A DNA stretch of 64,000 nt, taken from assembly GCF_031877795.1 (NCBI RefSeq), contig NC_133939.1:5437698-5501697 (forward strand), read 5' to 3'. This DNA comes from Strix aluco (taxonomy: Eukaryota; Chordata; Aves; Strigiformes; Strigidae). Position 1 is the stretch's first letter, and every line of letters begins with the position of its first letter. The position numbers and the translations under genes are program-made. This document shows positions 1-64,000 of this stretch, in pieces. The notes beneath the pieces are model-generated. The model was given only the letters and a program-made list of their open reading frames with translations. It had not been told where the DNA came from and did no database searches.

Positions 1-148
1 AGAGAACCTCCAGAAGGAGTCAAAAGTTCTTGGGATGTCCTTGGACTGTGTTTGGCAAGACTCACATCCTGACCTCACTGATCTAGAATGTGTAAGTCAG
101 TGTTTGCTTCAGCCCATTCTGTCTGGATTCAGAGCTGGTCTCTTCCAG

Positions 149-3100
149 GAGTTGCCAAAGTACCTCCGAGGCTACCACAAGTGTTCCAAGGATGAGGCTG
201 TCCAGCTGGCAGGGCTGATTTATAAAGTGCGCTTCAACAATGACCGCACACAGCTGGCAACTATCCCCAAAATCCTGAAGGAGCTGGTGCCAGACAATCT
301 GCTCCGAGCTATCTCACTAGATGAGTGGAAGAAGGTAAGAACATCAGCTTTCATTAATCATACTATTTCCACTGAGCTTTATGAGAGAAGATATTGAGTC
401 ACACTACATTTTTGATCTGACAGTCTTTGAAAGCACTATGGAGGGATACTATTGGATGTTGCTGTTTTGCCTCTTACAATCCAGATTTTGCAGCCTCTCT
501 ACCAAAGCTCTGAAAGATATCTGCAGGCCTGAATGACTGATTTGAGATGTGCATCTTTCTTGGAGATACTAATCTATTTTCAGTGCCCAGAAGAAGAGTC
601 AGAGATAGGAGAGTCAGTGATGGGACTAGGGATTTGAGTATCTGTTGGAGAAAAAGATGTGTCCTAAATATTTCATAGTTTGGCCAGCAAATCAGTCACC
701 TTGCACCATGTGGATGCTACTCACAGCAAAAAGGCTCTTTTATCCACCAAAAGGCAAGGAAGTTTGAGCAGGTACCTATCACTTAGTCCACTGAGGAAGA
801 CACAGGACACTATTTCAAATGCAGAGGGAAAATTCACCCTACGTGTTTCAGCAGTAAATGTGATACATGTCTGTGGGTGTTGAACACCAGCTTTCTGAAT
901 TTTTTTTCATCCTCTATTGCCCTTCTGCCCTGAAATCCATTCCCTTGGGCTCCTGGACTTCCTTCACCCAACTCATTAGTAAGGAACACTGGGGAGGTTC
1001 TGGCTCCACCTTGCCCCATGGCACAGCAGGCTATTTTCATTTTCAGAGTCTTCTGTAGCTGTGGGCAAAAGACTGATCTTGGTGATGATCTGATGTTGTC
1101 TTTAGTGCTAACGCTGGACACTGCAAACCCGCCTGTCTCCAACTGAATAGGCTTTGTATCATATTTTCTGAACAGAGCATTATTGCAGCATATAGTAAAC
1201 ATGAAGGAAAAACTGTGGATGAGGCCAAGATTGCCTTCTTGAAAATGATACACCGGTGGCCAACGTTTGGGTCAGCCTTCTTTGAGGTGAAGGTAGGTTT
1301 AAAGGCCTGTACGAACGGCTTTGGTAGTAAATCAGCACTGGGGGATAGGGACTGACTAAAATTCCATACCTGTCTAAGTGAGAATACATTGTAAAGCTGA
1401 ATTCCCATCATCCACTGAGGAAAACTCAGTTCCTTGAAAGCAGGGAGAGGGGTTCTTTATCCATTCTAGATATGCCTGTTATTTACTGGCTATGTTGTTT
1501 TTCCAGCTGTAACACCTAATATTACAACTATGTAGCAGTTGGAGTAGGGGGCTTTTAGTTACGTAAATACTTAATTGCCCTGTCATCGTTCTCCACAACA
1601 AAATGCTGCCAAATCTTGTATCTTCAGGGACTGTTCCCTCAGAACAGAACTGCATTAATCTTCTCATTCTGCGGTGGACACCTCCAGGAATCATTTCTCA
1701 CTTGCTACCTTTAATTTCTCCCTGCTAGGCTCTTAACTGGTTTGCAAACAACCGTTATGCCTATTACCAGATAGCCTAGGAAATAAGGGACCTGATTCTG
1801 CTTTTATGTAGCAGCTGCTCAAGTCATCTATGTATGGCCAAAAAAGTCATCCTTAGCAATAGTTACATAATATTGACAAACTTTATGCTTCAGTGTTTAT
1901 TTGGTAAAGAGAACAAGCAGCACTGGACACCGTTACAGGTCACTATGCTTCAGATACAGATAATTTCTTCATTTTCTCCTTCTCTTACTCTGTTACTCAC
2001 TTACAGCAAACCTCAGAGCCAAATTTCCCAGAGATTGTGCTGATTGCAATCAACAAGCAGGGAGTCTCACTGATACATCAGAAGACAAAGGTAACAGTTG
2101 CTTCTCAAGAGTCTAAGGAAGGATTTAATTGACTGTACTAATTTAGGGACAGCAACAGGACCTTCTCCCTGAATGGTAGGGGAGAATAGAGTCCCTCTAT
2201 TCATTTTGTGTGTGAAACCGAAGAAGATGTTACTGCCTCAAATCACTTCTTTGCAGTTTCCACACTGGAAAGGAAACAGTGTAGAGCATCTCTGAAAAAA
2301 GAAATGGTAATCGTGATGGACCTGGACAAAGTGATAAGATCAGGCCAGTGGATGGACAGTGACCTAGGGAACCTGCTTCAGAAAAATGCTTTGCAGGAAA
2401 CCCAAGCTGACTAAAAGATCAGGTCAAATGACAGTGTTTACCAGCTCTCTAACCCAAACAGTCTGGCCTTACCAAGTTCCCAGGCAAAAGCATTTACCAA
2501 TATCACTATTTGCTTTTAATTAAGAAAACAAATATCCAGTGAGTTTTAGATTACTGTAAAAATAATGGTGGTGTGCTACAGCAAAGATCAATATATAATG
2601 AAAGGAAGTCTCATTACAGTGATTAAGACTCACCTGCTGGGTGAAAATACAATATACCACTAGTCTAGATGCAAGACTTACCTTGATCCACTGTGTTTAT
2701 AAATGAAGCGGGAAAGAAGAATGCTCTGGCTCTACAGGCTTTCTTATGTAATAGCCCATTTTCATTTGAGAGATGTTCTATAGTTCAGTTTGTTTCCCTT
2801 TACAGGATATTTTAACAGTCTACCCCTTCAATAAAATCTCCAATTGGAGCAGTGGGAGTACATACTTTCACATGACAATAGGGAACCTGGTACGAGGAAG
2901 CCGGATCTTATGTGAGACATCTCTGGTAAGAAGAGTTTTGTCAACTTATACACAAGAAATTCCCAATTTTTCCTTTACATGCGGAATTCCTACAAAACAA
3001 TGGTGCCAAAACAGATGTTAAAACCAGTGCAGATACAAAAAGTATTCACTGCTATGTCAATAAAATTGCAGTTTAGAACTGGCTCAGTGCTATATAATGC

Positions 3101-3733
3101 CATCTGACACAAAGATATAAGCCTCTTCCTATACATCAAAATTCTATCTATCTGAGACATTAAGAAAAGACTGCACTTACCCATAAAACTATGTAAGAGG
3201 CTTTTTGTTTTGCATGGTTTGATCCTTCCATGCAATAACGCCATCCTTGTAAGATTTCACACTTTTCAGTGAGTGGTACCACCTTTTAAGAATTGGTTTC
3301 AGATTGCCCATAGACTCAGAAAGCATCACTGTAGTGATATTTAAAGGTAAATTTGTAAAGACAACATAAAAACATTTAAGTCCTAGCTTCTCTCACAGAA
3401 AAGCTTGGATTCCTAAGTACAAGATGTCAATCTATAGAATGACAAGGAGACAGTAGAGCTATGCTCCGTAGTTTTGTAAATCTATGAAGGGAAGAATAGA
3501 TAAATAATTATCAAAACAGTGATAGCTGTTGGAAGAGGAGATGTCCATGCAGGAAAGAACCTAAGAAGAAGATAAAACAGGAAGGAAATGAGTTCTTTTT
3601 GCATCTGGAACTCTTTGAGAGACTTAAGACTTTTTTTCTTTTCTGACAGGGTTACAAAATGGATGACCTGTTAACATCCTATGTACGCCTGCTAATGAAT
3701 GCTGTAAACAAGCAAAAGAAACTCCCAGCCTGA
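149..3733 (+). CDS. MYO7B: Unconventional myosin VIIb, C-terminal exons (5'-partial)
   Basis: Five coding exons read in phase 0: 149-334, 1176-1292, 2007-2090, 2806-2925 and 3650-3733, with TGA at 3731-3733. Each has AG/GT borders. Together they give the last 196 residues of a class VII myosin, covering most of the second FERM domain of the tail. Recognisable stretches are [44 protein letters not shown] and [16 protein letters not shown] followed by [11 protein letters not shown]. Known role of the family: actin-based motor of brush-border microvilli; the VIIb tail binds ANKS4B and USH1C in the intermicrovillar adhesion complex. MYO7A has a very similar tail, so the choice of MYO7B rests on the neighbours LIMS2, GPR17 and WDR33, which flank MYO7B in other vertebrates. 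The motor, IQ and first MyTH4-FERM parts lie left of the window. Bases 1-148 look like intron. Confidence 0.93.
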
Positions 3734-5361
3734 GAGCGAAAATAGAACCCATGACCTTTATCTGTGCCAAACTACCTGTAATTTCATCTCCCAGAAGAAA
3801 TGCCATATAAAAAATATTAACCTTGATGATCAGTCTTCTGATCACACACTGAATGAACTGTGTTGCTGACACATTGCAAGAGAAGCTCAAGTGAGCATGC
3901 GCTTTCAAATATTTGTAACACTTGTCTGTCTTAGATGTAGTATAAGAATTCAATTCAAATTTTGGATCTAGAGAAAGTTTAGCTGGATTTTAATATAATA
4001 TGGGTGCAGGGGGTGGAGGAACCCTAATATGGGAGCCTGTGCTGATACTCTAGATCTCCTTCATTCTTAAAGAGAGACGCACAATAACAGGTGTCTTGCT
4101 TTTGGAAAGAAAATGTCCCCTTATTGTATATGCTCTTACCAAATACATAAACTCCTTGAGTCTTTGCAAACAAAGGTAGTTATTTTTTTCCTCCTGTTGA
4201 AAATTCTAAGAGTGGAGAAATAGCCTTTAGTAGTAGGATAACTGGACACCCTGAAAGGTAAGGTGCTGGTTTTCATCCTTTTATCACTAGGTTATGTGCT
4301 GCAAGTTACAGCAGACTATGACAGCCAGTTACTGTCAGAATATAACTGTCATTCCTGTGTGCTGCTAAATTAGCAAGCTGTCCACTGGTTTACCATTGCC
4401 TTGCTTAAATTAAGTTTTCTTTCTTCCACATTTTATAATGCACTTGGAAACTAACTGCTTTCTACTATGCAGTTTCTAGTAAGCATAAACAAACTCTGAA
4501 ATTAGTCTGGATTTTGGGTCCATTACTTCTACTGAGTTGCTCTTATTTCAAGTTATAGATGTGCTATTCAGTGCAAATCAGAATTGAAGAACTCAGTCTA
4601 GCAGACAGCTGTTGAAAAGAGAGTTTTCTGCTCTATGAAAATGTTCTCAGCTTGGAGTTATGCAGACATTCGTTCATGAGACAAGAATAATAGCTTTAAT
4701 TTCTCCTGATCTTTTCTATTTCCTGTTTAGCAGGCACTTTGAGTGGTAACATTTGATTCAGCACTTGTTCATCTCTCAGACCTCTGTAAACACACAACTT
4801 TGGTCCTATAGGAACCAGTGTGTGCTCAGAGCCTGTAAAGCATACATGCACTGTGGTGGTAAGCCTAGATGTTTACCCCATCAGAGAACAAGTACTCCTT
4901 CCTCAACAATGAGCCCTCCCTTGCTCACAGTGAAACATGGACTTGTCTTAAAGCATTTACACCGAGTTCCTTGAGACATGATCTGGCAGTGCTGGAAAAG
5001 CAGCTCTGCCAGATCTCTCCAATCTGCCAACATATGCACAATGGTTCTCTTGTTCCCTCAGATGTGTGTGTGTGAAATTCAAACGCTAATGGGAGTTTTG
5101 CACATGGGTGGCGGGGAAGAGCCCCACTCTCTTTGTGCATCTAAATGAGTGCCACACTTGTCAGAATAGTTGATCATTTTGCATGCAATCAGATATTCCT
5201 GCTATAACGTCCATTGCTGGCAATGGAAACATTTGAGACTAATGACTGAGCTGTTTTGACATCCTATGTCTGATCTAACTGGCTATAAGTCAGAAGCAGT
5301 CCATACTTCACCTGTACAAAAGAATTTTGCAGCCAAACTGTACTACTGTTTCTGGTTTTTA

Positions 5362-5367
5362 AATAAA
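5362..5367 (+). terminator. Candidate MYO7B poly(A) signal
   Basis: This is an AATAAA hexamer with a TGTCTTTTTT stretch about 25 nt downstream, on the MYO7B strand. It would give a 3' UTR of about 1.65 kb. Hexamers are frequent in AT-rich DNA, so this is only a candidate. Confidence 0.35.
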
Positions 5368-5773
5368 CACTGCAGAAAATCAACCACAATGTCTTTTTTA
5401 ACAAGAAATTTCAATATTCACTCTAGATCCATGTAGCCTAAACCTACCAAACATGCACTACAGCCTGTAAATGATCATAGCATCCCATCTACTCATTATA
5501 TACATGACACAATTTGTACAGCACAGCCTCTAAAAGGATGATACCCCTTCCTGCACATCCTCATCAACCCACACATCACCACAGAAGCAGCACAGATCCA
5601 AAACGTGCATTCACCACGACAGTGCATCAGATTTCAGCAATCCCCTGAGTTCTGCAAAGTGCATAATGCTCTCTGGCTTGGCATTGCAAATGCAATTTCT
5701 TTTTACTGTACAATATACCACTTTTTTACATTTGTTTTTTTTGTGTGAAGATTTAAAATGTGTTACAGTTAAC

Positions 5774-5779
5774 TTTATT
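5774..5779 (-). terminator. Candidate distal LIMS2 poly(A) signal
   Basis: AATAAA on the minus strand, facing the candidate MYO7B signal about 400 bp away. If used, the LIMS2 3' UTR would be about 4.5 kb and would contain the R2-type insert in antisense. Another minus-strand AATAAA at 7314-7319 would give a shorter UTR. The sequence does not decide between them. Confidence 0.3.
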
Positions 5780-5941
5780 ACAGGAACATAAAAAGGTACA
5801 GTATTACAACATTTCAATCCACAACCACATGTTTTGGTTAGACAGCACAGTAATGTATGACAAAATGAGAGCTCCACATGGTGCAGAATCCACGCTGCTC
5901 ATCATGGCCTGAACCAAAGCAAGTAGCTGCTAATTCTTTTA

Positions 5942-6062
5942 GCGGGAGTAACTACGACTCTCTTAAGACGGGATCATTGTTACTAGCTGGGCTCAGTTGC
6001 AGAGGTCATACCTCCACGTGGTCCCGCTGGATGCCCTTTGGGGTAACCAAACTGGCCTCTGC
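5942..6062 (+). ncRNA. HDV-like self-cleaving ribozyme of R2 retrotransposon type
   Basis: The double-pseudoknot fold of HDV-like ribozymes can be written with few exceptions. P1 pairs 5942-5947 (GCGGGA) with 6022-6027 (TCCCGC). P2 pairs 5999-6008 with 6053-6062, ten pairs including one G-T. P3 pairs CC at 6011-6012 with GG at 6020-6021 around a 7-nt loop TCCACGT, close to the HDV L3 sequence. P1.1 pairs CC 6014-6015 with GG 6029-6030. A short P4 is CCC 6034-6036 with GGG 6040-6042. The catalytic strand CAAA (6048-6051) fits the family's CNRA pattern, with C6048 as the expected active-site cytosine. J1/2 is about 50 nt and contains the rest of the 28S-derived sequence. Predicted cleavage is just before G5942, about 26-28 nt upstream of the R2 insertion point, a position known for several R2 ribozymes. 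Activity is inferred, not shown. Confidence 0.8.
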
Positions 6063-6461
6063 CCCGGTGTGACTGAATCACGGCTGCTTCCTCCCTATCA
6101 AGTGACATCACCGACCACTTGACAGTACTCCAGGTGACCCAGAGTAGTGGCATCAATTCCCTATCGACCGCCCAAGGCCTTCACCCACAGGCTAAGTTGG
6201 GCAAAGCCTGACATTTCTGGAGGGGGGACTGTCGGACTGTGACAACCCTCCCAACCAGACTGACGTGGTGTGCGTCTTCTACCACAGTCCAGGGCAAGAG
6301 TGGATTGACCTCTGCTGGCTCCCGCCCTTGCTCTGCTGCTGGTTGCAACCCAGTAGGTGTTGAGGGGGGGGGGACACAAGTCACACCAGACCTTGACTAG
6401 GACTGAAGTGCCAGCCTAACAGTCAACGGTTGTTACCTGCCGGCTATGACAGTACAGTGGG
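5942..6461 (+). mobile_element. R2-type non-LTR retrotransposon 5' end outside rDNA
   Basis: Positions 5942-5967 match the 28S rRNA sequence just upstream of the R2 target site at 25 of 26 bases as recalled (one C for T at 5954). The match breaks off right after CTTAAG, where R2 inserts. A compatible HDV-like ribozyme follows. The rest is markedly more GC-rich than the surrounding DNA and ends near 6461. Possible imperfect target duplications are 5932-5941 and 6462-6471 (7 of 10 bases). One frame at about 6220-6345 contains PGQEWIDLCW, weakly like the acidic N-terminal region of avian R2 proteins; it has no ATG and is stopped on both sides. No zinc finger, reverse transcriptase or endonuclease is present. 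It is therefore a 5' remnant or an internally deleted non-autonomous copy. The 3' boundary is uncertain. Confidence 0.72.
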
Positions 6462-9400
6462 AATTTCTTCAGCCAATAACAAGATGTGTCATAGTCTTGG
6501 TAAAATTCCAATTGCCTATTCTGGCGATCAAATCCTGATCTGGCCACAGGTGGATGGGCCACTTCCACTTAACCCGGAAAACAGACATATGCATTCGTTG
6601 TATGTGTTTGATAAACAGTCTATACCATCCTCAGCACTTAATAGTGCTTTACAGACTAGCACAACCACACTTATTACATGTTTGCCTGCAATCTACTCCT
6701 TCACCATCCAACTACTTTTAAAAAGAGTGTCAGTCAGATCATCTAATACAAAACATGAGACATCTAGAAACTCTCTGTACAGAAGGTTGAACAATATTTG
6801 CCTACATTGCAGAAACTGCTGTAAGAATAAAGACCAGGATGCAAACCCCAGAGAGCATATTAGGTTGCCATAAAGAAAGACTGCAAGTGATTAACATACA
6901 CTTTGAATACAAATAAGCTTCACATAACTGTGGTTTCTAAAAGCAAAACCATTTTCAAGTGTACTCAGTGAATATTAGTGATTTTAATTCAGTATGTATA
7001 AATATAAATGTAAACTATAAATGTATATAATGAGACAACAGCTTTTAGTAAGTGTAGACTTCTGAGCCAAGTTCAACCTTGATATGAATCTATACTCTCC
7101 AGTGGTGTGATACCTAGGATGAATTTGGCCAGCATGTCTATTTACAGCAATGGAAAAAAGCATGCAGCTTATTTCTGGCTTGGACATTGACTTTATCTTA
7201 AAAAACAAACCAAACCCAACCTGTCAGTCTATCAACACACTCAGGAGAATTTGTAAATCTGCATTATATTCTACTTAGTTTTTAAAAAGTGGACTCAAAG
7301 TAGAGGAAGATGCATTTATTTAAACTATCTAGTTATTTCTCCTACTCCTTCAATTCCCCTGTCCCACAAAAGGTATGTCAGTAATATTCACTACTATAAC
7401 TCTGCACATTGCAGGTTATGGGCATCAGAAGTATAAGAAAAATAATTGTGAAAAATTAATAATTTAAGAGATATTAAGAGAACATCACCCTCTGCTAATA
7501 TAGAGATATGGGATTATGATGTTTTTTCCTCCCCACTAATTTTGGGAAATGGTCTGAAGATAGGGACATAATCCAAATCCTAGAGAATTGAACACCTTAT
7601 CAAAGAGAGTGATACCAACTGTCCTCTGAGTACTGAAGCTTACCAGGTCTACTGAATTTCTAACATGAGACAGAGTGAGAGGACACACTAGATCTCAACT
7701 TGCAGTACAAAAGTAATTCCATTTACCTCTACATACATGCATTTTCCATTGCTGAACTTGAGAGTGGCCAAGGAAAGAATATTACCTATTGCCTGCTAGT
7801 TACATAGTCTTTCCATATTTACCAGTAGCTCTGTGGCTGTGTGTTCCTCCACCATCTTCCCAGAAGGCTGAAGATACACACAGCTGCTCAGATTTAGCAT
7901 TAGACCTGGCCTGTGACTAAGTTTATAGGAACAGACATGAATGCTTTATGCTGAGAAGAATCTGCATAACATACTGAACTGCGCCTAGATCAGTAGCTCT
8001 TGTGTTTTATGCTGTGAAAAAAATGCCAAAGAACAGGCTTACAAGACCGGTCTTTGCAGTGGCCACATACTACTGCACCAAAAGACATGTTGCTCTTTGT
8101 GCCTTTAACTAAAAGACCATTTAAAGGCTAGTGAGAGAACAGTGACTAGCCGCATTTTCTATTAAAGCAGTGACAAAAGCAGCTACTATTACTGTAATCT
8201 GCAGTGCATATTGGTCAGAAGAGGATGGAAGAGCTCTACTGTTAAAATTAGGCCTACACCCTCATCAGTGTTATGGTGGATGCAGTGTACCCCAGGTGAA
8301 AGTTTATGGTTACTCACAGCAACAAAAAGCAAAGCAGCTGAAGGAAATTGAATTAGCAAAGCCAGTAAGTATCTAAGACATGGTCTCGCATGTGGAATTC
8401 TTACCTGCACACAGTTAACCAGGGTTTCCCACCACTGCTGTGATATCACTGGTCCAGTTTCATGGGTAGTAGCCACAGCTTAACGGCTATCAAGGCTTTA
8501 GCTATTTTGTTTAGATCTATTCTGAGCAGAGTGCGATGGCAGTGACGAGAATTTTAAGGTAGATTATTGCCCCAATCCAGTTGCTGCTCACACATACAAG
8601 AAATGAGGAAGCTTTAACTTCTTGCTAGCTAATTCACCTGGGGCTGCAGGGTGGTGCCTAGGCCCACCTCCTGTGTTCATTTGACCTACTAAACCAGCCA
8701 CTTTTTGGAAGATTTAAATCATGCAAGGGACAGCAGTCCTCCAGTGCCTTTCATCCTGTCTACCTCACGGAAGGGCAGGCATAGTCTCCAACTATACATG
8801 GAAAGGGATTTTCAGGCTGCTCAGCTTAGTTCAGCCAAGAAATCACAGGGGACACCTCCAGAGGTCTCAGAAGCTCACTGTGATTATACAACACACAGGT
8901 GGACTCAGGAACAGCACTGCTGATGGCCCACCCCTGAAGAAATATCAAGAATGTTTAAAAACCAGTAAATTTCTCAGCACCTTGCATTGTACTAGCAGAG
9001 ACAGTACAACCAGTGAAACTTCACCAGTGACAGGCAAAATTACAGAGCAGAACTATATGCTTAAGATGTACAGATTCATGCCTGAGGTCCTCTCTTTAAG
9101 TACACTCAGGTCTTAAGAAGAAAGGTGATGGGAAACTCTTCTTTGGGTGAAAATTTAAGAAAAATGCTTCCTGGGTTTTTTCTGCGTAAAACCACATTTA
9201 CTAGAAACTGTAAATATTAGAAACCTCTTCATGTAATTTGGCTTTCTGAAGCTTTCAACAAGCATATACTCATCTTTCAAGTAAAATGAGAAGGGCAGGG
9301 AAACTGAAGTGCTTAAATTGGTACCATATTATCATTTTGATTTCATCATGTAAAGGAATACCCAGGCTCCAGCCACATTGCCTCAAGAAGTGTCAGCTAT

Positions 9401-10253
9401 GCCAGTGGATAGGACATGCTTTGTGTTGACAACTAGAAGCTCCAGTACCCATGTAATAGTAGAGAACAAACTGAGAAAACTGTAGTGTCAGTTTCTAACA
9501 AAATCTTTTGTTTCCCACAGCCACCTCCTCCTTAAGGAGAGCCCAGCTATTCTGAAGAGGCTGACATGGCCTTGACAATCGAAATCTCCTTAGTACTGAA
9601 GAGGGAAGCAGCAAAGCAAACTCCTTCACCTGTCTTAACTTTGGATCTAAGCCAGACAAGTGGGCAGTGCAGATGGCATAACTATTGGTCCTTGGGCTTT
9701 CCCAGTAAACCTGCAAACCAGGACTGTACAGCATCCGTATATGCTCAGTAGGAAGCTGGAGAAAAACCAGAACATTTTGCATGTAGCAAAGACTGACAGC
9801 TTTCAGAATATTTGCCTACATATTAAAAAAAAAATTAAATGTCTTCACCCAGGGTAAGAAGAGAAATTTTTATACTTTAACTGAAAAAGAGCAAATCACA
9901 CATTTCTTCCACCCCTACACTAAACCACTGTTAGAGGAATGGAGAGAACTACAGTTCAATTAAGGAAGGAAAGACTGTGTACAGTTCCACAAAGGCAGAA
10001 TAAGCTGTTATTAGCAAATTAATAACCAGCCTGTAAACTGCTCAAGCAGAAATCATATTCCTCTTTCTGCCAGTGTTAATAGACAACTGCTTGAGAAAAG
10101 GGATAGTCAAGATGCAGGCTACATTACCAGAAGCAGGGGAAGGTACTACTGATCTTTGGTTTCACCTGTTCATAGTAACTGCCTCTGTAATGAACAGCTG
10201 CTGTGAGCAGTTTATGACTGTTAAGAGTGCAGTCAGTAGACTGACAGACTTGT

Positions 10254-13200
10254 TTAAGCAGAGTTTAAATCCAGAGCTTTGGGATGTGCTTTCTTGGATG
10301 CCAGCTCTGACAACTTCTTCAGGCGTTTCTTCAGCTCCAGAGGGAATTTCTCATAGCACTTCTTGCATACAGGCTTCATGTCAAACTCCACAAACTTATT
10401 CCTTTTAACACAAAGAACAGCGGGCTATTAAAATGGTATTTGCAAACTATATGCTTCACTAAATCAAGTCTCCATGCACCAATGTAAATGCTGCTGCTTG
10501 TGTTCTGTCGCACGTATAAAGCAACTCACTTCCTTGTCTTGTCATGCAAGTGTCCATGTAAGAGACTGGGTTCTTATCAGGGAACTAGGGTCTTTAGTAT
10601 TGCTAGTTCAATAAGGAGAAAGATTTTGCTATATATTTGAATAATAATAATGTTATCATAGATTGGAAGTGTCACTTCAAAGGTTCTCTTTGTGATGAAT
10701 TAGAGCTTCTTCATATGCAAGGCCAGTAGGGCCACCCCAGCATAGTAGGATGAGGGTTTGAACCCGAGTAAGGAAAAATGTAGGATTGCTCTGTCTTCTG
10801 TTCCCCTTCTACATATTTGAGGTAACTAGCATAATATTTTCTTTCAAAATAATCTACACGACTGCAAATACTGCCATTGAGGGGAGCATCCAGACTAAGG
10901 AGATATGGAGGCTGCAGGTATTTCAGAACAGTTCAGGCAGTTACCTGAAGTTTAGAGCCTTCCCTCTGTACTGCTGAATCAGTTCTCCTCTTACCCAACC
11001 TTCTTACAGAATAGACTAATGAAGGAAAATAAATTAGAGAGGATGCTAAGTCCCAGCTCCCTTTTAGTTCTGAAATCAGTGGAATTATAAGCACCTGATC
11101 CCAAAGAGAAAAGGTATATTGCCCCTCAGAGAGGCACCAGCTCACGGCTCCCCCGAGCTGACACCCTGCCTTAGGGGCAAATGTCTCGTATGGTCCAAAA
11201 TATAAACACTGACTTACTTCAGTGTAAGCTTGATGTTGCAGGTGGAGCAGGAGAAGCAATTCACACACCAGGCCTTGTTAAGAGCTGATACCACTGCAAA
11301 AGCAAAAGCACAAAATAAGAGGAAACTGCCGGATTATTTGAATTCGGATTTGTATCCAAATTCAAATGAGGCCAGATGTGAAAAGAAACACTGGTGCCTT
11401 GCAACTGTGAGGCTGCAACAGCTGCACTAACAAATAGAACAAGGACAGCAACCCAAAACAAGGAGAGAACAAATCTTACCATCTCCCTCTATCACGTGGC
11501 TGCAGTTGTAGCAGACATCTCCAAAGAGCTGCACAGCAAAAGAAATAAGAACAGGAACTCATGTTACTGACTACTCGTGCTCCCCAAATTACACAGCTGG
11601 TGTGAACATTAAATCCTAACAATCAAAGAATTCCCAGACACTGCAGTAGCCCCCAAATATACCAATTTAAATCTTCTGAATAACTTCTCATACACTTGCC
11701 AAATAGTCTATGTCCCTTTGGATCTCATACCACTAAATACTACAAAACCTTTTTTGTTGATGCCTCACACTCTACCACTGTTATGTGATCTTAAAGTCCT
11801 GTACATGTGGCAATTTGGAGAAAAGAGGATCGGTAGAGTATGACACTTACTGTAGACAAACATCTCCTGATGCTAACCTATAAACATCAAAATAAAACCT
11901 AGAGCTACTTTCAAAACGGTAACACTTATGAGAGAGACTCATTTATCTGACAGAAGAAAATACCAAACTCATAGCTGTTGAGTCATACAGAAAAAATAGG
12001 TTTTGATTGGCTTTTGAAAGATACTTTACCTATGCTTCAGACAGCACAATATTTGTCTTAGGCCCATGGAAGCAAGTAATTATCAAAGAAGTCCACAAAA
12101 ATGGTTTTGAAGTAGAATCAGAGGGATTTTAATCACAACCCATGGTCAGTGTTTTCTTCTGTCAATGGCACAAAGAAAAATCAGTATCCCCAAGACATTT
12201 CTAATTCTGTTCTCAGCATCACTTTTCACATCTACCAAGAAAAACTCATTTTTCTGTTAAATCTCACTAATTTCTTAATATTGCATTGCCTCTACAAATT
12301 CAGATTATGCAAAATCTGCATAGCTTTGCATATATAAAATGCAAAAAAGCGTTTGCCAGTCAAAGCAAGTACCTACAGTATAGACAGCAGAATGTACCTG
12401 GTTGTAGTGAGTTTCACAATAAGCCAGTCCTTTTTTCTCATAGTGTCGGTGCCCCAAGAATGGCTTCTCACATTTGGCACAAACAAAATGCTGTAAAAGA
12501 ATACAAGACATTCAGTGGCAAGCAAAGCGACTTTTCCATCACCAGGGAAAAACATGCATGGTTACAAATCATGGTTCAATACAAGACACTTAATCACAGA
12601 ATTTGGGTTTGGGTTAGAAGGGACCTTAAGGATCCTCTACTCCCAACTCCCTGTCATGGGCAGGGACACCTTCCACTAGCCAGGTTGCTCAAAGCCCCGT
12701 CCAACCTGGCCTTGCCACAGCTTCTCTGGGCAACCTGTGCCAGGGCCTCGCCATCCTCACAGGAAAGAATTTCTTCCTTACATCTAACCTAAATCTACCC
12801 TCTGTCAGTTTAAAACTGTTACCCCTTAATGCTTTAATGAAACTCAGATGGGAAAATCTTTATTGAAGTAAAAAAAAAGGAGGAAAATTTAGTCTATTAT
12901 AGCAATTAAGAATTCTATTCAAGATAAAGAGAAGACCTGCTGCAAGGGCAATCATCTTGTGACTATTCTGATAGACTTGTGGACTATTATCTTGCTTGTT
13001 TCAAAGAGAAACAGGAACATAAAACATGGTTGGTCTGAATGTACTTCAAATAAGCAGCATCATCTCTGTCAGTTCAAGCCCTATGAGGCTTAAATCACTA
13101 ACAACATAAATCACTGAAAAACTTCACAAGCTGCGACGACTCAGCTGAAAGTTATAGAAACAAGGAGCTGAACAGGCTTAAAAAGCAAGAATTGCACTGG

Positions 13201-16200
13201 CTCTGACTACATTACAAATTCTAATACTGTTATGAACCTGTTAACCAGGGCTGGAGAGGATATATCTAAGTACATCATAGTAAATATGTGCATTTCCTAG
13301 TAAGCAAATGCTGCTCAGTGAACCATATTCTGCAAGAATCTTTACAATGCAACTCAGGCATTTTAAAATTAAGGTTGTTACTGTTGTGAAGGCATAGCTT
13401 TCTTAGGCAACCCTGATAACCCTGATGTACTCATTCACTCACATAAGGTAAAGACAATCTGAAACATAAGCAATGCTTTTTTGTCTGAATTCATATATTA
13501 TAGATCGTGTAAATGTCTACAGCTTCCAACTAGCACTAGTCCTCTTCCAAAATGGCTCCTGAAGGAAGCTTCAGATTCAGAGAGGCCTCACCTCAACATG
13601 CCATTGCTTTCCCAGAGCATTGACCACTCGTCCCTCAATGGGCCTGCGGCAGGCTCCACAGATGGGAATTCCCATCTTGTCGTGGCAGGGCAGGCAGTAC
13701 AGTTCTCCCTTCAGTTCCCGGGCCTCAGCAGTCAGCTCCTTTCTGAAAACATAAACATGCCCCTGAAATAACAACACCAAGTGAAGCTCTAATGCCCAAG
13801 ATGAAGTTCTGAAAAACTATACTGGAAAGGTAACATACTTTGGCGACATTCATGCTACAAATGCAGAGTCATTAAATTAAGCTAGTGAAATACAGTTATT
13901 GTCAACTCATCTTTCTAAAATTGCTTTCTCGGTTTGCCAGACAAGAAAACACATGTGGAATAGCATGTCTTCAGCTAGATACTCTGGCAGAAATATGAGG
14001 TGCACTTACATGGAACAATGTGGTGTCATGCAAAGACTCAAGCTATCTTTGAGTGGCACAGCTCAGTTTCAAGGACCATCCTGGCAGTGCGCAGCACTGA
14101 GCCACTGACTTTATTCTTCAGCACTGTTACCCAGCCTAGGGCAGTCCTGTGCTCCAATTATACTGCCTTCATGGTAAGTCATTCAGGTCAGACAGGTATC
14201 AGCATGGTTACAGACTGTGCCAGAAGACTGACACAGTTCACCAAGTCATCTTTTTTTCTGTCCAAGAATGCAAAGTGAAACTATTTTGAATAGCTTGGCA
14301 ACAGCTATCTTTGGACAACACTATTACTGTAATCTGCACACAGCCTTTCAGGTAAGTTCACACCAAGGAACTATATTCATTTTCAGTATAAAATAGTGTC
14401 ATTCAAGTTTAGGATAAAAGAACATTTAATGGCAAAATAAAACTAAAGTCCCTGTAGACTTTCCAAATTTCTTTTCATTTCTCCTCACACAAATTCTGTT
14501 TGTTCAACAATGTGAAGGCATCAAAGTTTAGGCCTTGGAAAGGACTGCACTGCTGACTGTACTGTTTGTCTCTCTCCTTTTTTGTCAGAGTTTAGAATAT
14601 GAGAACATACCCACAGTGGGTGCAGTTGAAGTGATCTGGATGGTAGGAATCATTCCTAAACATCAGAGGCTGCTCATCAATTATCAAGTGGCACTTCTGA
14701 CAGATGTACTTGCCCAGCCCCTTAGCTTTTTCACGATTATGGCACGGCCTGCACAGATGCCTGGTTAAACAAAGTAAAGAAAAGAAAACACTAAGAAATT
14801 CTTTCTCCTAAAACAACGTACATTGCATGCTGTAGGATGTACTTTATGTAACAGAAGAAGTGTCTTCCGAGGTCAGACTAAACACAATTTAGTTTAGTAT
14901 CCTGTCTTTCACACCAGTTGCACAGAAAAGAATATGTGGATAGACCAGTCACAGAGTTGTATTTCCCTAGAATACTCCTCCAACATTCACTGATTTATAT
15001 CCCATCAGGGATATCACCCTGTCATTCTTCTGGTTATCCTTTTCAGTTCTAGATCCTTTTTGAGAGGTGGGCAAGGAAAAGTGGCAACACCCTCTCTCTG
15101 TTACTAACTATGGGATCCAGCCATAACAGAGGCATTACAGCACCGGGAGGGAGTTAAGGAGAGAGAATAAAAAATATTAAAACAAAGCACATTGCTTGAA
15201 TGCCTTTACCATGGCTGGACTCCTTAGTCTTCAATAGCTAGGACAAACAAGAGACCACTGAATACTAGCTCTTCTGCCTACAAATTCCTTTTAGTCCTAA
15301 GTCAAAGAAAATAAAGAACTATGCAATTTTATGTGGTAAATGTAACTGTGTGTTATGTGGTAAATGTAAATGCATCACAGGTTCTAGAACATATTACAAG
15401 TACAAGTCCTGAACAGGTAGATAAGCCAAATTTTTGGTAGAAAAGCCTGGGCAAAGGCATAAAAAAACTTCTGTAAAGGCTGATGGAATCCACTAGTTTT
15501 ATCCCAATATTTAGGAGCTCTGAGGAGAAGATGTTCAGTTTACTTGCCTATTACCTACCCCTCTAGCTGCAATGCTGCAGGCTGGGAAGAATTTATGATA
15601 AAACAAAAATGACAGGGGAATGACTCCTGTGGGTTTCTTTGTCACAAAACAGACAAGCCTGCTTAATTCCTTTCATTATATCACTATGTGAAACATTTGC
15701 TGAGATTTACAGGTCATTCCCAAAAGACACCAGACAAAAGGAAAAGTTCAAATGGAAAGGCTAGATTTATGGCTGAAGTAGTGGGTTCTTTGCAGGGCCC
15801 CTTCCAAAATTCTGCTGTGATGAATCACTTACCCTTAGATCTGTAAAATGGGGATAAGAATACAACACAGATGTTGTTGTGAGACCTCAAACATTTATGA
15901 CCCTCAGCTGGCAGGCGCCTGTCTAAGTGCTAAGTATCATTATTATTCTCTCCAAATCTGAGTCCTCCTGTCAGAAAGTGTCTCTCTCCAGGGCTGGAAC
16001 TACTGCCTGCCCAGACGGAGTCCAGAAAAAGCAGACAGCACCCCATTATAAGGAAACATGCAGCTGTGCTCATCTCAGCATAAAGGCATCAATTTTATTC
16101 GGCACTGTCAAATGCAGAGTAATTATACGGGGCAGGACATGGGGACCCTGAAGCAAGTGTCCTGAAAGAGACCCCTCTCATTCAGCTGAATAAGATGCCT

Positions 16201-19200
16201 TCAGCCATTTGCACTGATAAACCATTATCAACCCCTCCCCACTCACAAACCCTCTCTGCCATCCCATAGACCCTCCTCTATTGCAAGCAAAGGGAAGTGT
16301 TGGACAGGCTAAGCTGTTACTATAGCAGCCGTCCCTCTCCCTCTCTCCCCTCCCCACTCCCACCATTATGGAATTATCCCATTCTGAAATGTCCTGTTGT
16401 GTCTATTAATACCAGACTTCCCCCAAACAATGCTTCTCTCCACCCTCCTAAAATAATCAGGGGACTCCAAGAAGTCTGTGTTCACGGCTGGGAGTTCAGT
16501 AGCAGCCTTTAGTAAGCACCATGAACACTGGAATATTCATACAGTATATTCATATCTATAACAGGAGCAGCAAGCCCAGTGCCAAGAGCTCAGCTGGGAT
16601 GAAGGCTGCTCTTCAGTGCTGGGGTGTCCTCTCCCCTGCTCTGTTGTGTGACTGAGATGATAATGCACTATCAGAGCTAGAAGGACACTATATAGAGGGG
16701 CTCCCCTCTCCACCCTCAGCAACTCTGCAACTGTGAGCTTTTTTTGGATCATCTTGTTTTCACCGTTGCTGCTTTTATTTGGTTTGCTGTCATCAGAGGA
16801 GTTCTTTGAGATTTTCCCCAAAAGGAGCCTATACTCCACCCATAGGACTGCACTGTCAAGAGGTAAGAGACAAACTTCGTTTAGCAGAATAATGAAGGAG
16901 CTTTCCTAACGGCATTAGTTTTAGCTGGTGTCAGTGAGGTGGAAAGACAAACACACAGAGGCAGATGAATATAATGGAAATGTTTGAAACTAAGAACAGG
17001 CAGCATTTTTTTGACTTCAGAGAATAATGTCCTCACTCTCCTTTACAACATTCCTCCACAACATAAAAGTTTTCAAACTTCTGTACCTAATGCATGTCCA
17101 TTTGTGCCAGGAAAACTGATAGTTGTATGCTATGTCCAGTGCTCTCTGACACTGCTTTGATGCTCACAAGAAACAAGTATTTCAGCAGAAGGGTGGGAGG
17201 CTCAGCAAGGAGTAATTTTCAGGAGAGTAATTTTAGTCAGAAGTGGACTATTTCTACTGAAGAATACTTTCAGTGAAAGATCGGAGACACTCCCATTTGA
17301 CAAGACACTGGAACCATAATCATGAAAACCCACAAACTAGCATAATCCCAAACCAGAAACTGCTCTAGCTGAGAGCAAGAACAGGAATTTCTGATATCCA
17401 CTACAAACTCTAACATATAGTTCAAATTTCTCTGCAGTGGGCATTATAACAAAAGCTCCAAACTAACCAAGGAACTAACTTACAATGAGCTGAATACTTC
17501 TTCTGCTTATTGTTTCATTAATGATAGATAGAACATCTGCTGAAAGAGTAATCAGGTTGTGTCTATACTGACAGCCTTGTGGATTATTATCTTGCTTGTT
17601 TCTGAGCAGAAGAGAAACAAGGCATAAAATATGGGCAGTGTGCATGCATTTCAAATGAGCAGCAACAGCCCTGGGAGGCCTGGGATAATGGCTCATTCCA
17701 GAATAGTGCTCTGTTTAGCAATACGTAAATCACTAAATATTCGCACAACACCAAGAGTGCAATCCAAGCGGAAATTATTGGACAATGAGCCAGACTCCTA
17801 AAGGAGTCTTCTGTTTGTGGAGTCAAAGCCTCTTGCACCATATAGCTTAGCACAAACTACACATTCTAGGTCATTTGGGAAGGTTTCTAGTTTGCTCTTA
17901 GCATTCATACAGACTAGTACAGCAAGCTTTCTAGGACTCTGAGTGCTTTTTTGTAAGCATAACAAACCAAAAAGAAAGAAAAAAATAACAAACATTTATT
18001 TTCGATTTATAGGAGAAAAACAGGCAAAATAGAAGTGGAACTGTAAATAACAGCAAAGGGCTTTCTACACTGTCTACAGAACATGCTGTCAAAGAACTAT
18101 TACTTTTGTAAAGTTGTAGCATTTTGTTGAAAACATACCAATTCTAAAAATAAGCTCAACAATTAATTCTAGTAACATGTCAGCTTTTTTCCCAACCTAA
18201 TCAAGTGCTACACCACAATTTTCATGTCAACAAACGAGTTGTAAAAAAAAATTTTAAAATCTTGTTAAAATTCCCTTCTAATTTAAAACTAAGTAAAATT
18301 AGAAACACGCCCACTTCCCTTTTTCTATTATTTCTGACCAGGCAATGAAAAATATCTCCCTTCACCTTGCTCCGAAAAGTAAATTAGGTAACAGCAGCTC
18401 CCCTGTGAAGGCACCCATTTGGAAAGACTGAATCTCTTTCAATTTTATCATTAGTTCCAAGCCTCTCCCTTCCCGACACTGACATACTGGGCTTCTAGAT
18501 AGCTTTAACTACTTTCTACTCCACCCCACAGCAGTCTGCAGTGAAAGTATGTCCAGATAGAAATCAATGGCAGACTCAGTGCTGCCATTAGTGAGGACAA
18601 AACTCTCAACTTTTAAATCTTGGCTATTTCAAGTCTGGCACTGACACATCCTCCTTAGGAAATCACCTGAAATAGAATCAGTTCAATGTATCATGCTGCT
18701 AAACCCCTAGTATTTAGCTTGTAAATAGGGAAAATAGGATTACTGCTCTGTTTCCTGAACTGATGTAAATCATTATCACTAAGACAAGAGACATCCCTGT
18801 CTGTTCCATTAGACAACCCTTGCTTCTGCCTTTTCAGCTGATTCACGCCAGGATTTACTGCTTTCTCAGTGGTGTCACAACCATGTATAGAGTAATGTTT
18901 AGTCATCAGATCACCCAATCACTGACAGGTGTGTATATAAAGATCACCTGATTACATTTTTCGCAAATGAAAAGCGTAGTTAAACAAAGTGGCTGACACA
19001 ACAAAGGGCTATATAGCCAGAACATCAGGTGACAGGTACCATTGTAAATTAACAGCCAGTAAAAAGGCATGGTCTCATCGTATTTCTCCTTTAGTATGCA
19101 ATAGAAAAATACATATCTAAACTAATTCCATCCAGGAAGGACAAATATTCAAGCGTTCAACATTACTATCACATACAAACTTCAAAATGTTGTGTTCAAA

Positions 19201-22200
19201 AATACTTGCAGGTTTTACTTTGTAAGGGACAAATAAACACTAGAAACAAAACCTTCAGGCTCCTCTGTAAACCCAGGATATTCACACTGAAAACTGCAAT
19301 TTTCCTTCTGTACATGAAAGCAAGATTTCATGTGTATTTTTATAGGTGAAATGTCCCTTGGAAAAAAGGGCTGTACAGTCTTTCTTGCACATGCACTTCT
19401 GGTAATGCCAAGATAATAATTTGTTGCCATCTCTAGGACTACAAAGAAGCATGCAGCTGGCAGTAGGCAGCGAGTACCCATACACTCAAACCTAGAGGGT
19501 TTTTTTTGTGCCATAAACATGCAGGGTATCTAGGCAATGTATGGAGTAAGAAGGCCCCTCTGTGGCCATGTGAAGAAATTTCAGTTTCTGAATTTCATTC
19601 AGTCTCCCTTCTGTTGACTTTTGCCTCTTCAGCTGTGAACTAAACAGAAGTGGTCCAGCATATTAATCTCTAGCCATTGTAGTCTTCTGTCCACCTGAAA
19701 GTGACAGCAGCCAAACAGAAGATGGTGACTACCTTGGAATTTTGTCTACATTTTCCAATATATTGGTCTGTTCTTAACTCCATTTCAGTTTCTCCATTAG
19801 GCACCAATATTTTTAGACATCTGAATAATCAGTTCTGTTGGGAAGTTGGATACATTCTGTAATGCCATGGATCAACTGTCCAATGATTTAAGATTTCAGC
19901 ATATAGCATAGCTTTTGCCCGAGACTAAAAATTTTGTCTAACAATGTCAACAACTGTCTTAAAATTTTAATGTCAGTAGAGGAAAATGGATGTATTTAAA
20001 GATGTATTGAATGTTATGGAGAAACGGTCGATCAGTACAAAATGCAACAGTGAGCACAATGGAGGTCCTGCTGCACACACTGTAACACCTCTGAGGAATC
20101 CAAGAAACAAGAGACAATGCTGGAAACTCACACTGCCTGCATTTCCCTACCACCTATACCCACAGATGAGAAATGTATAAAAAGCCATGGGTAGGTGCCC
20201 AGAAAATCTTAACACTTCTTGTTGATGCTGTTCAGGACCCTGAAGACAACAGAGATACTGGCAAAGCTAAGCTCAGTTTTACTAAGCTGCTCGTGGGAAA
20301 AGGCCCTGCATAAGCTACCGTGGAGTTCATGCTTTTGAGAGGGAGGAAAGAGAGAGTTATGCTGGGAGAAGAAAGCTGCAGGGAAGGATGACACTTTGAC
20401 AAGTAACCAATCTCTTCTGAGTCAATTCAGTGTTTTTTAGTGTTCAAATGAGATGCTCCTACTCATCTGAAAAGTTTCCTCCTATATTGTGACTAGATGC
20501 ATTTGCCCTAAATACAGGATTTAAGACTAAATCTCAAAGACTTTCAGGAACCCTGCGGGTTTCTTAATAACAGCAATACCTGACCTGCCTTCCACCTCTT
20601 CTAGGACCAAGACATATTCTAAGCTAGGTCATCTTACAACAGATACCTGTGCTCAGAAAAGCTGACTCATTAGGAGCATTTCAGTCCCAAATCAGGCTTT
20701 CAAATTAAACATAGCAAATACCTTCTAGCTAGGCATACTGAATCCACTTCCACTCTTCCATTAACCAGACACACAGGCATTTCACTGCTCTGTTATTCAA
20801 CTGATCTCAGCACAGGCTGGAGACAAGCTCATAATCAGCTAGCTTTATAGTGGTTCCTTCAACAGGAATTAATGGTCTGGAAAACTCAGCTGAGCGGGAG
20901 GTATTCCAAATTTTAATATAGGGGTTTAAACTCAGACTGACCTGTTGTATTAAATACCAATATTAGCAAACAGGAGACATCACTGATTTTATTTGTGTTG
21001 GGTTTTGGGCATTTTTCTGGGGTGGTTTTTTTTTTCTTCACAAAACCAGGCTCTTTTGTAATATACTGTTTCAATTCTTTCAGGTTTTGGGGGTTCTTTT
21101 CTTCAAAACTGTGGTGAAAAATGAATGGCCCAGGAGATCCATCAAGCCTACTTTTCAACTGCTCAAATCAATCAAATTTCTCTTTGGAAACGTCAGAGCA
21201 ATGTGGCAAAGAGACACACCTTGAGAACATCCTTTTTGCCACTTTCTACTTCCTGGACTTCATCCTGGCTTTTGTTGGCAATGCTCTGGCTCTTTGGCTC
21301 TTCCTTCGGGACCAAAAGTCAGGCACACCTGCCAACATTTTCCTGATGCATCTTGCTGTGGCTGACCTGTCCTTTGTGCTAGTACTTCCCACCCGGCTGG
21401 TGTACCATTTCTCTGGTAATCACTGGCCATTTGGTGAGATCCCATGCAGACTCACCGGCTTCCTTTTTTACCTCAACATGTATGCCAGCATCTACTTCCT
21501 CATGTGTATCAGCATTGACCGTTTCCTGGCCATTGTGCACCCGGTGAAGTCCATCAAGCTCCGCAGGTCACTTTATGCCCATTTGGCATGTGCCTTTCTA
21601 TGGGTTATAGTTGGGGTTGCAATGGCACCTCTGCTGCTCAGTGTGCAGACAGTCAAAATGAAAAACACAACCGTCTGCCTGCAGCTCTACAGAGAAAAAG
21701 CATCACGTCATGCCCTTGTGTCCTTAGCAGTGGCATTCACCTTCCCATTTGTTACTACCGTGACTTGCTACTTATTAATCATCCGAAGCCTGAAGAGTGG
21801 GAACAGAGTTGAGAAACATCTGAAGGAAAAAGCTATCAAAATGATCATTATGGTCCTGATGATCTTTCTGATTTGCTTTGTACCTTATCATGTCAACCGC
21901 TACATTTATATTCTCCATTACAATGGGATCAAAACTTCCTGCGAAACACAGCGTATTCTAGCCCTCAGTAACCGCATCGCTTCCTGCCTCACGAGTCTAA
22001 ATGGTGCCTTTGACCCAGTCATGTATTTTTTTGTAGCTGAGAAATTCCGTGAGGCTTTGTGCAATCTGTTTTGTGTTAAAAAGACTGTAATGTTGCCTCA
22101 AACATACGAGGGTAAGACAAATGAAAGCTCACTAAGTGCTAAATCTGAACTGTGAACATAACTCTTGTCACTGCTTCAACTTAAGAACGCTCTATTCCAG

Positions 22201-25200
22201 CAAAATCAGCTCAGAGCACAAATATGCAGCAAGATAGTCCACCCAGAGTCAAACTCATCCTGAGGAGGGAAGTTCTGTTGTTTTCATGGGACTGCAATTA
22301 GCAAGAACCCCTCTGACAACAGAGATCACATGTTCCTGTGTTACTGAAACTGCAAACAGAAGTACAGTTCTACTGATTTCCAAGATGTGAAACTGAGGGC
22401 TGAACACCTAGGAATAGGGAAGAGAGCAAAGAGGCTATTAAATGGACTTTTTTTTTTAAAAAAAAAAAAAAAGAAAAAACTTAATCCCCAAAGCATTCAG
22501 TAAGGACTCTTCCTCTGCACGAATTTTATATTGTGCCAGCAGCAGAGATCCACTTCTGAGATCAACCTGCCTGATGAAAAGATGAAAAGACAGCGTGCTT
22601 GCACATCTTGTCGGAGTCTCCAAATTCAAAGCATTTATACATAGCTGACAGAAATTTGGTACTAAATGGGGGCAAGAAAAAAAGACCAAAATGCTGCAAT
22701 GCATCCAACCTGGACTGGAATTAAGATAAGACTTACATTTTTTTTACTTATTCCCAGCATTCGGAGCTGGAGATGAGCACTAAACTTCACACTACCTTTT
22801 CTATCTGCCCTCTGCCACTGTCTCAAAGCTGCAGACAGAGGTTGGACATTTACTACACTGCCTCTTTTATGTAGTTCCCTGCAAAACATCAGCTATCCTG
22901 ATAACCCTCAAACTAAAGAATGGAAAAGGGGTGTTTAGGAATACAGCAGTCATCTTCACTACATACCGAATCATAAAAATATGAACCCAAATGGCAAAAG
23001 TGAAGAAAAGTAAGCATATGAAGAAGTGAAGTCTACTTCGTCCAGAAGAGATTCCTATCTTTGAGGTGTTTTACAATTATTTTTTGTGACTATTCCTTTG
23101 CTACAGAAAAAGTAGGTATTACCTTAACTATCCTCACTGATACAAATTGCATCCAGTGGAATATGTCTGGAAACAGGCAGACTAGGGAAGACCGGGTACA
23201 ATGAGAAGCGGGAAAAAGAACCTAAGCTTTTCCAATAATATTTACTAGAAGACTGCTTCTATGCTATGGAGACAAATATTATAGGAAATCATGTGACAGA
23301 TGAATTATATTTTTTATGTACAGATACATACACATGCATATCTCTTTTCTGTGGTTTTGGGAATGAGGTCCTTACCATTTTAGAGTTGGTCCACAAACTA
23401 TTAAATCTAACATACTTTATCTTACCTGAACTGCTTCAATCCTGACTGCTTTCCCAAAGCACCCCAAGTGCTATCACAACAGCCCATTCTAACAACCATA
23501 GGTGTCAAAAGAAAATCAATTCTGCCCCACTCCAAAAAGTAAGGCACAGAAGTTGCATGCAGGATGGAAAAGAAGAGGGAGTTGAGAGGGCTCCCTGCTG
23601 GACAGGGTACAGGTATATAACCTTTCCTTCCCTTCTTCACCATTTAGTTAGTCAGAATATAAACCCTAGGAAACTGATAGGCTTTGCTCAAGACATATGA
23701 TAGCCTGAAATTAACTATGAATTGTGAGACACTGCTAACTGCTGGACTGTTTTATTTTCTTATTATGGTATGCTTTTGTACAAGATTCCTTTTTATGTTT
23801 TTATTTCTTACTTCTTAATTAAAAGCATTAATCGACCTCGAGGATTCATTTTTATTCTTCTGCGTATAAAATGAATGATTTCTGAAGACCAGGAGAATCA
23901 CATGCTGAGCAGGCTTTGGTGTAATCCTTGTGTTATTCTCTTGGCCTTTTGCTGTACCTTAATTTCCTGCTCAGCATCTTACTTGACAACAGCCCACCCA
24001 GGATCACATAATCCCTTTTTCTCACTTGTTATTCAGCCTTTTGCCTGAAATCCCTTTCTTTTCCAAAACCCATCCACTACCTACTAAAATTTGAGTTTCT
24101 GCTTCATCCAATGAAACATGTAGAAAGAACACTGTTCTTCATTTCATTTCCCATCTCCTAAAAAACTATTCCTTGAAGCTTCTTCTGTACCCTTTCAAGC
24201 TTTACCTTTCAGCATGAAACTAACTGACCACCCTCAGCATCTCGCTACTGTATCAATAACATACTGATAAAACTTTCAGAGCTCCTGCTCTATCTCACCT
24301 GCCAGCATTCTTCACAAAACCCAGGTCAGCAAGTGCTACATCGCAGAGCTCACAGCGGAAACATTCTGGGTGCCAGTTATTGTTCATTGCCTTGATAACA
24401 CGCCCAATAATGAACTCACCTGCAAAAGGAAAGCAACACCTTGAGATGCAAGCAGGAAACAGTCTTATCAAAAGTCTACTGTCCTTCAAAATGTCCTTCC
24501 ACTTTTAATTCCACAAGACCTATTACAGTCTTAACTTTGAAAAAAACCCCAATTATTCCCATAACCAGGATACCCCAAATCACTGCTGGTATCATGCTTT
24601 GTTTCCCTCCAGAGCTCCTCCTCCTTAAAATGACCTCAATAACCCCAGCCCAGGGCTGGACGTCACTGCAAGGTGGGGAGGTTTGCACAGCCCTGCAGCC
24701 GTTACCCCACAGTGTTGACAGGCACCACATCTTACCACATTCCCCGCAGCAAGGAGCAAACAGCATCTGAAAGTCATGCTCACAGTACTTCCGACCTTCG
24801 AACTGTGAACAAAACAAGAGAGAAGGACCCCTCGTGAATAACTGAACTACTCTTATGTCTTGATAGTTCACCATGATTTTCCATTGAAATGAATAGTTAG
24901 ACAAGGTCAGTCAACTTTCCCAGTTCTAGCACCCGCTCACCTGTTTTTGAACTCCTAAGGATTTTTCTTAAAGAAATATCCAAATATGGTTCTAGCTTCA
25001 TGGTGAATTTGCACAGCAAACAATTAAATTAATAGCAATGCTGCTACCAGACAGTAAAAATCTTGAAGTGTACAAAGCCCTTTTCCTATAGTTTGCTTTA
25101 ATTTAATTTTTGCTTTAGTTTTTTTTACTCATGTAATTCAGAACTACTCCTCCTACACGAGGCCAAAACTCACGGCAAATTAAGAACGCAGCATGTTTAA

Positions 25201-28200
25201 AATAATGTGTTATTCAAAATATGTACTTGCACATATTCTGTAAAAATATTTCAACTTCATTTTTAAATGGGTTCACCAATTTCAGTTGCCCAACTGGCAA
25301 AGTTTGGTACACAATGTCTAAAAATAAAGACGAAAAATTCACTTATGTCTAATGAAATATTAAGAGACATTTTCTATTTTCTCTCTGAAATGCCTCTTAC
25401 CCAAAGAGCAAGCACACAGTTTTCTAGGAAGCAGTATGTAAGAAGAAAAAAAAGGAAATTAAGTAGGATGCCCCTCAAAAAAATAGCAACAAAGGTTTAG
25501 GGCTAAGAAATTTAACATGTAAGAAAGATGGAAATTCATGTTTCTGCCAGAATTTTCACCTAATTCCTTGCATTTTAATGAAGCTATTTCTCTTCTCTTA
25601 CACAGAGTGTGAGACCTCACCTCATAAAAAAGTCCATCTGGGAACTGACGAAAACACTGAGCACAGACAAAGCAGTTTTCATGATAGAGCTCCCCATTGC
25701 TGTTCACAATCCTCTCTGCAGGATCAAATCGAGTCTGGCAGCGTTCACATACTGCATTTGCAAGAGCATCAGACATATTACTGGAATAAAGACAAAAGTA
25801 AGAACATGAGCAATGTCACAGCCAATCACATGAGTATAATCATATCATCCAAGTTTCCCCAGCGTCTATGAACACAACATTTCCACTGCTTTAAACTCTC
25901 TTTCACATGAAAAAAAGACCAGTGAGTCAATTCAGCACTGACATCAGTTAGAAATAATGTTCTTGCAACTCACACGTGGCAGAATGAGCTCATGTAGCAG
26001 ACTTATCGTTTTGACTGCTTCACCAGTCTTTCACCCCATTATGTCATCCTGCTAATAGCTCATACCAAATATTCACAGTTTCAAATAAACCAGCAGTTGG
26101 GAGAGCAGCACACACGATGCTCCTGATTTCTTGGGATTTCTGGTCTCAGGATGTGCACCTCTGAAGATTTTCTGATGTGTAATAAGCACTGATATCCCAC
26201 TGCAGTCTCCCCTTCACTGTAGGAATTAAGAGGGCATTTCCCCCTCTACCCAGCAGTTTATGTGCACAAGATTAATTGGAAAATAAGTGCATACAATGCC
26301 TCTGTCTTTCTGACAAATTAGTTGAAACTATCGAAGTGTTAAAAAGGTATGGGAAGAGAGAAGTCTCTCTGGCTGGCTTGGCAAATACATCAGCTTCGTT
26401 TCCTCAGAAAGCAAGGCTAAAAAACCCCCAAAGCCACACTTGCAAATCATGTAAAAGATGTTTTCTCTGCTCTCTCTAAAATGCAGAATGACCCTAACCT
26501 CTTTCACAAAATTTTCACACTTGCCATCATGGTAATCTAAGTTCTCTATATACTAACAGAATGCAGTTTTAAAATCTTACATCGCGTGTCCAAACAGGGA
26601 GGGAAAAATTATAAGGAAAGACTCTCAGTTTCTTGTTGCAATGCGATCTTTCTTTTAACCACCAGACTATCCAATAATATAAAAATTCCATATTGTTACA
26701 CTTTTAGAAATAGAAAAACTATTTTATGCCTTCCGGGCACCTTCTGAATTCTGTGATTAGAAAGACAGCAGTTTTATAGGTGGGAGTATAAAAAATTTCC
26801 AGAATATTAAAAATCTCTGAAATATTTGTGTAGCAGTTTTCCTGAAGCACCTAACGTATACATAAAATGAAAGATGGCTTGGTTTGAAAGGGTTTTTTCT
26901 TTCTTTTCATATTCAAAGCTACTTTGAACTGAATTTCCATCATAAGTGTTATTCTACAACCTGACATGCTACTTTTCACACCTCTTCACAGAGAAGGGTA
27001 ATTCAATAAACATGTTCCAGCAGCTGAAGACTCTCTTTCCTCTGGTCAGAGACACGTCAACAAAAACGCTGCCATTTGTGCTCCAGAGCTTTGTGCTCTG
27101 AGCAGAACTAGAATGAGCAGGCAGCAGTGCAGGCAGCAGCCTCGTACTCCTGAGGCAACAAAACCAGCCCTGTGCTTCAGCCGGCTCAGCTGAGCCAAAT
27201 GTATTGCATCTGCAGCCTGTACAAATATCCTGCACTGTGACCTGGAGTGACCGCTCAGTAAAAATACACTTTCTTTTTGCCACTGCAATCCCAAGAGTGG
27301 CAAAGACCAAGGGAGCTGGTAATAATTTCGAGAATGAAGTACCGATTTAGCAGAAATTTGTTACAACTTGTTTCCTTATTGCAGTATGAAAAAGCTTCAA
27401 AAAAAAAGACATGGACTGGGATAATGGACAAGCAGGAAATCCTGTAATTTCATAAACTAGAGACCATAGGTTAAAGAAACATTTTTATCCTGACAGAGTA
27501 CCAAAGGAATAGGTCAACACAAAAACATCAGTGTTTGCAGCAAAGCCAAGAGACCTAATCAACTTAGTTTTCAATTGCCACTCTTTCAGTTATATCATGC
27601 AAATGTGCACAGGACTTGAAATTATAATCTCCCCATCAAGTATTTTTTCCCCTCTTGAAAAAACTGATGTCTGAATTCCAAGACTTGAACTAGCCAACAT
27701 CCATGATTAAGAAAGCTTCATGTCAACATCAGTGAAAAAGCTCCTCTGGGTTATGGAAGAAAACTGGGCAAAACAGCATTCCTGTGAGTCTCAGTTTCCT
27801 ACACAACAGCAAGTATTACACCCTACACACTAACAACAAAACATGACCTATAGTTGTGTTTGTTGGCCTTTTGCTTTATAAACATGAAATAAACATTTTA
27901 AAAATCCTGATTTTTTTTTTTTTTTTTTTAAACAGCAGGGAGGGAATAGTACCCATCACTGCTACTACCAGCTACCAGCTGGTGAACTCTGCAAGAACAG
28001 AGCTGCCACCTGGACAACAGCAGTATGCAACAACCCCAGCCTGCAACCTTCACAGCCGTGCTCTTGTGTGAAACACTGTGCAAGTTCACGACTGTGATGG
28101 TTCACACCAAACACTACTGAATATACTTCTCCCAGGAGAGATTCTGACACAAGTCCATGTCTGTGTTGGCGAGAAAGATAATGAAGACGTAGGGACTCAC

Positions 28201-31200
28201 AAGACTAAGGCTTTCAGGAGCCTCCATTCTGAAACCAGCATTTGAGGGCTGTCAAGACAGAGTAAGCCCACAGTAAACTCTAAACTTTTAAACAATATAA
28301 AATCTTTTGGGAAATTGAAATTCCTAGTGAAAGTCAAATGCACTATTGTTCTGTGTTCTCACTGTCTTCCCTTAGCATGAAATACAACTTTGGAATTAAT
28401 TTTTAACTCTCAAAAAATTAATTTACCTCATTCATCTGCAAAAGCAAGAGAAGATCAAGAGTCCCGTGAGTTTATTTACCATTCTGCTGATGGATGTTGA
28501 TGCAAAAGGATGTTGATGCAAAAGGTCCTAGCTATGGAATTTTGCTCAAGGTATTCCAATACTGTTTTAAAAACAGGATATGACACGCAGTGAAAAATCA
28601 CTAATGATTTTGCAATACAGCATAGAACAAGCACTTCAAAGACTTGGAAATGGAAAACATTAAAAAATTTTCAAAATGTTTGAGCTAGAACAACCTGGTT
28701 GATGCTGACAAGATTTCCTTAAAGGCATAAGAAAGATGATCGTGATACAGCCTGAGCCATCCAAGAAATGCCATAATGCAAGTGAGCTAATGATTGTGAC
28801 TTGTTACTCATACATGAGAGAAACTATTAGTCCAGGAAAAAATAAAATAAAAGAACCTGTACACAAAATAACAGAGTTCTGCCTCAACTATAATCCAGTT
28901 GACATTTGTTGGCGAGAGCCGTACAGGAGACACATCACACATCAGCTCCTGCCCAGTGTGTCTCCTGTAATACAAACCAGCGGCTGTGACTCTTTGATAA
29001 TCATAGCTTGAGTTTTACCTCTCTGCTCTCTTTTCATTCATGACTTTCCATCCATCTTTACTTAAGATGTTTTATTCTTTTACATTGAAGCTAAAATCTG
29101 CAACTTCAGCATTGTCCTAAAGGTATGACTTTGCATTTATTCAAAAGTTTTACTTTCACATATGGCACAGTTTCTTAATCTCCCGTAACTACACACCACT
29201 GTGTTCCCTCTTCCTTGTGCAAAAACAAGCATTTATTCAACTAGCTCAAGGTTAAAATTAACCAAGGCTGGAAGGGAGGGAGGACAGTTCTAATTCAGAG
29301 CAGTTTTATGACTCAGTTTACTACGCTGCTGCAAAAACACTTTTGCCGGCAGCATGGGGAGAAGAAGAGCAACCAAAACCATCCTTTTGATGGTGGTGCC
29401 AAGAGTGACCACAAAAGTTTGACTTGCTGTGTCAATCGTAAGATATTTCAATCTGAATCTTTCCACAAAGAACAGTCCCCAATATGGAGTGCCCCTTCTA
29501 TTCTGTTTGCTTACTGATTTTTTGCCATTCGGTAAAATACGTAATCTTCCTCTGTTTTAACAATAAGCTGGTGACACAAAGACAGGAAAGGCGATTAAAA
29601 CATGACCAGCTCAGCATCCTGAAGTTATCCTGTCCTATGCAAACCCAAAAAATAGCAGTGCTCAAGCAATGCTTTTTCCAATCTCTCAGCATTATGTGCT
29701 GTATCATTAATAAATTATCTTTCTTAAAGTACCTAATTTACAGAAATTAGTTATTTACCATTATGATTAGGTTGGGTTTGTCATGCTTTGATTTCTTGGA
29801 AGTATTTACTATAAAGTATCAGCATTGCTCTTAAATTAAAAAAAAAAAAAATTCCTTCTTTATAAGAAGTTAATTGGGAGACCCATTCTGTGCAACTGGA
29901 ACAGGTGCTATAGAAAGATTTGAAAGCATTTTACCTTCTTATATCACTGAAGTCCATATGGATCTCTTCCAAAAACAATGGTCTCATAGATATTGGGGCT
30001 AGCAAATGTCATATTTTTATATCATATTCTCATACAGATTAAGGAAATTGGGCCTGTATTACTACAGGAAAAAAAAAAAGGGGGGGGGGGGTTGGACTTA
30101 AATACCAAGAAATCTGGCTAAAATGCTACAGCTTCTACACTGTTACCTCCTTTTTTAAACATTTGTCCACAGGGATCTAGCACTGGTGACTGGTTGAGGA
30201 AAAAAACCCAAATCTAATACTTGCACTGCTAAGAGAGTAGAACAGGAGCTCCAGCCTTTGAATTAGTAGAATTCAGTATCTTAAACATGGATGCAAGACA
30301 AAAATTAACCAGACAGTTAGACAACCAGGAGAACAGATGAACAACTTCAGACTCTATCAGGTCCAAGAAAGATATACTGCAGGCACAAGGAATGCTTCCG
30401 TCAGGAAAGCCCAGTCAAAAAAAAATCAGTTTTCTTTCATTGATCTCGAAAGCTTTTTGGGTTTTTTTGTCAGAGTTCTCCTTCATCACAATGCTGAATG
30501 AAGAATTACTTTAATAAAGAGATGACCAAAAACCTTACAGATACTACAAAAAGAAAGGAAGACATTTCAAGATAGAAGAGCCCAGGGCATTGTCCAAATC
30601 TCAGCAGACAGGCACCAAACCTATGCCAGGGAATCCTAGAAAGGTATTCTCCACTCATTCGGGTCTACCAGTAAAAACTAGTGTATTCAGAAGATATCAC
30701 AATATAACATTTACACAGTCATTTTTAGTATGTAGACACACACAGATGCCCAGGATAGTGAAAAGTCAAAAACCTAGAAAGCTATCACCACTTGTGTATA
30801 TCATAGATGCCAGTAGCTAAGATAAAAATCAGAGCACTCCAGGAGGGGAGCTTCTCACCATCCCCATAGCATGGTTGAGGATTTGTGGCTTTAAGTCCTT
30901 AATGTTGACAAAGACCAAAAAAAAAAAAAAAAATTTGCTGGAACAATACCAGACTTTATGATTAATTTCACAGATTATGACTAAGGTAAAGAAAAAAGAA
31001 AGAGGAAGGGTATCAGTTCATGAACTTCTGCTGAAAAACAGCCCTCAACTACCCTTACTATTCTTTCAGAATCTCCTCACTGCTATTCAATTTATCTGGA
31101 CAACTTTCCCAAACTTATCTAACTTAAGGTTATTATTAAACTTGTTATAAAATGTTGGAGAAAAAATAAATCCCATTTGTTCAATGTATGATATGTTGTG

Positions 31201-34200
31201 CATTTGATAAAACTATGTGCACAGCTTAACATTTTCAGCATTTCTCCTTCTGCTTGCATTGAATTTTCAGTTAATTCCCTACTTACATTTTTTCAGCTGG
31301 CTAAGTAAGAAATGAATAATGTTTCTCTCAGTGTATCTTCCTCACACCATGCAGCCCCCAATCTCTCAATGAAAAACACCTTTTGTTTTTACTTACTACA
31401 CAGGGATAAGCAAAATTAAGAAAAACATACAAATGCAATTTTTGGTCAGAACATAGAAAAAAAATCTTTATGGCTCCTCATCTCTCCTTGGCCTACTAGC
31501 AACAGCAATTTGCTATTAGAAGAAGCCAGGGGTTTAAAAAGAAGTTCTACTCCTTCACACATTTCAGCTGAGAAGAGACGGCAATGTCGGTGGGGTTGGC
31601 CTGCAGGGGAAGCCACAATCAGACAGATCTTTGAGACCAGCAGCAGCAATAAAAACCTGTTGGCATTCACACAGAAAAAAAGTTCTGTGGCATAGGTACT
31701 TGGTAGTCTCTCTCGACCTAATGCAATACTTATTTCCAGTAAACTATCACCAGTTACATAAAGACACACATTTAGCAGTGATCACTCAGCCCAGGGAAAC
31801 ACCAACAACATCAAGAAATGTACAGGTTTTAAACAGATTATACCTCTTACACAGGAAGAACACCCTTTTATTATCAAGCATGTAATGTCTATTCGATAAA
31901 TAACTTCTTACACACCTTTAATTTTTCTCTTCTTCACTTCCATTATCTAAAAGGAGCTAAAATGTGATGTTTGTTTACCAGCATTGATAAAACAGATCAT
32001 TCCCAAATGTGTTCATCAATTACCATCAACTAACAGCAAGTTACTTTTGGATTACTCTCATTTGCCTGAAGAAGGACATAGACGATCGGGACCAAGAAGC
32101 AAAAATTATCAGTAGCTCAAAAACTGTGGATAAAATACAAATAATTCGGGAGACAAAATTCCCAAACAGATTATAATCTTAAATACTGTCATCTGCTGAG
32201 TAAAACCGAAGTACGTGGCTTTATGCTTACTTTGCTTCAAGAACTGATGTGAAAAATGTACTCAATTTACCTATCTAGGCATTTCCCCCCTAAATCACTC
32301 TGCCAGCTGCAAAAATTATTTCCTCCGAATCCACCTGGCCTTATTAAAAATTCTGCCAGCACATAGTTTATATGCAAGCATGGTCATCCTTGCTGTGTAC
32401 ACGTGTCACCACAGCAATACATACACAGCCTCCCTCCTTCGACACAGCGCAGTATCAGCCCCTGAGCATTCTCCTACCCAGCACCATATCCCTGCAGACC
32501 TAGCTGTGCTCGGCTTCAGAGCGAGCTCCCCACCCCACTCCACTCTTCCTAGACTTATTAAACGTGCCCAAGCCCGATGCAGTACATTTGGAGGACCATT
32601 ACTGTCAGCATTGCTATGCCAGTGCTGCCCAGATCACCTCCTCTAGCAGCCTCACGCAGCACACGTAATAGCACAGCTTTAAAAAGAGACATCTCACACA
32701 GATAAGTATTTTCCAAACATCAAGCTCCAGCTCCTGAAATCTAGCTGACATAGAAGGCAAATGAGAACTAACCTTATTCTCCTGCAAAACCATACCAGTG
32801 TGGTGCTGAGTACTATAAACATGCTGTTCAGAAAAGGACATTTTTTTCTGCATAGCAGATTAAGTACATCTACCTAAGAGAGAGTTTTAAACTCTAATTT
32901 AAAAACAAAACAAAACAAAATCAAGACTTGAAAAATCTCTGTCAAGTTTAAAAACTCAGAAAAAAATTATCAGAAATTATAATTGGAAATCATGGGGAAA
33001 AATACTGTGCCTTTCTTCAAGGCTCTTGCAGGTTACAATGAAACACAGTTAAACAGCTGACAGCAAACTACATTTTGACAATGTGAGATGATTATGTCTG
33101 GGCATTTATCTTCCCATCCTTCCTATCTGCAGTTCACAAGCTGCTGTTTTGTGTTCCACTGCTGCTTTTTCAATGCTTATTTTCTTCTCTCTCACAGGTC
33201 TCCTCTATGCTTCTCACTCTTCCCGAACAGCATCCTGTCCACTCAATGGCATCACCATTTCTTTAGCTACCTTCTTACTCCCCCTCCTCACTACATTATC
33301 ACACATTCACACCCACAACTTTGTGTAGGAAAAATTGAAAGTTTAACAACTAATAGCTATAGGCTAAAAGGAAAATAGTGGGAAGAGTAGGGTTCTGGAG
33401 AGGGATCCACAGTTCCAACTGAGGAGCCAAACCAATTGCTCAATTACAGGTAAGCACCAGGTTTATCTCCTGCTAAGAAAAGACTGAAATTCAAAACTTC
33501 TGACTGCTAGGAAAAAAACCTCCTCTCCTGCATGCTCATTGCTCTCCCCAGCGACACAGACTTTGGATCCCATATTGCTGCTGCAGCTCACAGTTCTCCC
33601 AAAATGCAAGAAAACAAGCTTTATTTAATTCCTGTTAATTTCTCTCTTGCCCAAAATTAACTTCAATGGAAATTGAGAAATAAAGTAAAATTTTAATCTC
33701 AAGCACAGGAAAAGTAATGATCAAAGCAAGCAATGGAATTGTCTGGGCAGATTTAAGAAGCTTTGGTTGACGTGTTCTAAATAATCTCAAGAAGCAGTTA
33801 TGCACGAAGCTTTAGTTTCTGCTGGAATTATTTACAAAAACTAAAATCAACTGGCTTGCTGTTGAAAGAAATGGACTACTCAGCCCTAAAAGTCAAGGAA
33901 CAATAGAATTTTATCAACATTTTGAAAAATTACTGCATTTCACCATTTCTTTATACCCACAGTGCCTAAATACTTCACCATTAACAACACTAGCACTAAC
34001 GTTGGTTCTGAACAGTCTAGTACAGTGCATCGAAACGGGAAAGGTTCTCCATTGTTGCTTTCCTGTTATTGTTAAAAACTGAAAGCTTTCTCATCAGGAA
34101 GGTCTTTTCCTTCGTAATCTACTTGGAAATGAAAATAAACAGACTTCATCCCCTCTGGCTGTGCGCAGACAATTCCCGCTTTAAATAAAAAAGCCCCACC

Positions 34201-37200
34201 ACCAAACCCGAACATCTATCAAATCCTGGAAAATGCTTCAACAATACCATTCCCTTCATCGCAGAGACATACCCGTGTATCCCAGCTGCTGTCTCTGTCC
34301 TGTTGCTCAGCAGTGACCCTGTGCCACTTAGCCGATCCTGCCGGCGTTGATAAAGTTTGGAGGATGCCAGCCCCCGAAGCCTCAGGCCAGCCATGGCACC
34401 CAGTGCCACTGAGAAGGGGGATGCAGAGAGACAACTGGAGCGAGCACTAGCAACACTGATACTCAGTGAGTCACCTTCCTTTTGGGAGTTGCCTTTACGT
34501 TTTAGAAGAGCTAAAGCAGGATGCATAGACCGCTGCTCGAGCATTGTTTCTTACAATTCGTCTGCCATTCTGCTACAGTCTTAAAGACCAGACAACCTCT
34601 TTCCTGTATTCCACTAGTAATTACCTATTTAAGCCAGCACACTAGGAGTCTACATCAGCAACTCATTCTGTGTTAGACTTGCATAATGTATCTGTATAAA
34701 TTTCATAAGTGAGATTAAAAAAACGAGTCCTCACATAATGAATCCACTTAATTCAAGAAGACTTTCTGATCAAAGAAACAGAGAAATACAGGAAATCAAA
34801 ACAGATTACTGGATCTCTTGACAATGAACACTTTAGTTTACTGCAGATGAGTATCTGACCCTGGCATCTCTAAGGTGGTTGCCTGCAGGCTGCTGCATCA
34901 CACAATGTCCCGAGGATACTGCAAACAACAGAACTCTTCCTTCCATTTGGATAACGCATATTCCATGAAACAAAACCATGAAGACTTTTGCTCTCCGGAC
35001 ACACTCCAGCCTGCAGAAGTGGCATGCGGCGGAGGGTCAGGAAGCAGAGAGAAGGAACATACTTGGCATTCCAGCCTCCAGAGCTCTCTGGTGGGAACTG
35101 AACAGGGCCTTCTCACAGGAGTTCGTCCTTTCTACCACTCCCCCTCTCCACCCACCCCTGCGAAAGAAAAAACAGGATCACATGGCACAAATGACTCTGG
35201 CCCGGTGTAGGGGGTGTAGAAAGAGTAAAAATTTGAGAATACAGAAGTCAGTTTTTAAGAGAACAAAGGGAAAGAGTGGAGGATGGGAGCATCTGAGTCA
35301 GTGTCATTTGATCAGTATTGCCATGAAAAACATCTCAAGAGTCATTAACAACAAATTATTTTCTAGTAAATTATTAAAAAAATAGAATTTTTGTAGCATG
35401 AGAGCAAAATATATTCCATGACTACAGCCTGGCAAGCTATAAAGGAGAAAAAGGAGAAAGGAGAAGTGATGACTGCGTAAGTACTAAATGAGTATTAACA
35501 GCAGACATCCCTTCTGTCCTTTAAAGAAACAACAAAGGGTTTACTGGGACCCAGCAGAACAGGCACAAATAAAGAACATCATACTTTCAAACCCAGAAAT
35601 CAGTAACCTCAAAATCTTCGGTTCACCCCACATTTCATTGGGAGTTTCAGGCTCCTGACCTCTGACAGCAATCTGCCACTATCCTTTCCTCTCAGACTGT
35701 ATGTGTGCTTTATCCACTTCTACTTTATGATGTAAATGGAACAGAAGAAGAAAAATGTCACCGATACTGGGTGTTTTTGCTGACCTTTTAAATTTTAGAG
35801 CAATAAAACACTTTTAAAATGTAATATTAAATCACCTTTTTACTTTTAGCACAAAGCAAAATATTAAACCACCACAACATTAATCTCCCTTAACCTCAAG
35901 CAATCTGGCTAAAAATCTCCTTCTCTCCCAAACGCCTAAGTTTTTACCCTTCTGACTCATATGGCATGATTTTATTGGTTTTTAAATAACCACTCTTCCA
36001 CAGAGAAGTAGGACTCTTTTCTTAAAAAGGGAAGATGAGGGGATTGAAGGAAAAAACATCAAAACAATAACCATGCTGCCTTCCCATCCCTCAACACAAG
36101 CTTGCTCACTCACTCCTCTCTCTCTGCCTCACACATAAAGAGTGAAAATGCATGGTTTTGTTTTTCTTGCCATTTTGACAGATCGCTTTTAAGAGACAGG
36201 GTTGATGCCAAAATCTTACAGCTGGGTACTTTCTGGGCCAAAGCAGAGAAGAAAGCAGCTAGACTTCTTTTAGGCATTAACGAGCAGTTCTCCTCAGAGA
36301 AGCACCTCTATGTGCCCAGAACAGACTACTAAGGACCTTCCAACGTTAAATTTATCTAGAGAGCCTCAGAGAGCAGATTTAGATGGAAAGATAATAAGAT
36401 TAAAAACACATTTTTCAACCCAGAAGAGTAGAAATGACTGCTTATAACTCAGAGAGATGAGACATTTCTTAGTTTGATGCAGGTACTTTCTAGTCAGCGC
36501 CAAGAACCTTTCTTAGTATTATCAACCTTTATACTCCCTCCTCCTTCAAACCATGTTATTTGCAATTGCTTCATAAAATGGAGCACATGCACAGCAGCAG
36601 CTCTCTACTGAATTACAAAGCATCTAGTCAAATGCTAGCCTAATCGAAAATAATATACTCTTATTTCTTACCTCAACTGGATTAGGAACAATCAATAAGC
36701 GTATCTGTAAATGCAGCTATTCTTCTTTTGTTGACTGCAGGAAGTACATAGGCGTATCCAGATCCCAATTAGAGCAAGTATAGTGATAACAAAAATTTCT
36801 TACAAAAATAATTATGCCCTGAAACATGCACTTAGGAAACATTTTTCCTTGGGCTTTGTATCAGATTAATTTCTAAAGGCAATATAAAACAGCACAGGCA
36901 TTTTTTACCTTTATGTTTTCTAATCAACACCACAGCAGTGAAGTCTTAAAAGAAATTATCTTCAATTCTGTTTATTTTCTACTTTGGGCATTTGACAATG
37001 TTTTGTTCACTGGTCATTCACTGATCCTCTTTCTTAGGAATAAGTCCATCAAAAACAACAAAGAAAATCGGGCAAAACACAGTATCAAAAAAAACCCCCA
37101 AAACCCGCAACAAAAAACCAACAACCAACCCTCCCCCAAACCCCAACAATCCTCAAAAAGGCAAAAATCAAACTGGAGAGATGGACCAAATGCATCACAC

Positions 37201-40200
37201 ACAAATTATAGAAGCAATCTTCTCTTGTTTATGGGTAAAGAAGCACCATAATATAGTTCTAAAGGCACCAAAAATAACCTAAATTGTATTTCTCAACACT
37301 GTAAAATACAGAAAGGCTGCTTAGAAACATACTATTTTTATACCTAACACATTACATCCTATTTTTTTATTTCCAAATGTAGTTAAACAACAGGTAACTT
37401 AATAAAACTAAAATACACATATATCTTTAATTTCTTCCTGTCCTATTATCTTTGGCTCTGAGTTGGAACAGATATAGTCAAAGAAAGGGTGATTTTTATT
37501 TTTTTTTTAAGTTAAAAGCATCCCTTTAAACCATAGACTGCTCTTGAAATGAGGGACTGTAACAGGCACTTTAGTCAAGACACATAGAAGTAAAATAGCT
37601 TAGCCAAGACGTGGCAGCCAGAATTACTACTTGCAAATTCCTATGATCTACTTACCAGTTTTCTCTAACAAAACACAATCCTCACATTGTAACAATGTAA
37701 CTCGTGATAAATGTAATATTTCAATTTAATTTGCTAAATAGTCACCTCTTATTAATAATTTTCTGCTATGAATACACAGAAGTGCACATCTTTTTTTGTA
37801 TTTTCCGGAATTATATTCTTCCCTAATGCTAAAAAACAGTAAATCAAATCACTGCAGCTATTTAAATTCAGGAGACATGCAGCTAAATGGAACAGAACAC
37901 TTAAAAATGAAAATGGAGTTATTTGTCATCTATCTTAATTACTAATAATGCATCAGCAATCACAGTACCTAGAAGTGAGTCCTTTTGTGTTTCTATTTTA
38001 CAAGAAAGGCAAAGTGAAAAAGAATAATGTGTCAGCACCTCGTGTTCTCCAGTCTTCCTTGCTTTAACACACTGTAACACAGCAAAATCATTCCCTTCCC
38101 TGTGTCAACAGTTTCGAGACCAGAAGCACTTTTATGTCACGTTCCTGGCTCTGGAAGGTTCCCATTGATTGATATTGTGGGGATGCTCCAGCTGTTAAAA
38201 AGTTCATCTCCTTCCAGAACCCTGAAAACCCTGATTCTCAAAAGCTGCAGAACATTTGATTACATAATGTTGACAGGTTTTAAGAAATACCACATAAAAA
38301 ACATCGAACAACATCTGGCCACAGTTGAGTAGTGTGACCTGCAGGTGGATCTAAGGAAGTAGGTTCCCGATGCTGAATTCTTTCTAATGAGTTAGGAGTC
38401 TGTCCCAGCCTGAAAACAGCGCTAAACATGGTGCTTGTCAAATGGCATCAGTCATGCAAGGTGCTGAGCAGTCCAAAGTTTCACAGACACCGAAAAGTAC
38501 AGGTTTTGTTCTGCTGGGAAACTGCTACCCTGAATGGATTATACTATTACTGAGGAAAAAGTCAGCTGAATTACAGCTGTGATAAATGTCTCTGATAGAA
38601 AAGGTAATCATTTTGTCGTAGGAATGGCAGCAGGCAGAAATTTAGAAATTTTCTTGTTGATAGACTCTCCAGGACAAACATTTCTGAAAACATTAAATAA
38701 CACTTGCATTCACTTTTCAAAACTAAAGCCAAGGCCTGCTCATTTTAACAACCCTCTGAAGTACATCTGGGGAAAAGGAGACAGAAATCCTGCATTACTT
38801 TGAAGAACTGCACACTCTGCAGCATCTCAACTACCTTGGAACCCTCCACCAAGCCTCATGCTTCACATCAGAGCTTCTCACTGAATATAGTGTTGTACCT
38901 TAACAGGCAAGTTTCTGAGGAAGCATGAAGACAGCAAGGATCACTGTCCACATGCATTTCCCACTGTCCTCTGCAGCTGAGTGACTTCACCTGAGGTAAA
39001 CATGTCATTCTAACCAGTACTACACCACGGTTCTATAAAAATAAAATCAGCTGGGTTCATGCAGCCACAATTCTCCCTGGGTCCTCCCCATCTTGTCCCC
39101 ATTTAGGAGCTGCATGGGTATCGATGACCTGTGAACATTTAAGACTCTTGAGTCTTCCTCTAATTGTAAGGAAATTAATGTAAACTGGTAAATACACACG
39201 TATTTCACATGTCAGAAGAAAAAAAAAGGGACCATTAAGACAGAAAAGACAAAGTTATCTAACGACAGAAGGCAAAAATCAGAAGTGTTTTGAGCATGTA
39301 CCCATCAACATCAACTTGTCATCACAGAGAGCAAAAGTAACACTCACCCAAATCACAGATGAGGCTATAACAATTATTCAACACGTTCTCATACCTAACA
39401 ACCCACCAAACGTGATCTACGTCAAATAATCATAAGCTGCATAATACAAACATCAAGACTTTACACAAAAGAAAAATGAATACTTATTCACAAAATACTC
39501 CAGATCCACTTCAGTATTCCTATTCATGAAGAGCAATGCCTCAGAGAATTACAATCACGACAGCGGGCTTCAGGAGGATGACTATCCTAAGAAAGGCACC
39601 CTACTAATTTTAATATTACTTCTTCATGCTTTTCATCTTCACGACATTGTACAAAAGCAAACTTATTTTCACGAAGTGCTTTATAACGTCTGGGTTTTAT
39701 TTTACAGATGGGAGAACAAAGTGATCGGAGACACTAAAGCACTGTGCAAACCCTCAGAAGATGCCAGTAAAAGCTTTCCCCACCGCTTTTCTCATTTACA
39801 TCTGTCAATTAGGTGACTTTACAGAGTTCTCCAGCGTCAGTCAGCGTGGGAGGAGACTCAAGCTCCAGATTTAAACTCTTGGAACATGTAACTCCCAGGC
39901 CAGCCCGAAGAAGAGGAGCCTGAATGTGCGGGCAGAGGGGCAGCGTGGAGCGCAGGGGGGCGGCGGTGCGGGGCACGGCGGTGCGGGGCACGGCGGGAGC
40001 AGGCTGCCAGCGCCCGAGCCGCACCACCCGGCTGCAGGGAGCCTGGCTGCTGGGCGGGCACTGCTCAGATCCACAGTGCTCCTTCCCAACTCCGCTTCTG
40101 GTCTTCCCAGCGCCCTTCGCTGCGTCCCGGGGCAGGGGTAAGGCACAGCGCAGCAGCCCTTCCACGAGGGCAAGTTTCCGACCGTACAATGGCACGGCGG

Positions 40201-40438
40201 GAGCTGGGCTCCCCCGGCCCCAGCGTGCCCCGCTCCGCCTGAACCTCACAGGAGGAAAAGCTCCTCTCCCCGGACCACTTCCCACCGGGCACACCGCTGT
40301 TCCACCCGGGGCAAACAGAGCGCCGCAGGGGCGGCGAAGGCAGGGACAGCCCACCGGGGCGCGGGACCGACCCCCGCCCGCCGGCCGGGCTCCCCGGGCC
40401 TCCCCCCTCCCCCCTCCCCGGCCTTACCTGCCCGTCAT
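10254..40438 (-). CDS. LIMS2: LIM and senescent cell antigen-like domain protein 2 (PINCH2)
   Basis: Ten coding exons on the minus strand: 40428-40438, 25621-25780, 24736-24802, 24299-24419, 14611-14760, 13592-13742, 12398-12490, 11480-11528, 11218-11293 and 10254-10401 (stop TAA at 10254-10256). All have AG/GT borders and the phases agree. They total 1,026 nt and encode 341 aa, the length of the human main isoform. The protein starts [18 protein letters not shown] and consists of five zinc-binding LIM domains: LIM1 from about residue 15, LIM2 in the exons around 24.3-24.8 kb, LIM3 and LIM4 around 12.4-14.8 kb, and LIM5 in the last three exons. A basic tail ends in DLNSA. Known role: adaptor binding integrin-linked kinase (through LIM1) and parvin at focal adhesions. 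LIMS1 is a close paralogue; the N-terminus and the location identify LIMS2. GPR17 is nested in intron 4 on the other strand. Confidence 0.95.
12594..12828 (-). mobile_element. CR1 LINE 3' end
   Basis: The plus strand reads as the reverse complement of an avian CR1 3' terminus: a CACAGAAT end, then GTTAGAAGGGACCTTAAGGAT, CATGGGCAGGGACACCTTCC, and CTTCTCTGGGCAACCTG further on. The element is 5'-truncated, as is usual. It also lacks about 25 bp between 'CCTGGCCTTG' and 'CCACAGC' relative to the typical sequence. It lies in the LIMS2 intron between coding exons 6 and 7, in the same orientation as the gene. Confidence 0.9.
12922..13054 (+). repeat. Copy A of an unnamed intronic repeat pair
   Basis: This segment aligns by eye with 17523-17665 in the same orientation. 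The best block is CTTGTGGACTATTATCTTGC here against CTTGTGGATTATTATCTTGC there. Flanking similarity is lower, with a small gap. It lies in LIMS2 intron 6. The family was not recognised. Confidence 0.6.
15826..15955 (+). repeat. MIR-like SINE fragment
   Basis: The block CTGTAAAATGGGGATAAGAA at 15841-15860, followed by GTTGTTGTGAG and then TCTAAGTGCTAAGTATCATT, matches the 3' half of the ancient amniote MIR element in order. The 5' tRNA-related half is not clear. It is old and diverged. Confidence 0.65.
16426..16432 (+). promoter_or_regulatory. SOX-type motif upstream of candidate GPR17 promoter
   Basis: AACAATG fits the SOX consensus (A/T)(A/T)CAA(A/T)G and lies about 260 bp upstream of the TATA sequence. 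CAGCTG E-boxes occur at 16183-16188 and 16591-16596. GPR17 is known to be driven in oligodendrocyte precursors by SOX10 and OLIG2, but motifs of this length are common by chance. Confidence 0.3.
16689..16695 (+). promoter_or_regulatory. Candidate GPR17 TATA box
   Basis: TATATAG lies about 30 bp before a stretch (about 16720-16862) that has no ATG and ends in a strong donor, AG|GTAAGAG. It is on the GPR17 strand, 4.4 kb upstream of the coding exon, inside LIMS2 intron 4. It is a plausible core promoter; no transcript data are available. Confidence 0.45.
16720..16862 (+). other. GPR17: Candidate GPR17 5' non-coding exon
   Basis: The stretch starts about 25-30 bp after the TATA sequence, contains no ATG on the plus strand, and ends at 16862 before GTAAGAG. 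A matching acceptor, TTCTTTCAG, ends at 21083, 37 nt before the GPR17 ATG, and that short leader also lacks an ATG. Joining the two gives a 5' UTR free of upstream ATGs. The exon start is approximate. Confidence 0.45.
17523..17665 (+). repeat. Copy B of an unnamed intronic repeat pair
   Basis: Partner of 12922-13054 in the same orientation, about 4.6 kb away in a different LIMS2 intron (intron 4). The shared block around 17576-17602 is nearly identical and flanking similarity fades on both sides. The family was not recognised. Confidence 0.6.
21121..22155 (+). CDS. GPR17: Uracil nucleotide/cysteinyl leukotriene receptor-like GPCR
   Basis: One uninterrupted coding exon of 344 aa, against 339 aa for the human short isoform. 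It shows seven membrane segments and class A GPCR landmarks: TM1 about 38-62; LAVADLS with D82 in TM2; the C109-C186 extracellular disulfide; DRF at 133-135 in place of [11 protein letters not shown] (253-260) in TM6; and DPVMY (298-302) in TM7. N-glycosylation sites are N13, N16 and N19. The tail [14 protein letters not shown] is the same as recalled for mammals. Known role: plasma-membrane Gi-type receptor marking maturing oligodendrocyte precursors; its ligand pairing is debated. An acceptor AG ends at 21083, so translation begins 37 nt into this exon at the ATG of MNGPGDPSS. The gene lies inside LIMS2 intron 4 on the opposite strand, as in mammals. Confidence 0.96.
   Translation: MNGPGDPSSLLFNCSNQSNFSLETSEQCGKETHLENILFATFYFLDFILAFVGNALALWLFLRDQKSGTPANIFLMHLAVADLSFVLVLPTRLVYHFSGNHWPFGEIPCRLTGFLFYLNMYASIYFLMCISIDRFLAIVHPVKSIKLRRSLYAHLACAFLWVIVGVAMAPLLLSVQTVKMKNTTVCLQLYREKASRHALVSLAVAFTFPFVTTVTCYLLIIRSLKSGNRVEKHLKEKAIKMIIMVLMIFLICFVPYHVNRYIYILHYNGIKTSCETQRILALSNRIASCLTSLNGAFDPVMYFFVAEKFREALCNLFCVKKTVMLPQTYEGKTNESSLSAKSEL
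22437..22442 (+). terminator. Candidate GPR17 poly(A) signal
   Basis: ATTAAA lies 282 bp after the GPR17 stop codon and is followed at once by a T10-A15 homopolymer pair (22448-22472), which gives a T-rich downstream element. A second ATTAAA at 23818-23823 would give a 3' UTR of about 1.7 kb. The choice is unresolved. Confidence 0.3.
22448..22472. repeat. T10-A15 homopolymer junction
   Basis: Ten T followed directly by fifteen A, just downstream of GPR17. The run is self-complementary and likely polymorphic in length. Confidence 0.9.
28492..28525. repeat. 16-bp tandem duplication
   Basis: GGATGTTGATGCAAAA occurs twice back to back (28492-28507 and 28508-28523) and the first two bases of a third unit follow. 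Confidence 0.9.
28922..28969. repeat. 13-bp perfect inverted repeat
   Basis: TACAGGAGACACA (28922-28934) is followed after 22 nt by its exact reverse complement (28957-28969). The stem does not extend in either direction. It is too short for a typical microRNA precursor. Confidence 0.85.
30069..30091. repeat. A11-G12 homopolymer junction
   Basis: Eleven A are followed directly by twelve G in LIMS2 intron 1. The G run could form an intermolecular quadruplex. Its length may be unreliable in sequencing. Confidence 0.85.
34273..34394 (-). CDS. LIMS2: LIMS2 alternative first coding exon (1b)
   Basis: ATG at 34394 (context GCCATGG) opens [19 protein letters not shown], resembling the N-terminus of a longer human LIMS2 isoform that starts MAARLGALAASGLYRRRQ (from memory). 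The frame stays open to a good donor, GTATGT, at 34272-34267. The exon ends in phase 2, the same as exon 1a, so it joins the exon starting at 25780 in frame and gives HGNMSDAL. This predicts an isoform with a basic leader of about 41 residues before the shared NMSDAL. The frame also stays open upstream to ATGs at 34526 and 34544, so the start could lie up to 50 codons earlier. The 34394 start is preferred for its context and similarity. No GC-rich promoter surrounds it. Confidence 0.72.
37080..37160. repeat. A/C-rich low-complexity tract
   Basis: The plus strand here is almost only A and C, with repeated AACC- and ACAAC-like units in irregular order, so it is strongly strand-asymmetric. No gene is suggested. 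Confidence 0.7.
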
Positions 40439-40608
40439 GGCGGCGCGCCCCGGCCGGCGCCGGGCTGTGGCGGAGGGGCTGCGAGGCGGCACACGCGGCT
40501 CGGCTCGGCGGCTCCAGCCCCAGCGAGCCCCGGCGGGCAGCAGAAACCCCGCCCCGGCCCGGCGGCGGCCCGGGCCCCCTGGACGTGGGCGGGAGCCGCA
40601 GCCCCCGG

Positions 40609-40615
40609 TGACTCA
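40609..40615. promoter_or_regulatory. AP-1 motif in LIMS2 promoter
   Basis: TGACTCA is a perfect AP-1 heptamer, 171 bp upstream of the exon 1a ATG within otherwise GC-rich DNA. It is a motif match only. Confidence 0.4.
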
Positions 40616-40648
40616 GGGCAGCCCCCCCCCGGCCCCGCGCATACTTTT

Positions 40649-40658
40649 CCTATAAAGG
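40649..40658. promoter_or_regulatory. CArG box in LIMS2 promoter
   Basis: CCTATAAAGG is a perfect CC(A/T)6GG element, 211 bp upstream of the exon 1a ATG. It stands out as an AT island in GC-rich sequence. CArG boxes bind SRF and are typical of smooth and cardiac muscle genes. LIMS2 acts in muscle focal adhesions, so the link is reasonable but inferred. Its minus-strand reading (TTTATAGG) could also serve as a weak TATA element. Confidence 0.5.
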
Positions 40659-40800
40659 GAAAGAAACAGCGAGTAACGAAGCGGGGAGCGGGCCAGCCTC
40701 CCGGCCGCGGCGCGGGGACCCGGCGGCTCTGGGGCACGGCCCCGTCGCCCCCGGGAGTACACACTCGGGCAGCCGCTGTGAGCCTGGGAGGGGAGAGGGC

Positions 40801-42185
40801 AGAGGCTGGCGGTGCGGTTTTATGACGAGGCCGTTACCCGGTGCACAGTTATATCTGACATACACCTCACTGAGGTGACGCTTTCTCCCGTGAACAAAGA
40901 AGCCACGCTTCCTGCCCGCAGTTACACTCATTGCACATCCCCACGGCGAGGGGAAAACAACTTCCCAGCGTGTTTTGCCCCCAGGGCAGCAGAAGACACC
41001 TCTGGAAGGCTATCCTTCTAGATCACTCTTCCAGAGGAGGACCCCTCCAAGCGTGACGCTTTTGGTAACATCTAATCCCTTCCTGCCCATGATTAAACTT
41101 TGTCTTGAGTTTTATGTTTGCCCATGATTAAACTTTGTCTTGAGTTTTATGTTTGCTGACATGTATCAATATATAACGTATCAATGCTAAAGTGATCCAC
41201 CAAATGGGACAGCGAGTTTCTGACCAGAAGCAATTTCAAACTTTATTTGCATCTTGTAAGGCAGCCTAGTATGATGTGACTCACCATTGCTATGGATATT
41301 GTTGCAAGCTTGGGACTGATGATGGAAAGTCTGTGTTCTCTCTGTTTCCTGGTGTCCAAACATCTCATTTTTCAGCCCTGCAGTAAACATTTAGAATCAT
41401 AAAGGTTAAATTAGTATTTGGTATTTTTATTACTTATTTAAACTAGGGTGAAGAATTGAGTTAGATGTTCTTATTTTGGTTTAATGGTTGATTGAAGAAA
41501 GGGTAATCTTATTAATAAGCAGCCAACAATTTAACAGATTTGGCTGAGCGCACAGTAATAAACAGACTGAGAGCTTCTTACTCATCCTCTGCATCTCTCC
41601 TGTTGCAGTGGTTTCTGGGTGCCAACGCATAATGTTAGAGAGAAGCAGAGATTACTTGGACTGGCTGTGTGAGGAGACCCCAGGTGCTGCCAGGGGTGTC
41701 GGGAGGAGCACAACGCAGGGCAGCGCTCGACCTCGAGCGACCTCCTGGCCACCGGGCCCTCACCCTGGGCAAGTCTTCCCCTCGCCTCCTGCGTCCCATG
41801 GGGGCTGTGAAGGGTATCCGTCTCAAATATCACCGTTCTCTTACCAAGCTACATTCTGAAGTGATACCATCTTCTTTCCAGCTGCTGAAACCACAACCTG
41901 TTACCGCTCGCAGCTGCCAAGCCCTTTCGGTCGCTTCATGCGGAGCAGCCGAAGCGGGCTCTCCTGCCAGCAGCGACATGGCCGCCCCCGGCATCCTGCT
42001 CGACAAGCTTCCCCACTCCCTCCGCCACATAAATCTGTCTTTCCTTTAAAACCACGAGCAGGCGAGGCGCGGCAGTTGGCAGTGGCCCAGCGGGCCCGCG
42101 ACGCCCGCCTCGGCCCTCACGGCTCCGCGCACGCGCGCCGCCGCACGTCAGGGGGCCGGTAACCCGGATGCAGCTACTCCGCAAG
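40801..42185. other. LIMS2-SFT2D3 spacer between GC-rich blocks
   Basis: The spacer between the two divergent promoters. Apart from a 35-bp tandem duplication at 41084-41156, the central part (41.0-41.6 kb) is AT-rich and shows nothing recognisable. The GC content climbs again from about 41.6 kb. A 23-codon ATG frame at 41980-42051 was noted but not called. Confidence 0.6.
41084..41156. repeat. 35-bp tandem duplication (two copies)
   Basis: A 35-bp unit beginning TGCCCATGATTAAAC occurs at 41084-41118 and again, identically, at 41119-41153, with three more matching bases. Perfect identity points to a recent duplication. Confidence 0.92.
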
Positions 42186-42218
42186 ATGGCGGCGGGGCGG
42201 GCGCGGGGGGCGGTGTAG
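42186..42218 (+). CDS. Upstream ORF in SFT2D3 leader, at a TISU/YY1 motif
   Basis: The ATG inside CAAGATGGCGGC has strong context and opens the 10-codon frame MAAGRARGAV, ending in TAG 27 nt before the SFT2D3 ATG. An in-frame ATG at 42168 would lengthen it to 16 codons if transcription starts far enough upstream. The motif normally marks transcription starts with very short leaders. Whether it is translated or only a YY1 site depends on the transcription start, which is unknown. Confidence 0.35.
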   Translation: MAAGRARGAV

Positions 42219-42245
42219 CGCGCGCGAGCGGTGCCGGGCCCCGCC

Positions 42246-42920
42246 ATGGCGGACCTCGGCCGGCAGTTGCAGGAGTACCTGGCGCAGTCGAAGGCCGCCG
42301 CCGCCAGCTCCAGCGCGGCCCCCGCGCCGCCGCCCGCCGGCTGCTCGCAGGAGGAGGCGGGGAGCGGCGGCGGCCTGGGGGCCTGGCTGGGCCCGCTGAA
42401 CCCCTTCTCGCCGGGCCGCGGCGCCCCCCCCGCGGCGGCCGGGCCGGGGCCGGGGCCGGGCTGGCTGTGGGCGGCCGAGGCGGACCCGTGCCTGCCGGGG
42501 CTGTCGCGCTGGCAGCGGCTGGCGGGGAGCGGGCTGTGCCTGCTGCTGGCCGCGCTCTGCTTCGGGCTGGCCGCGCTGTACGCGCCGCTGCTGCTGCTCC
42601 GCGCCCGCAAGTTCGCGCTGCTCTGGTCCCTGGGCTCGCTCTGCGCCCTGGCCGCCGCCGCCCTGCTGCGCGGGCCCGCCCGCCTGCTGCGGGAGCCCAG
42701 CCGCGGCTCACTCCTCTTCCTCGGCGCCCTGGGCGGCACGCTCTACGCGGCGCTGGGGCTGCGCAGCACCCTCCTCACGGTGCTGGGCGCCACCGCCCAG
42801 CTGGGCGCCGCCGCCGCCGCGCTCCTGGCCGCGATGCCCGGGGGCGCCGCCGGCCTGCGCCGCCTCGGCGGCCTCTTCAGCGCCGCGCTGCGCCGCCGCG
42901 GCAAAGCGCTGCCGGTGTGA
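42246..42920 (+). CDS. SFT2D3: SFT2 domain-containing protein 3 (vesicle transport)
   Basis: An intronless gene of 224 aa starting MADLGRQLQEYLAQSKAAA and ending ALPV. The ATG at 42246 (GCCATGG) is chosen because it matches the mammalian start; the frame runs upstream without another ATG. The N-terminal 90 residues are a low-complexity Ala/Pro/Gly cytosolic region, longer in the Pro/Gly part than in mammals. They are followed by four hydrophobic segments at about 93-117, 121-142, 154-172 and 175-197. Diagnostic stretches are LCFGLAALYAPLLLLRARKF and LRSTLLTVLGA. Family role: SFT2/Got1-like membrane proteins act in fusion of retrograde endosome-derived vesicles with the Golgi. Codon use is extremely GC-rich. 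It is divergent to LIMS2 and convergent with WDR33. Confidence 0.94.
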   Translation: MADLGRQLQEYLAQSKAAAASSSAAPAPPPAGCSQEEAGSGGGLGAWLGPLNPFSPGRGAPPAAAGPGPGPGWLWAAEADPCLPGLSRWQRLAGSGLCLLLAALCFGLAALYAPLLLLRARKFALLWSLGSLCALAAAALLRGPARLLREPSRGSLLFLGALGGTLYAALGLRSTLLTVLGATAQLGAAAAALLAAMPGGAAGLRRLGGLFSAALRRRGKALPV

Positions 42921-44243
42921 GGCCGCCCCCCCCCCCGCCCCTCTCCGCCGCCGCGGGGGGAGGACCGGCCGCCGCCCGGCGGGACTCGGACAAAGGGACG
43001 GAGAGACTGGCGCTGGCGCCGGGCCAGGCGCGGGGCACGGAGACGCCGACGAGGATGGCGCCGTCGTACACCGCTTCCCTTGCACCGCGCTGGCGTTCCG
43101 GCTGGGTTTTCCTCACCAGGTCTTGAGCAAGAAGAGCAGCGGCTGGCACCTGGGAACGGCGGCAGTGACTCTGGGAACTCATTTTGCTGTGTTCAGGGGT
43201 AGCGGTGCTGGTGCCGGCCTGCCGAGCCGCCCCCCCGCACGGGATTTTGCCGTACGGCAAAGTGAGCTCGATAGCCGTGGGCTGGAGTCTCTGCGGCTCC
43301 GGGTGGGAGCTGGCAGCACCCCACTTCCCTACCTCCAGTATAGGACCATGTGGCTGCTGCAGCCTGCTTCAAAACGTGAGTGACGTTACGCAGCTGATGA
43401 AATGTAAATTATTGACTTGCCCGGTACGTGAAAAGCAAGTATCTTAACAGCTGAGGTGCGGAGGGCTGACTGAAGGTGAAACACGGAGGCAGTTTAGCAA
43501 AATCTGATCAAGTGTGGGGGTGAACGTTCAAAAATAGTTAACTGCTGTTAACTCGTTTCTGTGCAGACCCCTACGCTCTGAACGCATCCGTCAGACGCTG
43601 TATAGTGCAGTCATCAGCCACCTCCGGCCAGGGGTGAATATGAATACTGTGCCCACTGAACTGCATTTCTCTCTAAAAAACATCTTTAAAATACCATCCA
43701 GTAAGTGAGACAAACTTTCCTGGGGCTGTAGGTCACAAAGACTACCCCCTCACGTCGCATGACAGTTAATCTTGGTTCAGAGCTTTGGCCTTCGCAGGTA
43801 TTGCTGCTTTACAGCTGCTCTAAGGTACCAAGTACCTGGGCTTTAAAGGGGTAGCTTCAGCTCGTAGAACTTTATTTTTCATATGGGCAGGAATTACTTG
43901 TCACAGCATGACCTTCAAAAATAGATTTGCTAGTAATTGGAGCCAGTTTCAGCTAGCAGAGCTCAGTGTCAGTGCAGAAACTAAGCAGCCTGAGGAAGGT
44001 GCTGAGAGCCTGCTACCAGAGTCGGGCTGCACTGCTGCAGATAAACGGGGCTACTAGGCCTAACCTGCTCAGAGCCCAAGTGGGTGTCTCACTGAGTATA
44101 TGTGCCTTATCTACAAAATGAAGTCAAACACTGCAATACTTATCTGTTGTCACTACTTGGGGTTTAGCATATTCACCTAATACTTGGTCCGAATTAAACC
44201 GAAATTGTTAAATGGGGGTACTTAAATGTACATAGATTGCTTT

Positions 44244-44249
44244 AATAAA
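44244..44249 (+). terminator. Candidate SFT2D3 poly(A) signal
   Basis: An AATAAA on the SFT2D3 strand, 1.3 kb after the stop codon. No strong GT-rich element follows closely, so confidence is moderate to low. Confidence 0.4.
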
Positions 44250-45746
44250 ACGATTTGTATACCAAATGTCAGTATAGACATTCCACTAATGGTCACTTTT
44301 TTTTTCCTTAAAATTGTAGATCAGAGCTATCTGAATAGCATTATTAGTACTCTCACTTTTACAACTTCTAAGCTATAGTATATAAATTTAATTTTATTCT
44401 TAACAGCAATATCAAATTAAACAAATCTTAGACAAGGTGGAGCTGTAAACTAGCAGGTAGATCATAAGGATTCTACATGCAGCACTGGTAAAAGAACTTG
44501 ACCTGAAGAGTACAGAAGTATATTCCCATCAAGTAATTTTATCCATTTTCCATCAATAGTGGGTTGTGGTATTGTGGACTGGGAAGCTGCTTCTGTCTCT
44601 CCTGCTATGCTGTCACCTTCTAAGATGTTATACAAAAGCTAGGTAGTTACCCAGTTTTCTTAGGACTTTTTGTGTATATTCCATGATCATGGAGTATCTC
44701 AAAACTTAATTAAAAAAGCTGTCCCTTGATTAAGACTTACTTAACAGCAAGTACCATAGTGGTTTAAGGAGTTAAGCAACCATCAGAGGAAAACCAAGCA
44801 TACCCCCTTTTGTTTAGATAAAGCTGGGTTTCCTATTACTAGGTGCACTCCAGCTTGTTTTGGTAGAGGACTGTGGTTTAATTAAGGACTAAAGCTCATC
44901 CTTTAAATCCCATGTTCTAACTATTAGACAAAAGTCACTTTCAGCCCCTTAAAAATATATTAAGACTTGTTAAAAAAAAGGGGAAGCTTTCCCCTTTGCT
45001 AACGACTAAATCATTGGTATTTATCGTTAAAACTTCAGGATAGATCCTAACTCACAGATTTGGTCACCAAAAGTGACCAAAGCCCTTCTTCAAATAGAGG
45101 TAAAAAGCACTTTTTTTTTTTTCCCCTCAAAGGAGAAACTGTGTCATAGCAGGTGCATCTCAGCTGTTTCCTGGTTAATTCCTTTAAGACCATTCTGTTC
45201 CTCTAGAGCCCAATGACAAGGGTTTTATAGGCTAATGATCAGAGTTAATTACTAAAATTTTCAAATGCCATTTTATACACGAATTAAAAAGTAGGAAAAA
45301 ATCTCTGCTGGTGACTGACTGAACCAAGAGCAGTTAAGCACCTATGCTTTGATCTCTTTAAATAAGATAGGTCATCAGGACTTAAACCAGTCTTTAGTAA
45401 ACCTGACTGTATGAGAAGTCAGGTAAAATAGCTGCTGTGTATTGCTGTTGTTGCAGTAGCCTTGTCAGCTCTAGAACTATATTGCCATATTATCCTGAAT
45501 ATTAGAACATGAAATTCACAGCTGGGGTGGGGAGGGAAGCCTGCTAGTGATACTTTTCATTATACATTATATCCTCTACTTTTAATGTAGGATATTCCTG
45601 AGAGCTGGCTTTAGAGTATGTACTTACGTGATAAAATTTTCACTGAGGCTTTAGGTATTAAAGGAGCCTTTTTTGGTAACCTGGTGACTGGAGATGATTT
45701 ATATGAATGATTTATGGGGAAAACAAACTCATGATTGGTAAGCAGC

Positions 45747-45752
45747 TTTATT
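45747..45752 (-). terminator. Candidate WDR33 poly(A) signal
   Basis: AATAAA on the minus strand, 1.1 kb after the WDR33 stop, followed about 20 nt later by GTTTGTTTT, a typical GU-rich downstream element. Another minus-strand AATAAA near 43872 would extend the UTR past the end of SFT2D3. Confidence 0.5.
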
Positions 45753-46846
45753 ATGAAATGTGGGAAATGGGCATAACCCCTCCTCATTTCCCTCCCCTAG
45801 TAAAACTAGGAAACAATATCCTAAAGAAAGATACTTAAAAAAACATTAAGATGAAAGTGATCAACTATTGAGGTTTGTACTTCAGCATTTGAATGCACCA
45901 GACTCTACTCAGCACCCGTATCTTTAAGCAGTGCATCCTACAGACATTGTAAAACATACACATCCATATTAATCAAGCTGCTAAACTTCCTTCTTCCTCA
46001 GTTTCTATAAACAGATGCTATTTTGAAGAAAAATATTTGACTCGCCTAGGTGAAGCGTAGAATGACAATATTTGTCATGATGTCTATTTGCTAGTAGTCC
46101 GGGTTATAACTCACATTATGTCTACAACAACTTTTTCTAAATGGTGTTCCACGTTTTTCTCTTTCAGGATGGTAGACTAGCAAGCAGCGGTGATTTCCTG
46201 TGTTTTGGAATTTTAACGTCAGCACCACTTGTAATCTGTAGACAGCTGTGGCTAAAGGTGAAAACGAAAGTTCTCTATACATGATACAGCAAAAAACTAG
46301 GAGTCAGCTATTAGTATTTTAAACGGTTGAGATTTCAGGAGGTAGTTCTGTTGCTCCAACTGATAGACGTTTGCCTAAAGACAACCCTCTCTGTAGTAAT
46401 AGGTGAGTAAAGAATCACACACTGTGTTGATTTTTTGTTAATTTTTGCGCAAATTACATTCTGTATTCATACAAAAACAACGTAACTCTTCTGACAAACT
46501 GTACATATAGAAACAAGTTTCTGTCTGGAGGTGAACTGAAATCTGTGGAGGTGCTCCATGTCTCACAACACTTAAAAAAAATTTCCAGCTCTTCACAAAA
46601 CAAAGTAGGTAAGAGAAGGTGAGGAAAACAGGGGTGGAGAGGACAAAACAAAGCTAGCTACAATACTGCAGCTAGTAGCAGTTGATTGATCTAGGAAAAG
46701 ACCCTTGTTAGGAACTAATGCACATTGAGTTATCCCAGTTAAGAATCCAGGTTTGTGGTGTTGCAGGGTTACTTTATGAGTCCAGAGTAGCAGTCTATTT
46801 AAATATTGTCCAGCAGGGACTGGGCGTGACCCAGTCAAAGCCTCTT

Positions 46847-49800
46847 CTATCGGCCTCTTCCACCACCTCTGGATGCTCCTCGTCTTGATTGACCAGAGTT
46901 CATGTTATTTCCTCTTCCCCAGTTACTTCCACTCCTTCCTCCTCGAGAAGGGTTATTGCCTCCTGCAGGGCCTCCACCAAAAGCTTCATCCCTGTGGAAT
47001 CCATCATGATGGTCTCCATCTAAAGAACTAGACCTCCCAGATTTTGGCGCTCTCTGTGAAGGTCCTGAATTTCCTCGTCCTAAAAATGAAGCACAGTCAG
47101 TTACTGATGTTGAATCTAGGCCATGCCCCTTCTCAGAAATACCATATATTTAGCTAGTTCTTCTGGGGTATCATCGCTCACTGACCAAATGTAGTTGAGA
47201 CCTGTAACTTTACACCTCCTCCCTCTATATGATTTTTCTCACATAGATTTAGTGTCTCCATTACAGTCCAGAGATGGACAGCAATCAAGAAATTCCTTGG
47301 GACTTAAAGCAGATCGTATCGGATACAGTCAGCGATCTCTTACATAAGTTAGAACAGTGATAATCATGGTGTCCTCAAAACTGCCAGGCATACCTGATTC
47401 TTACGCTTTAACACCATCTATGGTTCTCTGTATTTTTATTGCAAAATACTTCTTTTTTTTTCCTTAAACAAAGACATTGCAGTGATGGATCAGTTGAGGT
47501 TGGTGGTAAAGACAATAACATTAATGTTTCATTCCATTTTTTGCTGGAAATAATGGAAAAATGGTCTATTTTACTACTGATCAGGAAAATAAACTACATG
47601 AGCCCTTACTGCCAGGAACAGGATTTTCTACTTCTCACAGATCTTTTTATTACTGGTATGTAAATCAACATAAAAAAACCCGCAAAGTTATTAGCTCAAA
47701 ATAACAAGCAGCATTTTGAAAAAAAATTAGCGGTAACAGTGCATTATGTACACATGCTACAGCTAAATGAGGATATTTTTGCTCCACTTTAGCAAGAGTG
47801 ACTTTTTTTGTTGACTCTGCTTGGTTCTGTGTAAAATAGAGACAAATTTTTTCCACAGAGTTTACAATTAATGAAATTTTAATCTTCAAATGACTTTACC
47901 AATACAACTGAAGGTGACACAGCCCATGTATGAAAAAGTATTGCTCATGTTTTGTTTATCAGGCTTTCTGCCATTGTTCTAAACTTTCTTTGGTACATTA
48001 ATGAGCTGTCTAGGCACAAGAAATGTGGTAGTTAACAATTGTTTTGACTTCAATAAAGAATCTGATAGTTATCACAAATTATTATTGAAGCTAGAGAAGG
48101 AATCCTTACAGATTTGGTAAGATGCTGGCTAAAACACAACCTACAGTTTTGAAAGGAAAAATAGTGTTAACAGAGGGAGTTTACCAGCAGAGTTTTATTA
48201 AAAATGTCTGTGAACAAATGATAAAACCTCCACACAGAGGAGGACTGGCATACAGTTAAAACTAAATGGGCTTCAGGATAAGAGAAGTGGAATGAAATTC
48301 AGTGGCATCAAAGACAAATCTGTGCGGTAGAGGTCTAACAAAAAATTCAGCTATAGGCTGGCAGCTCAGTGTTTAGAAGCAACTGAGAAGGATCTCTGTC
48401 ACTTGATCACTACCTACCAGTGACAGAGGACATTAAAAAAAAAAGACAACATTAAAAAAAAGACAATGGCAATCCTGAGGTTTATAAGAAGAAAAAGGAT
48501 CAAGAAGTGGTGCAGGGCTAATAAGGATGACTGTGGAAATGGTGTACCCAGTTACAGGCTCTGAACCAGCTACTAACTCCAAAAGAATGTATTCTGTGGG
48601 TTACGGTAGCTAATTGCATGGCAGTGCCACGTGACTAATAGTTAAAGAGGGAAATATGACATCAGGAGCTATTAGGAAAGAATGGAGAAATCGGAACAAA
48701 ACCGGGAGAACTGTAGAAATCCATGGTTAAACCACATCTTAGAGTGTGCAATTCCTAGTTACCCCATTAAATTTACAAAAGGATAAATTAAAACTGAAAG
48801 TTGTATATACAGAGTAGTAAGCATAGTAAAAGATACAGAACAACTTCCCAGGGAGAACATCTAAGCAGATCAGAGCTCTGATTTGGAGAAGAGCTAGTTC
48901 AGGTTGGAAACAGTAGAGTTCAATGCAATTAATGAGAGGTGCCATTCAGAAATAATAGGGATCAACTTTCAACTGTTTCAATTAAAACATAAGACATCAT
49001 TGAATGAAATTAGTGAATGATAGGCTTAAACCAAGAGAAAAACATTTTCCTTCCTTTCTTTTTTTAAAGCATGGTCTACTGCAATTAAGTTTTAGAGCTC
49101 TGTCCGTGGATGTTGTGGATGTCAAAAGTTTATATGATTCTTAAAGCAATTAGAGAAGCACACAAAAGGTAACTGTCAAAAGCCATTAAATATGAAAATA
49201 ATATTTCAGTAAGTCACTGAACTACAGATCTTCACAGGTTTAGAGAGCATTTCAGGGACACAGCACTACAGACTTCCAGTGTTCGTAACACTCTTCCCTC
49301 AGTAGGTGTTACTGGCTATCGCTGAAGACAAGCTACTGAGCTTTATGGACTTTCTGGTCTGATCATGGATGGCCATGCTTACACTCTTAAAAGTAGAGAA
49401 CTCATATAAGGAAAGGCTTAAAAAAAGTCAGGGTTCATTAAGTCCAACAGAATGAAGGCTGAGATGGGAAAGATACTTGAGTTAAAGGACACTAGCACAA
49501 GCATGAATATTAACAAATAACTATTCTGAAAATTAGAGGGGAAAAAAGCTCTTAACAAGAGTTTTCCAACTGGAGTAACAGGGAGCCAAAACCTTAACTG
49601 CTTTTGAACAGGGCAATAAAGAAGAGGATTATATGATGCTGGAGAGAAGATTTGGATTTGATGTCTCAGAAAATCCCTCTATTCTTATGTTCCTATAAGA
49701 TTGGTCTTCAGCTTCACGGCTGGCAAGATCAAATATTTACCAGGTCAGCTTTATCCCCTCTGAATAGCTAAGGAATTCTGGATAAGCCTACTGTTGAAAA

Positions 49801-52800
49801 ACGTGCCAGTGTTACATAAGGTTTTCAATACATACAAATTACCTTTCCCCCTCTCCTCTGGAGGTCCACCTGGAGCATCCATTTCTCTGTGGTCAGAGGT
49901 CCCTGGTCCATCATGCCAGGGACGTTTACGTGGTGGCAATGAGGCCATGTCCATGCCCTGGAGTGAAGAAGAACGCTCTCTGTTAGCTGGAGAATGCCCG
50001 TCATGAGGAGGGTGATCTGGACGAGGACCTGAGCATGAAGAGAAAAAACAGAATAATAAGTAATGTTCAGCTGATCATTATTGCTCACGTACATTTACAT
50101 ACTTTCCGCACTATTTGGCAGCAATTTTAAGTTAAAATTACATAAAGCTTCCTCCCCAGCCCAACAGGCAAACAAGCAAACATTAGATGAGTAAGTTGTA
50201 AGAAAGCAAAAGGCTTAAAAGATGATGGGAAAGAAAGAAGTGACAGATCTAAAGTGTTCTTTTCAGTATTCCCTATTTTCATATATTTTGGAGACAATCA
50301 CATCCTCATTTATTCATGTGTCATTTGTGCTCATTTTTTCCAAACTCAGTTTTGCCCCATAAGGGGTTGCCATTAGTAACACAAATGCAAATACCAATAA
50401 GCTGTCAGACATTGCAGCTGAAAACATTTTTGCAAATAGAGAAAATGACATCCCAGAGAAAGATTACTATTGGCTTTAATATACATCTCAAAAAACCACA
50501 CGAGATATGCTTCAATCATCCACAGGTGACAACAACAGGCAGTTCTGGGCTGTACAAGAATTCAACTTAAAATCAAGACTTTGAGGTCTGCTGGTTTTGC
50601 CTAGGATAGAGTTAACTTTCTTCATAGTAGCTAGAATGAGACTATGTTTGGATTTTTGCTGGAAACAGTGTTGATAACACAGGGATATTTTAGCTGTTGC
50701 TGAGCAGTGCTCACACAGAGCCAAGGCTTTTCTGCTCCTCACCCCACCCCACCAGGGAGGAGGCTGGGGGTGCACAAGGAGCTGGGAGGGGACATAGCTG
50801 GGACAGCTGACCCCAACTGACCCCAGGGATATCCCAGACCCTATGGCATCATGCTCAGCATAGAAAGCTGGGGAAGAGGAAGGAAGGGGGGGACATCGGA
50901 GCGATGGCGTTTGTCTTCCCATGTCACTGTTACACGTGATGGATCCCTGCTGTCCTGGAGATGGCTGAGCCCCGGCCTGCCCCTGGGAAGCGCAGAATGA
51001 ATTTCTTCCATGCGTGGCTTTTGCTTTACCTATTAAACTGTCTTTATCTCAACCCACGAGTTTTCTCACTTTTACCCTTCCAATTCTCTTCCCCATCCCA
51101 CCAGGGTGGGGGGAGCGAGCGAGTGGCTGTGGGGTGCTTAGTTGCCAGCTGGGGTTAAACCATGATACGAGGCCACAATCATTTTTTGTTCAGTGAGACA
51201 GTTCCATTTAGAGCCAGTTAAATTCTGAATAGGTAATTTTTTCCTGAAGTTAGAAGTCCAAAGAACTACATTTTGCTTTTCTTGTGGTAAAAGACTGGTA
51301 GTGAGCATATGAGATACAAGAAGAAGAGGTGATTTAAAAAAAAATTTATTTGTAGGTGGTTATATTGTAGAAGAGTAGTCTATTATCTAAAAGAAACCTC
51401 ACCAAATTTTTTACCTGGTTCTCTGTTTCCATCCCAGGATTCTGGTTTCCGCCCTCCTTCAAAGCGTGGAAGTTCATCTGGAGTAGGAAGTAAACCCTTC
51501 CGGCCTCCTGAGCAGTAAGAGATGCAGGGGACAGGAGTGAGAAGAGACATTGTATTCATGAAAATACTGTCATTTGCCCAAGAAACATCTTTGCTTCCTT
51601 ATCCTTGCATTTCAGCGTGGAATAACATTCCCCTCACCTCTAAGAGCACCACGACCTCGCCCCCGAACACCGTGGTCCCTTCCTCTTGAGTTTTCATCTG
51701 GAGAGTCAAAATTGTCATCTGGCCCAAAATCTTCAGGGCCAGGAAAGCCATCTCTCCCCCTGGGTCCCCGGCCCTCATGTCTCGAGGGTCCTCCTCTTCT
51801 GAAGCTACAAGAAAGAACATGGTACAAATGTGGTTTTTAGGCAGAAATTAGATTGATAAACTTGAGTCAGCTTCAGTTTAATAATCAACTCATTTCTGAA
51901 CCGTTTTACTTAATGCTAAAAACACATACAGTTACTAGAATAGGATTTGTAGGTGGAAAGGTGCTCATTTCCTGCCTTTGAGCACTTGGTTTATTAATTT
52001 TTTATTCATTGTTTATTCATACTTCTGTTGATTGTGTTGGTTTTTCATATAAGAAAATATTGTCAAATATACTGCGTTTATTTAATGAAAAGAGGAAAAA
52101 ACAATCATTGAGTGATAATAGATATAAGGTAAGGAAAAGGCTAAGTGAATTTCCCTTAACTGTGGTGGTCTTACTTTCCCCTTCCCTTTTTTCCTTTCCA
52201 TTTTAGTGATAAACTGAAAAAAATACAAGCAATGAGAGTCATGGCTGTAACAAAACATCCCAGCGTCTCATTCCTATTGATCTGGGATTCTTTTGCTAGA
52301 ACATTCTCTTTTTCATTTCATTCTTCTAAGTTTACAATTTTAGCACATGAATTTAGACTGCACTCGGCTCTGTAGGGATGATGATTGCTGAACAGCATGC
52401 ACAGTGGAATTCAACAACCTGAAGAGCAGTTTATCCAACTGCAGTAATGAAGAATTTTTGCAAAATGTAGTTATGACACTAAAGTTTCTTTCTAGTAAGT
52501 ACCACAGCATCTTCAGTAATTTGGTTATGATTGGGATCTGCATCTCATCTTAAATGAGTATAGCTCCTCCAGTATCACACTGGGGTTTTAACAGAGATCT
52601 TCAGAGAGAAGAATGGTTCTTAATGAACTGTCACTGCCACTCCAGGTAAGCCTATAGATGGCTGCATGAACACTACTAGTTTTGTTGTTTCCATTTCCAG
52701 TTTAAACACTTGGAGTGCTCGTAAAAGCGCATACGTGTTCTGTGTATTACTGCAACTCCAAAAGTGCACGCTAGCACCGCTTGTTAGGATTGCCTCAGTT

Positions 52801-55800
52801 TACAGCCCAGTTTCTGTGCAAGCACAGGTGAGGTGTTTAGGTGGTGCAGGCACACTGGCTCAGGAGCCCTCACAGTGCGACCCCACGCTCTCCTGCCCAC
52901 CCCTCAGTGACAGCACAGACAGTGTGGAGCACTCTTTGCCCGTTCACACTGATGCCCCCCACCTCCCCTCGCTTCCCAGTTCCACACTGGCCAAACCATA
53001 ACCACCGTAATACTCAGATGGTGCTGGCTTTGTGCAACATCCCCTTCCCCAGCTCATTAACGACACAGTGCATCCTATTACAAGCAAAACTTTAGATACT
53101 TTTATTTAGAATTTTAACAACATTAACCTTTTAATTACAAATTTAAATATTTTAACAGTAGTCATAACACAATACAATATTTTTAAACTTTTACATTTTT
53201 CTTTCATTAAAAACAATAGGTCTGTCTCCACCTCCCAGAAAACAAACACAATACAGAGAGGAGGCTGCTGTGCCTGTACAGGTACAACAGTGGATGGAGG
53301 GAGTGCTGTGCATGGACAATGAACCATTTTACATTAACCTGGATGATTTGGGAAAACAAACGGAACAGTTTCAGGTACAAATGGTTCAAATAACCACAAA
53401 GCAGTATTATTTAGCCTTGAAACAGCACAGTCCTCTAGGTGTTCTTTAGAGGGCCTCCCATTTTAATACTGACATGGTGTGATTCTGCTTAGCTTGAAAA
53501 TTACCAAGATTTGCAACGCAAGGTCCTATGGCTAGCAGGAATAGGGCCTTTCCTTTTGTTTCCAGGCAACATTATGGACACAGTTTAGTTTTGAAATCTA
53601 TCATACCTATGCCTGTCATGGCCACAGCTCTTAATATTGTATTATGTATATCCTTTTTCACTTTTTCATATCAGTCACATGTAAAACCCTGCCTCGCATA
53701 GGGCTCAGTTCCTGTTTGACTGCTCTCAGATCTTCTTCCTTGAGGCCTAGGACCTTAATGTACAGAACTACACACTGTGCAGATTAGCAGGCAGGAAGAG
53801 GCAGGTCTCTGCAGTAGAAGCATCATGTTGATATGCACAGGTAGAGTAAGAACAGGACAGGGATGAAAAGGACGGGAAATTAGAGAGAAACACACATACA
53901 CGCACTTCCCTCTCATGCTCGATCAAACCAGTTACAATCTAAATTCCAAACCAAGTCAGGTAAACAAGTGGTTGGGATTCTTAAGTTCATCTCGGCATCT
54001 GCAGTAAATGGCACCTAATTCACCTTCAAAGGAATTCAGCGAGCACAAGCCTTTTATAGCCCTGTGCTGATTCCTTTTAAACCAAACTCTGTACAAACAC
54101 TTGTACTCTGACAAATAGACTCTTCTTAGTTCAGAAGTCAGATTTACAGGTCACAGGGTTCTTGGACTCTCTTCCTGAAACCTTTTTAAAAATCCAGACC
54201 ATAATAAAATATTTTCCAGTCCCTAAGCATTTCCAATATAAGATCTGAAAATCTCTACTGAGCTTCTAAAAGTGTTGTCTGCTGTGTCTTTTAGAATTCT
54301 GTAATGCAGACGATTCAGCTTGGATTCTCTCTATGTTTACTTTTTTAAAATGGCTTTAATTGTTACCTTCTTTTAGTTACTGTTCATTTCTTTTCATACT
54401 CTTCACACAAAAGGAAGGTACATCTTTACAGAGCTAGGTAGAAAATAGCTAAAAGAAGAGCTGTATAGATGCAAAGTAAAAGGAATGTAAGAAAATGATT
54501 AAAAAGGCAACTAAAACACGCAAAATTCACATTATGTGGAGACCACAATATATTTGTACAAGTACACGTTCTTATACATATAGAGTTGGTGGTCAGTGAG
54601 AGGCTTAGACATTGGAGGCCAAATTTAACTCAGTTAAAACTAGAATAAAGCTGGAGCAATTTCAGTGACAGTCAATCTTACTGACTTAGTGTAATTCCTC
54701 CATATTTACATCGGTAACTAGAAGCAAATTCATCCCTTTGTGATTTATTTGGAAATTGTGAGCAATGACATGGACATTGCTGTAAATGAGATTATTTTTG
54801 ATTTCTTCACTTGGCATTAAGAAATAAGTCAGAAAGAGAAATAAAATTTCTACAAGCAAAACCATGAGAAAATAGTCTCAACAGTCCAACAGATGCTGTA
54901 GCTCTGCCCCTTATATTTGATAGTAGGATCACTGCTCCTGCTCCTTACAAGTATATTACATCTCATTCTACAGTCTCTACAGTCATGCTGTAGTTTGTGA
55001 CTGGAGACAAAGTCTCAAAATCCACTTCTAGTGTTCAAAAGTTTGTCACTTTAACCTTCAAGTTTCCTCTCAATTTTCATCAAAACGGTCTCAAATCTTC
55101 ATCCTGTGTCACTGGATCTTCTCTACAAATTTCCTCCCTTCTCTTTACTTACTGTTTAAAGACACGGAAGCTGCTGTGTACAATGACCATTTTTCAAGTT
55201 TTCTTCTATTACTGAATGATTTTTATGGACTCTATACTCAGGTATATTAGAGTTTTCATTTCCTTATTGGTTTCCAGTTTATAAATCTGAAACAGATAGA
55301 CTCCTTAATGAAAAGGAAACCAGGAAGAAAGAGTTCCCTCTGTTAACCCTTTAACCCAAAAAAGATGAGTAGATTTATTCTTACCTCTCATCTCGTCTTC
55401 CTCGGAACCGTGCTTCCTCAGGATCCCGTGGATATCTATCATCTGAAGGTCTCCGTCCTTCCCAAGCACCAGGAGGCCCACGGTTTGAACCCCCTCCTTC
55501 AAATTCCCTGTGATCAGGAGGAAAGGGAGGCCCAGGTCCACCTCGTCTCCATTTTTCATCTTGCAATGGTGGGCCTCCTCTCCCCTCAAATTCCCGTAAT
55601 CGATGGCCAAATCTCTTATCTGGATGGAAGTCGTCACGGAAGTCATCTGGTCGATCAAAGTCATCATGGAAATCTGGGTGAGGTCCTCGTCTATCTGGCA
55701 TGCCCCTGCTGTCTCTACCATCACCCCACTCCTGGCCACCTCGAAACAACCCTCTCTCAGGCCCATGATCAGGACCACCACTGTTCTGGTCGTGCCTTCT

Positions 55801-58800
55801 ATCTGAGAGAGGGCCCATGTGATGGTTTGGTGGACCACGGGAGTCACCTTGAGGGAAAAAATCATAGCAGATTTCTGTAACGTTTTCTAAAAACGCTCTA
55901 GGATGCTCTAGTTGTACAGTTCTATAAAGCATACACCATACATTTCACATTAAATAATTTTGGGGTGAAAACTTCCTCTATATTCCAGCCCAAATCTGCG
56001 GAAGCATTCCTCTCAGCCAAGGCCCTGTGCTCCGCTGTAACCTTTTCTGTCTAGAGGCACTGCACTGGAACAGCCTCTTTAGGAGAATTACTCACAGAAG
56101 AACAGACAACATATTTAGTTACCTTTATTAAGGCCGGGTCCTTGGTTGTGAGGGCCAAGACGACCTTGTCCTCCCTGCTGCCCCAGTCCTGGTATCAGTG
56201 GTGGAGGACCTGGGTTCTGTCCATCCTATGAGCATATAAAAGCCATGTGAGTTGCCATGTGTGAGTATTTTTGCTTTTAAGCATTTTGTAAGGGGGAAAA
56301 ACAGTTTCTTTACATAAAGACTGCATCTGCACAGGTCTTACAATAGAAACAGCTGATTTTCCAATGGTTTCAGCCTAATTTTTCAGACATTCACATCAGT
56401 AATGCTTTTCAGTCACTGTCTGAAAAACACATAACTTTATAGGAAACTTAGCATTTCAAGGACTAGTATTTTGTCTGTAACAACCAAAGATGATAAAGCT
56501 CATACTCTAGCTGCCTGTTAGAGAAGATGAGGAAACTATGTATATTTGTTTGAAAAATACCAGGTACTGCTTTATATGCAGTTAAAAAGCTGCATAGATC
56601 AAAGACTTCCTTTGGAAATTAACAAAAAAAAAATCAAACAATGAAAAAATAAAAATATGAAGAATGTTGGGATGGGGGGACAACAACAGGGCCATAAGAG
56701 AACCTCTCCTATAAACCCTTCGTAAACTGTTAACAAGGAAATATGTGAGTTTCCTTTTTAACATGCTGGCAAAGTTTGTTTCTCTTAATTCTAATTCTAG
56801 AGTGGAAAGCAAGTACTAATACTTGGCAAAGCACTGAGAGGCAAGTTGTTAATGGGTTCTTAAGCAATGACAGGGCTAAAGGCAGAAGCTACAATCACCT
56901 GCTTTTCTCAAGCAGAAGCATTAGAGAGCAGAGGTTTGTGTAAGTTATATGATCCCAAAGAAAAAATAAAGTATATACAAGTTGTTTGTTATTTTCTGTC
57001 CTTTTTTGGTGAACTTAAAGGATAAAATAATGTTCTTTAAATTCAGCTACTGCCACAGACCCATGAAAAATTTCTACAGGTACCATGTTTACACTGGACT
57101 CACTACAATAACATTGGTTGGGAAACAATGTGGTTGAACTGTCCGATTCTGTCTGTAAAGAGCAAAGGCCAGAGAAAAGTCATTATTTGGGGTTTGTAAT
57201 GGGCTGGAGCTAAAAGGGGGCACATACATAATTTACACTGTAGCAATCAGATTCAACAATAAAAAAGCGTCACTGTGAACACCACAGAGTTGAAACTGAA
57301 AAGATTACTATACAAAATCTTATGTTCACATCATCATCAGAAAAAAATATCCCCCCAAAACCCATACCAGAAAACCCTAAACATGCAATATTTTTTTCCT
57401 AGACATGTCTAATACTTAAGATCTAGACTTGGCCTTCATATGGCTTGTAAAAAACCCTCCAGACTGCAGGTAGTTTGTAAATACTTAAAAACCTATAGTC
57501 CATCACTTGTCATTGTACTCATAATTACACTGCTTCATCTCTCCATGAATCAAAGTTAAATAATTTTCATGTTCTACACTTATTTTTGAGAAACACTGGC
57601 TTTTTTTCTTCTGGTTGCAAAGAAGCAGTAAGTTCATTGGTGTATTTTTCCCATCATAGCTTGAAATACTGGATTTAAATTAAACATTTATATTCAACTG
57701 CAATATAGGTGATAAACACAAAAAAGCAAACAAATATATACTATAAACATCACGTTTGCACAGAGTAATTTTGTAAGGACTTTGGGGGAAAAAAAAAAAG
57801 GCAAAATAAAAGGCCTGGTCCAATGACTATTAAAAAAAACCCCAAAAAATACTTTCCTAGTGATTGAATGGTTGACTTTAGTCTAGAACAGATAAATTCC
57901 CCGACTAGGTAAGACCCAGCTATCACAGTACTTCTGCCATTCTTGACCAAAACCCTGCTGGAATTTCATGATTTCTCATATTTAGCATATGCTTACTTGC
58001 AATAAACTATTGAACTTCTTAAATTTATGCCACTTGTGTTTAACCAAAGCAGCAGTTTTTAGCACTCAGTAAATGAGTTTCCTTAGCGTTTAGCAAAACC
58101 CTCTATTCCAAACAAATCATGCTTTGACAAGACAGGAAGACAGAATGCCTTTCATTTCAAAATACATTCTGGGCCCCAAAGTGGGCTCAAAACTGAAAAA
58201 CAAGTACGGACAGCTCAGTAGGCAATACCATAATAAAGCTGTAAATGGCCTCGTGTACCCTGCACCTCGAGGCAGGGAGGTCTGGAGCACCTCACACCGC
58301 CTCCACCACCAGCTTAAGGTCCCCCAATGCGGGCTGAGGTTCTGCACGAGTCAGATAAGCTGGTGCAGCAGCACACCACTGCTGTCCATTACTGGTGTAT
58401 CTGCCCTATAGGTGCAAACGGCACAGCCATTTTAGGGTAGCCATCTGTATTAATTAAAACTATGCACAGAAGGGGGAAAGAATTCTTTGTATTCACTCAT
58501 AAGAAAAATTTGTGTTCATTTCTAAAATACTGCACAAGCTCCTGAAGTTTGTCTCTATGTGGACAAGAGACTTGGCCTGAGGTATGTGTACCTCACTCAA
58601 CCAGTGAGATGAAATTCAGCACATCTATCCAAAAGGAATGTGAGAAGATCGAATCTAAATTAGCAATAGCAAAAGAGCTCCAAAGTACTACTGCTAACTT
58701 GGGAATATTCTATTTATCCATCTTGCATTTTAATATCAACATGCCTATCTCTAGAATAAGATTTTGTCAATCATATCTCAGACAATTTCCTTCTCATAAA

Positions 58801-61800
58801 CAGTTCTCTTTTCCGTTTCACATTTGCAGAAGGGAGCAGATCTCACATTCAGGGAGAGAGATGTACATCTCACCCACACACTGCAGTAAACCTCTGCTTT
58901 CCAATGTATAGCAGACGCAGGCAATAGTGGTATCTTATATGGAGATTAACCTTTACAAGTATGTAGAAATGCTCAGTATTACTGTCACAAGCCCTTGACA
59001 AAGCAGATATATATTCATACACTCCCACTACTGAAAGGGAAGGCAAGTGATTTGTACAAGTTTACAGAAGATAAAATGTCAAATTCAGAACAAAAACCAA
59101 GCTAAAGACTATTGTTTAAGAAAATCAGAGATAGTAGCTCCTATTTAAAAAGGCTCTATTATATTCATATTACAAGGAAGCAAACTGGAGCAAAACCTGA
59201 CATTACAAATTATAAAATTTGTTCATTTTTAAAAAGACATTACCATACTAAAGCAGCACAAGGAAGGAAAAATGGTCAAAAATACCTTGCTTTGTCTTTT
59301 TTTAATACCTATAAAGACTTCAGGATAGCAGTGCTCATTGAAAATAACTGGTCACCTGTCAAAAGCAACTTACTGAATTCTGACCAGTGTTAACACCAGG
59401 GTCAGACAAGGATGGGCCCTACACCTATATGTAAACATATGCAAACTTTTATACCCACACAAGCTTGGTAATTATTCTCAAAGCAGAAGAGTTAGTCTCC
59501 CTGCGACAGCGATGTAAAACACTACACTAGTTTAAGTTATAGTTGTGGAAGCAACTCTCATTTGCTTAACTTTGGATGCTTTTGAGATCTCAGCAATAAC
59601 GTCACACTAACAGACTTCTGGAAGGAATTACTGCTGATTTGTAAGGAAAAAATATTCCAATAAACACACAATTTTTAGGCTACTCTGCCTCAATCTGAAA
59701 TGGAATCACTGCGCTAAAGCTCATTTCATCACTCACTGACTGGTACTGGACTACATGCTAAGGACTATATCCATACCTGTCTAAAGCTTTAGCTAGAAAC
59801 TACTAAGAGCAAGTGTAAAAGAGTTAACTGTTTAAAAAACCCCACACATTTTTTAAAATTAAGTACCATTTTTTCCCAAACATACCCTTCAAAATTCAAC
59901 TTAAAGCTGAAGACAAGAGAAATTTTAAGTACAGAATCAGTGCCATATAAATAGGAACTCGTAAGAGCTAATAAATACAGAAAGCTCTGCGTTCTCTGTG
60001 GTGGGTCAGAAGATGGAATAAGCCCGTTACAAAAGATGCTGAAGAGGGCAGAGCAGGTTGCACCTGGTACTGAACCAGACTTAATCAAAACTTGACTTGA
60101 TTCCTGTTGAATTAATTGGTGCATCTATACGTGACACTCTCCAGTATTCCACGTCAGCTAAGCACAAGTATATTGCTGAGCGGGTGAACCCTCCTGGAGC
60201 CAAGTGCCAAGGCAGCACGACACAGGGACATCCAACTGGCAGCGCAGTGGTCAGCACACACCCAGGCCATGCTCAGCAGTTCCAGCTCAGTGCTCATCCT
60301 ACCAGACCTGGGCTAGTTGTACACAAACCCATCTGATACCTGTGCTCCCTCTCACGCTTCTCGGCAAACAGTGCAGTAATGAGTTAACGGTGTACATCAC
60401 CAATCTCTTAACTCGTGCTCCAGAAAGTACAAAGGTGGCCAAACAATTTCTATACCAAGGTAGGAAGCAGGATAGCTGGGTTCCTGTGCACTTAATTTGA
60501 ACTGATGAGTTCATCCAGACCTAATGATACCGGGTGTGTCAGCATCTATGGTAAATTCATCCCATAGTTCAGATTAACTCTGGGACGACAGAGTTGGCAG
60601 TAACTTGCTTTAATTAATACATAAGAGTTTTCTTGCGTTCAGTTTGCTTAAATTCAACTTTTATTAGCGCTTACCTACTCCACAGGAAATTCCCATTTAA
60701 GTGTTTTTAAAAACCCTGGAGTTTCTCTTAAGGTTACGTATTTTTGCAGCAGAGTGATTTCTGTACCGGCATTTCCAAAAATCCTTTTTGTAGTTACCTC
60801 TGCTGCTTCCAAACTACATAACTCTTTTCATTCCCATTTAAGTTTTCCTGAGGCCTCAGTCTCACAAGTGTACCAAACCTCCAGCCTCTCAGCTCTTGCT
60901 CTGCATTTCTACTGCATGACATTATCACTCCTACATTCTTAGCACTCTTCTTATTATACAGACCAACACATACCTGATTAAATGGGGGACGAGGCCCATC
61001 ACCCAACAGAGGTGTTTTCTGCTGCTGGAAGGGCAGAGGGCCCTGGGAAGGGTGCGGCCCCCTTGAAGGGTTCGGTTGTCCCTGAGGTCCTTGCATGTTT
61101 CCTTGAGGCCCTACTAAAGAGCCTTGTGGAGGTCCCTGCTGGCCTTGTGGACCTGGTGGCCCACGCAATTCTTGTGGCGGTCCTAACATTGTACCTTGAG
61201 GTGGGGGTCCCTGGAGGCCCCTCATCTCCTGGGGACCATGTCCTAGTAAACCACTTTGCATATGAGGACCCCTCATTTCTTGCGGATGACCCATCATCAT
61301 CCCTTGTGGAGTAGGTCCCTGGTTATCTCTGGGTCCTGGTGGACCCTGCATCCCTCTTGGATTAAGTCCCATCAAAGGCCCTTGCGATATAGGGCCCTGC
61401 ATCCCTTGGGATCCTGGAGCTCCTTGCATGCCATGAGGAAGAGGTCCTTGCATTCCTCGGGGACCAGGCGGCCCTTGCATTCCTTGGCCACCAGGAGGAC
61501 CTTGAGGCCCCAAGTGACCTTGTGGGCCTGGCGGACCCTGCGGTCCCAAATGAGTCTGAGACCCAGGGAGACCCTGTGGTCCTAAGTGGCCTTGTGGGCC
61601 AGCATTACCCTGTGGACCTGGAGGCCCCATTGGCCCGTGAGGGCCAGGATGTCTCTGCATTCCTTGATGTCCATGTAAATCCTGAGGCCGTGGCATTCCT
61701 TGTGGAGGCCCTTGGGGGCCTGGAGGTCCTTGTGGTCCCATGAACCCTTGTGGACCTGCAGCTCCTTGGTGTAATGGAGGACCTTGAGGTCCCATTTGTC

Positions 61801-63356
61801 CTTGGGGTCCCGGAGGCCTGAACTGTCCTTGTGGACCAGGAGGTCCCATCTGAGGCATATTCATTGGCATCTGCTGAGGTGGAAGGGGCTGCTGGAATCC
61901 TTGAGGCATCTGTGACATTGGGCCTTGCCCTGGAAAAGGCTGGGGTCCGTGAAGAGAACCTCCTGGAGGTGGTGGCTGTACTTGCTCAGCTTGCTTTTGT
62001 GCAAGTCTTTCAATTTTCAATTGCTGTGCAAAAAAAGAGACCCAGAAAATCAACTAAGCACAGAAGTATATGTAACAACTAAAAATCAGAAGCAATCACC
62101 TAATTTCTCAGGAGTTTAAAAAGATTTAGTGCTTTTCTCTTAATTAAGAGAAATACAACTAAAGAGATCCATAGATCAGTATTAGTTAACTGGAATGTAG
62201 GGGCCTCACTGAAGGTTTCATAGCATCGTGAATTAAGTTCAATATCCTCTAAAAAGGTGAAAACAGTACTGCAAAAGCAAGCTACCTATTTTAGTGCTGA
62301 GGTCCAAATATATCACACAGAGCACTGGAAGAAGTTTACTAATAACCGTCTTTACATACGCACCTCCAAGAGTTGTGGGTTTGTGTACTGAAGTGCTGCC
62401 ATTTCCTGTTCAATCTCTGCCTGTGTCTTCTTTTTCTCCTCCAGCTTAATATCTTCCTTTCTATCATTCAGTGGCTCAGGTGGGGGAGGTAAAGGAACTT
62501 TATTCTGCATCCATGCCTATAAAGAACAGTAAACACAAGATGAATTCTGTGGAACAATATGGATGCAATATATTGCTGCACTGGGACAGGATATGCTAGA
62601 ACACTGTGTAGTATGGATATTTAGAAGCTAAAAACAATGCTGAATAAAATTTCCATATCTTATAACATCCTATTTTCCAGATACAGATACAAGATATAAA
62701 GGATTTAACCAAATATTTTATGCTTAAATATTAATTAAACTAACCACTGTGGCGAATTATTTTGCACTGGGTGTTGATATAAAAGAACTGATACCCGAAA
62801 TCCAAAACATTTCAATGGCCACACCCTTTCTGAGGTTGAGAAAATAACAAGTTGATCTCCTGTTCACTGTGTATCAGGTACTTACCTGCTGAAACTGTGC
62901 TGGTATTGGTTTTGCATAGGGCACTTTTTTCTGTGGCACCTTCTTTTGGTCCTTTTGCATTACTTCCTCCATTCCCCAATCCAGTCCTGGGATTGTCATT
63001 TCAATGTCATTGGACTCATCTTTCCCTTTAGCAACACAGAGACAGTCAGAGCAGTGCAGGTTTACAGAGCAATCCTGCTACTCTCTTTACAGTTTATTTA
63101 ACAAAACAGACCAAGAGGTTTTCAACTCTTCCTTCTTTATGTGGGAAATGCACACAATACAAAACTTTAGAAAAAAGTGACTGTGCTACCAAAATATATG
63201 AAAGGAATGAAAGAAGTCACACAGCATCTGGTTGGCTCAGGAAAATGCTTCCCCATAGCTACTACTTACCCATCTGCTCTTGCTCCATGGCTATTTTCAG
63301 TTGTTCAGGTATTCCCATCCCTGGAATAACTGCTAGGCTGTTGGGCTCCAGATCAT
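46847..63356 (-). CDS. WDR33: WDR33 pre-mRNA 3' end processing factor, C-terminal exons (5'-partial)
   Basis: Ten consecutive coding exons: 63270-63356, 62886-63025, 62364-62516, 60974-62023, 56123-56225, 55385-55847, 51638-51804, 51415-51507, 49843-50028 and 46847-47079, ending TAG at 46847-46849. Borders are AG/GT, and phases agree throughout. They encode the last 891 residues (the human protein is about 1,336). Order: [20 protein letters not shown]; a charged [19 protein letters not shown] helix; a long collagen-like Gly-Pro-Gln region; a Pro/Gly/Arg/Asp-rich region; and an RGG-type end, [12 protein letters not shown] to RGGGRGR. Known role: with CPSF30, WDR33 in CPSF recognises the AAUAAA signal, using its N-terminal WD40 propeller, which lies beyond the right edge. 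The introns carry ancient LINE pieces and a solo LTR. Confidence 0.95.
48640..49390 (+). mobile_element. Ancient CR1/L3-like LINE 3' remnant
   Basis: Despite heavy decay, recognisable words of amniote CR1-group LINEs appear in order: AAACCACATCTTAGAGTGTG; GATTTGGAGAAGAGCTAG; GAAATTAGTGAATGATAGGC; GGATGTTGTGGATGTCAAAA; and GGTCTGATCATGGATGGCCA close to the 3' end. These correspond to the RT C-terminal coding part and the 3' UTR. It lies in the last WDR33 intron, antisense to the gene. The left edge is approximate. Confidence 0.65.
49391..49700 (+). mobile_element. Second CR1-group LINE 3' remnant
   Basis: A further old fragment directly follows the first, in the same orientation: AGGAAAGGCTTAAAAAAAGT, then AGTTAAAGGACACTAGCACA, then AAAATTAGAGGGG, ending in an ATTCTTATGTTC-like terminal repeat near 49690. 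It resembles a different CR1-group subfamily. It ends about 140 bp from the WDR33 exon at 49843. Confidence 0.55.
50589..51168 (+). mobile_element. Endogenous retrovirus solo LTR
   Basis: A 580-bp LTR of a type common in many birds: GAAACAGTGTTGATAACACA near the 5' part, a pyrimidine-rich middle, ATTAAACTGTCTTTATCTCA (poly(A)-signal region) and GGGGTTAAACC close to the 3' end. Flanks GAGGTC (50583-50588) and GAGGCC (51169-51174) look like an imperfect 6-bp target duplication. No internal viral genes are present, so it is a recombination-derived solo LTR. It lies antisense in a WDR33 intron. Confidence 0.85.
51805..55384. other. WDR33 intron, 3.6 kb
   Basis: The intron lies between the exons at 55385-55847 and 51638-51804. 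A minus-strand AATAAA at 53101-53106 sits at the edge of a long stretch that reads like a 3' UTR, which leaves open an intronic polyadenylation site. No repeat was recognised. Confidence 0.45.
56226..60973. other. WDR33 intron, 4.7 kb
   Basis: The largest WDR33 intron in the window, just after the collagen-like exon. It is AT-rich with short A and T runs, plus a short moderately GC-rich patch at about 60190-60330. No repeat family or exon was recognised. Confidence 0.6.
60974..62023 (-). CDS. WDR33: WDR33 collagen-like exon
   Basis: A single 1,050-nt exon, phase 0 at both ends, encodes 350 residues from [14 protein letters not shown] to [10 protein letters not shown]. After a Gln/Met/Pro-rich lead-in it runs as imperfect Gly-X-Y triplets rich in GPQG and PPGPQG, interrupted by Met- and His-containing segments. 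Such a collagen-like region in a nuclear protein is a known oddity of WDR33. Because it is phase 0 at both ends, skipping it would keep the reading frame. The repeat nature makes length variation likely. Confidence 0.93.
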
Positions 63357-64000
63357 CTAAAGAAAAACAATATATATTTATACTTGGAACATTTTTCTTC
63401 ATGTTATCATTTGATGCCTTTGGGTTCTCACATGCCTTTACCATTGGTGGTACCATTACATATTTCACAACCGGTGGGTCACTTTTTAATTCCATACATG
63501 AATTACAGGATATTAAAAGAACTGAAAATTCAAATTTATAAATACACCCCAAAATGTCAGAAACTATGTCCTTTCAGGAAAGTTACATTTAGGGTAGAAG
63601 CTCAGAAAAGGAAATAAAAACCCCATACCCATTCCTGGTTTTGTTATAACAAATCTATATATTTTAAAACTTAAATTTGATTGAAGTGCTGCATTTTAAT
63701 TTATATTCCCAAACACAAAAGAGCAAATAACCAAAAATCTGAAGGAAGAGATACCACCTCAGAGTTGAAAGGGTTGCTGAGGCATGCCATAGAGCTGGGC
63801 AACCCTGGGCAGCCTAAAATTACCAAAATAAACCCTTAGAAGGGGGGTAAAGTTTTAAGATTTTAGTCAAGTTCAGTAATTTGAAAGATTTTTCCTGATG
63901 TAGTTCAGGACTCTGGGAAGTCTTGAAGTCACATGAAGTTATCAGTAAGAAAAGTAAATGGGAGATATTGCCAGCGGGAGAGTCAAACCTCCTTCCTGTG
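63357..64000. other. WDR33 intron sequence to the window edge
   Basis: No exon of the upstream part of WDR33 was found between the acceptor at 63357-63358 and the end of the window, so the gene continues to the right. Confidence 0.6.

Follow-up and report, generated by a model that had tools for sequence, protein, structure and literature searches.

Short derivatives of the R2 retrotransposon are already known from Drosophila. R2Dwi_SIDE of Drosophila willistoni, 529 bp long, is described as joining the R2 5' ribozyme to the R2 3' end without a coding region; its ~197-bp centre is unlike R2, and it lies in 28S genes as a young family with <3% divergence (PMC3414825). An internally deleted avian R2 copy is likewise already known from the budgerigar, where R2-2_MUn comprises parts 4–517, 604–726 and 4370–4700 of the ibis element, and its description reports neither a foreign middle nor a multi-copy family (PMC5035012). 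The full avian R2 elements (zebra finch R2-1_TG, sparrow, ibis and others) are presented as site-specific (PMC5035012, PMC3774820, PMC11331408), and non-rRNA sequence is reported to border a large number of avian R2 copies (PMC5035012). The R2NS families of planarian and liver fluke are characterized as autonomous families that have lost target choice and insert outside 28S (PMC5035012). Ribozyme cleavage at 28S position -28, counted from the R2 site, has been predicted for zebra finch R2 (PMC3774820), and in vitro cleavage has been shown for the sparrow R2 ribozyme (PMC11331408).

The window analysed here is a 64,000-nt stretch of the Strix aluco genome, located on contig C9 of the 1.41-Gb assembly that was searched. 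It contains an element of ~675 bp consisting of an R2 5' UTR with an HDV-like ribozyme, a middle of ~120–175 nt related to the domesticated retroviral gene OVEX1, and an R2 3' end (Table 1). We consider it very probable that window 5941–6618 represents a short, non-autonomous, SIDE-like R2 derivative that was inserted off target long ago by R2 machinery acting on ribozyme-cut RNA. The R2 5' ribozyme, the R2 3' end, the missing coding region and a non-R2 centre are all common to this element and R2Dwi_SIDE as described; unlike the latter, the window family lies outside rDNA, is 10–17% from its majority sequence and has a centre with an identified relative. With the full avian R2 elements it shares the ribozyme with -28 cleavage (predicted here), the conserved 5' ~100 bp and the 28S flank, but it has no ORF and occupies non-rDNA sites. 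Its internal deletion recalls R2-2_MUn and its location outside 28S recalls the R2NS families, although the present host also has R2 in 28S. No avian R2 SIDE with an OVEX1 part was reported among the open-access literature matches listed, and a dispersed multi-copy bird family with an OVEX1-related middle is new as far as these searches go.

Table 1 Features of the R2-derived element in the window.
Feature	Position	Strand	Basis or remark
28S-derived head, 28S positions -28 to -2	5941–5967	+	25/26 for 5942–5967; start point shared with other dispersed copies
5' strand of P1, starting at 28S -28	5941–5946	+	A5941 is a mutated G or host flank
HDV-like R2 ribozyme (P1, P2, P3, P1.1, P4, J4/2)	5941–6062	+	Covariance model and 26/26 pairs
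P1	5941–5946 with 6023–6028		6 bp if counted from A5941; 5 GC-type pairs if counted from G5942
P2	5999–6008 with 6053–6062		
P3	6010–6012 with 6020–6022		
L3 loop, UCCACGU	6013–6019	+	Alignment A2 and pair tables
P1.1	C6014, C6015 with G6030, G6029		Alignment A2 and pair tables
P4	6032–6036 with 6041–6045		
J4/2 CNRA strand, CCAA	6047–6050	+	C6047 is the expected catalytic cytosine; variation among relatives
R2 5' UTR part, with most of the ribozyme	5967–6264	+	blastn and profile against R2 copies L018, L019, L020 and others; right edge uncertain, 6252–6264
Middle, related to last codons and 3' UTR of OVEX1 ORF3	6274–6396	+	Profile similarity spans about 6258–6433
R2 3' end up to ...TTTGATAAA	6457–6615	+	Last ~86 nt by plain blastn, rest by profile; left edge uncertain
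3' junction, CAG (28S: TAG)	6616–6618	+	

The window element is homologous to R2 5' ends residing in 28S of the same genome. Among these is locus L020 (C39:184539–191807), where an R2 element of 4365 bp has 28S on both sides and matches both a C2H2 zinc finger and a reverse transcriptase, its frame being cut by one stop codon. Relative to this copy, the window element corresponds to R2 1–312 and R2 4272–4365; by profile, the R2 parts cover approximately 1–326 and 518–683 of 683 positions (window 5941–6264 and 6457–6617). No R2 coding match was found between 6264 and 6457 by blastn or profile, and the frames scanned in the window gave no R2-type Pfam or PDB match, only weak unrelated rows. An autonomous R2 element was rejected, there being no reverse-transcriptase ORF between the two R2 ends, as was a tRNA-headed SINE, for which ARAGORN found no tRNA in 5800–6800.

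Searching the genome at the DNA level returned 20 matches. Seven long copies (the window copy and L009–L014) cover about 5942–6618, all at non-rDNA sites with non-28S flanks; L009 is without the first ~44 nt and the head of L013 is altered. Pairwise identity among the seven is 75.8–88.4%, and each is 82.9–90.6% identical to their majority. With a bird substitution rate near 2e-9 per site per year, the family would be some tens of millions of years old. The short element was not seen on the rDNA contig C39, where a query from its 3' half matched only via the R2 3' end; since the rDNA may be incomplete, this absence gives a lower bound. Two further loci, L027 and L039, were considered as short derivatives with other middles and rejected: their middles match R2 5' regions of L015, L023, L024 or L025, and they are thus deleted R2 copies.

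The ribozyme was evaluated using a covariance model for which only rDNA-contig copies of R2, five in number (L017, L018, L019, L020 and L022), served as input, with P2, P3 and P4 as pairs. The first-pass annotation had described an apparently intact HDV-like ribozyme with its parts in order and had named a covariance model as the check; both the description and the check held up, as the window copy scored 147.1 bits (E 2.7e-32) compared to 8.2 bits for the next place in the window, and 12 of 17 other loci scored 55–137 bits. All 26 pairs form in the window copy as a nested double pseudoknot in order, though the structure was drawn on this copy and so favours it. Judged by these pairs, its motif is intact. 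The full set is found in no other of the ten dispersed copies in the pair table, the remaining nine having each lost at least one pair, and in three of five rDNA copies. Certain L3 bases are essential in HDV-like ribozymes, and L3 is here counted as conserved. Pairing is retained in 94.1% of the paired cells across 15 copies, compared to 27.6–51.1% with the partners slid. Covariation is weak because most pairs hardly vary (score equalled by 16/500 shuffles, two-sided pair changes by 133/500). The CNRA strand had originally been read as CAAA, with C6048 as the base to mutate. Relatives carry CCAA, CUGA or CCGA at positions 6047–6050, and U is present at 6048 in five of 15 copies, four of which have C at 6047; the catalytic cytosine is therefore expected to be C6047, within CCAA, and not C6048.

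Could the ribozyme-like fold and the 28S likeness be a product of chance? The Rfam models do score below their gathering thresholds: a scan of 8 kb gave no match at E<=1, and a scan of 551 nt returned drz-agam-1 alone, at 16.5 bits against a gathering score of 37. However, the R2 5' end in rDNA locus L020 also gave no HDV-like family at E<=1, which indicates that the Rfam models are insensitive to the R2 ribozyme here. A descriptor containing no 28S letters, but written with knowledge of the window site, matched once in the window (both strands) and never in 150 simulated 64-kb sequences (9.6 Mb). Together with the 147 bits from a model trained on other copies and the 25/26 identity to 28S, this contradicts a chance origin, the probability of which we regard as negligible.

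Self-cleavage of the window copy is plausible from its sequence. The pseudoknot-free minimum-energy fold differs from the ribozyme fold (z -0.98; 27/200 shuffles fold as well) and pairs the P1 3' strand with 5969–5973, so that misfolding is possible; the CGGGA at these positions could pair with that strand in place of the 28S head, as a competing fold. Selection keeping the ribozyme in the window copy was also considered. Ribozyme sites differ from the majority of the other copies at 2/119 positions, compared to 66/528 elsewhere (Fisher 7e-5; scan over windows 0.0006), but the difference is not significant in two stricter comparisons, limited to sites where the others are unanimous (1/76 vs 15/303, p 0.13) or to the three closest copies (3/101 vs 30/426, p 0.09). 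Subfamily structure may explain the low divergence, and selection is accordingly not claimed.

The 28S head was compared with a 28S reference that agrees with the 28S letters of L020 and with the Rfam LSU consensus. The 26-nt segment with one mismatch noted in the first-pass annotation was recovered at 5942–5967, but with the sole mismatch at C5955 and not at 5954. Its start point is shared by other dispersed copies, and of all remaining 28-mers on either strand of the window, the closest is identical to 28S at 18/28 positions, compared to 25/28 for the head. At -28 the G of 28S is replaced by A (base 5941), and only 6 of the 31 bases upstream are identical to 28S, so the likeness ends there. 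Among the ten dispersed copies with a readable head, G is present at -28 in only five.

A query combining 28S and R2 (L020:970–1330), carrying 30 nt of 28S before -28 so that query position 31 is -28, gave 25 genome matches, of which 13 are off contig C39; one of these (C40:44762430) was left out of the fetched sequences. All 13 stop at or 3' of -28 and none extends upstream. Eleven start no more than 10 nt from -28 (query 31–41), three of them exactly at -28, two at -27 and six others within 10 nt, and the other two begin inside the element. On C39, all seven R2 matches begin at query 1 or 3 and hence continue into 28S, two pairs among them being identical and possibly assembly duplicates; five further C39 matches comprise the 28S part only (1–56). 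This difference between the off-rDNA 5' ends and the rDNA copies suggests that the templates of the dispersed copies were probably RNAs already cut by the ribozyme. The cut in the window copy is expected before 5941 (28S -28), as published for bird R2, one base further 5' than the cut before G5942 that had been proposed. The idea that the inserted RNA was a ribozyme-processed R2 transcript stands as to processing and R2 origin, given the 5' ends at -28, but the RNA would have been that of a short, internally deleted derivative with a foreign middle. DNA recombination moving a piece of rDNA together with an R2-type element would account for the presence of 28S letters; it is contradicted by the end points at or inside -28 in 13/13 non-rDNA matches and by their unrelated flanks, and is very improbable.

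Sequences flanking the dispersed copies do not resemble 28S, and for the 5' flanks a likeness to the 28S target is no more than marginal (p 0.034; nine flanks, post hoc). In L012, L014 and L015, the element is immediately preceded by short repeats of letters from the 28S head (such as AGTAACTA); these resemble published R2 template-jump junctions and may have arisen in a similar manner.

At the opposite end, the R2 3' end TTTGATAAA of L020 continues into TAGCCAAATG of 28S. The 3' junctions were counted over 13 dispersed copies with a readable end. The count leaves out L023 and L024, whose 3' end lay outside the sequence covered or was not located, and L027, whose end is degenerate, together with L025, L026 and all rDNA copies. 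Following ...TTTGATAAA, TA is found in 11/13, TAG in 7/13 and TAGC in 5/13 copies, as in 28S, and the summed match to 28S is 37, whereas random places give a mean of 4.7 and a maximum of 17 (5000 draws). The longer matches come from 5'-truncated copies and long R2 copies; the window copy and L014 read CAG, and four of nine family copies match by TA only, which could be the element's own end. The matching bases may have been carried on the RNA as a few 28S bases or supplied by the target, and both fit R2-type priming, for which a requirement of about 4 nt of 3' homology is reported (PMC12222951). The 5'-truncated copies L034 and L036 retain the 3' end, as would be expected from target-primed reverse transcription. 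A target duplication was found in one of nine copies, L012, as a 16-nt flank repeat with 14/16 matches; the other eight, including the window copy, showed none above shuffles. The R2-like 3' junctions and the lack of target duplication in 8/9 copies point to insertion by R2's own machinery working off target. The L012 flank would also suit insertion of the R2-derived RNA in trans by another LINE of CR1 type, as would the position of L010 directly after a repeat that we take to be a CR1-like 3' repeat, but such a source is improbable given the eight copies without duplication above shuffles and the 3' ends, which are exactly that of R2 with no CR1-type tail in the letters inspected.

The middle of the element gave eight genome matches, seven in the family copies and one at C4:6644746, where it overlaps the last codons and 3' flank of an uninterrupted 876-codon ORF (locus L026, C4:6639877–6648747; ORF 4988–7618, minus strand). 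Over its last 300 aa, this ORF shares 89% identity with chicken LOC422926 and with a kiwi protein; LOC422926 has been assigned to Ovex1, a gene transcribed in gonads, as its 3' part (PMC2717909). Pfam gave only one weak unrelated row for the C-terminal piece of the OVEX1-like ORF. A similar C-terminus is present in ten bird proteins, chicken included, and OVEX1 is by this comparison an endogenous-retrovirus gene conserved across birds. As R2 was not found in chicken (PMC5035012), this favours OVEX1 as the donor and the R2 derivative as the acceptor, a direction suggested by DNA from one genome and by proteins from the other birds.

The anatomy of the element, its family, the shared 5' end point, the R2-like 3' junctions and the likeness to OVEX1 are observed in the sequences; from them we infer the following course of events, including the cleavage, the transcription from 28S, the inserting protein and the order of steps. 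The R2 coding region would first have been lost and an OVEX1 3' piece placed between the R2 5' and 3' parts, either by RNA template switching or by DNA recombination. A source copy residing in a 28S gene would then have been transcribed together with it, and cleavage of the transcript by the HDV-like ribozyme, 28 nt upstream of the R2 site, would have left an RNA headed by ~26 nt of 28S. An R2 protein recognising the R2 3' end would then have copied this RNA by reverse transcription into a site outside rDNA, duplicating little or nothing of the target.

Alternatively, the dispersed copies might not have come from rDNA but constitute a true ribozyme-headed SINE, in which the ribozyme trims read-through transcripts of dispersed copies to a common 5' end before a further round of retroposition. 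Whatever the transcript, the ribozyme would give it the correct 5' end; the motif is still intact in the window copy and the short element was not found on the rDNA contig, although a 28S-borne source may be missing from the assembly because rDNA arrays are poorly assembled. The loss of at least one pair in all nine other dispersed copies of the pair table argues against such a SINE, and the roughly equal distances of the copies from their majority (82.9–90.6%) better suit a single source, a point that seven copies cannot settle; we regard this alternative as unlikely. Its fuller version is likewise unlikely: an R2-dependent SINE, born when R2 ends were fused with the 3' end of a domesticated retroviral gene that is expressed in gonads, would have spread by itself through the bird genome outside rDNA, every transcript would have had the same ribozyme-made 5' end, and the window ribozyme would still be active and may have been kept.

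Under the preferred reading of off-target insertion from a ribozyme-cut R2-derived RNA, this genome preserves naturally occurring R2-type insertions at sites other than 28S, in which the common 5' end marks the predicted cut in many copies, as well as an example of a short R2 derivative acquiring host sequence. Bird R2 proteins are under development for gene insertion into human rDNA, and the family offers a dated, orthology-testable set of sites for R2 specificity over evolutionary time.

Long R2 copies are also found outside rDNA (L015, L023 and L024). L015 (C14:23862190–23868462) is a nearly complete, interrupted R2 with its 5' end at -28 and a TAGCC 3' junction, and its L3 sequence UCCACGU is common to the short family. 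On C39, L016/L017 and L021/L022 form two identical pairs in opposite orientation, representing a large inverted duplication or an assembly artefact; one copy of each pair was used in alignments A2 and A3. A reverse-transcriptase ORF at L020 6392–7261, presumably CR1-like, lies in or adjoining the downstream 28S.

Elsewhere in the window, a single-exon ORF at 21121–22155 shares 97% identity with a GPR17 cluster of 302 members, whose representative is from the loon Gavia stellata, which marks the host as a bird. A minus-strand LIM pattern lies at 14.6 and 25.7 kb, and the neighbouring ORFs resemble what we take to be LIMS2, SFT2D3 and WDR33. The segment 39900–43500 is GC-rich (59–67%), with tandem repeats at 39961–39996 and 41084–41156, and includes the presumed SFT2D3-like ORF.
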